The position numbers were made by a program, and so were the translations under genes. The notes beneath the pieces were generated by a model that ran no database searches, was not told where the DNA came from, and saw only the letters and a list, made by a program, of their open reading frames with translations. 45,642 bases of DNA from Gammaproteobacteria bacterium (lineage in GTDB: Bacteria > Pseudomonadota > Gammaproteobacteria > Steroidobacterales > Foliamicaceae). Positions 1-45,642 of this stretch are shown one piece after another. Location: NCBI GenBank assembly GCA_028821145.1, contig JAPPHC010000067.1:1-45642 (forward strand), read 5' to 3'. Position 1 is the stretch's first letter. Each line of letters opens with the position of its first letter.

Positions 1-1
1 C

Positions 2-94
2 CTGGTCCTGGTGATGTTCCGCAGCATGCCGATGATCTCCGCCTGGCAGATCAGCAACTACGCGACCGAAGAACAGCTCGAAGCTGCGTCCTGA
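2..94 (+). CDS. C-terminal end of an unidentified protein (partial)
   Basis: An open frame enters from the left edge and stops at TGA 92-94, giving the last 30 residues of a protein. The visible tail starts hydrophobic (LVLVMFRSMPMISAW) and ends polar and acidic (ATEEQLEAAS), which would suit the last part of a membrane segment or a packed helix. It converges on the ferredoxin gene, whose stop lies eight bases away. The fragment is too short to assign a family. It is called coding because the frame is open to the edge and ends right where the neighbouring gene ends. Confidence 0.5.
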   Translation: MVLVMFRSMPMISAWQISNYATEEQLEAAS

Positions 95-102
95 GGCGGG
101 AG

Positions 103-507
103 TCAGGAAAGGCGGCGGATAAGCGCCTCGATCTCGTCGTCCGTGGGCGCCGTCGCCGTAACCGGCGGCGCGCCGGAAACTCGCGCCTCGGCGCTGTCGC
201 CCATCTCGGCCAGCCGGACCTTGCGTGCCCGAAATCGCCGCTGCGCCGTCTTTCCCAGTCTGCGGAGCTTGTCGCGCCGTATGCCTTCATCCTCATCATC
301 GGCGGGCGCGCCGGGGAAACGCGGTTCTATCGCGATGCAATCGACGGGGCAGGGAGGCAGGCACAAACCGCAGCCCACGCACTCGTCGTGAATGATGGTG
401 TGGGTGAAGTTGCGGCTGCCGATAATGGCGTCCACCGGACAGGCCGGGAGGCAGCGTGCGCAGCCCACGCATAGCGCTTCGTCGATTCGCGCTACCGAGG
501 GCTGCAT
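103..507 (-). CDS. RnfB-like 2[4Fe-4S] ferredoxin
   Basis: This 134-residue protein carries two bacterial-type [4Fe-4S] motifs: C13-x2-C16-x2-C19-x3-CP and C43-x2-C46-x2-C49-x3-CP. It is probably a soluble low-potential electron carrier. The motif region resembles the C-terminal ferredoxin domain of RnfB/RsxB, but the RnfB membrane anchor and its extra N-terminal cluster are absent. The last ~70 residues are basic, then acidic and disordered-looking, with no cysteine. It starts seven bases after the metG stop on the same strand, so the two are probably co-transcribed. An RnfB-like ferredoxin beside metG is a familiar arrangement in gammaproteobacteria. The partner enzyme is unknown. Confidence 0.85.
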
Positions 508-514
508 GTATGGA

Positions 515-2512
515 TTACCGAACGCGCATGCCCGGTTCCGCGCCTTCGTCGGGAGAAAGCAGGAACACCCGCGACTCTCCCTCGCCGGCGGCCAGCACCA
601 TGCCTTCGGACACGCCGAAACGCATCTTGCGCGGCTTCAGGTTCGCCACCAGCACCACCTTGCGTCCCACCAGGATCGAAGGAGCGTAGGCGCCGGCAAT
701 TCCGGCGAACACGGTCCGGCCCTTGCCGCCATCGTCCAGCGTCAGGCGCAGCAGCCGGTTGGCGCCCGCCACGCGCTCCGCCTTGATGATCTTCGCCACC
801 CGCAGGTCGGTGCGCAGGAAATCGTCGATGTCGATGGGTTCGGAATGCTCGACTTCGGCGGCAGCCTGTCCGCGATTGGTTTCAACCAGCGCCTTGAGCG
901 TCTTGAGCGATATTCGGCCCGCCAGCGGCTTGAATTCGGCAATCGATTCGCCAAGCAGGGGTTCGTCCACCTCGTTCCAGTTCAGTTCGGAGCGCAGAAA
1001 CGCCTCCGCCTTCGAGGAGATTTGCGGAAGAACCGGGGCGATATAGGTCATGAGCACCCGGAACAGGTTGATTCCCTGCGTGACGATCGCCTGCAATTCG
1101 TCCTGCCTTTTCGGATTCTTGGTCAGTTCCCAGGGTTTTTGCTCGTTGATCCAGACGTTGGCGCGGTCGGCCAGGGCCATGATCGCCCGCATGGCCTTGC
1201 CGTAGGAACGGGATTCGTAGTGCTTGCCTATCTGCTCCCTCTGCGCGACGAATTCCTCGTACAGGGCCGGATCGTGCAGGCGCGGTCCGAGACGGTTGCC
1301 GAACCCGCGCTGCACGAAGCTGGCGCAGCGGCTGGCGATGTTCACCAGCTTGCCGACCAGATCGGAATTGATCCGTGCGGCGAAGTCGTCCAGCTGCAGG
1401 TCGATGTCGTCCAGGCCGGAACCCAGTTTCGCCGCGTAGTAATAGCGCAGATACTCGGGATCCAGGCCGGCCGCCAGGTAGTCGGCCGCGGTAATGAAGG
1501 TGCCCCTGGACTTGGACATCTTCATTCCGTCCACGGTAAGAAAACCGTGCACGAACACGCCGCTGGGAGTGCGCATGCCCGCTCCCAGCAGCACCGCCGG
1601 CCAGAACAATGCGTGGAAGTAGAGGATGTCCTTGCCGATGAAGTGATAGAGCTCGGCGTCGCTGTCCGGGCCGAAATAGCGCTGGAACCGGCTGTCGCCG
1701 TCCTCGCCGGGGCCGCAGAGATTGCGGAAGCTGGCCATGTAGCCCACCGGTGCGTCCAGCCAGACGTAGAAGTACTTGCCCGTCTCGCCCGGCACCTCGA
1801 ACCCGAAATACGGCTCGTCGCGCGTGATGTCCCAGTCCTTCAGGCCTTCCTTGAACCACTCGGCCAGCTTGTTGCGGGCGCCGCGGTCCAGGTTGCTGGC
1901 CTGCATCCAGGTCTTCAGCAGCGACTCGAACTCCCCCAGTTTGAAGAACTTGTGCTCCGATTCGCGCGTGACCGGCGGGCGGCCGCTAAGGATCGAACGT
2001 GGGTTGACCAGTTCGGACGGTGCGTAGGTGGCGCCGCAGGCCGTACAACTGTCGCCGTACTGGTCTTCCGCTCCGCACGAAGGGCACTGGCCCCGCACGT
2101 AGCGGTCGGGCAGGAACATGCCGGCCTCCTCGTCATAGGCCTGCTGGATGGTGCGCGCATGAATGTAGCCGCGTTCCACCAGCCGGGCGTAGATCCGTTC
2201 CACAAGTTCCCGGTTCTCCGGTGAGTGCGTAGTGTAGAAATTGTCGAAGCGAATCCCGAAGGCCTCGAAGTCCCGCACATGGGCTGCCCGGCAGGACTCG
2301 GCGTATTCCTCGGGGCTGACTCCTTCTTCGCGCGCCTTCAGCATCGTTGGAGTACCGTGCGCGTCGGTGGCGCAGACAAACGTGCAGTCGGCGCCCGAGT
2401 GCCGCTGGTAGCGCACCCAGATGTCGGTCTGCACCATCTCCAGCAGGTTGCCGAGGTGGATCTGACCGCTGGCGTACGGCAGCGCCGCGGTAACGAGGAT
2501 CTTGCGCGCCAT
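515..2512 (-). CDS. metG: Methionyl-tRNA synthetase
   Basis: The enzyme charges tRNA-Met in the cytoplasm. The 665-residue protein has the class I signature HLGN (19-22, the HIGH motif) and KMSKS (331-335). Four cysteines (143, 146, 156, 159) in two CxxC pairs form the zinc knuckle of the MetG1 type. A C-terminal tRNA-binding/dimerisation domain (about 560-665, with DLRVAKI and a [10 protein letters not shown] strand) matches the long dimeric bacterial form. The length is normal for that form. It lies 18 bases downstream of the M2 peptidase gene and just upstream of the ferredoxin gene, all leftward. Confidence 0.98.
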
Positions 2513-2530
2513 GACGCGAATTATCCCGGA

Positions 2531-4327
2531 TTACCAGCCGCAGGAAAGTCCCCGGTTCTCGGTCTCAAGCCAGTCCATGAGCGGCTGAAAGTAGGCGATG
2601 ATCGCCGAGGCGTCCATTTCGCGCTGGCCGGTCACTTCCTCCAGCGAGTCCTGCCACGGCCGGCTGGAGCCGGACTCGAGCATCTTCCACATCAGCTCGC
2701 CGGCTTCCTTGTTGCCGTAGATCGAACATTCGTGCAGCGGTCCCTCGAATCCCGCCGCGTCGCACAGCGCCCGCTGGAACTGGAATTGCAGCACGAAGGC
2801 CAGGAAATAGCGGGTGTAGGGCGTATTGCCGGGAATGTGGTACTTGGCGCCCGGATCGAAATCGGCCTCGCTCCGGTCCACCGGCGGCCTGATTCCCTGG
2901 TAACGGGTGCGCAGGTCCCACCAGGCCGCGTTGTAGTCTTCCGGCGCGATTTCTCCGGAGAACACGCCCCAGCGCCACTGGTCCATCAGCTTGCCGAAGG
3001 GCAGGAAGGCGATCTTGTCCAGCGCCAGCTTCATCTGCGAGTTGATCAAGGCCTCGGGACTGTCCTCTACCTCCTCGACCAGGCCCAGGTTCTTCAGAAA
3101 GTCGCCGGTCATCGACAGCGTGACCGTATCGCCCACCGCCTCGTGAAACCCGTCGTGGGCCCCGGACTGGAAGATGATCGGCTGATCCTTGTAGGCGAGG
3201 AAGTAGTAGATATGGCCGAGTTCGTGATAGATCGTGAAAAGGTGATCCTGGGTGGGCTCGATGCACATCTTGATCCGCACGTCGTCCCTGGCGTCGATGC
3301 TCCAGGCGCTGGCGTGGCAGACGACTTCGCGGTCCCGCGGTTTCACCAGCAGCGAACGCTGCCAGAAACTCTCCGGCAGCGTGGGCATGCCCAGAGAGAC
3401 GAAGAAGTCCTCCGCCAGTTCGGTCATGTAGACGGCGCTGTAGTCCTGGTCCTGCATGGCCTGCGTCACGTTCAGTTCCGCTACGCCGGCGTAGGGCTCC
3501 GCCAGGTCGTAGATCTCGCCCCAGGTCTGCGACCACATGTTGCCCAGCAGGTGCGCCGGAATCGGCTCGCCCACGGGCACGATTTCCTCGCCATAGGCCT
3601 GCCGGAGCTTGTCGGCGGTGTAACAGTGCAACTCTTCGTAAAGCGGCGAAACCTGGCTCCACAACCGCTCCACTTCGTCGCCGAAGTTGGCCACCGGCAT
3701 GTCGTAGCCGGACCGCCACAACTCGCCCATGTCGTTGAATCCCAGCTCTTTCGCGCCTTCGTTGCCCAACTCCACGAAACGCCGGTAGTCGGCCCGGATC
3801 GGTGGAGAAATCGTGCGCCAGCCGCGCCATGCTTCCAGCAGTTCGTCGTAGTCCCGGCTCTGTGCCATGACCACGCTGAGCTCTTCCAGGTCGCGGCAGC
3901 TCTCCGGGCCGTCGGGACAATACTTTCCGCTGCCGTAAGCGCCTTCCATGCGCGTCATGATTTCCGACAGTTCCCGACGCTTGGCGTCATCGTCCGGCGC
4001 CGGCAGCGTCGTTCCCCACTTGATCGCGTTGATCGCGCGCTGGGTCCGCTCGGCCAGTTCGACTCCGTCGTAGCGCTTGGCGCCCTCGACCGCGGTACTC
4101 TGGTACTTGAGCCCCCGTTCCTGCGCCCTGGCGGCGAGCAGCGCCGTGTCCGGCGTGATGTAGGTCTGGTAGGCCCAGGCCGCCGCGGCCCCTTCCCGGC
4201 GCAATTCCAGGTATTGCTCGCTGGTTTCCTTCACGAACTCTTCGGCGCTTTGCAGCGGCGTATCTTCGGTAGACGCGCTGACGGGCACGGTCAGGGCCAG
4301 CGCCGTAACAATGATTCGGGTATTCAC
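2531..4327 (-). CDS. M2-family peptidyl-dipeptidase (ACE-like)
   Basis: This is a zinc metallopeptidase of the angiotensin-converting enzyme family, which removes C-terminal dipeptides from oligopeptides. The protein (598 residues) has the gluzincin motif HELGH (368-372) and the third zinc ligand Glu in GFHEAVGD (about 396). The start is taken as GTG at 4327: it is followed by a signal peptide (NTRIIVTALALTVPVSAS) and preceded by a GGAGG ten bases upstream. That points to a periplasmic enzyme. An earlier ATG at 4357 would place charged residues before the signal and lacks this site. The GTG overlaps the stop of the POT transporter gene (GTGA), so the two are translationally coupled. Together they could cut peptides in the periplasm and import the released dipeptides. 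Confidence 0.93.
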   Translation of the reverse strand: MNTRIIVTALALTVPVSASTEDTPLQSAEEFVKETSEQYLELRREGAAAAWAYQTYITPDTALLAARAQERGLKYQSTAVEGAKRYDGVELAERTQRAINAIKWGTTLPAPDDDAKRRELSEIMTRMEGAYGSGKYCPDGPESCRDLEELSVVMAQSRDYDELLEAWRGWRTISPPIRADYRRFVELGNEGAKELGFNDMGELWRSGYDMPVANFGDEVERLWSQVSPLYEELHCYTADKLRQAYGEEIVPVGEPIPAHLLGNMWSQTWGEIYDLAEPYAGVAELNVTQAMQDQDYSAVYMTELAEDFFVSLGMPTLPESFWQRSLLVKPRDREVVCHASAWSIDARDDVRIKMCIEPTQDHLFTIYHELGHIYYFLAYKDQPIIFQSGAHDGFHEAVGDTVTLSMTGDFLKNLGLVEEVEDSPEALINSQMKLALDKIAFLPFGKLMDQWRWGVFSGEIAPEDYNAAWWDLRTRYQGIRPPVDRSEADFDPGAKYHIPGNTPYTRYFLAFVLQFQFQRALCDAAGFEGPLHECSIYGNKEAGELMWKMLESGSSRPWQDSLEEVTGQREMDASAIIAYFQPLMDWLETENRGLSCGW

Positions 4328-5796
4328 TTTTCTTGTTCCTCCGCAGGTGTCATGCACTTCTTCAGTGGCTTCAGGAAAACGGCGAGGATCAGGCCGCTGC
4401 CCACGGTCGTAAGCACGATCTGCCAGTACAGTCCGGGCATATCGCTGAGCGCGTTCGGATCGAACTCGCCCGCGATCAGGCCGGCTATCAGGCTGCCCAG
4501 CGAGGCGCCCAGGAACCAGATGCCCATCATCTGGCCCACGAATTTCTTCGGCGCCAGCCGCGTGACGGCGGACAGGCCCACCGGGCTAAGGCACAGCTCG
4601 CCGGTGGTGTGCAGCAGGTAGGTGAAGAACAGCCAGGTGGGGAGCACGGGGTTGCCTTCGGCCACCAGCGTGGCGGCGCCGATCATCACGAGGAAGCCCA
4701 GCCCCAGCTGAATCAGCCCGAACGCGAACTTCAGCGGCGTGGAGGGGTCGAGATTGCGTCGCGCCAGGGCCGTCCACAGCATCGCGAACAGGGGACCCAG
4801 GACGATGATGAAGAACGGATTGAGCGACTGGAACCACTCGGCCGGGAAGCTGAACGATCCGAACTCGCGGATCGTGTAGCGCTCGGCGAACAGGTTGAGC
4901 GACGAGCCGGACTGCTCGAAGCCGGCCCAGAACATGGCGGCGCCGAAGAACAGCACGATGATGCCGATGACGCGCAGGCGCTCGTCGCGCGTAAGTCCCC
5001 CGAAGAACAGCAGGAAAAGGAAGTAGATCGCCGCCACGGCCACGATCACGACGGCGCTCGCTTCCGCAATCGCGCGCGCGTTCAGTTCGATCGCACCGCC
5101 CAGCGCGCCGGCATACACGGCGGCGAGCGCCACGAGAACGGCCGCCACGCCCAGCCAGACCTTCCTTCGATAGGCAGCAGAGGCCGCGGATTCGGGACGG
5201 GCGCCGGCCTCGCCCAGGTACTTGCGGGTGTAGTAGAACTGCACCAGGCCGAACAGCATGCCCACCCCCGCGGCGGCGAAGCCGTAGTGCCAGTTGTAGT
5301 CGGCAAGCCAGCCGCAAACCAGCGGTCCGATGAACGCGCCGACGTTGATGCCCAGGTAATAGAGCGTGAAACCGCCGTCGCGTCGTGGGTCGGTCGGCGA
5401 GTAGAGTTGCCCGACAAGGGCGCTGATGTTGGGCTTGAGCAAACCGGTGCCCAGTACCACCAGGATCAACCCCATGTAGAAGGTGGCGACGCTCGGCACG
5501 GCGAGCACGAAATGCCCGCTCATGATGACGATGCCGCCCACCCAGACCGCGCGCTGCCCGCCCAGCAGGCGGTCCGCCATCCAGCCACCGGGCAGCGCCA
5601 CCAGGTACACCGCTGCCGTATAGACGCCGTAAATGGCCGTTGCGATTTCGTCGGTCAGGCCCATGCCGCCCCGCTGCACCTGGTCGACCATGAACAGCAC
5701 AAGCAGCGCGCGCATGCCGTAGTAGCTCATGCGCTCCCACATTTCCGTGAAGAACAGGGTGACCAGGCCCCGCGGATGCTGGAAGAAATTAAGCAT
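4324..5796 (-). CDS. POT/PTR2-family proton-dependent di-/tripeptide transporter
   Basis: This inner-membrane symporter of the proton-dependent oligopeptide transporter family takes up di- and tripeptides. The N-terminus shows the family's ExxER proton-coupling motif as EMWER in FFTEMWERMSYYGMRALL. The rest is a series of about 12-14 hydrophobic segments, including the signature-like region ALVGQLYSPTDPRRD. The length of 490 residues is typical. The start is ATG 5796 (MLNFFQHPRG); the 16 extra in-frame residues upstream are not hydrophobic or conserved-looking. A -10-like TATAAT lies only six bases before this ATG. The last codons overlap the start of the M2 peptidase. Confidence 0.92.
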   Translation of the reverse strand: MLNFFQHPRGLVTLFFTEMWERMSYYGMRALLVLFMVDQVQRGGMGLTDEIATAIYGVYTAAVYLVALPGGWMADRLLGGQRAVWVGGIVIMSGHFVLAVPSVATFYMGLILVVLGTGLLKPNISALVGQLYSPTDPRRDGGFTLYYLGINVGAFIGPLVCGWLADYNWHYGFAAAGVGMLFGLVQFYYTRKYLGEAGARPESAASAAYRRKVWLGVAAVLVALAAVYAGALGGAIELNARAIAEASAVVIVAVAAIYFLFLLFFGGLTRDERLRVIGIIVLFFGAAMFWAGFEQSGSSLNLFAERYTIREFGSFSFPAEWFQSLNPFFIIVLGPLFAMLWTALARRNLDPSTPLKFAFGLIQLGLGFLVMIGAATLVAEGNPVLPTWLFFTYLLHTTGELCLSPVGLSAVTRLAPKKFVGQMMGIWFLGASLGSLIAGLIAGEFDPNALSDMPGLYWQIVLTTVGSGLILAVFLKPLKKCMTPAEEQEK

Positions 5797-5802
5797 CGGC
5801 GC

Positions 5803-5808
5803 ATTATA
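5803..5808 (-). promoter_or_regulatory. -10-like TATAAT for the peptide transporter, possible leaderless start
   Basis: On the minus strand a perfect TATAAT is followed by six bases (GCGCCG) and then the ATG of the POT gene. Transcription starting at the usual distance would begin at or next to that ATG, and there is no Shine-Dalgarno sequence. No good -35 hexamer is seen at 16-18 bases, so the promoter assignment is tentative. Confidence 0.4.
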
Positions 5809-5854
5809 GTCAGCGCATTCCCGGGCCTGCCGGCGCGCTATCATTCCCGCCGCC

Positions 5855-6412
5855 GTGCAGGTTTTTCTGGATTTTTTCTTTCTCGTGCCGTTTCTGGCGG
5901 CCTATCTCGTGTGGGGGCTGATCCCGGCCGTCTGGGTGCTCATGGGCGCGGTGATCGTGCAGGTTGCCGCGCAGTGGCTGCTTGGCGGGCGCTACAAGCC
6001 CAAGCCCATCACGCTGGCCTCCGCGGGACTGGTGCTGGTGTTCGGCACGCTGACCGTGGTGCTGAAGGACCCCGTGTTCATCAAGTGGAAGCCGACCGTC
6101 CTGTACTGGGCGATGAGCCTGGCCCTTGTGGGCGCGCGCCTGTGGAAGCGCAAGGGCGTGATCCATGCCATCCTGAAATCGCAGGCGGAAGGCTTTTCCG
6201 CCCTGCCGGCGCGAACGGCGTCGGCGCTGGACTGGGCATGGCTGATGTTCCTGGCGCTGATGGGCGTGCTCAACCTCTGGGTGGCCTATACGTTCAGCGA
6301 ATCCACCTGGGTCTACTTCAAGCTGTTCGGCCTGACCGCCCTGACCCTCGTGTTCGGCCTGCTGCAGGGCTTCTGGGTGGTGCGCTCACTGAAGACGGTC
6401 GAAGGCGAATGA
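5855..6412 (+). CDS. yciB: YciB/IspZ septation-related inner membrane protein
   Basis: The 185-residue protein is almost entirely hydrophobic with about five membrane segments. It matches the YciB (intracellular septation protein A) family across its length, including the loops GGRYKPKPITLAS and DPVFIKWKPTVLYW. In enterobacteria YciB is linked to cell-envelope synthesis and septation. The start is GTG 5855; it has no ribosome binding site, and a TATCAT hexamer at 5839-5844 is only ten bases away. The stop overlaps the next start (ATGA), coupling it to the BolA-like gene. Confidence 0.93.
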   Translation: MQVFLDFFFLVPFLAAYLVWGLIPAVWVLMGAVIVQVAAQWLLGGRYKPKPITLASAGLVLVFGTLTVVLKDPVFIKWKPTVLYWAMSLALVGARLWKRKGVIHAILKSQAEGFSALPARTASALDWAWLMFLALMGVLNLWVAYTFSESTWVYFKLFGLTALTLVFGLLQGFWVVRSLKTVEGE

Positions 6413-6684
6413 GCGCTGATCGCCCGTCTCTCATTCGCGCCCGGCTGCTCAAGGCCCTCGCGCCCTGCGAAGTCGAAGTCCAGGACGACTCACACCTGCA
6501 CGCCGGCCACGTGGGCGCCCGCGACGGCGGCGGCCATTACTCGGTCCGCATCGTGGCCGAGCAGTTCGACGGCCTCGCCCCGCTCGCGCGCCACCGCCTC
6601 GTTTACGCGGCCCTGGACGAAATGATGCAGGGTCCCATCCACGCCCTCGCCATCACCGCGCTAACGCCCGACGAAGCAACGTAA
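6409..6684 (+). CDS. BolA-family protein
   Basis: This 91-residue protein begins at an ATG that overlaps the yciB stop (ATGA). It has the BolA/IbaG fold pattern: VEVQDDSHLHAGH, then GGHYSVRIVAEQFDGL, then a helix HRLVYAALDEMM and the closing IHALAITALTP. BolA proteins pair with monothiol glutaredoxins in [2Fe-2S] handling or act as morphology regulators. The conserved C-terminal His of the family is present in PIHAL. The upstream part of its open frame is antisense to the transporter and is not coding. An inverted repeat follows the gene. Confidence 0.9.
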   Translation: MSADRPSLIRARLLKALAPCEVEVQDDSHLHAGHVGARDGGGHYSVRIVAEQFDGLAPLARHRLVYAALDEMMQGPIHALAITALTPDEAT

Positions 6685-6697
6685 GGCACCCACTAAA

Positions 6698-6767
6698 GCG
6701 CGGTCTCGCCCCATTCCCGGCAGGAGCGTCGCGAAGTGGCTCCAGAGGGAATGGGGCGAGATCGCGC
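6698..6767. repeat. Long inverted repeat (21-bp arms) between convergent genes
   Basis: Arm 6698-6718 (gcgcggtctcgccccattcc plus c) pairs with 6747-6767 over 21 positions, the only imperfection being a G-U wobble. The 28-base loop holds a second small hairpin, ggagc (6723-6727) with gctcc (6739-6743). The structure fills the gap between bolA and the alpha/beta hydrolase, which converge. It could work as a bidirectional terminator or mRNA 3' stabiliser, or be a dispersed palindromic repeat. There is no T-tract on either side. Confidence 0.8.
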
Positions 6768-6777
6768 GAGGGACTCT

Positions 6778-7593
6778 TCAGCCGCTCCGAAGAAAGTCCA
6801 GAATAACGTCCAGGTACACGCCCGCCTTTTCCGGATAGTGATGCGGATGCCCACCGGCAAATGTGTGTCCGACCGAGCCATCAACCAGCTCCAGGACCTT
6901 CTCATGGCAATTGTTCAGAGGGTCCGTCTCGGCCGTGAGCGCCAGCGTGGGTACGCGGACCTTCGCCAGCGCGTCCCCCATCTCATATTCCCGCAGCGCT
7001 TTCGTCGCGTCGTCCATCTGCTGCGCCACCATGCTGTCGATGACGGCATTACGGAGCAGGGCCGCGCCTTCGTCGTCCAGTTCGAATTTCGAGTCCCACA
7101 TGCGCTGCAACCACAGCGACCGCTCCCAGACCCAGGCGATATGAGCGCCGTCCTCCGACCATTCCGGCGCCGGCTGCCGGGACACGCTGAGCACCTCGTC
7201 GCGAAAGGCGCGGTCCCAGACCGGGCAGCCGTCGAGCACCAGGTGCGTTACGCGCTCGGGATGACGCAGCGACAGCTCGACCGCGAATTCGGAAGAAACA
7301 TGGCCGCCCACGACGGCCGCGGACTCGAGCCCCAGCCCGTCCATTACCGCGGCGATGTTGTCGGCATAGTCCTTCACCAACCATGGAGCGGGGCGTGGGT
7401 CCGACTGGCCGTAGCCCATGTTGTCCGGTGCGTAGCCGGCGTATCCCGATTCGCCGAGCTTTTCGAGCACGGCCACGTATTGGCGGCTAGACGCCGGGGT
7501 CCAGTGCAGCAGCAGGATCGGAGAACCGGCGCCGGCGGTCCGGACGTGAACGAAGCCTGACGGAGTTTCGACGAGCGTGCGGCGGATGTTCAT
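6778..7593 (-). CDS. Alpha/beta-hydrolase-fold protein with His in the nucleophile position
   Basis: The 271-residue protein has the alpha/beta hydrolase layout: oxyanion-strand region LLLHWTPASSRQY (28-40), DNMGYGQSDP (58-66), the nucleophile-elbow segment VVGGHVSSEFAVEL (94-107), and an acid/His C-terminus (TAETDPLNN, GGHPHHYPEK). The elbow normally reads G-x-S-x-G. Here it reads G96-G97-H98-V99-S100, so His replaces the catalytic serine. A subgroup of this fold with an HxxPxSSxxY oxyanion region and GxHxG elbow exists. It is the last gene of the leftward uptake and dioxygenase cluster. Substrate and even hydrolase activity are unknown. Confidence 0.82.
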   Translation of the reverse strand: MNIRRTLVETPSGFVHVRTAGAGSPILLLHWTPASSRQYVAVLEKLGESGYAGYAPDNMGYGQSDPRPAPWLVKDYADNIAAVMDGLGLESAAVVGGHVSSEFAVELSLRHPERVTHLVLDGCPVWDRAFRDEVLSVSRQPAPEWSEDGAHIAWVWERSLWLQRMWDSKFELDDEGAALLRNAVIDSMVAQQMDDATKALREYEMGDALAKVRVPTLALTAETDPLNNCHEKVLELVDGSVGHTFAGGHPHHYPEKAGVYLDVILDFLRSG

Positions 7594-7622
7594 GCCGGGC
7601 GATTCTGCCGCAACGTTGCCGT

Positions 7623-7641
7623 AGAGGGCGGGACGCCCTCT
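7623..7641. terminator. GC-rich hairpin downstream of the PhyH gene
   Basis: The sequence agagggcg-gga-cgccctct forms an 8-bp stem with a 3-base loop in the 91-base gap between the PhyH-type gene and the alpha/beta hydrolase gene, both leftward. It may weaken read-through into the hydrolase gene. No T-run follows, so it may instead be an mRNA-processing or stability hairpin. Confidence 0.45.
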
Positions 7642-7684
7642 CTCCCAGGATTCGTCCGGCGGGGGAGCAGGGCTGCCCGCAGAC

Positions 7685-8548
7685 TCAGGCGGCTTTCTTT
7701 CGGGGCGGCCGGCGCCAGGTCACGGGCATGACCGAATCGGGAAGGCGTTCGCCCTCTTTCAGCAGCTCGCTGCCCTCGAACGGGTTTTTCCGGGCCGTCG
7801 GATTGAACTGGTAGCGGATGTCGCTGCCGATCCAACGTAGCGAGAACCCGAGACGGCGGCCCGCGTAGCCGGCCGTGCGCGGTTTCGAGGCGTGGATCGT
7901 CTTCGGGTGGATGATCAGCATGTCGCCCGCCCGCGCTTCCCACACGCGGATGTCCGCGTCCGGCGCGGCAACCCGCTCCAGCAGTTCCGACCAGGGATGG
8001 AAATTGAGCGGCGCTTCCACACCCTCCAGCGCCCAGGAACTCACGTAACGATGGGGGTCCTTGTTGGAGCCGGCGAGGGTAAGCAGAGGCGCATTGTCGG
8101 GGCCCATGTCGGTCAGGGCCACCCACATCGACGGGCTGTGTTCGCCGCTGAAAGGAAACAGGCACTCGTCGTTGTGCCAGGGAGTGGCCGTTTCCTCCGC
8201 GTTGCCTTCTTTCAGGAAGGTGCCGTCCACCCAGGCGCGCATTTCGTCCGAACCGATGACGTCGGCCACGATCTCGGCGCAACCGCATTCCTCGACCAGC
8301 TCCTGCATCTCGGGAACCCGCCAGTAAGCGTTGACCAGCCGGACGTAGCCGTCGTGGTCCTCGAATTCCACGTCGCGCATGGTCTCGTGGGGTCCGAAGG
8401 CCATCGACCCGTCGCGCAGTCCGGCGACGACGGAATCGATCACGCGGGTCATCCGTTCGACCCAATCCTGCGCAAAAACGCCAGGCACGTGGGCCACGCC
8501 TACTTCCCTGTAGGCGTCGATGATTTCCTGCGTTACCTTCGGATGCAC
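7685..8548 (-). CDS. Phytanoyl-CoA dioxygenase (PhyH) family Fe(II)/2-oxoglutarate oxygenase
   Basis: The 287-residue protein shows the Fe(II)-binding HxD as H125-N-D127 in PWHNDECL, and the distal His as H219 in AGDMLIIHPKTIHASKP. An Arg-containing strand (GRRLGFSLRW) follows and would bind 2-oxoglutarate. Family members hydroxylate small molecules, many of them lipids or natural products. The N-terminus (VTQEIIDAYREVGVAHVPGVF) is the usual opening of the family. The start appears to be GTG 8548, ten bases after the TonB-receptor stop on the same strand, so receptor and oxygenase are probably co-expressed. The substrate is not evident. Confidence 0.9.
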   Translation of the reverse strand: MHPKVTQEIIDAYREVGVAHVPGVFAQDWVERMTRVIDSVVAGLRDGSMAFGPHETMRDVEFEDHDGYVRLVNAYWRVPEMQELVEECGCAEIVADVIGSDEMRAWVDGTFLKEGNAEETATPWHNDECLFPFSGEHSPSMWVALTDMGPDNAPLLTLAGSNKDPHRYVSSWALEGVEAPLNFHPWSELLERVAAPDADIRVWEARAGDMLIIHPKTIHASKPRTAGYAGRRLGFSLRWIGSDIRYQFNPTARKNPFEGSELLKEGERLPDSVMPVTWRRPPRKKAA

Positions 8549-8558
8549 GTCGTGGTAC

Positions 8559-10964
8559 TTACATGCTGTAGCTGACGCGCAGACCCACCATGCGCGGGAT
8601 CGGACGGTAGCCGAAGCCGGACGGCGCGAACCCGTTGAAGAAGTCCACGTAGAGGTTGCCGTCGGTCACGGTGTCGTCATCCAGCAGGTTGTCCACGTAG
8701 AGCGCGGCGCGCATGTTCTCGCTGCGGACCCCGAGCTGGCCGTCCACCCGCCAGTAGGCGTCCTGCGTCGCCACATTGGCGGAAGATACGAAGCGCTCGG
8801 AGGTGTGGCGTGCGCTCATATCCACGAACCAGTCCCAGTTGCCGTTCAGGTTGGCCGTGTAGTTGCCGTTGAAATTGAGCTGATGCTCGGGCAGATCGGC
8901 CGGCCGATTGCCATCCTTGATCAGGAGACAGGCCGGCCGGGCGAAGTCCAGGAATTCGCCGCAGCCGCTCTCGCCGATTCGCGACGCGCTGGTGGAGACC
9001 ACCCGGAAATTGTCGAACTCGCCGTTGATGTAGGTGTAGGCGCCGGAGAGGGTCAGTTCTTCGGTGGCGCGCCAGTTCGCCTCGAACTCAAGACCCCAGA
9101 TCGTCGATTTGCCGGCGTTCTCGATCACCGGTTGCAACTGCTGCGCCTCTTCGTTGAAAATCTGGGACGAGACTTGCTGGTCCGTATAGTCCTGGAAAAA
9201 GGCGGCGGCATTGACAGCCAGCGCACCGCCCATAAGCAAAGCCTTGGCGCCCGCTTCATACGACCACAGCGATTCCCGGTCGAAGGGCCGGTCGAGCGAG
9301 AATACCGCGCCGTCCTGGAAACCGGAAGGTTTGACGCCCTTTCCGATGGCCCCGTAAAGGTTCAGGTTATCGTCCGGCCGATAGCTGAGCGCGACCCTCG
9401 GAATGACGTACTTTTCGGTGATCGTTTCGCTGTGAACGCCGGTGACCTGGCCGAACGAACTCAGTATCGGCGGCACTGCGCCACCCAGCGAGATCACGCC
9501 GTAGAAGAAATTGAACGGCGGATCGAAGTCAAGAATGTGCTGTATCTCCTCGTCCGTGTAGCGGACTTCGGCGGAAACGAACAGTTGTTCGGTAAGCGCA
9601 TACTCCGACCAGGCAAAAACCGACTGGTGGTCCGTGTAGCGGCTGATGTTGCGGCCCTCGCCATCGCGCGTATCGTAGAAGGCGGCGACGTCGGAGTCGA
9701 AGATCGGCCCGAGCGCCAGGCCCGTGTCGTTACTGCCGAACTGGTCCACGTCCTCCTTCCAGTACAAGGCGCCCAGGAGCCATTGCAAACGGCTGTCCGT
9801 CTGCGAGAAGATCCGAACTTCCTGGCTGAACTGGACAGTGTCATTGATGCGTTCGGTCTCCTGGAAGGCCCCCCTCACTACGCCATTGACCGACCCGCTG
9901 ACGAAATCGTTGTCCTGGAAGATGTCGTCGTGCGAGTCCACCCAACTGGTCAGCGACTTGAGTCCGAAGCTGCCGGCGTCCCAGTCGGAGATGACCGTGG
10001 CGCGGAAATACTCGACGTCCATGCCCTTGTAGTCCTCGCCGGTGCGGTGATTGATGTCGAACCCGATCGGACCGTCCACCAGCGGTCCGGAAAAGATCCT
10101 TGTGGTGGCCCTGTTCAGTACGATTTCCGCGCCCCCGGTCAGGTTCACGTCGGTATTGCCGTTGATCACGAAAGCGGCCTGGGGCGCGTAGCTCTCGTCG
10201 GAGTATTCCAGCCGCCCGTAAACGGAAAAGTTCTCGTTTGCCTGGAGCAGGAATGCGGCCGAAATGCCCATGCCGTCGCCGCCGCCCACGTAGTCGTCGG
10301 ACACCGTGTTCTTGTAGGAACCGCGCTCGTCGAACCAGTAGGCGTTGACGCGCACGCCGAACGCGTCTTCGACCACCGGCGCTCCTCCGGAGACCCTGAT
10401 CTCCTGGCCGGACTCGCTGTGCACCTCGAGAGCGGCCTTGAGGTCGTACTCGTCCAGGCTCGGGCGCTTGGTGATGTAGTTCACCGCGCCGCCGAATGCG
10501 GAGCGTCCGTAAAGGGCCGCCTGCGGACCCTTCACGACCTCGATCCGCTCCACGTCCACAAGCCGCAGGCGCGCGAGGCTCCCGCCGCCGGCCACCTGGA
10601 CATTCTGCGATGAAATATCGATGTCGTCGATCAGCAGGCCGACGCTGTTGCGGCCCTGTTCCGCCTGCAGGCCGCGCAGGGCCGGGGCGTAGTCATTCTG
10701 CGTGACCGAGCGGTCGAAGGTCAGGCCGGGCACGATCTTGGCCACGTCCTGCAGGTCGGTGAGGCCGAAATTCTCGATCTGCTCTCCGGTAATGGCCGTG
10801 ATCGCGACCGGAATATCGAAAAGGTTCTCCTCGCGCTTGCGGGCCGTGACGATGATTTCTTCCAGGACGGCCTCCTGGGCCGCCGCCGGGGTCTGGATGG
10901 CGCCGGTAGATAAAAGCGCCAGTGAGCTTGCTGCCAATACAGCATTCGAAGTAAGCCTTCTCAT
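8559..10964 (-). CDS. TonB-dependent outer membrane receptor
   Basis: This is an energised outer-membrane channel. The 801-residue protein has a cleavable signal (MRRLTSNAVLAASSLALL to AAAQ), a TonB-box-like EEIIVTARKREENLFD, a plug domain (IPVAITAITGEQIENFG, then VPGLTFDRSV), and a 22-strand-type barrel ending in an aromatic strand (MVGLRVSYSM). No N-terminal STN or carboxypeptidase-like domain is present. The VTARKREE plug type is common in receptors of sphingomonads and marine gammaproteobacteria that import organic compounds as well as iron complexes. A GGGAG lies upstream of ATG 10964. Neighbouring GPH transporters and the PhyH oxygenase suggest an organic substrate, which is inference. 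Confidence 0.95.
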   Translation of the reverse strand: MRRLTSNAVLAASSLALLSTGAIQTPAAAQEAVLEEIIVTARKREENLFDIPVAITAITGEQIENFGLTDLQDVAKIVPGLTFDRSVTQNDYAPALRGLQAEQGRNSVGLLIDDIDISSQNVQVAGGGSLARLRLVDVERIEVVKGPQAALYGRSAFGGAVNYITKRPSLDEYDLKAALEVHSESGQEIRVSGGAPVVEDAFGVRVNAYWFDERGSYKNTVSDDYVGGGDGMGISAAFLLQANENFSVYGRLEYSDESYAPQAAFVINGNTDVNLTGGAEIVLNRATTRIFSGPLVDGPIGFDINHRTGEDYKGMDVEYFRATVISDWDAGSFGLKSLTSWVDSHDDIFQDNDFVSGSVNGVVRGAFQETERINDTVQFSQEVRIFSQTDSRLQWLLGALYWKEDVDQFGSNDTGLALGPIFDSDVAAFYDTRDGEGRNISRYTDHQSVFAWSEYALTEQLFVSAEVRYTDEEIQHILDFDPPFNFFYGVISLGGAVPPILSSFGQVTGVHSETITEKYVIPRVALSYRPDDNLNLYGAIGKGVKPSGFQDGAVFSLDRPFDRESLWSYEAGAKALLMGGALAVNAAAFFQDYTDQQVSSQIFNEEAQQLQPVIENAGKSTIWGLEFEANWRATEELTLSGAYTYINGEFDNFRVVSTSASRIGESGCGEFLDFARPACLLIKDGNRPADLPEHQLNFNGNYTANLNGNWDWFVDMSARHTSERFVSSANVATQDAYWRVDGQLGVRSENMRAALYVDNLLDDDTVTDGNLYVDFFNGFAPSGFGYRPIPRMVGLRVSYSM

Positions 10965-10987
10965 AGGGATCTCCCGTCAGGAAGGCC

Positions 10988-11011
10988 AGCCGGCGTTTAG
11001 TCCGGCCGGCT
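10988..11011. repeat. Short inverted repeat upstream of the TonB receptor
   Basis: The arms agccggc (10988-10994) and gccggct (11005-11011) flank a 10-base loop, about 24 bases before the receptor start and within the 132-base gap after the GPH transporter gene. It could be a leader hairpin of the receptor mRNA, a weak terminator of the upstream pair, or an operator. No clear promoter was found in the gap. Confidence 0.35.
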
Positions 11012-11096
11012 CATTGGTGAATCGTTTGCATCGCCGCGACGCAAAGTCCCCAATGTCCCGAAGCCGCGACGAGCGCAACGCCCGTCCATGATCTTA

Positions 11097-12524
11097 TCAG
11101 ACGCCCCGGGGCTGCTCCTCTCCGCCTGCTGCACCCGCAGCCGCCCGTGCCGCCTTGAGTTTCTCCTCCGAGAGGTCGTACTTGAGCAGGAACACGAGGC
11201 TGAGTCCGTAGAGGGCGGCCGGAACCAGGCCCGCCCCGATGTAAATCGCCGTGATTGCGCTGGCGGGTTGTTCGGCCTGCATTCCCCCGGTGCCGGCCTG
11301 GTAGCCGAACCAGCCCAGGATATAGAGCGCAAGCGCCGGCCCGATCGCAAAGGAGAACTTCTCGACGGTCGTATAGAAGGCCGAAATCGTGGCCTCCCGG
11401 CGCATGCCCGTCTTCAGGTAGTCATACTCCACGGCATCGGGCAGCAGCGACGGACCCATCACCAGCACGCCGCTGCCGAACAGGCCCAGGAAGACGGCGC
11501 GGACGAAAACGTAGGACAGGGGATCCTGGGCCGTGGCGAGCAGCCAGGAGGCCGTCACGAGGGCATAGCCCGCCGTGCAGAGCATGTAGATCGAACGTTT
11601 GCCGTATTTCCTCGAGGCTCGACTCCAGAGCGGGAGAACCAGGATGATGACGACCGTGATCGTGACGAGGTAGACGGTCGTGAGCGTGTAGCTCATTCCC
11701 AGGATCACGACCTTGAAATAAACGCCCGTCACGCCGGCCGTCGCCAGCCCCAGAAGCTGGCCGAGCTTGGCGCCCAGCAGCAGCAGGAGCGGCCGGTTGT
11801 CGAAAGCCGTCCTGATCTGCGTCCCGATCGGGTACCGGTGTTCGGTGATCGCGGTCTGTCTTGCCGATCCGGTGCCGAAGAAGCAGTAAACGGACGCCAC
11901 GACAATGACTACCGCATAGATCCAGGCCATGGTGCCGTGCGCGCCGCGATCGTTGCCCAGATACTCGACCAGCGCGAACGAAAAGACCGAGATCAGCCCG
12001 CCGACGTTGACGAACGCGATCCGGTGGGCCATGAGCGAAGTCCGCACGTGATAGCTGTCCGTCATTTCGGCGGGCATCGCCAGGTACGGAATATTGAAGA
12101 CGGTGTAGCCGGTATAGGTCAGGAGCAGCGCTGCGAGCATGAAGGCGATCAGCGGCGTCTGGCCGGCGTACTCCGGCGGATTGAACGCCAGCGCGAAGCC
12201 CGCGGCGGCGATTAGCCCGCCAAGGAAAAGGAACGGGCGTCGGCGGCCCCAGCGGCTTCGGGTGCGGTCGCTGATGATCCCCATCAGGGGATCGGTGACC
12301 ACGTCGTAGAGCTTCGAGGCCAGCAGCAGGGTGGCCACGGTGGCGGCGCCTATCCCCAGAAAGTTGGTCATGAAGGGCGCGAGGATGCCGGCCGGCGTAT
12401 TCAGGACGACCGCCATGCCCAGCGCCCCGGCGCCGAAGTTGATACGCAGTCCCCTTGAGACTGCGTCCGCTGCTCCGGTCGCTTCAGGCGCGGGCGAAGG
12501 GTTTGCGTCCTCTTGTACTGTCAT
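11097..12524 (-). CDS. GPH-family MFS transporter (copy 1)
   Basis: This 475-residue, 12-segment membrane carrier belongs to the glycoside-pentoside-hexuronide:cation symporter (MFS_2) group. Supporting features are KLYDVVTDPLMGIISDRTRSRWGRRRPF-type loop residues between segments 2 and 3 (about 75-100), the NIPYLAMPAEMT segment, and the LLPDAVEYDYLKTGMRRE region. The family imports sugars and other small organics with a cation. It is the downstream copy of a tandem pair and starts 27 bases after the other gene, with a strong GGGGGAG site. The C-terminal tail (EEKLKAARAAAGAAGG) is charged and cytoplasmic. The substrate cannot be read from sequence. Confidence 0.9.
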   Translation of the reverse strand: MTVQEDANPSPAPEATGAADAVSRGLRINFGAGALGMAVVLNTPAGILAPFMTNFLGIGAATVATLLLASKLYDVVTDPLMGIISDRTRSRWGRRRPFLFLGGLIAAAGFALAFNPPEYAGQTPLIAFMLAALLLTYTGYTVFNIPYLAMPAEMTDSYHVRTSLMAHRIAFVNVGGLISVFSFALVEYLGNDRGAHGTMAWIYAVVIVVASVYCFFGTGSARQTAITEHRYPIGTQIRTAFDNRPLLLLLGAKLGQLLGLATAGVTGVYFKVVILGMSYTLTTVYLVTITVVIILVLPLWSRASRKYGKRSIYMLCTAGYALVTASWLLATAQDPLSYVFVRAVFLGLFGSGVLVMGPSLLPDAVEYDYLKTGMRREATISAFYTTVEKFSFAIGPALALYILGWFGYQAGTGGMQAEQPASAITAIYIGAGLVPAALYGLSLVFLLKYDLSEEKLKAARAAAGAAGGEEQPRGV

Positions 12525-12551
12525 GACTCCCCCCTGACCGTGGTGGGCAGT

Positions 12552-13958
12552 TTAGCCGCTCGGCTCGGGAATGGAACCGGGCGGGCGGCCGCGCAGCGCC
12601 TCGAGCCGGTCTTCCGATAGGTCGTATTTGAACAGAAAGACAAGGCTGAGTCCGTACAGCGCGGCCGGAGTCAGGCCCGCGCCGATATAGATTGCGATGA
12701 TTGCGCTTTGCGGCTGCTCGATCCGCATGCCTTCCGTGCCGGCCTGGTAGCCGAACCAGCCCAGGAAATAGAGCGCCAGCGCCGGGCCGACTGCGAACGC
12801 CAGTTTTTCAACGGTCGAATAGAAGGACGACAGGGTGCCCTCCCGGCGCATTCCCGTCTTGAGGTAGTCGTACTCCACGGCGTCCGGCAGCAGGGCCGCC
12901 CCCAGTATCAGGATGCCGCTGGCGCAGATACCGAGCAGTACCGCGCGGATGAAGACATACGAAAGCGGATCGTCCGCCGTCGCCAGCAGCCAGGTCAGCG
13001 TCACCAGCGCGTAGCCGGCGCTGGCAGCCATGTAGGTAAGGCGTTTGCCGTACCTGCGGGAAGCCATGTTCCAGACGGGAATGAAAGCAATGATGACCAG
13101 GCTGCTGGTATAGAGATACAGGGTCGTGAGCTGGTAGCTGAGTCCGAGGATCACGACCTTGAAATAGACCCCCGTCGCGCTCGAGAGCGACACGCCCAGC
13201 AACTGGCAGAACTTGGCCCCGAGCAGAAGCATAAGCGGCCTGTTGCCGAAGGCGGTCCGGATTTGCGTCCCGATCGAATGGGCATGCTCCTTCTGGAAAG
13301 TCTGTCTCGCCGCCGCCGTCCCGAAGAAGCAATAGGCGGACCCCAGGAATATGAGCATCGCGAACGCCAGGCCCATGGTTCCGTGAGCGGCCCGGTCGTT
13401 TCCCAGCCATTGGACGATCGCGAACGCGGACACCGCGATCAGCGCGCCGATATTGAGGAAGACGACCCGATGCGACATCAGCGTCGTGCGCTCGTGGTAG
13501 CTGCCGGTCATCTCCGCCGGCATGGCCATGTACGGAATATTGAATACCGTGTAGCCGGTGTAGGTGACCAGCAACGCCCCCAGCACAAAGGCGATGAGCC
13601 ACGCCTGACTGCCGATAGCCGGAGGATTGAAGACGAGCACCAGTCCGATGGCGCTGATGGCGCCCCCCAGCACGAGGAACGGTCGGCGGCGACCCCACCG
13701 CGTCGACGCCCGATCGCTGATTACGCCCATAAGCGGGTCGGTCACCATGTCGTACAGCTTGGAGACCAGCAGCAGGGTTGCCGCCGCTCCCGCGCCTATC
13801 CCCAGAAAGTTGGTCATGAACGGGGGGAAGACGCCGCCCATCGTGTTCAGGATGACGGCCATGCCCATCGCGCCGGCGCCGAAGTTCATGCGCAGGCTTT
13901 GCGGGAGAGCGCCATCGGCACGCGCGGAATCGTGCGTCGGTGAATTCGTGGTTTCCAT
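12552..13958 (-). CDS. GPH-family MFS transporter (copy 2)
   Basis: This is a close paralogue of the neighbouring transporter, co-linear throughout: SRGLRINFGAGALGM there matches PQSLRMNFGAGAMGM here, and the VEYDYLKTGMRRE segment is identical. It is 468 residues from ATG 13958 (METTNSPTHD); a TTG seven codons earlier is possible but less likely. Neither start has a clear ribosome binding site. It is the first gene of the leftward cluster and is divergent from mrp. The pair looks like a local duplication kept long enough for many conservative substitutions, so the two may differ in substrate. Confidence 0.9.
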   Translation of the reverse strand: METTNSPTHDSARADGALPQSLRMNFGAGAMGMAVILNTMGGVFPPFMTNFLGIGAGAAATLLLVSKLYDMVTDPLMGVISDRASTRWGRRRPFLVLGGAISAIGLVLVFNPPAIGSQAWLIAFVLGALLVTYTGYTVFNIPYMAMPAEMTGSYHERTTLMSHRVVFLNIGALIAVSAFAIVQWLGNDRAAHGTMGLAFAMLIFLGSAYCFFGTAAARQTFQKEHAHSIGTQIRTAFGNRPLMLLLGAKFCQLLGVSLSSATGVYFKVVILGLSYQLTTLYLYTSSLVIIAFIPVWNMASRRYGKRLTYMAASAGYALVTLTWLLATADDPLSYVFIRAVLLGICASGILILGAALLPDAVEYDYLKTGMRREGTLSSFYSTVEKLAFAVGPALALYFLGWFGYQAGTEGMRIEQPQSAIIAIYIGAGLTPAALYGLSLVFLFKYDLSEDRLEALRGRPPGSIPEPSG

Positions 13959-14042
13959 TGCGCAGTCGGACAGTTGCAACGAAGTCTAGCCGCTGGATTC
14001 CTCGGCGGCACTTACAATCAGGCCAGTTCTGCGGGAGGATGC

Positions 14043-15095
14043 GTGTCTCGGAATCTGGAAACGGCGGTTTTGGGAGTGGAGGCTCCGTTCGGCGGTTTGA
14101 CGCTGGGCGAGGCCGGGGGCCACGTTCGCGCGCTAAACGGAGACCGCGCCGTCGAGTTGACCGTGGGTTTTCCCTGCGACGGTTTTGTCGAAGAGTTGAC
14201 CGCGCGGGTCCGGGAAGCCACTTCCGTGGAAGAGGTGGTGGTTCGAACGAAGATCGCCGCGCACGCGGTTCCTCCGCAGGTGCAGAGGCTTGAGCAGGTT
14301 AGGAACATCATCGCGGTGGCTTCGGCCAAGGGCGGCGTGGGCAAGTCCACGGTGGCGGCGAACCTGGCCGTCGGGCTGGCGATGGACGGCGCCGCCGTCG
14401 GGATCCTCGATGCGGACATCTACGGTCCCAGCGTGCCGCGGATGCTGGGTCTGGAAGGCGAACGGCCCCGCAGCGCCGACGGCAAGAGCTTCGAACCCCT
14501 GCGGGCGCACGGCCTGCAGGCCAGTTCCATCGGTTTTCTGGTGGATACGCGAAGTCCGGTCGTCTGGCGTGGCCCGATGGTGACGCAAGCTCTGATGCAA
14601 CTGCTTGGCCAGACGCGCTGGAAGGACCTGGATTACCTGATCGTGGACATGCCGCCGGGCACCGGTGACATCCAGCTGACGCTGTCGCAACGCGTGCCGC
14701 TGGCCGGCGCGGTGGTCGTGACCACGCCGCAGGAACTGGCGGTGGCCGACGCCCGCAAGGGCATCGCGATGTTCCGCAAGGTCAACGTGCCGGTGCTGGG
14801 CGTGGTGGAAAACATGAGCGCCCATGTATGCCCGCATTGCGGCCACACCGAAGCGCTGTTCGGAGAAGGCGGAGGCGCGAGGCTGGCCGGCGAGTTCGCC
14901 CTGCCGCTGCTGGCGCAGCTCCCGTTGTCCGCGGGCGTGCGAGCGGCCACCGACGACGGCCGATTGGTGGCGCCTTCGGAGCCCGACGAAGGGGGCGATT
15001 ACCGGGCGCTTTCGAGGGCCGCGGCCGCGCGACTGGCGGGCATGGCGCGCGGCGCGAAGACGGCATTCCCTAAAATAGTAGTAGAGTCCGAGTGA
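14043..15095 (+). CDS. mrp: Mrp/ApbC (NBP35-type) iron-sulfur carrier P-loop ATPase
   Basis: This cytoplasmic [4Fe-4S] scaffold/carrier ATPase has 350 residues. An N-terminal DUF59-like domain (1-75) is followed by the deviant Walker A SAKGGVGKST (95-104), the switch motif DADIYGPSVPRMLG, DMPPGTGDIQLTLSQ, and the cluster-binding CPHC (263-266). The start is taken as GTG 14043: a GGGAGGA lies seven bases upstream and the protein then opens exactly at the DUF59-like domain. A TACAAT at 14013-14018 is a possible -10. It heads a rightward run with scpA, scpB and rluB. In many proteobacteria it sits next to metG; here metG is 11.5 kb away. Confidence 0.95.
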   Translation: MSRNLETAVLGVEAPFGGLTLGEAGGHVRALNGDRAVELTVGFPCDGFVEELTARVREATSVEEVVVRTKIAAHAVPPQVQRLEQVRNIIAVASAKGGVGKSTVAANLAVGLAMDGAAVGILDADIYGPSVPRMLGLEGERPRSADGKSFEPLRAHGLQASSIGFLVDTRSPVVWRGPMVTQALMQLLGQTRWKDLDYLIVDMPPGTGDIQLTLSQRVPLAGAVVVTTPQELAVADARKGIAMFRKVNVPVLGVVENMSAHVCPHCGHTEALFGEGGGARLAGEFALPLLAQLPLSAGVRAATDDGRLVAPSEPDEGGDYRALSRAAAARLAGMARGAKTAFPKIVVESE

Positions 15096-15101
15096 TCGAC
15101 A

Positions 15102-15932
15102 ATGACCGATAAGCAGCAACTGTTCGAGGAGCCCGCCCCCGCGGCTAGCCTGGCGGTCGTCTCGGGCGAGCCGTACGTCGAGGCGCCCGCCGACCTTTTC
15201 ATTCCGCCGGAAGCGCTGCGCGTGTTCCTGCAGTCCTTCGAGGGCCCGCTGGACCTGCTGCTCTACCTGATACGCCGCCATGACCTCGACATCATGGACG
15301 TTCCGATTACCGATATCTGCGAGCAATACGCGCAGTACATCGAACTGATGCAGGAGATGGAGCTGGAACTCGCCGGCGAGTACCTCGTCATGGCTGCAAC
15401 CCTGGCGGAGATCAAGTCCCGCATGCTGGTCCCGCAACTGCCGCTGGAGGAAGAGGACGAGGAGGACCCGCGCGCCAGGCTGTTCGAGCGCCTGCTGGAG
15501 TACGAGCGCCTCAAGCAGCTGGCCGCCAGCCTGGAAGAGCTTCCCCGCCAGGAGCGCGACGCGTTTCAGGCCAGCGTGGACGCGCTCGAGGACCAGCGTC
15601 CGCGGGAACTGCCCCAGGCGACGCTCAACGAGCTGGCGCTGGCCTATGCCCGCGTGATCGAGCGGGTGCGATTCAGCGGCGGCTGGGCGGTGCAGACCGA
15701 ACAGTTGTCGGTGCGCGAGCGCATGTCGGACATTCTCAAGCAGGTTTCGGGTCGGGAGTTCACGGAATTCACCGAGCTGTTCGATCCGTCCGAGGGGCGC
15801 ATGGGGGCGGCCGTGACCTTCTCGGCCGTGCTGGAGCTCGTTCGGGACAACGGCCTGCAGGCGGTCCAGAATGAACCGTTCGCGCCGATCTACGTCAGCG
15901 GTCCCACGCACGGCAAGGACGCCGCGAAGTGA
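15102..15932 (+). CDS. scpA: Segregation and condensation protein A (kleisin)
   Basis: ScpA is the kleisin that bridges SMC heads in the chromosome-condensing Smc-ScpAB complex. The 276-residue protein has the N-terminal signature FEGPLDLLLYLIRRHDLDIMD and ITDICEQYAQYI, a central acidic region (LPLEEEDEEDPRARLFERLLEYERLK) and a C-terminal winged-helix region. It has about 35 extra N-terminal residues before the conserved block. It lies six bases after mrp and overlaps scpB by four bases. Confidence 0.95.
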   Translation: MTDKQQLFEEPAPAASLAVVSGEPYVEAPADLFIPPEALRVFLQSFEGPLDLLLYLIRRHDLDIMDVPITDICEQYAQYIELMQEMELELAGEYLVMAATLAEIKSRMLVPQLPLEEEDEEDPRARLFERLLEYERLKQLAASLEELPRQERDAFQASVDALEDQRPRELPQATLNELALAYARVIERVRFSGGWAVQTEQLSVRERMSDILKQVSGREFTEFTELFDPSEGRMGAAVTFSAVLELVRDNGLQAVQNEPFAPIYVSGPTHGKDAAK

Positions 15933-16582
15933 ACGCCCCGGATACGCGCAACCTGGTCGAGGCGGCATTGCTGGGGGCGGGACGGCCCCTCAACATGACG
16001 CAACTCCTGAGCCTGTTCGATCCGCTGGAGGAAGTTGGCGAAGACGAAGTGCTCAAGGCCCTGGGCGACCTGGAACGGGACTATGCCGGGCGGGAAATCG
16101 AATTGAAGGAAGTGGCCGGAGGCTGGCGGGTGCAGACCGGTGGCGCGGCCGCGGAGCGGCTGACGAAGCTGGAGCGCTACCGTCCGCCGAGGTTTTCGCG
16201 CGCGCTGCTCGAGAGTCTGGCGGCGATCGCCTACAGGCAGCCGATCACCCGCGCGGAGATCGAGGAATTGCGCGGCGTGCGCCTGAGCGGCCACATCATG
16301 CGCACGCTCATGGAGCGAAACTGGATCGAGGTGGTGGGCCACCGCGAAACGCCGGGCCGGCCCGCGCTTTACGGCACGACCGGGGATTTCATGGACTATT
16401 TCGGACTCAAGCGCCTCGACGATCTGCCCTCGGCCGGCGAATTCGCCTCCCCGGACGATGCGCCTGCCGCCGCTCCTCCGGGAAGCCGTTCTTCCGACGC
16501 TTCCGACGGCGTTGGAGAGCAGGGCGCGGGCCTCTTCGACGCGGGCTCCGATCCCGGCGAAACCGCCTCCGCCCCCGATTGA
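15929..16582 (+). CDS. scpB: Segregation and condensation protein B
   Basis: ScpB is the winged-helix partner of ScpA in the Smc complex. The 217-residue protein has the two family blocks: LVEAALLGAGRPLNMTQLLSLF at the N-terminus and SLAAIAYRQPITRAEIEELRGV followed by GRPALYGTTGDFMDYFGL. The final ~45 residues are Ala, Ser, Pro and Asp rich and probably disordered. It starts at GTG 15929, overlapping the scpA stop (GTGA), and its own stop overlaps the TTG start of rluB, so the three genes are translationally coupled. Confidence 0.94.
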   Translation: MNAPDTRNLVEAALLGAGRPLNMTQLLSLFDPLEEVGEDEVLKALGDLERDYAGREIELKEVAGGWRVQTGGAAAERLTKLERYRPPRFSRALLESLAAIAYRQPITRAEIEELRGVRLSGHIMRTLMERNWIEVVGHRETPGRPALYGTTGDFMDYFGLKRLDDLPSAGEFASPDDAPAAAPPGSRSSDASDGVGEQGAGLFDAGSDPGETASAPD

Positions 16583-17298
16583 TTCGGGTCCAGAAGTACC
16601 TGGCGGCGGCCGGAGTGGCCTCCCGCCGCGAAGTGGAGGCCTGGATCGCGGCCGGGCGGCTCAGCGTCAACGGGCAACGGGCGGAGCCCGGGCTCAAGGT
16701 TGACGGCGGCGAGCGCTTTCGACTCGACGGGCGGTTGCTGCAGGTGCCGCGAAGCGATTCGGGCGGGACGCGGGTACTCGCCTACAACAAGCCGGAGGGC
16801 GAACTGGTCACGCGCGACCGCCGAGCGCGTCATCCGACCGTATTTGCCGCGCTGCCGCGGCTCAAGGGCCGGCGCTGGGTGGCGGTCGGACGCCTCGACC
16901 TGAATTCCAGTGGTCTGTTGCTGCTGACCACCGACGGCGGACTGGCACACCGGCTGATGCACCCTTCGTTCGGCGTGGAGCGCGAATACCTGGTCCGTGT
17001 CCTGGGCCAGCCGGGCGCGCAGGCGATGCGCCGGCTGACCGAGGGCGTAGTGCTCGAAGATGGTCCCGCACGTTTCGACGCGCTGGTCGAACAGGGAGGC
17101 AGCGGCGCCAATCGCTGGTTCCGGGTAACGCTGAGCGGGGGCCGCCACCGCGTCGTGCGCCGCCTCTGGAGCTCACAGGGCCATGCGGTAAGCCGCCTGA
17201 TCCGGGTCCGCTACGGCCCGGTGCGACTGCCGCGCGACCTGCCGCGCGGCCAGTGGCGCGAAATCGATCCGAAGAAGTTTGCCGACGCCAGGGCCTAG
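16579..17298 (+). CDS. rluB: Ribosomal large subunit pseudouridine synthase B-type (RsuA/RluB family)
   Basis: The enzyme converts a uridine of 23S rRNA (U2605 in E. coli numbering) to pseudouridine. The 239-residue protein has an S4 RNA-binding domain (1-50, IRVQKYLAAAGVASRREVE) and the catalytic loop GRLDLNSSGLLLLTTDG with Asp107. The start is TTG 16579: it overlaps the scpB stop as TTGA and places the first residue at the conserved S4 domain start. The scpA-scpB-rluB order is common in proteobacteria. The stop TAG overlaps the convergent rmuC stop within the tetramer CTAG. Confidence 0.93.
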   Translation: MIRVQKYLAAAGVASRREVEAWIAAGRLSVNGQRAEPGLKVDGGERFRLDGRLLQVPRSDSGGTRVLAYNKPEGELVTRDRRARHPTVFAALPRLKGRRWVAVGRLDLNSSGLLLLTTDGGLAHRLMHPSFGVEREYLVRVLGQPGAQAMRRLTEGVVLEDGPARFDALVEQGGSGANRWFRVTLSGGRHRVVRRLWSSQGHAVSRLIRVRYGPVRLPRDLPRGQWREIDPKKFADARA

Positions 17299-18611
17299 TG
17301 GGGCTTGGGGGCGGCCTCCTGCTGCGATTCGGTCTCGGGGGCCGATTCCGGCGGGCTTTCGTTCGCCAGCATCGGCGTGGCGGCCGTGGCCACTTCCTCG
17401 GGCGCCTCGATTTCCCTGGTCTTTTCGACCCCGGCCCTGTTCATTCTGTCCAAAGCCGGGAGCAAGCGGCTCCGGAACGAACTTACGGCGCTGTTGTAGG
17501 TTCCGATCGCGGTATTGAGCTGATTGCCCAGCCGTCCCACATGTCCGCTGAAGACCGCCACGCGCTCGTGAAGCGTCGCGGCCAATCGTGAGATTTCCTC
17601 GGCGTTCTCGGCCAGCGCCAGTTGCCGCCAGCCGTAGGCCGTGACCCGCAGCAGCGCCATCATCGAGGTCGGCGTGGCCAGGATCACGCGCGCGCGCAAC
17701 GCTTTCTCCAGCAGGTCCGGCCGCTGGTCGCCGGCCGCTGCCAGGAAGTGGTCGCCGGGCACGAACATCACCACGAAGTCCGGGCTGCGTTCGAACTGGT
17801 CCCAGTATTCCTTGGAAGCCAGCCGCTTGACCTGTTCCTCCACGTTGGCCGCGTGCTGGGTCAGCAGAGCGGCGCGGGCGTCCTCGCCGTCGGCCTCCAC
17901 CGCGCTCAGGTAGGCATCCAGGGGCGTCTTGGCGTCCACGACCAGCTGACCGCCATCGGGCAGCCGGACGATCATGTCGGGCCGGGTCCGGCCCTCGGGA
18001 CCCTGCGGCTGTTCGGCGAAATCGCAGTGCTCCTGCATGCCCGCGATCTCCACCAGCCGCCGCAATTGCATTTCACCCCACTGGCCCCGCACTTCCGGGC
18101 GCCGCAAGGCGGTGACCAGGCTGCGCGTCGTGTCCCGCAGCTCCTTGTTGCCGGAAGCCATGGCCTGAATCTGCTCGCGCAACTGGCCCTGGGCCTCGGC
18201 CCGTTCCTTTTCCATATTGCTCAGGGTCTTGCGGGTCTGCTTGAGGCTCTCGTTGATCGGCTTGACCAGCGCCTCGATGGCTTGCTGACGCTTCTCCAGG
18301 TCGGCGCCGGATTCCGCACGCGCCTTGCCGAAGGACTGTTGCGCCAAGTCGAGAAAGTCCTTCTGACTCTGGCTCAGCGCCTCGCGGGCCAGCGCCTTCA
18401 GCTGCCCCTGAAACTGCTCGTCGGCAGCACGGCGGCTTTCCTCGCGGGCTCGCTCCGCGGCTTTCTGTTCACGCAGCTGCGCCTGACTCTCTGCCAGTTG
18501 CGCTTCCTTTCGCGCGATAGCGGACTGGTCGCGCGAGCGTTGCCACAGCAGGCCGAGCAATGCACCGGCGGCGAGGGCCGCCAGTGCGGTCAGGGCAATC
18601 GCGGCATTCAT
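17295..18611 (-). CDS. rmuC: DNA recombination protein RmuC
   Basis: RmuC limits inversions between short repeats in E. coli; the domain is nuclease-like. The 438-residue protein has a single N-terminal membrane or signal-anchor helix (ALTALAALAAGALLGLLW), a long charged coiled coil (about 25-180), and the conserved core (RRPEVRGQWGEMQLRRLVEIAGM, then LVVDAKTPLDAYL and a PTSMMALLRVTAYGW segment). The last ~60 residues are low complexity. ATG 18611 overlaps the stop of the upstream HAD phosphatase (ATGA), and the gene ends in a shared CTAG with rluB. Confidence 0.94.
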   Translation of the reverse strand: MNAAIALTALAALAAGALLGLLWQRSRDQSAIARKEAQLAESQAQLREQKAAERAREESRRAADEQFQGQLKALAREALSQSQKDFLDLAQQSFGKARAESGADLEKRQQAIEALVKPINESLKQTRKTLSNMEKERAEAQGQLREQIQAMASGNKELRDTTRSLVTALRRPEVRGQWGEMQLRRLVEIAGMQEHCDFAEQPQGPEGRTRPDMIVRLPDGGQLVVDAKTPLDAYLSAVEADGEDARAALLTQHAANVEEQVKRLASKEYWDQFERSPDFVVMFVPGDHFLAAAGDQRPDLLEKALRARVILATPTSMMALLRVTAYGWRQLALAENAEEISRLAATLHERVAVFSGHVGRLGNQLNTAIGTYNSAVSSFRSRLLPALDRMNRAGVEKTREIEAPEEVATAATPMLANESPPESAPETESQQEAAPKPH

Positions 18612-19327
18612 GCCGCGCGCGGCGCGGCCGCTCCGGCATTCGCCGCGGCGGCCTGTTCGTCGATCCAGCCCACGAGGTCCCGGGGCGATTGCAAAATGGC
18701 GGCTGCGCCCCAGGCGCCCAGGTCTTCATCCGGCGGAAAGTATCCCCAGGCTGCGGCCAGCCCGGTCATGCCCGCACTGCGCGCGGCCTGGATGTCGCGG
18801 GGGTCGTCGCCCAGCATGACGCAGGCGCGCGGCTTCACGGCAAGCCGGTCGGCCGCGAAGATCATGGGCTCGGGGTGCGGCTTGGTGTGGGTGGTGGTGC
18901 CGCCGCCCACGGCCACCGCGCACTCGTCCGCCAGGTCCAACGCTTCGAGCAGGGGCCGGGTCAGGTATTCCGGCTTGTTCGTGACTACGCCCCAGGGAAT
19001 CTCGCGCTGGGCGAGACTGTCCAGCACACGCCGCATGCCCGGAAACAACCGCGACCGCTCCGCCAGGCGGCCCGAGTACTGCTTCAGGCAGCGCTCCAGC
19101 ACTTCGGGGTATTCCTCGCTGTCGATGAAATCGGCGCCGTAGGCGGCTGTCAGCAGTCCGCGCATGCCCCTGGATACGAACTGGCGCAGGTGCTTGAACG
19201 GCAGGGGCCGCCCCCCGCGCTCGCGCATGACGTCCTGCACGCAGCCCACGAGATCGGGGGCGGAATCAACCAGAGTCCCGTCCAGATCGAACAGGACCGC
19301 GCGCACCCGGGGATTCGCCGTGCTCAT
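18608..19327 (-). CDS. HAD phosphatase: phosphoglycolate phosphatase or MurNAc-6-phosphate phosphatase (Gph/MupP)
   Basis: The 239-residue protein is a HAD-superfamily phosphatase with DLDGTLVDS (nucleophile Asp14 and Asp16), the motif II/III region VVTNKPEYLTRPLLEAL, and GDDPRDIQAARSAGM for metal binding. It is usually annotated as phosphoglycolate phosphatase. However, the homologue in the same place in Pseudomonas (next to ubiG) was shown to be MupP, which dephosphorylates MurNAc-6-P in cell-wall recycling. Neighbourhood therefore favours MupP as a serious alternative. ATG 19327 overlaps the ubiG stop and its own stop overlaps rmuC. Confidence 0.9.
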   Translation of the reverse strand: MSTANPRVRAVLFDLDGTLVDSAPDLVGCVQDVMRERGGRPLPFKHLRQFVSRGMRGLLTAAYGADFIDSEEYPEVLERCLKQYSGRLAERSRLFPGMRRVLDSLAQREIPWGVVTNKPEYLTRPLLEALDLADECAVAVGGGTTTHTKPHPEPMIFAADRLAVKPRACVMLGDDPRDIQAARSAGMTGLAAAWGYFPPDEDLGAWGAAAILQSPRDLVGWIDEQAAAANAGAAAPRAA

Positions 19328-20043
19328 GCGCCGGCCGCCTTGGTGAAGTGGGCGATGTAATTCACGTCGATGTTGCCGCTGCGCCGGAAACTTCCGTGCA
19401 GGGGATTGTATTGAAGTCCGGTGAAGTCCCGGACGCTCAGGCCCGCGGCGCGAGCCCAGGCCTCCAGTTCGGACGGGCGGATGAACTTCTCGTAGCGGTG
19501 CGTGCCGCGCGGCAAAAGGCCCAGCACGTATTCCGCGCTGACGACGCCAAGGGCGAATGCCGCGAAGGTACGGTTCAGGGTTGAAATGAAGACATGGCCG
19601 CCGGGTCGCGTCAGCCGGGCGCATTCGGCCAGCAGTTCGCCGGGCCGGGGCACGTGTTCGAGCACCTCCAGGCAGCAAACGACATCGAACTCGCCCTCGA
19701 GTTCTTCCGCGGCGCCGAGGCGGTATTCCAGATTGTCCAGGTTGCCGGCCTCGGCATGCAGGCGGGCCACCTCCAGCATCTCACCGGAAGCGTCCAGTCC
19801 GAGCACGGACTCCGCTCCCCCGGCCGCCAGCGATTCGCTCAGGAGCCCGCCGCCGCAGCCGACGTCCAGGCAGTGCCTGCCGGCGAGCCCCCCGGCGCGT
19901 TCGACGATATATCGGACGCGTACCGGGTTCATGGCGTGCAGGGGGCGGTTCGGGCCGTTCGGGTCCCACCATTGCGCGGCCATCGCGGCAAAGCGCTCAA
20001 GCTCCGCCGCGTCGGCGTTGGGTTGTCTTGCTTCTTCGTTCAT
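19324..20043 (-). CDS. ubiG: UbiG bifunctional ubiquinone O-methyltransferase
   Basis: UbiG performs both O-methylations of ubiquinone biosynthesis. The 239-residue protein has the SAM motif LDVGCGGGLLSESLA (59-73), a post-motif acidic LGLDASGEMLEVA, and the family segments FAAMAAQWWDPNGPNRPLHAMNP and GTHRYEKFIRPSEL. ATG 20043 was chosen because it overlaps the stop of the upstream deaminase gene (ATGA) and gives the standard length. Ubiquinone biosynthesis fits an aerobic respiring gammaproteobacterium. Confidence 0.96.
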   Translation of the reverse strand: MNEEARQPNADAAELERFAAMAAQWWDPNGPNRPLHAMNPVRVRYIVERAGGLAGRHCLDVGCGGGLLSESLAAGGAESVLGLDASGEMLEVARLHAEAGNLDNLEYRLGAAEELEGEFDVVCCLEVLEHVPRPGELLAECARLTRPGGHVFISTLNRTFAAFALGVVSAEYVLGLLPRGTHRYEKFIRPSELEAWARAAGLSVRDFTGLQYNPLHGSFRRSGNIDVNYIAHFTKAAGA

Positions 20044-21386
20044 CGCATTTCCGCGCTCGGCCGGCCGGCGCGCGGGCGGCCGATTCTCGCCCCCCAATCG
20101 CGCGCCTGCGCCAGGATCCGGTCCTCGTCGTCCCAGGCAAGCGCGCCGGCCTCCATCAACGCTTTCCCGCGCACCCAGACATCGGTGATCTGCGAGGACT
20201 TGCCGGCATAGGCTACCTGCGAGGCCGGGTCATAGACCGGCTGCGTATTTGCTGCAGACAGGTCCAGCGCAACGAAATCCGCTGCCTTGCCGGGACGTAG
20301 CGAGCCGATTTCGCCGTCCAGACCGAGCGCCCTGGCCCCGGCCAGCGTAGCCATCTCCAACGCCTCGGCCGAGGATACGGCCTCGGCATTGCCCGACACC
20401 CCCTTGGCAAGCAGCGCGGCGGTCTGCATTTCTTCGAGCATGTCGAGATCGTTGTTGCTGGCCGCGCTGTCCGTGCCCAGGGCAACGTTGACGCCGGCGG
20501 CAAGCAGCGTTTCCACGGCGGCAAAACCGCTTGCGAGTTTCAGGTTCGACTGCGGACAGTGCACGATCGAGCAGCCCCGTTCGGCCAGCAGGGCGATTTC
20601 CCCCTCCTCAAGCCGGGTCGCATGAACCGCCATCAGGCGCTCATTGACCACGCCCAGCCTGTCCAGACGGGCAAGCGGCCGGCATCCGTGCCCTTTAACC
20701 GACTCGGCGATTTCGGCTGCGGTCTCGTGAACGTGAATGTGTATGGGGAGATCGCGTTCCTCCGCCAGTTCCACGCACAGCGCAAGCCCCGAATCATCGA
20801 CCGAGTAGGGTGCGTGCGGCGCCATCGTGAACGAGATGCCGGCCTCACCCCGGTATCGTCCGTACAGTTCCGCGTTCTTTCGAAGCGAGTCCTGCCGGTC
20901 CCCGGCCCAGCGATTGGGGAAATCGACCATCGGCAAGCCCACGGCCATCCGCACCCCCCGGCCCACTGCGATTTCGGCGCCGACGTCGGGGAAGAAATAC
21001 ATGTCGGCGAAGCAGGTCGTTCCGGTCCGCACCATCTCGACCAGCGCCAGCTCCGTTCCGGCGCGCACGTAGTCCTCGCCCAAGTGCCGGTTCTCGGCGG
21101 GCCAGATGTGATTCTCAAGCCATTCCTTAAGGGGAGTGTCGTCGGCGAAGCCCCGCAGCAGGGTCATTCCGGCGTGGGTGTGCGCATTAACCAGCCCCGG
21201 GATAACGACATGCTCGGGGCGCTCGACCCGCCTGGCCCGCGGCCACCGGCGTCGCGCCTCGGCGCCCGGCAGCAGCGCGGCAATGCGTTCGCCGCGCACC
21301 GCCAGCGCATGGTCCTCAAGCACGGCCCCGGCGGGTTCGACCGGCAGTATCCAGCGGGGGAGAATCAGAAAGTCGGGTGCGTGCAT
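20040..21386 (-). CDS. mtaD: TRZ/ATZ-family amidohydrolase, 5'-methylthioadenosine/S-adenosylhomocysteine deaminase-like
   Basis: The 448-residue metal-dependent deaminase belongs to the amidohydrolase superfamily. It contains NAHTHAGMTLLRGFADDTPL with the HxH metal pair (H69, H71), the downstream HVHET and GTDSAASNNDLDMLEEM motifs, and a closing GRAR-like dehydration strand. The close grouping with ubiG and a gph/mupP gene is the standard gammaproteobacterial context for the gene annotated mtaD; a link to SAM by-product salvage after UbiG methylation is an attractive inference. Start ATG 21386 (MHAPDFLILPRW) was chosen over upstream in-frame residues rich in Arg. Confidence 0.9.
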   Translation of the reverse strand: MHAPDFLILPRWILPVEPAGAVLEDHALAVRGERIAALLPGAEARRRWPRARRVERPEHVVIPGLVNAHTHAGMTLLRGFADDTPLKEWLENHIWPAENRHLGEDYVRAGTELALVEMVRTGTTCFADMYFFPDVGAEIAVGRGVRMAVGLPMVDFPNRWAGDRQDSLRKNAELYGRYRGEAGISFTMAPHAPYSVDDSGLALCVELAEERDLPIHIHVHETAAEIAESVKGHGCRPLARLDRLGVVNERLMAVHATRLEEGEIALLAERGCSIVHCPQSNLKLASGFAAVETLLAAGVNVALGTDSAASNNDLDMLEEMQTAALLAKGVSGNAEAVSSAEALEMATLAGARALGLDGEIGSLRPGKAADFVALDLSAANTQPVYDPASQVAYAGKSSQITDVWVRGKALMEAGALAWDDEDRILAQARDWGARIGRPRAGRPSAEMR

Positions 21387-21419
21387 CAGGGCCCCGGATA
21401 GCGCGAGGAGCCGGAGGAA

Positions 21420-21454
21420 ATTGTACCGGCGGCCGGCTCGCCGGCGCATATACT
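21420..21454. promoter_or_regulatory. Divergent promoter region with palindrome between mtaD and the amidohydrolase gene
   Basis: A perfect inverted repeat gccggc-tc-gccggc (21432-21445) sits between two -10-like hexamers: TATACT on the plus strand (21449-21454), about 30 bases before the amidohydrolase ATG, and TACAAT on the minus strand (21425-21420) for mtaD. No convincing -35 elements are seen. The palindrome is placed like an operator, but GC-rich palindromes arise easily in this genome. Confidence 0.35.
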
Positions 21455-21484
21455 TTTCCTGGTGTTTTCCCGGGGGACGGGCTT

Positions 21485-22945
21485 ATGTGGATACGCAAGA
21501 GCGACAAGGACCGGCAAGAAGGGCGGCGCACGCCCATCCCGACCCAGGTGGTATCCAACGAGGAGTACCTTCCGATGCCGCAGTCGGAGGACCAGCGGCG
21601 CGTGGAACGGCGGATTTACGAACTGGCGGACCGCCTGGCCGGCAGGCGCAGGATGAGCCGCAGGCAATATCTGGGCAGCGCCGCCGGCATGGCCGCGGCC
21701 TTTCTGGCCATGAACGAGGTATTCGGCCGGTATTTTCTGGTCGATTGGGCGGAAGCCGCGGAGACCGGGACCGAACGGGAGTCCTGGCCCGATTTCATAT
21801 TCGACGCCCAGCTTCACCACGTAAAGGAGGGAATAGTCGGCCCGCTGGGCTTCCGTCGCCTGGCCGGCATGTTCAACCTGAATCCGGACCTGGTGGGCGT
21901 CAAGCCCGGGCGCGAGGACCTGCAGCTCGAGAACTTCACCAAGGAAGTCTTTCTCGACAGCGAAACCACGATGGGAATCATCAGCGGCGCTCCTCTCGGT
22001 GAGGACCGCTACAACATCCTTCCCGTGGACATGATGGTGGAGACGCGGCGGACCATCAACGAACTCGCGGGCTCGCAGCGCATGCTGAGCCACGGGCTGG
22101 CGGCGCCGAACGTGTCCGGCGGCCTGGAGGAAATCGAGCGCCAGGCGGTGGAGCTCAAGGTGGACGGCTGGAAGTGCTACACGGGCGTGCCGGTCAATCC
22201 CTGGCGGATGGACGACGAGGAGGTCGCGTATCCGTTCTACGAACTGGCGCTCAAGCTGGGGATTACCAACATTTCGGTGCACAAGGGCCTGCCCATAGTC
22301 GGAACCGACCCCGAATACTGCCGGCCCTGGGACATCAAAAAGGCCGCACTGGACTGGCCGGACCTGAACTTCATCGTCTATCACTCGGGATTCAAGAACC
22401 TCGTCAACGAGCTGGCGGCCGGCGCCACGGGCATCGACGACAGCGGCTACCTGGTATGGACTTCCGATATCGTGAAGGACCGCCTGGAAACGCCCGCGAT
22501 GACCAACGTCTACATGGAACTGGGCAGCGTGTTCGGGCATACGGCGATCACTCATCCCGAAATCTGCAGCCACCTGATGGGCCAGATCCTCAAGGCCTTC
22601 GGCAGCGACCGCGTGATCTGGGGCACCGACTCGATCTGGTGGGGATCGCCGCAGTGGCAGATCGAGGCCTTCCGCCGTTTCGAGATGCCGGAAGCACTGC
22701 AGGAAAGGCACGGATATCCCGCGCTCACACGCGAGGACAAGGAGTTGATCCTCGGCCTGAACTCGGCGCGCTTGTACGGCATCGACGTGCCGGCCGCGCT
22801 GGAGACGATACCGGGCGACCGGCTCAGCGGGATGCGGGCGGCCTATCTGGAAAGCGGGCCTCAACCCAGCAATACGCAATACGGCTGGGTGCACGAAGGA
22901 CCGCTGGCGGAGGATCCGGAAGTTCCCTGGAGCACCCCCATATGA
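21485..22945 (+). CDS. Amidohydrolase-2 family protein with internal Tat-type signal
   Basis: The 486-residue protein is a TIM-barrel amidohydrolase of the decarboxylase/hydrolase type. About 55 hydrophilic residues (TPIPTQVVSNEEYLP block) precede a twin-arginine motif SRRQYL (58-63) and a hydrophobic stretch GSAAGMAAAFLAMNEVF, suggesting export or membrane anchoring by the Tat system. Barrel metal-site candidates are the strand-1 segment FDAQLHH (107-112, Gln where HxH usually begins), SVHKGLP, YHSGF, and WGTDSIWWG. Close relatives with the same long N-terminus occur in environmental proteobacteria. The stop overlaps the start of the TauD-type gene (ATGA). The substrate is unknown. Confidence 0.88.
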   Translation: MWIRKSDKDRQEGRRTPIPTQVVSNEEYLPMPQSEDQRRVERRIYELADRLAGRRRMSRRQYLGSAAGMAAAFLAMNEVFGRYFLVDWAEAAETGTERESWPDFIFDAQLHHVKEGIVGPLGFRRLAGMFNLNPDLVGVKPGREDLQLENFTKEVFLDSETTMGIISGAPLGEDRYNILPVDMMVETRRTINELAGSQRMLSHGLAAPNVSGGLEEIERQAVELKVDGWKCYTGVPVNPWRMDDEEVAYPFYELALKLGITNISVHKGLPIVGTDPEYCRPWDIKKAALDWPDLNFIVYHSGFKNLVNELAAGATGIDDSGYLVWTSDIVKDRLETPAMTNVYMELGSVFGHTAITHPEICSHLMGQILKAFGSDRVIWGTDSIWWGSPQWQIEAFRRFEMPEALQERHGYPALTREDKELILGLNSARLYGIDVPAALETIPGDRLSGMRAAYLESGPQPSNTQYGWVHEGPLAEDPEVPWSTPI

Positions 22946-23787
22946 CTTACCAACACATTTCGGTGCGGCCGGCAACCGGCACCTTCGGCGCCACGGTGGG
23001 CGGCGTCGATCTCTCGCAGCCCCTGGACGAAGCGACCCTCGGCGAAGTCCGTTCCGCATGGCTCGAATACCAGGTGCTTTTCTTTCGCGACCAGGCGATG
23101 ACTCCGCAGCAGCACGAGGACTTCGCCGCGAATTTCGGCGAACTGACCAAGGCCGGCTTCATGCCCACGCTCGAGGGGACGACCGGCGTCTTCGTGCAGG
23201 AGTACCCCGGTCTCTACAGCCGCGACGTGACCGACATCACCTGGCATTGCGACGCGGCCTTTCTGCCGATACCGTCCCGCGGCTCGGTGCTGTACGCGCT
23301 TGACGTTCCGGAGGGGGCCGGCGACACGGTCTGGGCGAACATGTATGCGGCCTACGAGAACCTTTCCGACAGCATGCAGACGTTCCTGTCGGGGCTGACC
23401 GCGGTCAACGACAATGCCTACCGCAACCTGGAGACGCTGCTCGAGCGGCTGGGTCCGGAAGGCTTCGCGCAGATGCGCAAGATGCTGCCGCCTTCCGGGC
23501 ACCCGGTGGTCCGCACCCATCCGGAAACCGGGCGCAAGTCGCTGTTCGTGAGCGAGCTGATGACCTCGCACATCAAGGACATGAAGCCGGAGGAAAGCCG
23601 CATGCTGCTGGATTTCCTGTTCCGCCACAGCACCCAGCCCGAGTTCCAGTGCCGGTTCGCCTGGGAGAAGCACTCGGTGGCCTTCTGGGACAACCGCTGC
23701 ACGATCCACAAGGGCGTGTTCGACTTCGGCGACCGGCACCGCCTCATGCACCGGGTCTCCATCGACGACGACCGCCCGCCGGTCTGA
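22942..23787 (+). CDS. TauD/TfdA-family Fe(II)/2-oxoglutarate dioxygenase
   Basis: The 281-residue oxygenase has the HxD metal pair at H102 and D104 (WHCDAAF), the distal His at about 270 with an adjacent Arg (RLMHRVSI), and the typical opening FGATVGGVDLSQPLDE and QVLFFRDQAMTPQQH. Family members oxidise taurine, phenoxyacetates and other small acids. It is translationally coupled to the preceding amidohydrolase, so the two probably act on one pathway. The substrate cannot be inferred; taurine itself is not implied. No signal peptide is present, so it is cytoplasmic. Confidence 0.92.
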   Translation: MTYQHISVRPATGTFGATVGGVDLSQPLDEATLGEVRSAWLEYQVLFFRDQAMTPQQHEDFAANFGELTKAGFMPTLEGTTGVFVQEYPGLYSRDVTDITWHCDAAFLPIPSRGSVLYALDVPEGAGDTVWANMYAAYENLSDSMQTFLSGLTAVNDNAYRNLETLLERLGPEGFAQMRKMLPPSGHPVVRTHPETGRKSLFVSELMTSHIKDMKPEESRMLLDFLFRHSTQPEFQCRFAWEKHSVAFWDNRCTIHKGVFDFGDRHRLMHRVSIDDDRPPV

Positions 23788-23793
23788 CAAACG

Positions 23794-23815
23794 ACCGGGC
23801 GCCCCCGCGCCCGGT
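23794..23815. terminator. Strong GC hairpin between convergent genes
   Basis: accgggcgc (23794-23802) pairs with gcgcccggt (23807-23815) around a cccc loop, a perfect 9-bp stem in the 35-base gap where the TauD-type gene and the VWA gene converge. It is followed by five A residues rather than T on the plus strand, and on the minus strand the T-run comes before the stem. It is therefore not a textbook intrinsic terminator, but the position is right for ending transcription from either side. Confidence 0.5.
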
Positions 23816-23822
23816 AAAAACG

Positions 23823-24824
23823 CTAGCTGAGGGTGGGGCGCGCGACGAAGGTGCCGCAGTTGCGCTCGCACAGGACCCGCATCAGGTTGGCGAAGCGGCT
23901 GGCCTGGCCGAAGTCGCCGCCGCGCAGTCGAACGGGGAAACCCACCGCGTGTATGCGCACCAGGCAGTTGCCGAAGCGGTCGGCCTCGTTGATCCGGGCC
24001 ACGTAGCGCACCAGGGATTCGGCCGAGCCCTGCGAAAAATCGTCTCCGAACACGTAGATGCTCACCTTCCTGCTCTCGTCGTAGAAGGTGGAAATGGCCT
24101 CGACGATCCCTTCGGCTGGATTGGAGTCGGAAAAAGCCTGCCAGTTGGCGATGGCGCGAATGATGGACTGGCGGCGTGACGCCGAATCCGGAATCCACCG
24201 GCGCGCAAACGACGAGAACAGGTATTGCCCTTCGTCGTTGAGCACCTGTATGCCCTTCACCGTGGGATAGACCCGCAGCGTCTCGGCCACCAGCCGCTGC
24301 ACCGCCGGCCAGGCGTAGCCCACCATGCTGCCCGAGGTGTCGATCACGAAAATGATGTATTCGCTGTCCACCGGGATTCCGCCGACCGTCGTGTCGTTGG
24401 GAGGCGGGCGATAGTCCGCCCGCAGGCGCTCCATCTCCTCGGTCAGTTCCTGGCGCGCCGCCCGTAGCGCTCCGGCCTCGTCGCTGCCCTCCGATGCGGT
24501 CTCCCGGGCGGCGAAGTGGCGATCTTCGGCTGCCTCCACCTCGCGCCGAGTCAGGCTCACGCGGCGCACGCTTTCGGCGGTATCGGCGCGCAGAGGCTCC
24601 AGGTCGCGCTTCAGCACCGTGGTCTCGTCGCGGATTTCGAACAGCTCCCGCTCGAGCATCAGGATCAGCCCCTCGAGCTCCTCGCGGCTGCGCTCGATGA
24701 TGACCGGCTCGTGGATCTTGGTCACCACCAGCAGCAGGATGACGGCCCCGAAGCCGCAGCAGACGACATCCAGGAACGACAGGTTCAGCCCCTGTTCCTC
24801 GCGCTTGAACCGCTTGCCCGGCAC
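23823..24824 (-). CDS. Membrane-anchored von Willebrand factor A domain protein
   Basis: The 333-residue protein has a short basic N-terminus, one membrane helix (about 15-36) containing SFLDVVCCGFGAVILLLV, a charged coiled coil (about 42-140), a Pro-rich linker, and a VWA domain (about 155-325). The MIDAS motif DTSGS is at 162-166, with YVFGDDFS as a later metal-site candidate. The helix motif SFLDVVCCGFGA recalls TolR/MotB-like small membrane subunits. The VWA part would lie on the periplasmic side. The start is GTG 24824, just after the DUF1295 stop with an AAGGGG site. The role is unknown; the usual AAA ATPase or proton-channel partners are not in the window. Confidence 0.85.
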   Translation of the reverse strand: MPGKRFKREEQGLNLSFLDVVCCGFGAVILLLVVTKIHEPVIIERSREELEGLILMLERELFEIRDETTVLKRDLEPLRADTAESVRRVSLTRREVEAAEDRHFAARETASEGSDEAGALRAARQELTEEMERLRADYRPPPNDTTVGGIPVDSEYIIFVIDTSGSMVGYAWPAVQRLVAETLRVYPTVKGIQVLNDEGQYLFSSFARRWIPDSASRRQSIIRAIANWQAFSDSNPAEGIVEAISTFYDESRKVSIYVFGDDFSQGSAESLVRYVARINEADRFGNCLVRIHAVGFPVRLRGGDFGQASRFANLMRVLCERNCGTFVARPTLS

Positions 24825-24826
24825 GC

Positions 24827-25630
24827 TCAGACCCCTTTCTTCGGCGGCAGCGGGAAGAACATGCTGGTGCGCTTCATGTAGTCCCCGTAGCCGGGGCGCG
24901 TGGAAGCCAGGTGCTTCTCCAGGATGGGGACGCCGGAGAACTTCAGCAGGGCCCAGGTCATCAGCGCCGGGCTGAAGAAGGTCCAGGCGGCTGCGTCCAC
25001 CTCCGCGGCCACCAGCCAGATGCCCCACCACAAACAGGCGTTGCCGAAATAGTTCGGGTGGCGGGTGTAACGCCAGAGCCCGCTGTCCAGGACCTTGCCG
25101 CGGTTGTCCGGATCGGCCCGGAAGCGCTTGAGCTGCGCATCCCCTATGGTCTCGAACAGCACGCCCACGATCCAGACCGCGATCCCTGCCAGCGCCGCCC
25201 AGCCCAGCGTGACCGGCGCTGCGTACGACTGGCCGAGCTGGACGGGAAGCGAAACGAGCCAGAGGATCGCCCCCTGGAGCAGGAACACGACATACAGGCT
25301 GCGCAGGTTCCAGGAACGGCCCGCGGCCTCGGTCCTCTCGCGCATGGAGGCGTAGCGATAGTCCTCTCCGTGGCCGATGTTGCGGCGCCACAAATGCCAG
25401 CTGTAGCGCAGCGACCAGGCGGTGGTCAGCAGCGCCAGCAGCCAGGCCCGCGGCGAAATGCCGCCCGTGCGCCACAGCGTCGCAAGCGCGATGACTGCAA
25501 AGCCCAGGCCCCAGAATAGATCGACGATGCTGGTGTCGCGCAGCCGCAGGCTGACCAGCCACAGCGCCGCCATGATGCCCAGTATGAGGCCCAGGTTTCC
25601 GAACAGGATTCCACTGACGGAGAAGTCCAT
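24827..25630 (-). CDS. DUF1295 (steroid 5-alpha-reductase-like) membrane protein
   Basis: This 267-residue polytopic membrane protein has about six to seven hydrophobic segments. It carries the DUF1295 signatures DLFWGLGF, GHGEDYRYASMRE, and the C-terminal LDSGLWRYTRHPNYFGNACLWWGIWL followed by EKHLASTRPGYGDYMKRTSMFFP. The C-terminal part is related to isoprenylcysteine methyltransferase and 5-alpha-reductase folds. The biological substrate in bacteria is unclear. A -10-like TAGAAT lies six bases before its ATG. The VWA gene starts just past its stop. Confidence 0.93.
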   Translation of the reverse strand: MDFSVSGILFGNLGLILGIMAALWLVSLRLRDTSIVDLFWGLGFAVIALATLWRTGGISPRAWLLALLTTAWSLRYSWHLWRRNIGHGEDYRYASMRERTEAAGRSWNLRSLYVVFLLQGAILWLVSLPVQLGQSYAAPVTLGWAALAGIAVWIVGVLFETIGDAQLKRFRADPDNRGKVLDSGLWRYTRHPNYFGNACLWWGIWLVAAEVDAAAWTFFSPALMTWALLKFSGVPILEKHLASTRPGYGDYMKRTSMFFPLPPKKGV

Positions 25631-25636
25631 GCGGGT

Positions 25637-25669
25637 ATTCTATACAGCCGCCGCCGCGCACCGCGGCGG
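25637..25669. promoter_or_regulatory. Divergent promoter/palindrome between the DUF1295 and DUF1838 genes
   Basis: On the minus strand TAGAAT (25642-25637) precedes the DUF1295 ATG by six bases, implying little or no 5' leader and no ribosome binding site. Next to it ccgccgcg-cac-cgcggcgg (25651-25669) is a perfect 8-bp inverted repeat, followed on the plus strand by five A residues. It could be an operator or an attenuating hairpin. No -35 match was found. Confidence 0.35.
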
Positions 25670-25697
25670 AAAAATTGTTGGTTCACGGGAGAATTTC

Positions 25698-26582
25698 ATG
25701 AAATCCACAGGACGAATCTGCGCGCCGGTACTGGCCGGCATGCTGTTGGCCGGCATGGCCCACGTCGCCGCCGCGGCCGGGCTGGATACGGCCGAGGGGC
25801 GCCTGGCCGCTTACCGGAAAATGCAATGCTCGATGATCGACGGCAAGGAGTCGTTTTTCTGGTGGACCGGTACCGCCTACGGCCATGTGGCCGGGCAACC
25901 GGACATCCGGCTGTTTCGCGTGGAGGGGATCAACGTGCGCCGCTGCGCCAGCGTGCCCGATGCCGAACTGGGGGACGGCTTTCGCCTGATTTCCAGGGAG
26001 ATTCTTGTGTACCAGGATATCGAGACGGGCGAAATGCTGCACACCTGGGAGAACCCCTATACCGGCGAGACGGTGGAAGTCATTCATGTCGCCAACGATC
26101 CCGTTAATCAGCCGGCCCAGCATCCACTGCGGCGCAACGGATCGGAGTACCAGATGCCTCTGGTGACGCAGGGGAACGACTGGTGGTGGTCGGCAGCGGT
26201 GCCGCTGTTCTATCCCAACCCGCTCGGTGGCGACTACCAGAAATACGTGGGCGGCACCTATCACGCCACGGAGATGTTCAACTTCAAGGGCAAGCTGGAT
26301 GACCTGCTGGATGAGGACAGCGATTCGGCGACCCTGTTCGTAGGCTGGGTGCGGCTCGCGCAATGGCTGCCCTGGATGGAAATGGGTTCCCGCACCGGCA
26401 CGATGTACTTCCACGCCGGCGGCAAGAAGGTCGGCGATTACGAGAACGTGCCGGCGGATTTCCGGGCCGTGATCGAGGAGCATTTCCCGCTCTACCGGCA
26501 TGCGCCGCCGATGGACGACGACCGACCGAACGAAACGAGCTGGACCTACTTCAAGAAGGTGATGGAAGCGCGGGAAGATTAG
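25698..26582 (+). CDS. DUF1838 family secreted protein
   Basis: The 294-residue protein has a clear signal peptide (MKSTGRICAPVLAGMLLAGM to AAAA) and matches the DUF1838 pattern: FFWWTGTAYGHVAGQ near the N-terminus, EMLHTWENPYTGETVEVIHVANDPV in the middle, and WLPWMEMGSRTGTMYFHAGGKKV near the end. The family has no established function; members are aromatic-rich and usually exported in proteobacteria. ATG 25698 has a GGGAG site eight bases upstream. It converges on the broken sugar dehydrogenase gene, with a hairpin between them. Confidence 0.9.
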   Translation: MKSTGRICAPVLAGMLLAGMAHVAAAAGLDTAEGRLAAYRKMQCSMIDGKESFFWWTGTAYGHVAGQPDIRLFRVEGINVRRCASVPDAELGDGFRLISREILVYQDIETGEMLHTWENPYTGETVEVIHVANDPVNQPAQHPLRRNGSEYQMPLVTQGNDWWWSAAVPLFYPNPLGGDYQKYVGGTYHATEMFNFKGKLDDLLDEDSDSATLFVGWVRLAQWLPWMEMGSRTGTMYFHAGGKKVGDYENVPADFRAVIEEHFPLYRHAPPMDDDRPNETSWTYFKKVMEARED

Positions 26583-26600
26583 GGCGTTAACACGCCCTAA
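26579..26600. terminator. Bidirectional hairpin terminator between convergent genes
   Basis: ttagggcgt (26579-26587) pairs perfectly with acgccctaa (26592-26600) around a taac loop; the first arm includes the TAG stop of the DUF1838 gene. It occupies most of the gap to the end of the opposing sugar dehydrogenase gene, so it can end transcription from both sides. Confidence 0.6.
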
Positions 26601-26605
26601 AGGGC

Positions 26606-27760
26606 TCAGTCCGCCGGTTCGAGCCGCACGATGTCTGTGAGTTGGCCGCCGCGATCGTCGGTGGCCAGGTAGATGAAGCCGTCCGGCCCCTGGCGGACAT
26701 CGCGCAGCCGGTAGACGTCCTGCAGCAGCGGTTCGCGGGCCACGACGCGACCGTCCTCGTCCGTGCGGATGCGCGACAGGCGGCGATGCGTGCGGGCCAG
26801 CCCCCCGGCGAACAGATCGCCGCGCCAGTGCGGGAAGGCGTCGCCTTCGTAAACGATCAGGCCGGAAGCGCCTATGGACGGCGTCCAGTAGGTCACAGGC
26901 TGTTCCATACCTTCGCGCTCGCTGGCGGCGTGTATGGGCGTTGCGGTGACATAGTTCACCCCGAAGCCGATTACCGGCCAGCCGTAATTCAGGCCCGGCA
27001 GGATCAGGTTGAGTTCGTCGCCGCCCTGGGGGCCATGCTCGGTTGACCAGAGCCGTCCGGTCGCCGGGTGGTAGTCCAGCCCCTGGGGATTGCGGTGGCC
27101 ATAGCTCCAGATCTCCGGCAACGCGCCGGTATGGCCCTCAAACGGATTGTCATCGGGCACGGAGCCGTCTTCCCTGAGCCTCACGATGGTGCCCGCGTGG
27201 CTGCCGAGCGCCTGCGCGGGGTGGCTTTCCAGGTCTCCCTGGGGCCGCGCCATTCGGTCGCCGACGGACATGAACAGGTGCCCGTTGCCGTCGAAGGCGA
27301 TCTTTGCCCCGTAGTGTCCGGGGGCGGCGCTCCAGGCCTCGGCCTCGAAGATTTCCTCGACTTCGTGGAGCCGGTCTCCCTCGAGCCGGGCACGCACCAG
27401 GGCGGTGGTGTTGCGATCGCCTTCGGCCTTGGAGTAGCTCAGATAGACGATGCGATTGACCTCGAAGTCCGGGTGCACCGCGACTTCCTGAAGCCCGCCC
27501 TGGCCCTGCACCAGAGCGTCGGGGACGCCGGCCAGCGGCTGCTCCAGCAGCCTGCCGTCGCGCCCCAGCCGCAATTAGCCGGTGCGCTGCGTGAAGAGCA
27601 TGTCGCCGTCCGGCAGAAAGGCGATGCTCCAGGGATGCTTCACGCCTTCCACCACCGTGACGACGCGGAAGCGATGCTCTTCGGATTCGTAAACCTCGGC
27701 CTGCGCCTGGGCGCACAGCGCGGCAACCGCTACGAGTGTGAGTGCGGCGCGCGGCAGCAT
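26606..27760 (-). pseudogene. PQQ-dependent aldose sugar dehydrogenase, interrupted by one in-frame TAA
   Basis: The full frame would encode about 384 residues of a periplasmic beta-propeller sugar dehydrogenase (YliI/Asd, GDH-B-like). It has a signal peptide (MLPRAALTLVAVAALCAQAQA), HPWSIAFLPDGDMLFTQRTG, then GGLQEVAVHPDF, GHRNPQGLDYHP, STEHGPQGGDELN and GLNYGWPVIGFG. Codon 62 (27577-27575) is TAA, directly after QRTG; the same frame then continues as LRLGRDGRLLEQ and stays open to the natural end. The usual family text here is a residue between G and LRL, so one substitution (for example CAA to TAA) explains the break. Restart at the following TTG would lose the signal peptide. GTG 27784 is an alternative start. 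A sequencing error is also possible. Confidence 0.8.
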
Positions 27761-27792
27761 GCGGAAACGATTGCGGTCGATCACGCTGCGTC

Positions 27793-28914
27793 TTAGCTTT
27801 GGCCGGCGGTTTCCAGCGCGTTGGTCTCGACCCATTTCGCAAAGTCCGGATGGGCGGACAGGCCTTTCTCGTTGAACGTGAATTCAAGCCCCTCGAAATC
27901 GACCGGGATCTTGTGCTGTATGCCGCGGGTGGACAGCAGGTAGCCCACCATGATCACGTCGAGCCCGGCGGCGCTGGCTTCCTCGATCCAGCCCCGCATG
28001 GTCGCCACGTTGGCGGCGCGAACCTCGGGCGGGGAATCGTCCTGGAAGTTGTAGCCCTTGACGTCGGCAAAACCGCCGCCCGCCTTAAGGCTCTCGACGT
28101 GCTTCTGCATCACCTTCAGTTCGATCTCGTTCGCCGCCGGTTCGGACGGACCGTGACCGACGATCAGCACGAATTCGTTCTCGGGGTTCTGGCTGATTTC
28201 CTTTGCGTGATCGAGCAGCATGCTGGATGCCATGGAATGCTCGGCCAACGGAGCGGCGAAACTCAACGGCACATTGGAGCTCACACGGGGAGCCGGCAGA
28301 TAAGCAGCCTCGTCGCGCTCACCGAGGTAATACGCCCATTGCTCATAGACGGTGCCGTTGGGCGAAAGCGCCGCGGGCACGACCACGATCTTTTGCGCGC
28401 CGGCCGCCTCCAGCTGCTCGATCGCCGACTGGATGTGATCGCCGTTCATCATTGCCATGCCGTAGCCGATCGCAACGGGGTGCTGCCGGGCAAGCCCGGT
28501 CAGCGAATTGGCGAACAGGGTGTCGCCCGGCTCGAAAGCGCCGTGCGTCAGGACGATGATTCCCAGATCGCCCGCGAGTTCGGGGTCGCTGATATAGCGC
28601 TCGTGGGTTGGCGGCATCTGCATCATGTTGTCCATGATCTGCTCGTTGCTGTAGTTGCGGTAGGTGATCACTTTTGCCCGCAGAAGGTCGTACTCCTCCT
28701 GGGTCATGTCGTGATGTCCGGAATGGTCCATACCCTCGTGGTCCATACCCTCGTGGTCCATTCCTTCGTGGTCCATTCCTTCGTGGTCCATTCCCTGGTG
28801 GCCCATCTCCTCGTGGTCCATTTCCTGCGTCTGGGCCGCACCGAATACGAGCAGCGCGCCAAGGAGCACGGGAAGGATGCGCAGGTTCAAAGCGCTGATG
28901 TTCTTGGGATTCAT
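27793..28914 (-). CDS. Exported CbiX/sirohydrochlorin-chelatase-like protein with Met/His-rich repeat
   Basis: The 373-residue protein begins with a signal-like segment (LRILPVLLGALLVFGAAQT). A Met/His/Asp/Glu-rich block follows (31-70), made of seven pentapeptides close to MDHEG and ending HHDM. The rest holds two CbiX-like halves: IIVLTHGAFEPGDTLFANSL with AGAQKIVVVPAALSPNGT, and FVLIVGHGPSEPAANEIEL with GLDVIMVGYLLSTRG. Each half has the HG plus PxxN pattern of class II tetrapyrrole chelatases. An exported location is unexpected for a tetrapyrrole chelatase, so a metal-binding or metal-trafficking role is as likely. It is upstream of the broken sugar dehydrogenase gene and a GAGGG site precedes ATG 28914. 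Confidence 0.8.
   Translation of the reverse strand: MNPKNISALNLRILPVLLGALLVFGAAQTQEMDHEEMGHQGMDHEGMDHEGMDHEGMDHEGMDHSGHHDMTQEEYDLLRAKVITYRNYSNEQIMDNMMQMPPTHERYISDPELAGDLGIIVLTHGAFEPGDTLFANSLTGLARQHPVAIGYGMAMMNGDHIQSAIEQLEAAGAQKIVVVPAALSPNGTVYEQWAYYLGERDEAAYLPAPRVSSNVPLSFAAPLAEHSMASSMLLDHAKEISQNPENEFVLIVGHGPSEPAANEIELKVMQKHVESLKAGGGFADVKGYNFQDDSPPEVRAANVATMRGWIEEASAAGLDVIMVGYLLSTRGIQHKIPVDFEGLEFTFNEKGLSAHPDFAKWVETNALETAGQS
28705..28824. repeat. 15-bp tandem repeats encoding the MDHEG pentapeptides
   Basis: About seven units of 15 bp, typically cgtggtccattcctt on the plus strand, run in frame inside the CbiX-like gene. The middle four are almost identical and the outer ones degenerate (MDHEE, MGHQG, MDHSG). 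The unit number could vary by slippage without shifting the reading frame. Confidence 0.85.
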
Positions 28915-28987
28915 TTCTTAAGCCCTCTTGAAAAAACCGAAAGCCACAAACGGACCGGAAAGCATATCACCGTTGCCCGGCGCCGCT

Positions 28988-30277
<1,290 letters not shown>

Positions 30278-30313
30278 TCCGCTTTTCCTTCGTGCTTTGT
30301 CTGTTGCGCGGGC

Positions 30314-30342
30314 ATTATCCGCACCACGCCCGGAAACGGCAA
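30314..30342 (-). promoter_or_regulatory. Sigma-70-like promoter for icd
   Basis: On the minus strand TTGCCG (30342-30337) and GATAAT (30319-30314) are separated by exactly 17 bases. Start would be near 30307, about 30 bases before the icd ATG, leaving room for its AAGGA site. The rest of the 170-base gap to the divergent porin gene shows no second clear promoter; a TACACT at 30408-30413 is only a weak candidate for the porin gene. Confidence 0.5.
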
Positions 30343-30447
30343 CCATGGACGAAGATTTTCCTGCGGGCGCGAAAGGCCCCCGGGATGTTCAAGGGTCCAA
30401 TAGGCTGTACACTTCGCAGCCAACAGTCGCAAGTTTCTTGGTGACCT

Positions 30448-31707
30448 ATGCGGGCTGCAAGCCTGAAACACGCCGGGTGGCGCGTGAAAACACGCGGAGG
30501 ACGGACTCTCCGCCGCCTGGCCTTCTTTCCTTTCGCGTTCGCCGCTTCCTTCGCCTTCCTGATACCGCCGGCCGCCGGAGCGTTTGATATCGGCGAGGCG
30601 GTGGCGGGCGGCAAGACCGCGCTGGGGTTCCGCTACCGGCTGGAGACGGTTTCGCAGGACGGGATCGACGAGGATGCGCTGGCGTCCACCGCCCGCGCCC
30701 GCCTGACATGGAATTCGGCGGAATCGGAAGCCCTCACTTTCGGTGTCGAGACGGACTATTCGCTGATCCTGGGCATCGAGGACTTCAATTCGACCACCAA
30801 CGGCAAGACGGCGTATCCGGTCGTTGCCGATCCGGACGGTTTCGACCTGAACCAGGCGTTTCTGAAGTACAAACAGGACAGTGTCACCCTCACGGTGGGG
30901 CGTCAGCGGATCAATCACGGCACACAGCGTTTCATGGGCGGCGTGGCCTACCGGAACAACGAGCAGACTTACGACGGCGTTCGCATACAGACGTCCGCCG
31001 GCGCGCTGAATCTGGATTACGCGTATGTGCACAACATCAACCGGATTTTCGGACCGGACGACGGCGCGCAGCCGGGCGACTGGTACGGCAATTCCCATGC
31101 ATTGCGCGCAACCGTCGAGGCCGCCCCGGGGCACACGGTTGCGGGATATGCCTACCTTTGGGACCTTGAGAACGACAACGGCCCTGCCAACGCCAACGCG
31201 ACCTATGGCATTGAATACGTGGGAGCCTTCAATCCGGTGACGATTACCGCCGCGGTATCGAATCAAAGCGATTACGGCGACAATCCGGTTTCGTACGACG
31301 CCATGCACTACCTTATTCAGGGCGACATCAAGCTCGAGGCCGTCAGCATCACCGCCGCCTACGAGGTGGTCGGAAGCGACGATGGCGCCGCGCAGTTCCG
31401 CTTTCCCGCGGCCACGCTGCACAAGTTCCAGGGCTGGACCGACAAGTTTCTGATCGCGCCGGCAACGGGTGTGCGGAATACCTGGGTCAGCGTGAGCGGA
31501 AACGTGGCCGGCGCCACGGTCACGGGCGTTTTTCATGATTTCCGGGCGGATTCCGGCGGCGCGGACTACGGACAGGAACTGGGCCTTTCAATTACCTATC
31601 CCGTGCGCGACAACCTGTCGCTCCTGTTCAAGGTCGCCAATTACTCAGCGGACGAATTCGCCACCGACACGACCAAGGCCTGGTTGATGTTCGACTGGCG
31701 CTGGTAG
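30448..31707 (+). CDS. Porin-like outer membrane beta-barrel protein
   Basis: The 419-residue protein has a long signal region (basic RVKTRGGRTLRRLAFF, then FAFAASFAFLIPPAAGA). A series of amphipathic strands follows: GGKTALGFRYRLETVS, LDYAYVHNINRIF, HTVAGYAYLWDLEND. It ends in an aromatic terminal strand (AWLMFDWRW) as outer-membrane porins do. The DFNSTTNGKTAYPVVADPDG loop and VTLTVGRQRINHGTQRF resemble alginate-export/OprD-like barrel families, but specificity is not clear. GTG 30484 is an alternative start. Its stop lies one base from the stop of the convergent symporter gene. Confidence 0.85.
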   Translation: MRAASLKHAGWRVKTRGGRTLRRLAFFPFAFAASFAFLIPPAAGAFDIGEAVAGGKTALGFRYRLETVSQDGIDEDALASTARARLTWNSAESEALTFGVETDYSLILGIEDFNSTTNGKTAYPVVADPDGFDLNQAFLKYKQDSVTLTVGRQRINHGTQRFMGGVAYRNNEQTYDGVRIQTSAGALNLDYAYVHNINRIFGPDDGAQPGDWYGNSHALRATVEAAPGHTVAGYAYLWDLENDNGPANANATYGIEYVGAFNPVTITAAVSNQSDYGDNPVSYDAMHYLIQGDIKLEAVSITAAYEVVGSDDGAAQFRFPAATLHKFQGWTDKFLIAPATGVRNTWVSVSGNVAGATVTGVFHDFRADSGGADYGQELGLSITYPVRDNLSLLFKVANYSADEFATDTTKAWLMFDWRW

Positions 31708-31708
31708 C

Positions 31709-33463
31709 CTAGCTGCCGCTGCCTGATGGCACCCGGATACGCCGCACCAGCGCCTGGACCGGCGCCGGGGGCGCCGGCGTCAGCGCGCTGACGATCAGGG
31801 TAACCGCCAGGTTTATTCCCGCGCCCAGCGCGCCTATGCCTTCCGGCGAAATCCCGAACAGCCAGTTCCCGGGCACGTTGGCGGCAAACGGTTCCACGAA
31901 CACGCCCTTGAACCAGATGATGTAGCCCATCGTGAAGACCAGACCCGACAGCATCCCGGCAATCGCACCCTGCTTGTTGACGCGCAGCGAGAGAATGCCG
32001 AGCAGGATGGCGGGGAACAGCGATGCCGCCGCCAGGCCGAAGGCCAGGGCGACCACCTCGGCCACGAATCCGGGCGGATTGAATCCCAGGTAGCCGGCCA
32101 GCAACACGGCGACGCCGGCGCTGATCCGGCCCGCGCGAAGTTCGGCGCGTTCCGAGATGTTGCGTGCGAACACGCTCTTGATCAGGTCGTGCGAAACCGC
32201 GGCCGATATCACCAGCAGCAGGCCCGCGGCCGTGGACAGCGCTGCAGCAATGCCGCCGGCCGCCACCAGCGCGATCACCCAGTTCGGCAGGCCGGCGATC
32301 TCGGGGTTGGCCAGCACGATGATGTCGCGGTCCACCGTCAGCTCGTTGCCTCGCCAGCCCTGCGCCTCGGCGCGTTCGGCGAATTCCGGATTGGCGTCGT
32401 TGTAATACTGGATGCGTCCGTCGCCGTTCAGGTCCTCGACGCGCAGCAGCCCCGTATCCTCCCAGGTGCGGAACCAGCCGGGGCGTTCCTCGTAGCGCAG
32501 GTTCGCGGTCTCCTCGAATACCGGACCCGTCTGGATCGTGGTCGTGAGGTTGAGGCGGGCCAGCGCGCCCACCGCCGGCGCGGTCGTGTAGAGGATCGCG
32601 ATGAAAAGCAGGGCATAGCCGGCCGAAATCCGCGCATGGCGTACCTTGGGCACGGTGAAAAAGCGCACCAGCACGTGAGGCAGTCCCGCCGTGCCGATCA
32701 TCAGCGCAAGCGTGATGAAGAATATGTCCACGGTACTCTTCGAGCCTGCGGTAAAGGCCGTAAAGCCGAGATCGGTCACGATCCGGTCCAGGTTGGCCAG
32801 CAGGCGGCCGCCCCCGTCGAGCACCTCGCCGCCGAACGCGACCTGCGGCACCGCCACTCCCGTCACCTGCAGCGAAATGAACACGGCCGGCACCGTGTAG
32901 GCGAAGATCAGCACGCAGTATTGCGCGACCTGTGTGTAGGTGATGCCCTTCATCCCGCCCAGCACGGCGTACAGGAACACTACGCCCATGCCCACCGCCA
33001 GCCCCACGCTGATGTCCACGTTCAGAAATCGCGAAAACACGATGCCCACGCCGCGCATCTGCCCCGCAACGTAAGTAAAGGAGATCACGATCAGGCAGAT
33101 CACGGCCACCACGCGCGCGGCGTCGGAGTAATAGCGTTCCCCGATGAATTCCGGCACCGTGAACTTGCCGAAGCGGCGCAGGTAGGGCGCCAGAAGCAGC
33201 GCCAGCAGCACGTAGCCGCCGGTCCAGCCCATCAGGTATACGGAGCTGTCGTAGCCGAGGTACGCAATCAGTCCGGCCAGGGATATGAACGAAGCCGCCG
33301 ACATCCAGTCCGCCGCCGTGGCCATGCCGTTGGCCACCGGATGCACGTGCTTGCCGGCCACGTAAAAGTCGCCGGTCGTGCGCGCCTTCGACCAGAACGC
33401 GATGCCGATGTACAGCGCGAAAGACAGCCCGACGACGATGTAGGTGAGCGTCTGCAGGCCCAT
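31709..33463 (-). CDS. Sodium:solute symporter family protein, large subunit (TIGR03648-like)
   Basis: The 584-residue, about 13-segment SSS-family carrier resembles ActP-type acetate permeases: FYVAGKHVHPVANGMATAADWMSAASFI near the start, GGMKGITYTQVAQYC, GTAGLPHVLVRFFTVP, and GGIAAALSTAAGLLLVISAAVSHDL. An extramembrane loop (about 320-390) contains DLNGDGR (D344, N346, D348), an EF-hand-like calcium loop core. Start ATG 33463 overlaps the stop of the small DUF4212 gene (TGATG), matching the known two-protein VC_2705-type symporters. The substrate is probably a small carboxylate (inference). Confidence 0.93.
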   Translation of the reverse strand: MGLQTLTYIVVGLSFALYIGIAFWSKARTTGDFYVAGKHVHPVANGMATAADWMSAASFISLAGLIAYLGYDSSVYLMGWTGGYVLLALLLAPYLRRFGKFTVPEFIGERYYSDAARVVAVICLIVISFTYVAGQMRGVGIVFSRFLNVDISVGLAVGMGVVFLYAVLGGMKGITYTQVAQYCVLIFAYTVPAVFISLQVTGVAVPQVAFGGEVLDGGGRLLANLDRIVTDLGFTAFTAGSKSTVDIFFITLALMIGTAGLPHVLVRFFTVPKVRHARISAGYALLFIAILYTTAPAVGALARLNLTTTIQTGPVFEETANLRYEERPGWFRTWEDTGLLRVEDLNGDGRIQYYNDANPEFAERAEAQGWRGNELTVDRDIIVLANPEIAGLPNWVIALVAAGGIAAALSTAAGLLLVISAAVSHDLIKSVFARNISERAELRAGRISAGVAVLLAGYLGFNPPGFVAEVVALAFGLAAASLFPAILLGILSLRVNKQGAIAGMLSGLVFTMGYIIWFKGVFVEPFAANVPGNWLFGISPEGIGALGAGINLAVTLIVSALTPAPPAPVQALVRRIRVPSGSGS

Positions 33464-33711
33464 CAGTCTTCGCTCACCCGGTGCTTCTTGTCGATGCGCC
33501 CCATCAGGACGACGTAGACGAAGATCAGCACGAGGAAGCCGTACATGCTGCCCTGCTGCGCGAACCAGAACCCGAGCTGGAATCCGCCCACCGTGAACCG
33601 GTTGAGCACGTCCACCAGCAGCACGCCGCAGCCGAACGATATGGCGAACCAGACCGCCAACAGGATCGCGATCAGCCGGATGTTCTCGCCCCAGTACGAC
33701 AGCTTCCTCAT
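33463..33711 (-). CDS. DUF4212 sodium/substrate symporter small subunit (TIGR03647-like)
   Basis: The 82-residue protein has two membrane helices (IRLIAILLAVWFAISFGCGV and MYGFLVLIFVYVVLMGRI), with FTVGGFQLGFWFAQQGS between them and the basic tail DKKHRVSED. This is the DUF4212 pattern, always paired with the large SSS subunit that follows with a one-base overlap. ATG 33711 is preceded by AAGGA, although very close; upstream in-frame codons are Arg/Pro-rich and not part of the family. Confidence 0.92.
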   Translation of the reverse strand: MRKLSYWGENIRLIAILLAVWFAISFGCGVLLVDVLNRFTVGGFQLGFWFAQQGSMYGFLVLIFVYVVLMGRIDKKHRVSED

Positions 33712-33755
33712 TCCTTCGCCCCGTCCATCGCAAGCCCGGCTAGTGTACCGGCGCT

Positions 33756-34676
33756 TCAGACACCATCGGCAAGCGGCATCAGCTCTTGGTAGATGGCGGT
33801 GTGCAGGGGGGTGGGAACGCCGGTTTGCTCGCCCATTCGGTGGATGGCGCCGGACAGCCATTCGATCTCAAGCGGGCGGCCGCGCTCGAGATCCGTCAGC
33901 AGCGAGGCCTTGCCGCCGTGAGCGAACACGTTCCTCAGCGTGGCGCGGGTCTGCGTCTCTATGTTGCGGGGCAGGGGAACCTCTAGTGCGCGCGCCACGG
34001 CCAAAGCCTCCTGCAGGGCGATTTCCAGAAGCCACGGCATCGCGGGATTGTCTGCCATCGCGTCGAAACCGCTGCGCATCGCCACGTTGATTGAGCTCGA
34101 GCACGCGACCATCAGGAATTTGAGCCACAGCATGGTTTCCATGTTGCGGTGAATTTCGGCTTCGATTCCCGTCGGCGCCAGCGCGTCCTCCAGGCTGCGC
34201 AAACGCTCGCTTGCCCCGCCCGCGGGTTCGGCGAGATTGAGCTGCAGCGTTTCGCCTTCGCGCAGGATCACGCCGGGTTCCAGCAGCTTGGCGACCACCT
34301 GCACAGTTCCGCCCAATACGCTGTTCGGGGGCAACAGCGCCCTGGCGGTTTCCTGCGCGTCCAGTCCGTTCTGCAGCGTGACGACGCTGCCGCAGGAAGC
34401 CAGCCATTCGGCATGGGTTTCGATCGCGTCGATAAGGTCGTAGCGCTTCATGCAAAGCAGAACCGCCTCGGCGGGCGCCTGCCCGCCGGGATTCGAGGTC
34501 ACGTTGATCCTCTCGGCGCGAAAGGGCAAACGTTCGTGTTTCACGGTGATTCCGCGCTCTGCAAGGGCGCGGGCGTTGTCGCCGCGGGCGATGAACAGGA
34601 CGTCGTGGCCGGCCCGCAAAAGAGCCGCTCCGAGGCTGCCGCCGACGCCGCCCACTCCGATGATTGCAATGCGCAT
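33756..34676 (-). CDS. Ketopantoate reductase family protein
   Basis: The 306-residue NADPH-dependent reductase has the Rossmann start IAIIGVGGVGGSLGAAL, LLCMKRYDL, the segment VVTLQNGLDAQE, and a helical C-terminal domain with MLWLKFLMVACSSSINV and PRNIETQTRATLRNVFAHGGKASLLTDLERGRPLEIEWLSG-type residues. These fit ApbA/PanE, which makes pantoate for CoA. Several paralogues of this family act on other 2-oxoacids, so the pantothenate role is likely but not certain. It is divergent from the CoA-ester propionate operon 50 bases away and is followed by the symporter pair. Confidence 0.87.
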   Translation of the reverse strand: MRIAIIGVGGVGGSLGAALLRAGHDVLFIARGDNARALAERGITVKHERLPFRAERINVTSNPGGQAPAEAVLLCMKRYDLIDAIETHAEWLASCGSVVTLQNGLDAQETARALLPPNSVLGGTVQVVAKLLEPGVILREGETLQLNLAEPAGGASERLRSLEDALAPTGIEAEIHRNMETMLWLKFLMVACSSSINVAMRSGFDAMADNPAMPWLLEIALQEALAVARALEVPLPRNIETQTRATLRNVFAHGGKASLLTDLERGRPLEIEWLSGAIHRMGEQTGVPTPLHTAIYQELMPLADGV

Positions 34677-34677
34677 G

Positions 34678-34693
34678 CGGGCTATACTGCCCG
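34678..34693. promoter_or_regulatory. TATACT within a small palindrome in the panE-like/mutase divergent gap
   Basis: cgggc and gcccg (34678-34682 and 34689-34693) flank a TATACT that is a good -10 for the propionate operon, giving a start near 34695 and a leader of about 32 bases. No -35 match was found at the usual distance. The palindrome over the -10 could be a repressor site. No cobalamin riboswitch fits in this 50-base gap. Confidence 0.35.
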
Positions 34694-34726
34694 TTTTTGC
34701 GCAGATTCAAAACACCGTAAATCCCA

Positions 34727-36889
34727 ATGAAAAAGGGCAAAGCGAACGGATCACTCTCCAGCTTGCCGCCGGACTGGGCGGCCCGGGCCAAACAGGAGCT
34801 CAAGGGCGCCGACGCCGCGGGCCTGATCTGGGACACGCCGGAAGGGATCCCGGTAAAGCCGCTGTACACGGTCAAGGACCTTGAGGGTCTGCAGCACATC
34901 CGCAGCCTGCCCGGCGCGCCGCCGTACGTGCGCGGGCCGCGGGCCACCATGTATGCCGGCCGGCCCTGGACCGTTCGCCAGTACGCGGGGTTTTCCACCG
35001 CCGAGGAGTCGAACGCGTTCTACCGGCGCAATATAGCCGCCGGCCAGTCGGGCCTGAGCGTCGCCTTCGATCTGCCCACGCACCGCGGCTACGACTCGGA
35101 CCATCCGCGCGCGCTCGGCGATGTGGGCAAGGCCGGGGTGGCCATCGATACCGTCGAGGACATGAAGCGACTGTTTGACGGCATCGCGCTCAAGGACATG
35201 TCGGTGTCCATGACCATGAACGGGGCGGTCCTGCCGGTCATGGCCATGTACATCGTGGCGGCGGAAGAGCAGGGAGCCCGTCTCGAGGACCTGTCGGGCA
35301 CCATGCAGAACGACATTCTCAAGGAGTTCATGGTCCGCAATACCTACATCTATCCGCCGGACCCCTCCATGCGGATCGTGGGCGACATCATCGCGTTCAG
35401 TGCCCGCAACATGCCGCGCTTCAATCCCATATCGATTTCCGGCTACCACATGCTGGAAGCGGGCGCCACGGCGGTTCAGGAACTGGGCTATACGCTGGCC
35501 GACGGCCTGGAGTACGTCCGCGCGGCCATGAACGCCGGTCTCGACGTGGACGAGTTCGCTCCGCGGCTGAGCTTCTTCTTCGGCATCGGCATGAATTTCT
35601 TCATGGAGGCGGCGAAGTTGCGGGCCGCGCGGCTGTTGTGGGCGGAGCTGATGCAGGAGCGGTTCGCGCCGGGCAATCCCCGCTCGCTGATGCTGCGTAC
35701 GCACTGTCAGACTTCCGGCGTGAGCCTGACCAGCCAGGATCCGTACAACAACGTGATTCGCACGACGGTCGAGGCTCTGGCGGCGGTGCTGGGCGGCACG
35801 CAGTCGCTGCACACGAACAGCTTCGATGAGGCCCTGGCTTTGCCCAGCGATCATTCGGCGCACATAGCGCGCAACACGCAGCTCGTCCTGCGCGAGGAGA
35901 CCGGCGTGACCCGCGTTGCGGACCCGCTGGGAGGTTCGTACTATGTGGAGAGTCTTACCGCCTCCCTGGCGACGGGGGCCCGCGAACTGATCCGCGAAGT
36001 GGAGGACCTGGGCGGCATGACGCGCGCGATCGAGGCCGGGGTTCCCAAGCTGCGCATCGAGGCGGCGGCCGCGCGACGCCAGGCCCGGATGGAGCGCGGC
36101 GAGGACGTTGTGGTAGGAGTGAACCGGTACCAGCTTGCCGACGAAGCCGAGGTTGAACTGCTTGATATCGATAATCGCAAGGTGCGGGAAAGCCAGTTGC
36201 GGCGGATCGCCGAGGTGCGGTCTCAGCGCGACGAGAAGGCCTGCCGGGCTGCGCTTGCCGAGTTGCGGGCGGCGGCCTCGCGGGACGGTACCGAACTGGT
36301 TGCACCTGCACTGGAAGCGACCCGCAGGCGGGCCACCGTCGGCGAAATCTCGCTGGCGATGGAAGAGGTGTTCGGCCGGCACCGGGCCGTGTCGCAGACG
36401 GTGAGCGGAGTGTATTCACAAGCCTATGAAGGCGACGAGGAATTCGCCTCGCTCCAGCAGCGCGTGCGCGAGTTCGGGAAACGGGCAGGGCGCCGGCCCA
36501 GGATCCTGGTGGCCAAGCTCGGCCAGGACGGGCACGACCGCGGCGCGCGGGTCGTCGCCTCGGCGCTGGCCGACCTGGGCTTCGATGTGGACATCGGGCC
36601 GCTGTTCCAGACTCCCGAGGAGGTCGCGAGGCAAGCGGTCGAGAACGACGTGCACCTGGTGGGCATTTCCTCTCAGGCGGCGGGGCACCGGGAATTGGCG
36701 CCGCGCATGATCGAGGCGCTGCGCGCCGAGGGAGCGGGGGACGTGCGCGTGGTGATCGGCGGAATCATTCCCAGGCAGGACCGCAAGCTGCTGGAGGATG
36801 CGGGAGTGGCGCTGATATTCGAGCCCGGCGCCAACATCACGGCCGCCGCCACGGACATGCTGGCGCTGCTGGAGGGAGATGAAGAATGA
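34727..36889 (+). CDS. mcmA: Methylmalonyl-CoA mutase (single-chain, adenosylcobalamin-dependent)
   Basis: The mutase interconverts methylmalonyl-CoA and succinyl-CoA. The 720-residue protein has the catalytic barrel with [22 protein letters not shown] (catalytic Tyr in TMY), then [17 protein letters not shown] and [16 protein letters not shown]-terminal B12 domain follows with LGQDGHDRG (Asp601, axial His603, Gly606) and the GG of VVIGGIIP. The TMY/RPWTxRQYAGFS text is that of methylmalonyl- rather than isobutyryl-CoA mutase. The length fits the homodimeric single-gene form. It is the first gene of a tightly coupled operon, and its stop overlaps pccB (ATGA). The symbol scpA is also used for this enzyme, unrelated to the kleisin above. 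Confidence 0.97.
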
Positions 36890-38427
36890 GCGAGCGTGCC
36901 CGAAGGCTCAAGCGGCTGGAGGAGATGCGCGCGGCCTCGCGCGCCGGCGGCGGCGAGGCGCGGGTCAAACGGCAGCACGAACGCGGCAAGCTGACCGCGC
37001 GCGAACGCCTGGAGGTGCTGCTCGATGCCGACAGCTTCGAGGAGTGGGATGCCTTCGTGGAGCACCGCAGCAGCGATTTCGGCATGGAAGAGCAGCGCAT
37101 ACCCGGAGACGGCGTGATATCCGGGCACGGGCGCATCAACGGCCGCCTGGTGTTCGTGTTCAGCCAGGACTTCACCGTGTTCGGCGGCTCGCTGTCGGAG
37201 ACCAATGCCCGAAAGATCTGCAAGGTGATGGAACAGGCCATCAAGGTGGGAGCGCCCATCATCGGCCTGAACGACTCCGGCGGCGCGCGGATACAGGAAG
37301 GCGTGGCCTCGCTGGGCGGCTATGCCGACGTCTTCCAGCGCAACGTGCTGGCGTCCGGCGTGGTTCCGCAAGTCTCGCTGGTGATGGGCCCCTGCGCCGG
37401 CGGCGCTGTGTATTCGCCGGCGATCACCGATTTCATCTTCATGGTGCGCGGGACTTCGTACATGTTCGTGACCGGTCCGGACGTGGTGAAGACGGTCACG
37501 GCCGAGGAAATCACCGCCGAGGAACTGGGCGGGGCGGACACGCACAATTCCCGCTCCGGCGTTGCCGACCGCGCCTTCGACGACGACGTGGAGACGCTGC
37601 GCATGGCGCGCCTGCTGATGGGTTACCTGCCGTCCAGCAACCGCGAACGCGCACCGGCACGACCGACCGACGACCCCGAGGACCGGGCCGAGCATTCACT
37701 CAACAGTCTCGTGCCCACCGACCCGGCCAAGCCGTACGACATCAAGGAGCTGATCTACAAGGTGGCGGACGAGAGCGAGTTTTTCGAGCTGCAGCCCGAT
37801 TTCGCGCGCAACATCGTGACTGGCTTCGTTCGCATCGCCGGAGAAACGGTGGGCGTGGTGGCCAACCAGCCCGCTGTCCTGGCCGGCTGTCTTGACATCG
37901 AAGCCTCCGTCAAGGGGGCGCGATTCGTTCGCTTCTGCGACGCTTTTTCGATTCCGCTGCTGACTCTGGTGGACGTGCCGGGCTTCATGCCGGGATCGCA
38001 GCAGGAATACGGGGGAATCATCCGCCACGGCGCCAAGCTGCTCTACGCCTACGCCGAGGCCACCGTGCCCAAGGTCACGGTGATCACCCGCAAGGCCTAT
38101 GGCGGCGCCTACGACGTGATGTCGTCCAAGCACCTGCGCGGCGACGTGAATTTCGCCTGGCCCAGCGCCGAGATCGCCGTGATGGGACCGCAGGGCGCGG
38201 TGGAGATCATCTTCCGCCGGGATATCGGCGATGCGGAGAAGATCGCCGCCCGAACCGAGGAATACCGGCGCAAGTTCGCCCACCCGTACGTCGCCGCGGG
38301 ACGCGGCTACATCGACGACGTGATCGAGCCGCGCGTGACCCGCGCGCACCTGTGCCGTTCCTTTGCCATGCTGCGCAACAAGCGCATCAGGGACCCCTGG
38401 CGCAAACACGGCAACATCCCCCTTTGA
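36886..38427 (+). CDS. pccB: Propionyl-CoA carboxylase beta chain (carboxyltransferase)
   Basis: The 513-residue carboxyltransferase subunit has the N-terminal crotonase half ([57 protein letters not shown]) and the C-terminal half ([47 protein letters not shown]). The pattern fits propionyl-CoA carboxylase, consistent with the adjacent mutase. The start overlaps the mutase stop (ATGA) and the stop overlaps the TTG start of pccA. Confidence 0.96.
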
Positions 38428-40400
38428 AGAAGCTGCTGATCGCTAACCGCGGTGAGATCGCCTGCCGCATCATGCGGGGCGCGCAGGCACTCGGCATCCG
38501 AACCGTGGCCGTCTGTTCCGACGCCGATTCCGAGGCCCTCCACACGCGCACGGCCGACGAGGCCGTCCGCATAGGGGGCCTGACCGCGGCCGACAGCTAT
38601 CTCGACGTGGAAAAAATCATTGCGGCCTGCAAACAGTCGGGCGCGGACGCCCTGCACCCCGGCTACGGGTTTCTTTCCGAGAATGCCCGTTTCGCCGCGG
38701 CGGTGGAGGAAGCCGGCATTGCCTTCGTCGGACCCCCGGCGGAAGCGATCCGGCTAATGGGGGACAAGCTGGAGGCCAAGCGCATCGCCGCCGCAGCCGG
38801 CGTTCCCGTAATTCCCGGCCGCCCCGAGGCCATGGAAAGCGCCGATGCCGCGGCCGAGGCGGCCGCCGATATCGGCTACCCGGTATTGCTGAAGGCCCAG
38901 GCCGGTGGCGGCGGGCGCGGCATGCGGATCGCGCGCGACGAAGCCGAGTGCCGGGCGGGATACGAGCAGGCCGTTCGGGAAGCCGAGGCGGCGTTCGCCG
39001 ACGGGCGCGTATTCGTGGAGAAATACCTGGAGCGCCCGCGCCATATCGAAGTTCAGGTTCTGGCCGACGGCCACGGTTCGGTGGTGCATCTTGGAGAGCG
39101 CGAGTGCTCGATCCAGCGCCGCTATCAGAAAGTCATCGAGGAGGCGCCTTCGCCGTTCGTGACGCCGGAAATGCGCTCGGAGATGGGCGAGGCCGCCGTT
39201 TCACTGGCGAAGGCGATCGGCTACCGCTCCGCCGGCACCGTCGAGTTTGTGGTTGACGCGTCGGGCAGCTTTCACCTGCTGGAAATGAACACCCGGCTGC
39301 AGGTGGAGCATCCGATCACCGAGTGGGTTGCCGGCATCGACCTGGTGCAGTGGATGCTGCGGATTGCCGCGGGGGAAGCGCTGGATTTCACCCAGGAGGA
39401 TGTCGAACTCAAGGGCTGGTCCATGGAAGCCAGGATCTGCGCCGAAGACCCGGAGCGGGACTTTCTGCCCGCGGCCGGCCGGCTGGTTCGCTGGCTGCCG
39501 CCCTCGGCCGGCCCGGCGCTGCGGCTGGACGCCGGAGTGGAGGAGGGCGACGAGGCGTCCGTTTACTACGATTCGCTGATCGCGAAGCTGGTGGTGTACG
39601 GGCAGGACCGGAACCAGGCTGCCGCCCGCCTGGCCGCCGCGCTGGATAATTTCGCGGTTGAAGGACCGGCCACCAATGTGCTGTTCCTGGCTTCTCTCGC
39701 GCGCCATCCGCGATTCGTCGCGGGCGAACTCACCACGGCTTTCATCGGCGAGGAGTATCCGGAGGGCTTTCGGCCGGACGATGACGGCAACGCTGCGCTC
39801 ACGCAACTGCTGGGTGCAGTGACGGTCATGGCCCAGGACCGTGCGGCCCGCATGACGCCGTCGGGCTGGACGGAGTCGGTGCTTCTCGCCGACGGCGAGG
39901 AGGTAAGGCTGAAGAGAAAGTGGGAAAACGGGTGCGTGAGCGTGCGATTCGGAAGAAGAATCTACAGGCTGGAGAGCGGCTGGCGCCCGTTCGAGCCGAT
40001 TGCCCGCTGCAAGGTCCGCGTTCCCCGTGGCGCCGGGCTCGCCGGGGGCGAAATGTTCTTCGTTGTTCAGCGGGATGGACTCGGCGTCACCGTCTCGCAT
40101 GCGGGCGCCAAGCGCGAATTCGTGTACCTGCCGCCACGCTCCGCCCGGCTGAAGGGCCGCATGGCGGCCCGGCCGGCACACCTGGGAGTCACCGCACTCA
40201 ACGCGCCGATGCCCGGCGTGCTCACCCAACTGCGGGTCGAGGAAGGCGAGGAAGTGAAGACCGGGCAGGAAATAGGGGTCATCGAGGCGATGAAGATGGA
40301 AAACAGCCTGCGGTCGCCACGGGACGGCCACATCCGGGAAATCGCCGTAAGCCCCGGCGACAACCTGGAGACCAACCAGCTCATCCTGCGTTACGAATGA
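38424..40400 (+). CDS. pccA: Propionyl-CoA carboxylase alpha chain (biotin carboxylase plus biotin carrier)
   Basis: The 658-residue biotin-dependent subunit has an N-terminal biotin carboxylase domain ([39 protein letters not shown], and [16 protein letters not shown]), a middle interaction domain, and a C-terminal biotinyl domain with the acceptor Lys624 in EAMKMENS. The start is TTG 38424, which overlaps the pccB stop as TTGA and puts Met directly before [10 protein letters not shown]. Any earlier start would read through non-conserved text antisense-like in composition. It makes D-methylmalonyl-CoA for the epimerase encoded next. Confidence 0.95.
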
Positions 40401-41626
40401 GCGGGCAGATCGAAATCCTGGCCGAAGGCGTGCTGGCCGGCGATCGCCGCAGCCTGGCGCGCGCGCTGACCCTGGTGGAGTCCGAGCGGGGCGTTGACCG
40501 CGATGCGGCGCGCGCGCTTATCGAGCGGCTTCGGGAGGGATCCGGCCCGGCCACGAGAATCGGGATCACGGGTCCGCCCGGGGCCGGCAAGTCCACGCTG
40601 ATCGAGCAACTGGGCCTGCGCTTCGTGGAGGCCGGGAAGCGCGTGTGCGTGCTGGCCGTCGATCCTACCTCGTCACGCACCGGCGGCTCGATCCTCGGGG
40701 ACAAGACGCGGATGACCGAACTGGCGCGCAAGGCCGGAGTGTTCATCCGGCCCTCGCCGACCGGCGACGGCAGCGGCGCCTTGAGCGGCCGAACGCGCGA
40801 AGCCCTTACGGTGCTCGGCAGCGGTCCGTTCGATTACCTCTTGCTCGAAACGGCCGGCTCTGGACAGGCGGACACGGAAGTTGCGAACCTGGTGGACGTG
40901 CTCGTCCTGGTGCTGGCGCCCGGCGGCGGAGACGAGTTGCAGGGCATGAAGCGCGGGATAAGAGAGCTTGCCGACCTGATCGTAGTGAACAAGGCCGACG
41001 GCGAAACGCGTCAACTGGCCCGGTCCACGGCGTCCGATTACGCGCGTTCCCTACCGGCGGCGGGGCGCGACGCGGTGGTCAGTTGCTCGGCGCTGGAGGG
41101 GACCGGCCTGGACGAACTCGCTCGCCGGATCGCCGATCTGGCTGACTCGGCGCCGGCAAGGCAGGCGGGGGAGCAGGCGCCGGATCGCGATGCATCCGGC
41201 GCGATCGGACGGCTGAACCACGTGGCTCTGGCCACGGCGGACGTGGAACAAGCCGCCGCCTTTTATCGCGATGTCCTGGGCGCGGAGGTTTCGGAACCGA
41301 AGCCGCTGCCCGAGCATGGCGTCACGACCGTCTTTGTCCGGTTGCCCAACACCGCGCTGGAGCTGCTGGAACCGCTGGGCGAAGAGTCGCCGATCAGCGG
41401 GTTTCTCAAGCGTGCGACATCCGGCGGGATGCACCACATCTGCTGCGAGGTCGATGACATCCTGGCGGCGCGTGACCGGGTGCGCGAGCAAGGCGTGCGC
41501 ATACTGGGCGACGGCGAACCGAGCATCGGCGCGCATGGCCTGCCGGTCCTGTTTCTGCATCCCAAGGACTGTTTCGGGGTGCTTATCGAGCTCGAGGAAC
41601 GTGCTAGTGTTGGCTCCGGGGAATAA
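40397..41626 (+). CDS. Fusion of MeaB (mutase-associated GTPase) and methylmalonyl-CoA epimerase
   Basis: One uninterrupted 409-residue frame joins two proteins of the propionate route. Residues 1-250 are a MeaB/ArgK G-protein: Walker A GPPGAGKST (59-67), DPTSSRTGGSILGDKTRM (89-106), ETAGSGQAD (151-159), GGGDELQGMKRGIRELADL (switch III-like) and NKAD (198-201). A linker (about 251-270) leads to a VOC-fold methylmalonyl-CoA epimerase (272-402): LNHVALAT with His275, GGMHHICCEVDD with metal His at about 347, and LIELEE with Glu398. Known MeaB proteins of about 330 residues end in a dimerisation arm; that arm is absent and the epimerase takes its place. The start overlaps the pccA stop (ATGA). 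MeaB protects and loads the B12 mutase, and the epimerase feeds it L-methylmalonyl-CoA. Confidence 0.93.
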   Translation: MSGQIEILAEGVLAGDRRSLARALTLVESERGVDRDAARALIERLREGSGPATRIGITGPPGAGKSTLIEQLGLRFVEAGKRVCVLAVDPTSSRTGGSILGDKTRMTELARKAGVFIRPSPTGDGSGALSGRTREALTVLGSGPFDYLLLETAGSGQADTEVANLVDVLVLVLAPGGGDELQGMKRGIRELADLIVVNKADGETRQLARSTASDYARSLPAAGRDAVVSCSALEGTGLDELARRIADLADSAPARQAGEQAPDRDASGAIGRLNHVALATADVEQAAAFYRDVLGAEVSEPKPLPEHGVTTVFVRLPNTALELLEPLGEESPISGFLKRATSGGMHHICCEVDDILAARDRVREQGVRILGDGEPSIGAHGLPVLFLHPKDCFGVLIELEERASVGSGE

Positions 41627-41656
41627 GCCGGGACCGGCGAGAACGAGGAGGTCCTG

Positions 41657-42034
41657 ATGCCGCGGATATTTGTGCTGTTGGCGACGCTGCTGCTGGCGTC
41701 ATCCGTTTTTCTTGCAGCCTACGGAACGCACGGTCTTTTCGAGGCCGGCGCCGCCGCCTCGGAGGTGCGTGCCTGGGACTGGGCGAACCAGATTCAGGTA
41801 GCGCACTCGCTCGGACTGCTGGCCGTGGGACTGATGCTGCGCCGCAGCCCGGACGTCCTGTTCTACAAGGTAGCGGGATGGCTTCTGATCGTGGGCGTGG
41901 TCGTATTCTCGGGCACCGTCTACATGAAATTGCTGGGCGGTCCGGACTTCGGCCAGCTGACGCCCTACGGCGGCACGACGCTGGCGATCGCCTGGCTCAG
42001 CGCCGCCGTCGGCGTCTGGCGCGACCTCCGCTAA
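41657..42034 (+). CDS. DUF423 (YgdD-like) small membrane protein
   Basis: The 125-residue protein has four hydrophobic segments and the DUF423 marks: AAYGTHGL near the start, NQIQVAHSLGLLAVGL, and FSGTVYMKLLGGPDFGQLTPYGGTTLAIAWL. The function of this inner-membrane family is unknown. ATG 41657 has a strong GAGGAGG site. It lies 30 bases after the fusion gene on the same strand and may be the last gene of the propionate operon. Its TAA stop overlaps the opposing transacylase stop in CTAA. Confidence 0.92.
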   Translation: MPRIFVLLATLLLASSVFLAAYGTHGLFEAGAAASEVRAWDWANQIQVAHSLGLLAVGLMLRRSPDVLFYKVAGWLLIVGVVVFSGTVYMKLLGGPDFGQLTPYGGTTLAIAWLSAAVGVWRDLR

Positions 42035-42993
42035 CCTGGTTTCAGTGAGAGGGCGTCGTCGGCGTTGATGACGGCGCCGATTTCGGCGTCGTGGCCGGCG
42101 CCGCGGCAGTATTTCTTCAGGATGCCCTGCAGGTTCGGCCGCTTCTCCGCGGGGGTTTCGCCGCGTCCGATGCCGCCGCCCAGTTCCAGGAATGACGACA
42201 CGCCGTTCTCCACAGCCCACTGCATGCACCCGACCCAGTTCACCGGGTTGATGAGCTGAAAGAAAAGCCGGGTCCGAATGGCTTCCGGCGCGGGATCGTG
42301 CGGCCGCGCCGTGTAGTTGGACAGCACCGGGAAGCGCGGAGCATGGAACTCCGTGGTCCTGAGCACGTCGCGGAACTCCCGCGCCGCCGTCACCATCAGA
42401 TAGGTGTGGAACGCGCCCTCCGTGGCCAGGGGCGTCCCCCGCTTGCGCGGATAGTTCTCCGCCAGGTCGGCGGCCAGTTGCTCCAGATCGGCGTGCGTGC
42501 CGCCCACGACCGTCTGGGTTGGCAGGTTCAGGCCGGCGACCTGGCAGCAGTGCCGATCGGCGAGCTGCCGCGCCTCTTCGGCGTCCATGGCAAGCGCCAG
42601 CATGCCGCCTTCGCCATATTCGCCCATCAGCCGGCCGCGCTCGCCGACCAGGCGCAGCGCGTCGTCGAATGCCAGCGCCCCGGCGGCAACCAGCGCACTG
42701 TATTCGCCCAGGCTGTGTCCGGCGGCCGCCAGCGGCGTCAATGCGCCGCCCGACTGCGCTTCCGTCACCCGCAGGCAGGCGATCGAGTGGGTCAGCAGCG
42801 CGGGCTGCGTGTAGCGCGTGAGCCCGATCCGGCCTTCCGGGTCGCTGAAGCTGAGTTCCCGCATGTCGTAGCCGAGCGCCTCGCCGGCCTCGTCATAGAC
42901 CCTGCGGGCCGCGTCGAAGGCCTCGTAGAGATCGCTCCCCATGCCGGCGTACTGGGCGCCCTGGCCGGGAAATACCAGCATTCCAGTATTCAT
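42031..42993 (-). CDS. ACP S-malonyltransferase (FabD-like)
   Basis: The 320-residue acyltransferase has FPGQGAQYAGMG (oxyanion Gln), the nucleophile elbow GHSLGEY with Ser94, an Arg in GERGRLMGEY that binds the malonyl carboxylate in FabD, and the catalytic His in TEGAFHTYLM. It therefore looks like a malonyl-CoA:ACP transacylase. It is not in a fab cluster: its neighbours are an aminotransferase and a convergent DUF423 gene, so it may be a second copy with a special role. It starts nine bases after avtA on the same strand. Confidence 0.87.
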   Translation of the reverse strand: MNTGMLVFPGQGAQYAGMGSDLYEAFDAARRVYDEAGEALGYDMRELSFSDPEGRIGLTRYTQPALLTHSIACLRVTEAQSGGALTPLAAAGHSLGEYSALVAAGALAFDDALRLVGERGRLMGEYGEGGMLALAMDAEEARQLADRHCCQVAGLNLPTQTVVGGTHADLEQLAADLAENYPRKRGTPLATEGAFHTYLMVTAAREFRDVLRTTEFHAPRFPVLSNYTARPHDPAPEAIRTRLFFQLINPVNWVGCMQWAVENGVSSFLELGGGIGRGETPAEKRPNLQGILKKYCRGAGHDAEIGAVINADDALSLKPG

Positions 42994-43002
42994 GGGTGAG
43001 TC

Positions 43003-44259
43003 TCAGGCTGCCTTTGCTTGCAGGCGGGAGGCTTCTTCGCCGATGATTCTCAGTCCTTCGAATACCGAGTCCGCGTCGCCGCAAACATTGACGCGGATGC
43101 ATTCGCGCTCGTGGGTCCACGGCTTTTGCAGGCCGGGGAAGAATTCGTGCCCGGACAGGATCATCACGCCGCGGGACCTCAGGCGCCGGTAAAGGGTCTG
43201 GTTGTCGTTGAGCCCCGGGAACCACAGCCACAGGAACATCGAGCCTTCCGGCTTGTGGATGTAGTAGTCGCAGTTCGTCAGCGTTTCATGGCAGAAGCCC
43301 ACCGCGTCGTGGACCTTGCGCTGGTAGAACGGCATGATTAGGTCGCGGCTGATCCGCAGCAGTTCGCGGTTCTCCAGCAGCGGCGCGACCAATGCGGCGC
43401 CCGCGGCCCCCACCGCCAACTGCGTAAGCGCGTTCACGCGCCCCATGATTTCCGTGACCTCCTCGTTGGCCACGACAATCCCCGTGCGCAGCGCCGGAAG
43501 CCCGATCTTGGACAGGCTCATCGTCAGTATGGTGTTGTCGTTCCACTCGGGGCGCTCATTGACATAGATCATGCCGGGGAAGGGGAAGCCGTAGGCGTTG
43601 TCGACGATCAACGGGACCTGTCGTTCCCGCGCCACCTCATCGAGCCGCGCAAGTTCCGACTGGCGAATCACGTTGCCGGTGGGATTGGTGGGCCTGGACA
43701 CGATGATCGCACCGACGTCCGCGACTTCATCCAACCCTTCCATGCGCAGGCCGTACTTGAACTGTCGGTTGGGGAGCTTGCGGATGACCGAGCGGCGGGA
43801 GGCTACGTCCGCGTCGTCGGAAAGCAGCCCCTTGTAGCCGATGTATTCCGGGCACAGCGGAATGATGATCCGGCGCCGTTTGCCGCCGGGGCCCACGCCG
43901 CCGAAGAGGTTGAAGAGATAGTAGAAGCAAAGTTGGCTTCCGGGCGCCAGGGAAATATTTTTGGCGGTCAGTGGCCAGCCGTATTCCTCGCGCAGCATAT
44001 CGGCCAGCGCCTCGCGGAATCGGGTATCTCCCAGCGGTTCGGAATAGATCGACGCCATGTTGTCGAAGCGGCCCGGGTCCGCGGCGATTTTCGCCAGTTC
44101 GGCGCGGAAAATTTCCCTGACTTCGGGAATAATGGCCGGGTTGCCGCCTCCAAGCCGATACACCTTGTCGACTCCCGGAATCGGGCACGACATGTCTTCC
44201 ATCAATTCCTTCGCGCCGCTGTGGGCGTTGAAGGTCCTGACAAAATTGGAGTACTGCAT
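43003..44259 (-). CDS. avtA: Valine-pyruvate aminotransferase
   Basis: The 418-residue PLP enzyme of fold type I catalyses transfer between valine and pyruvate. The family-specific text includes YRLGGGNPAIIPEV, ASIYSEPLGDTRFREALADML, LAPGSQLCFYYLFNLFGG, PTNPTGNVIR, VDNAYGFPFPG, and the PLP lysine in TMSLSKIGLPALRTG. ATG 44259 is favoured over the GTG one codon earlier; an AGGA lies 9-12 bases upstream. It is probably co-transcribed with the FabD-like gene downstream. It fits the branched-chain and propionyl-CoA metabolism seen elsewhere in the window. Confidence 0.94.
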   Translation of the reverse strand: MQYSNFVRTFNAHSGAKELMEDMSCPIPGVDKVYRLGGGNPAIIPEVREIFRAELAKIAADPGRFDNMASIYSEPLGDTRFREALADMLREEYGWPLTAKNISLAPGSQLCFYYLFNLFGGVGPGGKRRRIIIPLCPEYIGYKGLLSDDADVASRRSVIRKLPNRQFKYGLRMEGLDEVADVGAIIVSRPTNPTGNVIRQSELARLDEVARERQVPLIVDNAYGFPFPGMIYVNERPEWNDNTILTMSLSKIGLPALRTGIVVANEEVTEIMGRVNALTQLAVGAAGAALVAPLLENRELLRISRDLIMPFYQRKVHDAVGFCHETLTNCDYYIHKPEGSMFLWLWFPGLNDNQTLYRRLRSRGVMILSGHEFFPGLQKPWTHERECIRVNVCGDADSVFEGLRIIGEEASRLQAKAA

Positions 44260-44327
44260 CACATCATCCTGGCCGGTGCGTTGGCGGGTGGATTATCTAC
44301 TACGGAGTTACTGATCTACTAACGTAT

Positions 44328-45044
44328 ATGGGTCTATTCAGGCTGAATTCCAGCATAGCACAGCGGCTTGATTGCGCGCTCGTCCTGGTGTTTCGCAGGC
44401 CGCGCGAGCATCACGGCAAACGCCGTATGGCGGCGTCCCTGGACGAGCGGACCGTGGTGGAACTCTGCCGGCTGATGCTGGACTGCGCGCTGGAGGACCT
44501 TCGGGCCTGGCGCGGACCGGTCGTGCTGGTCCCGGAAGACGTCGACGACATGGACTGGGCGCGCTCGTTGACGGCGACGGGATCGTCCGGTAGTGCGCCG
44601 GTCAGGGTCCTTGCGCAGGGCGCCGGCAACCTGGGCAGGCGGCTGGAAAGACTGGACCGGGCGCTTGGCGCCATGCAATTGAAGCGCCGGATCTATATCG
44701 GCAGCGATGCGCCGGTGCTGAAGCCGCGGCACTACCGGCGCGTGATCGCCGGCCTTGCCACGCATGACGCAGTGCTGGCGACCGCCCGTGATGGCGGCGT
44801 AACGATGATGGCCACGCGTCGAGGCTGGCCTCGACTGGCGGGTCTCCCCTGGGGCACGCCTGGACTGGCCCATGCTTTGAGGGCCACCTGCCGCAAGGCC
44901 GGCCAGGCGGCGCTGAGGATTCCCGGCGGATCCGACGTCGATCGCCTCTCGGACCTGGCGCCCCTGGCCCGGGCGTTGCGCGGAGATTCGAGGCCGGCAC
45001 GACGCGAATTGCATCGCTGGCTCGTGCTGAACCGGCTGGCGTGA
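44328..45044 (+). CDS. DUF2064/TIGR04282-type glycosyltransferase
   Basis: The 238-residue protein fits the TIGR04282 (arsenosugar biosynthesis type) nucleotidyl/glycosyltransferase-A fold: ALVLVFRRPREHHGKRRMA near the N-terminus, then AQGAGNLGRRLERLDRAL, and IYIGSDAPVLKPRHYRRV. The N-terminal RxPxxxxxKRR loop is somewhat degenerate compared with the usual family text. ATG 44328 lacks a good ribosome binding site and adds about 15 residues before the domain. Its stop overlaps the next gene (TGATG), and that partner is the standard one for this family. Confidence 0.83.
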   Translation: MGLFRLNSSIAQRLDCALVLVFRRPREHHGKRRMAASLDERTVVELCRLMLDCALEDLRAWRGPVVLVPEDVDDMDWARSLTATGSSGSAPVRVLAQGAGNLGRRLERLDRALGAMQLKRRIYIGSDAPVLKPRHYRRVIAGLATHDAVLATARDGGVTMMATRRGWPRLAGLPWGTPGLAHALRATCRKAGQAALRIPGGSDVDRLSDLAPLARALRGDSRPARRELHRWLVLNRLA

Positions 45045-45642
45045 TGGACGTTTCCGTCGTGATCCCCGTATACCGCGACCGGCAGGCGCTGGGGCGCATG
45101 CTTGAGGCCCTTGCGGCGCTCGATCCGCGGCCGTCGGAGGTCATCGTCGTGGATGGCGGAAGCGATCGGGAGATCGAGGCGTTGTGCGCCGGGGCGGGCT
45201 GCCGCTACCTGGCATCTCGCGCATGCCGGGGCGAACAGATGGATCGCGGCGCCCGAGCGGCGGGAAGCGAGCTGTTGTGGTTTCTGCATGCCGACAACAC
45301 GCCGCGGCCCGAGTCCATAGCCGTCATTCGCACACACATGGCCCCGGGGACCGTGGGCGGCTGGTTCCGGTTCATTTTCGAAAGCGAGCGCTGCTGGCAG
45401 GCGCGTCTTTTGGCCTTTCTGATCAACCTGCGTGCGCGAGTCGGTACGCCCTATGGCGATCAGGGACTGTTCATGCGCCGCGATGCCTACCGGTTGGCCG
45501 GGGGCTTTCCCCCTCGAGCGCTGTTCGAAGAGCCTCCGCTCGTAAAGCTTCTACGGAAATCGGGCCGGTTCGCGCCCGTGCCGGCGGCCCTGGGCGTGTC
45601 GGCCCGGCGGTGGAAGCGTGACGGGTGGTTCAGGCGCAGCCT
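45044..45642 (+). CDS. TIGR04283-type family 2 glycosyltransferase (partial)
   Basis: The first 199 residues of a GT2 glycosyltransferase run off the right edge. The start SVVIPVYRDRQALGRMLEAL is followed by EVIVVDGGSD, GEQMDRGARAAGSELLWFLHADNTP (the DxD-like HAD of this family), GTPYGDQGLFMRRDAYRLAGGFP and EEPPLVKLLRKSGR. This matches the TIGR04283 family, nearly always found next to TIGR04282 proteins. Association with arsenosugar synthesis is a family name; the arsenic genes themselves are not in the window. Confidence 0.9.
   Translation, partial: MDVSVVIPVYRDRQALGRMLEALAALDPRPSEVIVVDGGSDREIEALCAGAGCRYLASRACRGEQMDRGARAAGSELLWFLHADNTPRPESIAVIRTHMAPGTVGGWFRFIFESERCWQARLLAFLINLRARVGTPYGDQGLFMRRDAYRLAGGFPPRALFEEPPLVKLLRKSGRFAPVPAALGVSARRWKRDGWFRRS

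Follow-up and report, generated by a model that had tools for sequence, protein, structure and literature searches.

A single open reading frame in the window (the whole stretch of 45,642 nucleotides analyzed here, from a gammaproteobacterial contig) joins the complete G domain of MeaB, the stand-alone chaperone of methylmalonyl-CoA mutase, to a full-length methylmalonyl-CoA epimerase, with no C-terminal dimerization arm between them. This armless fusion is real and conserved in one genus. Judged from its sequence it is most likely a working bifunctional protein, with both domains very probably active, and we consider it rather probable that it serves the pathway from propionyl-CoA to succinyl-CoA with its epimerase dimer taking over the pairing of two G domains; the least secure part of this explanation is the dimer hypothesis.

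Two complete domains in one frame

The fusion gene and its second half are laid out as follows.

40397..41626, plus strand: MeaB G domain-epimerase fusion gene, 409 amino acids, ATG to TAA; the ATG overlaps the stop codon TGA of the biotin carboxylase gene (ATGA)
41174..41209, plus strand: linker, residues about 260 to 271, at the position from which the C-terminal arm extends in stand-alone MeaB (placed from model pLDDT, the arm sequences of separate MeaB proteins, and dN/dS)
41210..41599, plus strand: methylmalonyl-CoA epimerase domain, TIGR03081 at full length; metal ligands H275, H347, and E398, equivalent to human H50, H122, and E172

A sequence-only reading of this DNA had proposed a single frame with two complete domains, and profile searches bear this out: residues 20 to 260 match Pfam MeaB (PF03308, profile positions 1 to 244 of 273, E value 1.7e-78), and residues 272 to 401 match TIGR03081 (metmalonyl_epim) over positions 1 to 129 of 129, with 167.8 bits against a curated cutoff of 114.95. 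Among NCBI equivalog models, TIGR00750 scored 246.6 bits, above its cutoff of 240.75, and NF006958 scored 292.3 bits, below its cutoff of 329. The IcmF model NF045497 reached 111.4 bits, far under its cutoff of 1500, and the mutase is encoded by a separate gene, so the architecture is not that of IcmF (isobutyryl-CoA mutase with a MeaB-like G domain). The closest solved structures by sequence are bacterial MeaB (8dpb and 2qm7) for the first part of the protein and human MCEE (3rmu, E value 1.1e-50, and 6qh4) for the second. Structural matching of the predicted fusion model by Foldseek agreed with the sequence searches, recovering MeaB 8dpb at 45 to 48% identity; the epimerase part aligned to human MCEE 6qh4 with a TM score on the target of 0.91 to 0.96 and an rmsd of about 1 Å, and human MCEE chains had 60 to 62% identity to it over the aligned structure.

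The structure model (mean pLDDT, 84.6; pTM, 0.65) was built from an alignment (A1) in which the rows of separate MeaB proteins are misplaced from about residue 190 onto the epimerase columns; it renders the epimerase and a large part of the G domain well, with weaker stretches within residues 90 to 130 and 160 to 240. A second mixed alignment (A2), with a consensus again apparently misplaced, was left out of the analysis, and a model from an alignment of MeaB rows only (A3) has a better late G domain and a poor epimerase (mean pLDDT, 67.3). Counts of MeaB residues were accordingly taken from the A3-based comparison, not from A1, and both predicted models carry no information on the relative placement of the G domain and epimerase.

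The arm that pairs the subunits of MeaB is replaced by linker and epimerase, as the sequence-only reading had supposed. Every separate MeaB frame extends at least 51 residues beyond the equivalent of fusion residue 245 (122 MeaB-matching frames after the match filter), the minimum being 51 residues where a contig end truncates the frame and 53 among complete separate frames, and the median tail is 78 residues across 120 complete frames, a set that includes the fused proteins and the Bacillota fusion L208 described below. An R..Q..W-like pattern is found in the tail of 102 of 110 separate MeaB proteins, a set prefiltered for tails of at least 40 residues. The fusion has just 26 residues between residue 245 and its epimerase match. 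In the A1 model the last helix of the G domain spans residues 236 to 259, pLDDT falls below 50 at residues 260 to 266, and residue 272 is the first of the epimerase match, all of which indicates that the arm is absent, not hidden. The literature on MeaB assigns its C-terminal extension a role in dimerization (PMC9974510), and that on human MMAA describes the dimerization arm as the hinge of the switch from the open to the closed state (PMC10356863).

Conserved residues and clade-specific changes

The motifs of the G domain lie in the following order; MeaB numbering is that of PMC9974510, transferred to the fusion by alignment.

40571..40597, plus strand: P-loop GPPGAGKST, residues 59 to 67; S66 is MeaB S69 (Mg ligand)
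40661..40711, plus strand: switch I, residues 89 to 105; D89, D102, and R105 are MeaB D92, D105, and R108
40847..40867, plus strand: switch II region ETAGSGQ, residues 151 to 157; E151 and Q157 are MeaB E154 and Q160
40916..40951, plus strand: switch III, residues 174 to 185; D179, Q182, and K185 are MeaB D182, Q185, and K188
40988..40999, plus strand: base-specificity motif NKAD, residues 198 to 201 (from A3 and the residue comparison)

Of the features by which MeaB is recognized, the P-loop, the Mg ligands of switches I and II, the NKxD base loop, and D182, Q185, and K188 of switch III are present. PMC9974510 names S69, D92, D105, R108, E154, Q160, D182, Q185, K188, and K189; the nine from S69 through K188 are identical in all 8 fused proteins and in 45 of 45 separate MeaB proteins in A3, where G59, P61, G62, G64, K65, and S66 are also invariant. 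The position of K189, which the same source places in contact with the mutase in the Methylobacterium extorquens complex, is arginine in 8 of 8 fused and 31 of 45 separate proteins. The fusion shares with MeaB and MMAA (2qm7, 8dpb, and 8gju) the N-terminal helices, the complete G domain, the residues of switches I to III, the base loop, and a neighboring mutase gene. It differs from them, beyond the missing arm and the attached epimerase, in a deletion of six residues after residue 219 and in 12 columns that are at least 90% conserved in separate MeaB and in which all fused proteins carry a fixed replacement. One of the 12 is E162, which is Asp beside switch II, and the clade-specific changes in and just after switch II comprise MeaB V156A, S161A, and E162D. 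The 12 fixed changes and the gap show a remodeled G domain.

In the epimerase, 26 of 27 columns of at least 90% conservation are unchanged in the fused proteins. Its His/His/Glu metal ligands, given as H50, H122, and E172 for human MCEE in PMC6525113, occur unaltered in all 8 fused and all 53 separate epimerases. The single changed column is position 278, Leu in all fused proteins and, among separate epimerases, Ile in 48 of 53 and Leu in 2 of 53. It corresponds to human Ile53, which the same text lists with Gly168 and Val169 at the MCEE dimer interface, and the change from Ile to Leu is mild. The Gly168 position is Gly in 8 of 8 fused and 52 of 53 separate epimerases, and the Val169 position is Val in 8 of 8 fused and Thr in 37 of 53 separate ones. 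The expectation that this type of epimerase is dimeric agrees with what PMC6525113 states for human MCEE and bacterial orthologues.

Unlike a stand-alone epimerase, that of the fusion sits behind a G domain, and in 7 of 8 genes it has no initiation codon to itself: ATG, GTG, and TTG are absent there from a stretch that reaches from 40 codons before the epimerase domain to 4 codons into it. In the remaining gene (L008) three TTG codons lie in this junction stretch, so a separate epimerase start is possible in L008.

Conservation in the genus

The family sample consisted of nine genomes from a single genus, the window's genome among them. Eight of them carry the fusion at full length in a single frame, and one of the carriers other than the window's genome is a single-contig assembly. 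The other seven fusions are 77 to 96% identical to that in the window, and none of the eight fused genes has an internal stop codon. In the ninth genome, which is 91% complete, the fusion is missing and so is the mutase; the eight carriers have both. The search of the nine genomes detected no additional MeaB or epimerase, the only other matches being IcmF-like frames (in G002 and G005) and weak matches with E values of 3.4e-5 or worse. Selection on the fused genes is purifying, with a median dN/dS over 28 pairs each of 0.15 in the G domain, 0.09 in the epimerase, and 0.40 in an 18-codon linker segment (residues 251 to 268).

A frameshift or stop between the domains, which the sequence-only reading had named as fatal to it, is contradicted by these genes. 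An assembly or sequencing artifact that removed both a stop codon and the arm might be suspected from the state of the window's genome, a draft in 83 contigs that is 66% complete, but seven of the eight other genomes of the genus share the same single-frame fusion, one of them on a single contig, and this makes an assembly slip exceedingly improbable.

Operon context and origin

Upstream of the fusion, three genes on the same strand encode the neighboring steps.

34727..36889, plus strand: methylmalonyl-CoA mutase, single chain of 720 amino acids with a C-terminal B12-binding domain (NF006944, 1200.8 bits against a cutoff of 876; Pfam MM_CoA_mutase and B12-binding; human mutase 8gju, E value 1.8e-286)
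36886..38427, plus strand: propionyl-CoA carboxylase beta-type carboxyltransferase, PccB type (Pfam Carboxyl_trans, E value 1.4e-200), overlapping the mutase gene by 4 nucleotides
38424..40400, plus strand: biotin carboxylase with biotin-carrier domain, PccA type (Pfam Biotin_carb_N/C, CPSase_L_D2, and Biotin_lipoyl, above cutoffs)

The chaperone is joined to the enzyme that precedes the mutase in the pathway and not to the mutase itself, which keeps its own gene. The PccA-type gene probably starts at the TTG at 38424, which would give a 4-nucleotide overlap (TTGA). Under a boundary rule that chose a start at -4 wherever one exists, the three upstream boundaries can be read as 4-nucleotide overlaps in the window and in all three named relatives, uncultured Gammaproteobacteria (L038 to L040), against 1 of 56 boundaries in 20 loci of order relatives.

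Those 20 loci were selected for neighboring matches, among the matches listed in the order survey. In them meaB and the epimerase gene are separate and adjacent. The order PccA-MeaB-epimerase is found in 20 of 20, and 17 of 20 also have the mutase and PccB in the same order (mutase-PccB-PccA-MeaB-epimerase), one of the 17 (L142) with an interrupted mutase frame; the remaining three are cut by contig ends. A separate epimerase gene follows MeaB within 400 nucleotides at 59 loci, several of them duplicates of one genome, and at 30 of these the two genes share exactly 4 nucleotides.

A phylogenetic tree of 43 concatenated pairs (35 separate and 8 fused) placed the fused proteins in one clade with an ultrafast bootstrap of 98, on a long branch adjoining the separate pairs from the order and class. 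Of the 65 loci that encode the two proteins separately, 35 entered the tree, and the other 30 were excluded for low-scoring epimerases. Compared with 19 separate order or class pairs, the fused proteins have a median identity of 50% for the G domain and 66% for the epimerase; the corresponding values among those pairs are 70% and 79%. A joining event within an operon of the same order would be the simplest reading of these comparisons, although the large distance of the fused clade leaves such an origin an inference: in an operon of the order mutase-PccB-PccA-MeaB-epimerase, the last two genes would have been joined once, in an ancestor of the genus, with loss of the arm. Alternatively, the fusion may have arrived by transfer from elsewhere.

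Fusions outside the genus

We screened for other fusions through epimerase matches in frames long enough for both domains, a screen that frameshift-broken fusions would escape. The order was surveyed in 147 genomes with the whole protein as query (among the matches listed) and again in 396 genomes, 56 of which had an epimerase match; the class survey covered 369 genomes (19 with an epimerase match) and the phylum survey 398 (at least 155, among the matches listed). Three other phyla were covered through those of L060, a Bacteroidetes MAG (198 genomes, at least 184 with an epimerase match among the matches listed), L064, a Mesobacillus (199 genomes, 86 with a match), and L099, a Neomarinimicrobiota MAG (100 genomes, 80 with a match). 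These surveys share genomes, so their numbers are not additive.

At least one MeaB-epimerase fusion exists outside the genus among the matches listed from the order, the class, the phylum, and the three other phyla. This protein, L208 (468 amino acids, from the Bacillota genome G1124), has the same two domains in the same order and adjoins mutase and PccB genes like the fusion of the genus, but it keeps the MeaB tail and belongs to another phylum. In the single family-mate compared the epimerase is unfused, and the L208 fusion probably arose independently. In another Bacillota genome (L215) an epimerase is joined to a B12-binding domain of the mutase type. A MeaB-epimerase fusion as such is thus not unique, and the armless form occurs only in this genus among the matches listed. 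The sequence-only reading would have yielded to evidence that such fusions are common and already described; a single one outside the genus came up among the matches listed, and among the open-licence papers listed no title, abstract opening, or passage found describes it.

Other candidates proved not to be fusions. The long frame holds an epimerase with no MeaB match in G668, G751, and G295; the epimerase frame is 134 amino acids long in G513 and G558; an epimerase frame without MeaB is present in G1130, G1044, G1092, G931, G1028, G910, G1046, and G994; and the two genes are adjacent but separate in G114, G1403, G078, G1406, G1441, G035, G134, G098, and G102.

Proposed function and alternatives

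Both activities of the fusion are proposed from its sequence and context. The N-terminal G domain would load adenosylcobalamin into, and edit, the mutase encoded upstream, its expected target, and the C-terminal epimerase would supply that same mutase. As in IcmF, a G domain that is not its own obligate dimer is covalently joined to an enzyme of acyl-CoA metabolism, with the difference that the G domain of IcmF is joined to its own target mutase and that of the fusion to the supplier of the mutase substrate. The active site of MeaB is built from two protomers whose G domains are paired by the arm, according to PMC9974510 and PMC10356863, and switch III of one G domain would act on the nucleotide of the other. 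Since the arm is the usual pairing device of this two-G-domain site, we propose the epimerase dimer as its replacement, which would keep two G domains near enough to form the site upon mutase binding. That the epimerase dimer now pairs the G domains is an attractive hypothesis, raised already by the sequence-only reading. The remodeled G domain and the mild interface change at position 278 weigh against our explanation. The active G:G interface is described in PMC10481361 as identical whether it comes from turning within an obligate dimer (MeaB and MMAA) or from oligomers (IcmF), and the fusion could accommodate either a G-domain pair held by the epimerase or armless G domains that pair only on the mutase. 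We suggest tentatively, as a possibility short of even chances, a third way to the two-protomer site, neither by the arm as in MeaB nor by oligomers as in IcmF but by the borrowed dimer of the preceding enzyme, which would also bring the supply of substrate and the repair of the cofactor to the mutase.

Neutral compaction of the operon would account for the fusion in another way: joining the genes saves space and sets a 1:1 ratio, the arm is dispensable, the G domain pairs only at the mutase as in IcmF, and the epimerase is a passenger. The boundaries readable as 4-nucleotide overlaps in the window and its named relatives, the fusions of other neighboring pathway genes in L208 and L215, and the ability of IcmF to function without an obligate G-domain dimer (PMC10481361) all fit such a history. 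The loss of the arm is nevertheless fixed in eight genomes, with a tail of at least 51 residues in all of the filtered separate MeaB proteins, and L208 retained its tail, which shows that joining alone does not remove the arm; we regard neutral compaction as somewhat unlikely.

It is improbable that the frame yields two separate proteins through internal initiation or cleavage of the linker. The linker is of low confidence in the model and more variable than the domains, and L008 has TTG codons at its epimerase start, but the other seven genes have no candidate start near the junction, and splitting the product would restore no MeaB arm. More improbable still is a G domain that has lost its chaperone role and only regulates or stabilizes the epimerase. 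The changes around switch II could be taken as signs of such a loss, as could the six-residue gap, which falls just behind a helix that would correspond by residue offset to the wedge helix of IcmF; against it stand the intact catalytic and switch III residues that were compared, the purifying selection, and the lack of any other detected MeaB in the genus.

A bifunctional protein with an epimerase-held pair of G domains remains our preferred reading. With its MeaB part armless by nature and fixed in a lineage, the fusion offers a direct test of the role of the arm and of whether proximity alone suffices. It also constitutes genomic evidence of the Rosetta stone type that the epimerase and the chaperone may act near the same mutase, a link relevant to human MMAA, MCEE, and MMUT, the methylmalonic aciduria proteins.

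Other genes in the window

One more gene follows the fusion on the same strand.

41657..42034, plus strand: DUF423 protein (Pfam DUF423), downstream of the fusion gene

It is also present in the three of three named relatives checked and probably lies outside the mechanism. Ten other proteins of the window were compared with Pfam for context, and five had a match.

Gene fusions and long frames containing the epimerase

A second fusion of MeaB with methylmalonyl-CoA epimerase was found in a Bacillota genome (G1124), where it retains the C-terminal tail of stand-alone MeaB and its gene is flanked by those for the mutase and PccB; in G1166, the sole family-mate of this genome among those compared, the epimerase is unfused. 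The epimerase also shares a single frame with a mutase-type B12-binding domain in genome G1183, and the neighbors of this frame are again mutase and PccB genes.

Locus L208, 3081-4484, + strand: MeaB-epimerase fusion, 468 aa (G1124)
Locus L215, 2380-3222, - strand: mutase-type B12-binding domain and epimerase in one frame, 281 aa (G1183)

At five further loci (L210, L211, L212, L213, and L214), all from the phylum to which a Bacteroidetes MAG belongs, the same frame continues with extra sequence after the epimerase. We scanned two of these frames against Pfam, which matched an alpha/beta hydrolase in L210 and recovered no second family in L212.

Two of the genomes that carry the window's MeaB-epimerase fusion encode an IcmF-like frame of 1,112 to 1,114 aa in addition to it (G002:C3 and G005:C53).

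Organization and surroundings of the operon

All three boundaries of the four-gene operon (window 34727-41626 and loci L038 to L040 of three relatives) can be read as 4-nt overlaps, which suggests that the four genes are translationally coupled. Among relatives, stops interrupt the MeaB and mutase frames of genome G122 (L142 and L021), reflecting either operon decay or assembly errors. A Rhodospirillales MAG (L089) has the order mutase-epimerase-MeaB, with the last two genes reversed relative to the usual arrangement. Also in the window is a FabD-type acyltransferase that does not reach the FabD equivalog cutoff.

Window 42031-44262, - strand: acyltransferase of FabD type, adjoining a valine-pyruvate transaminase relative
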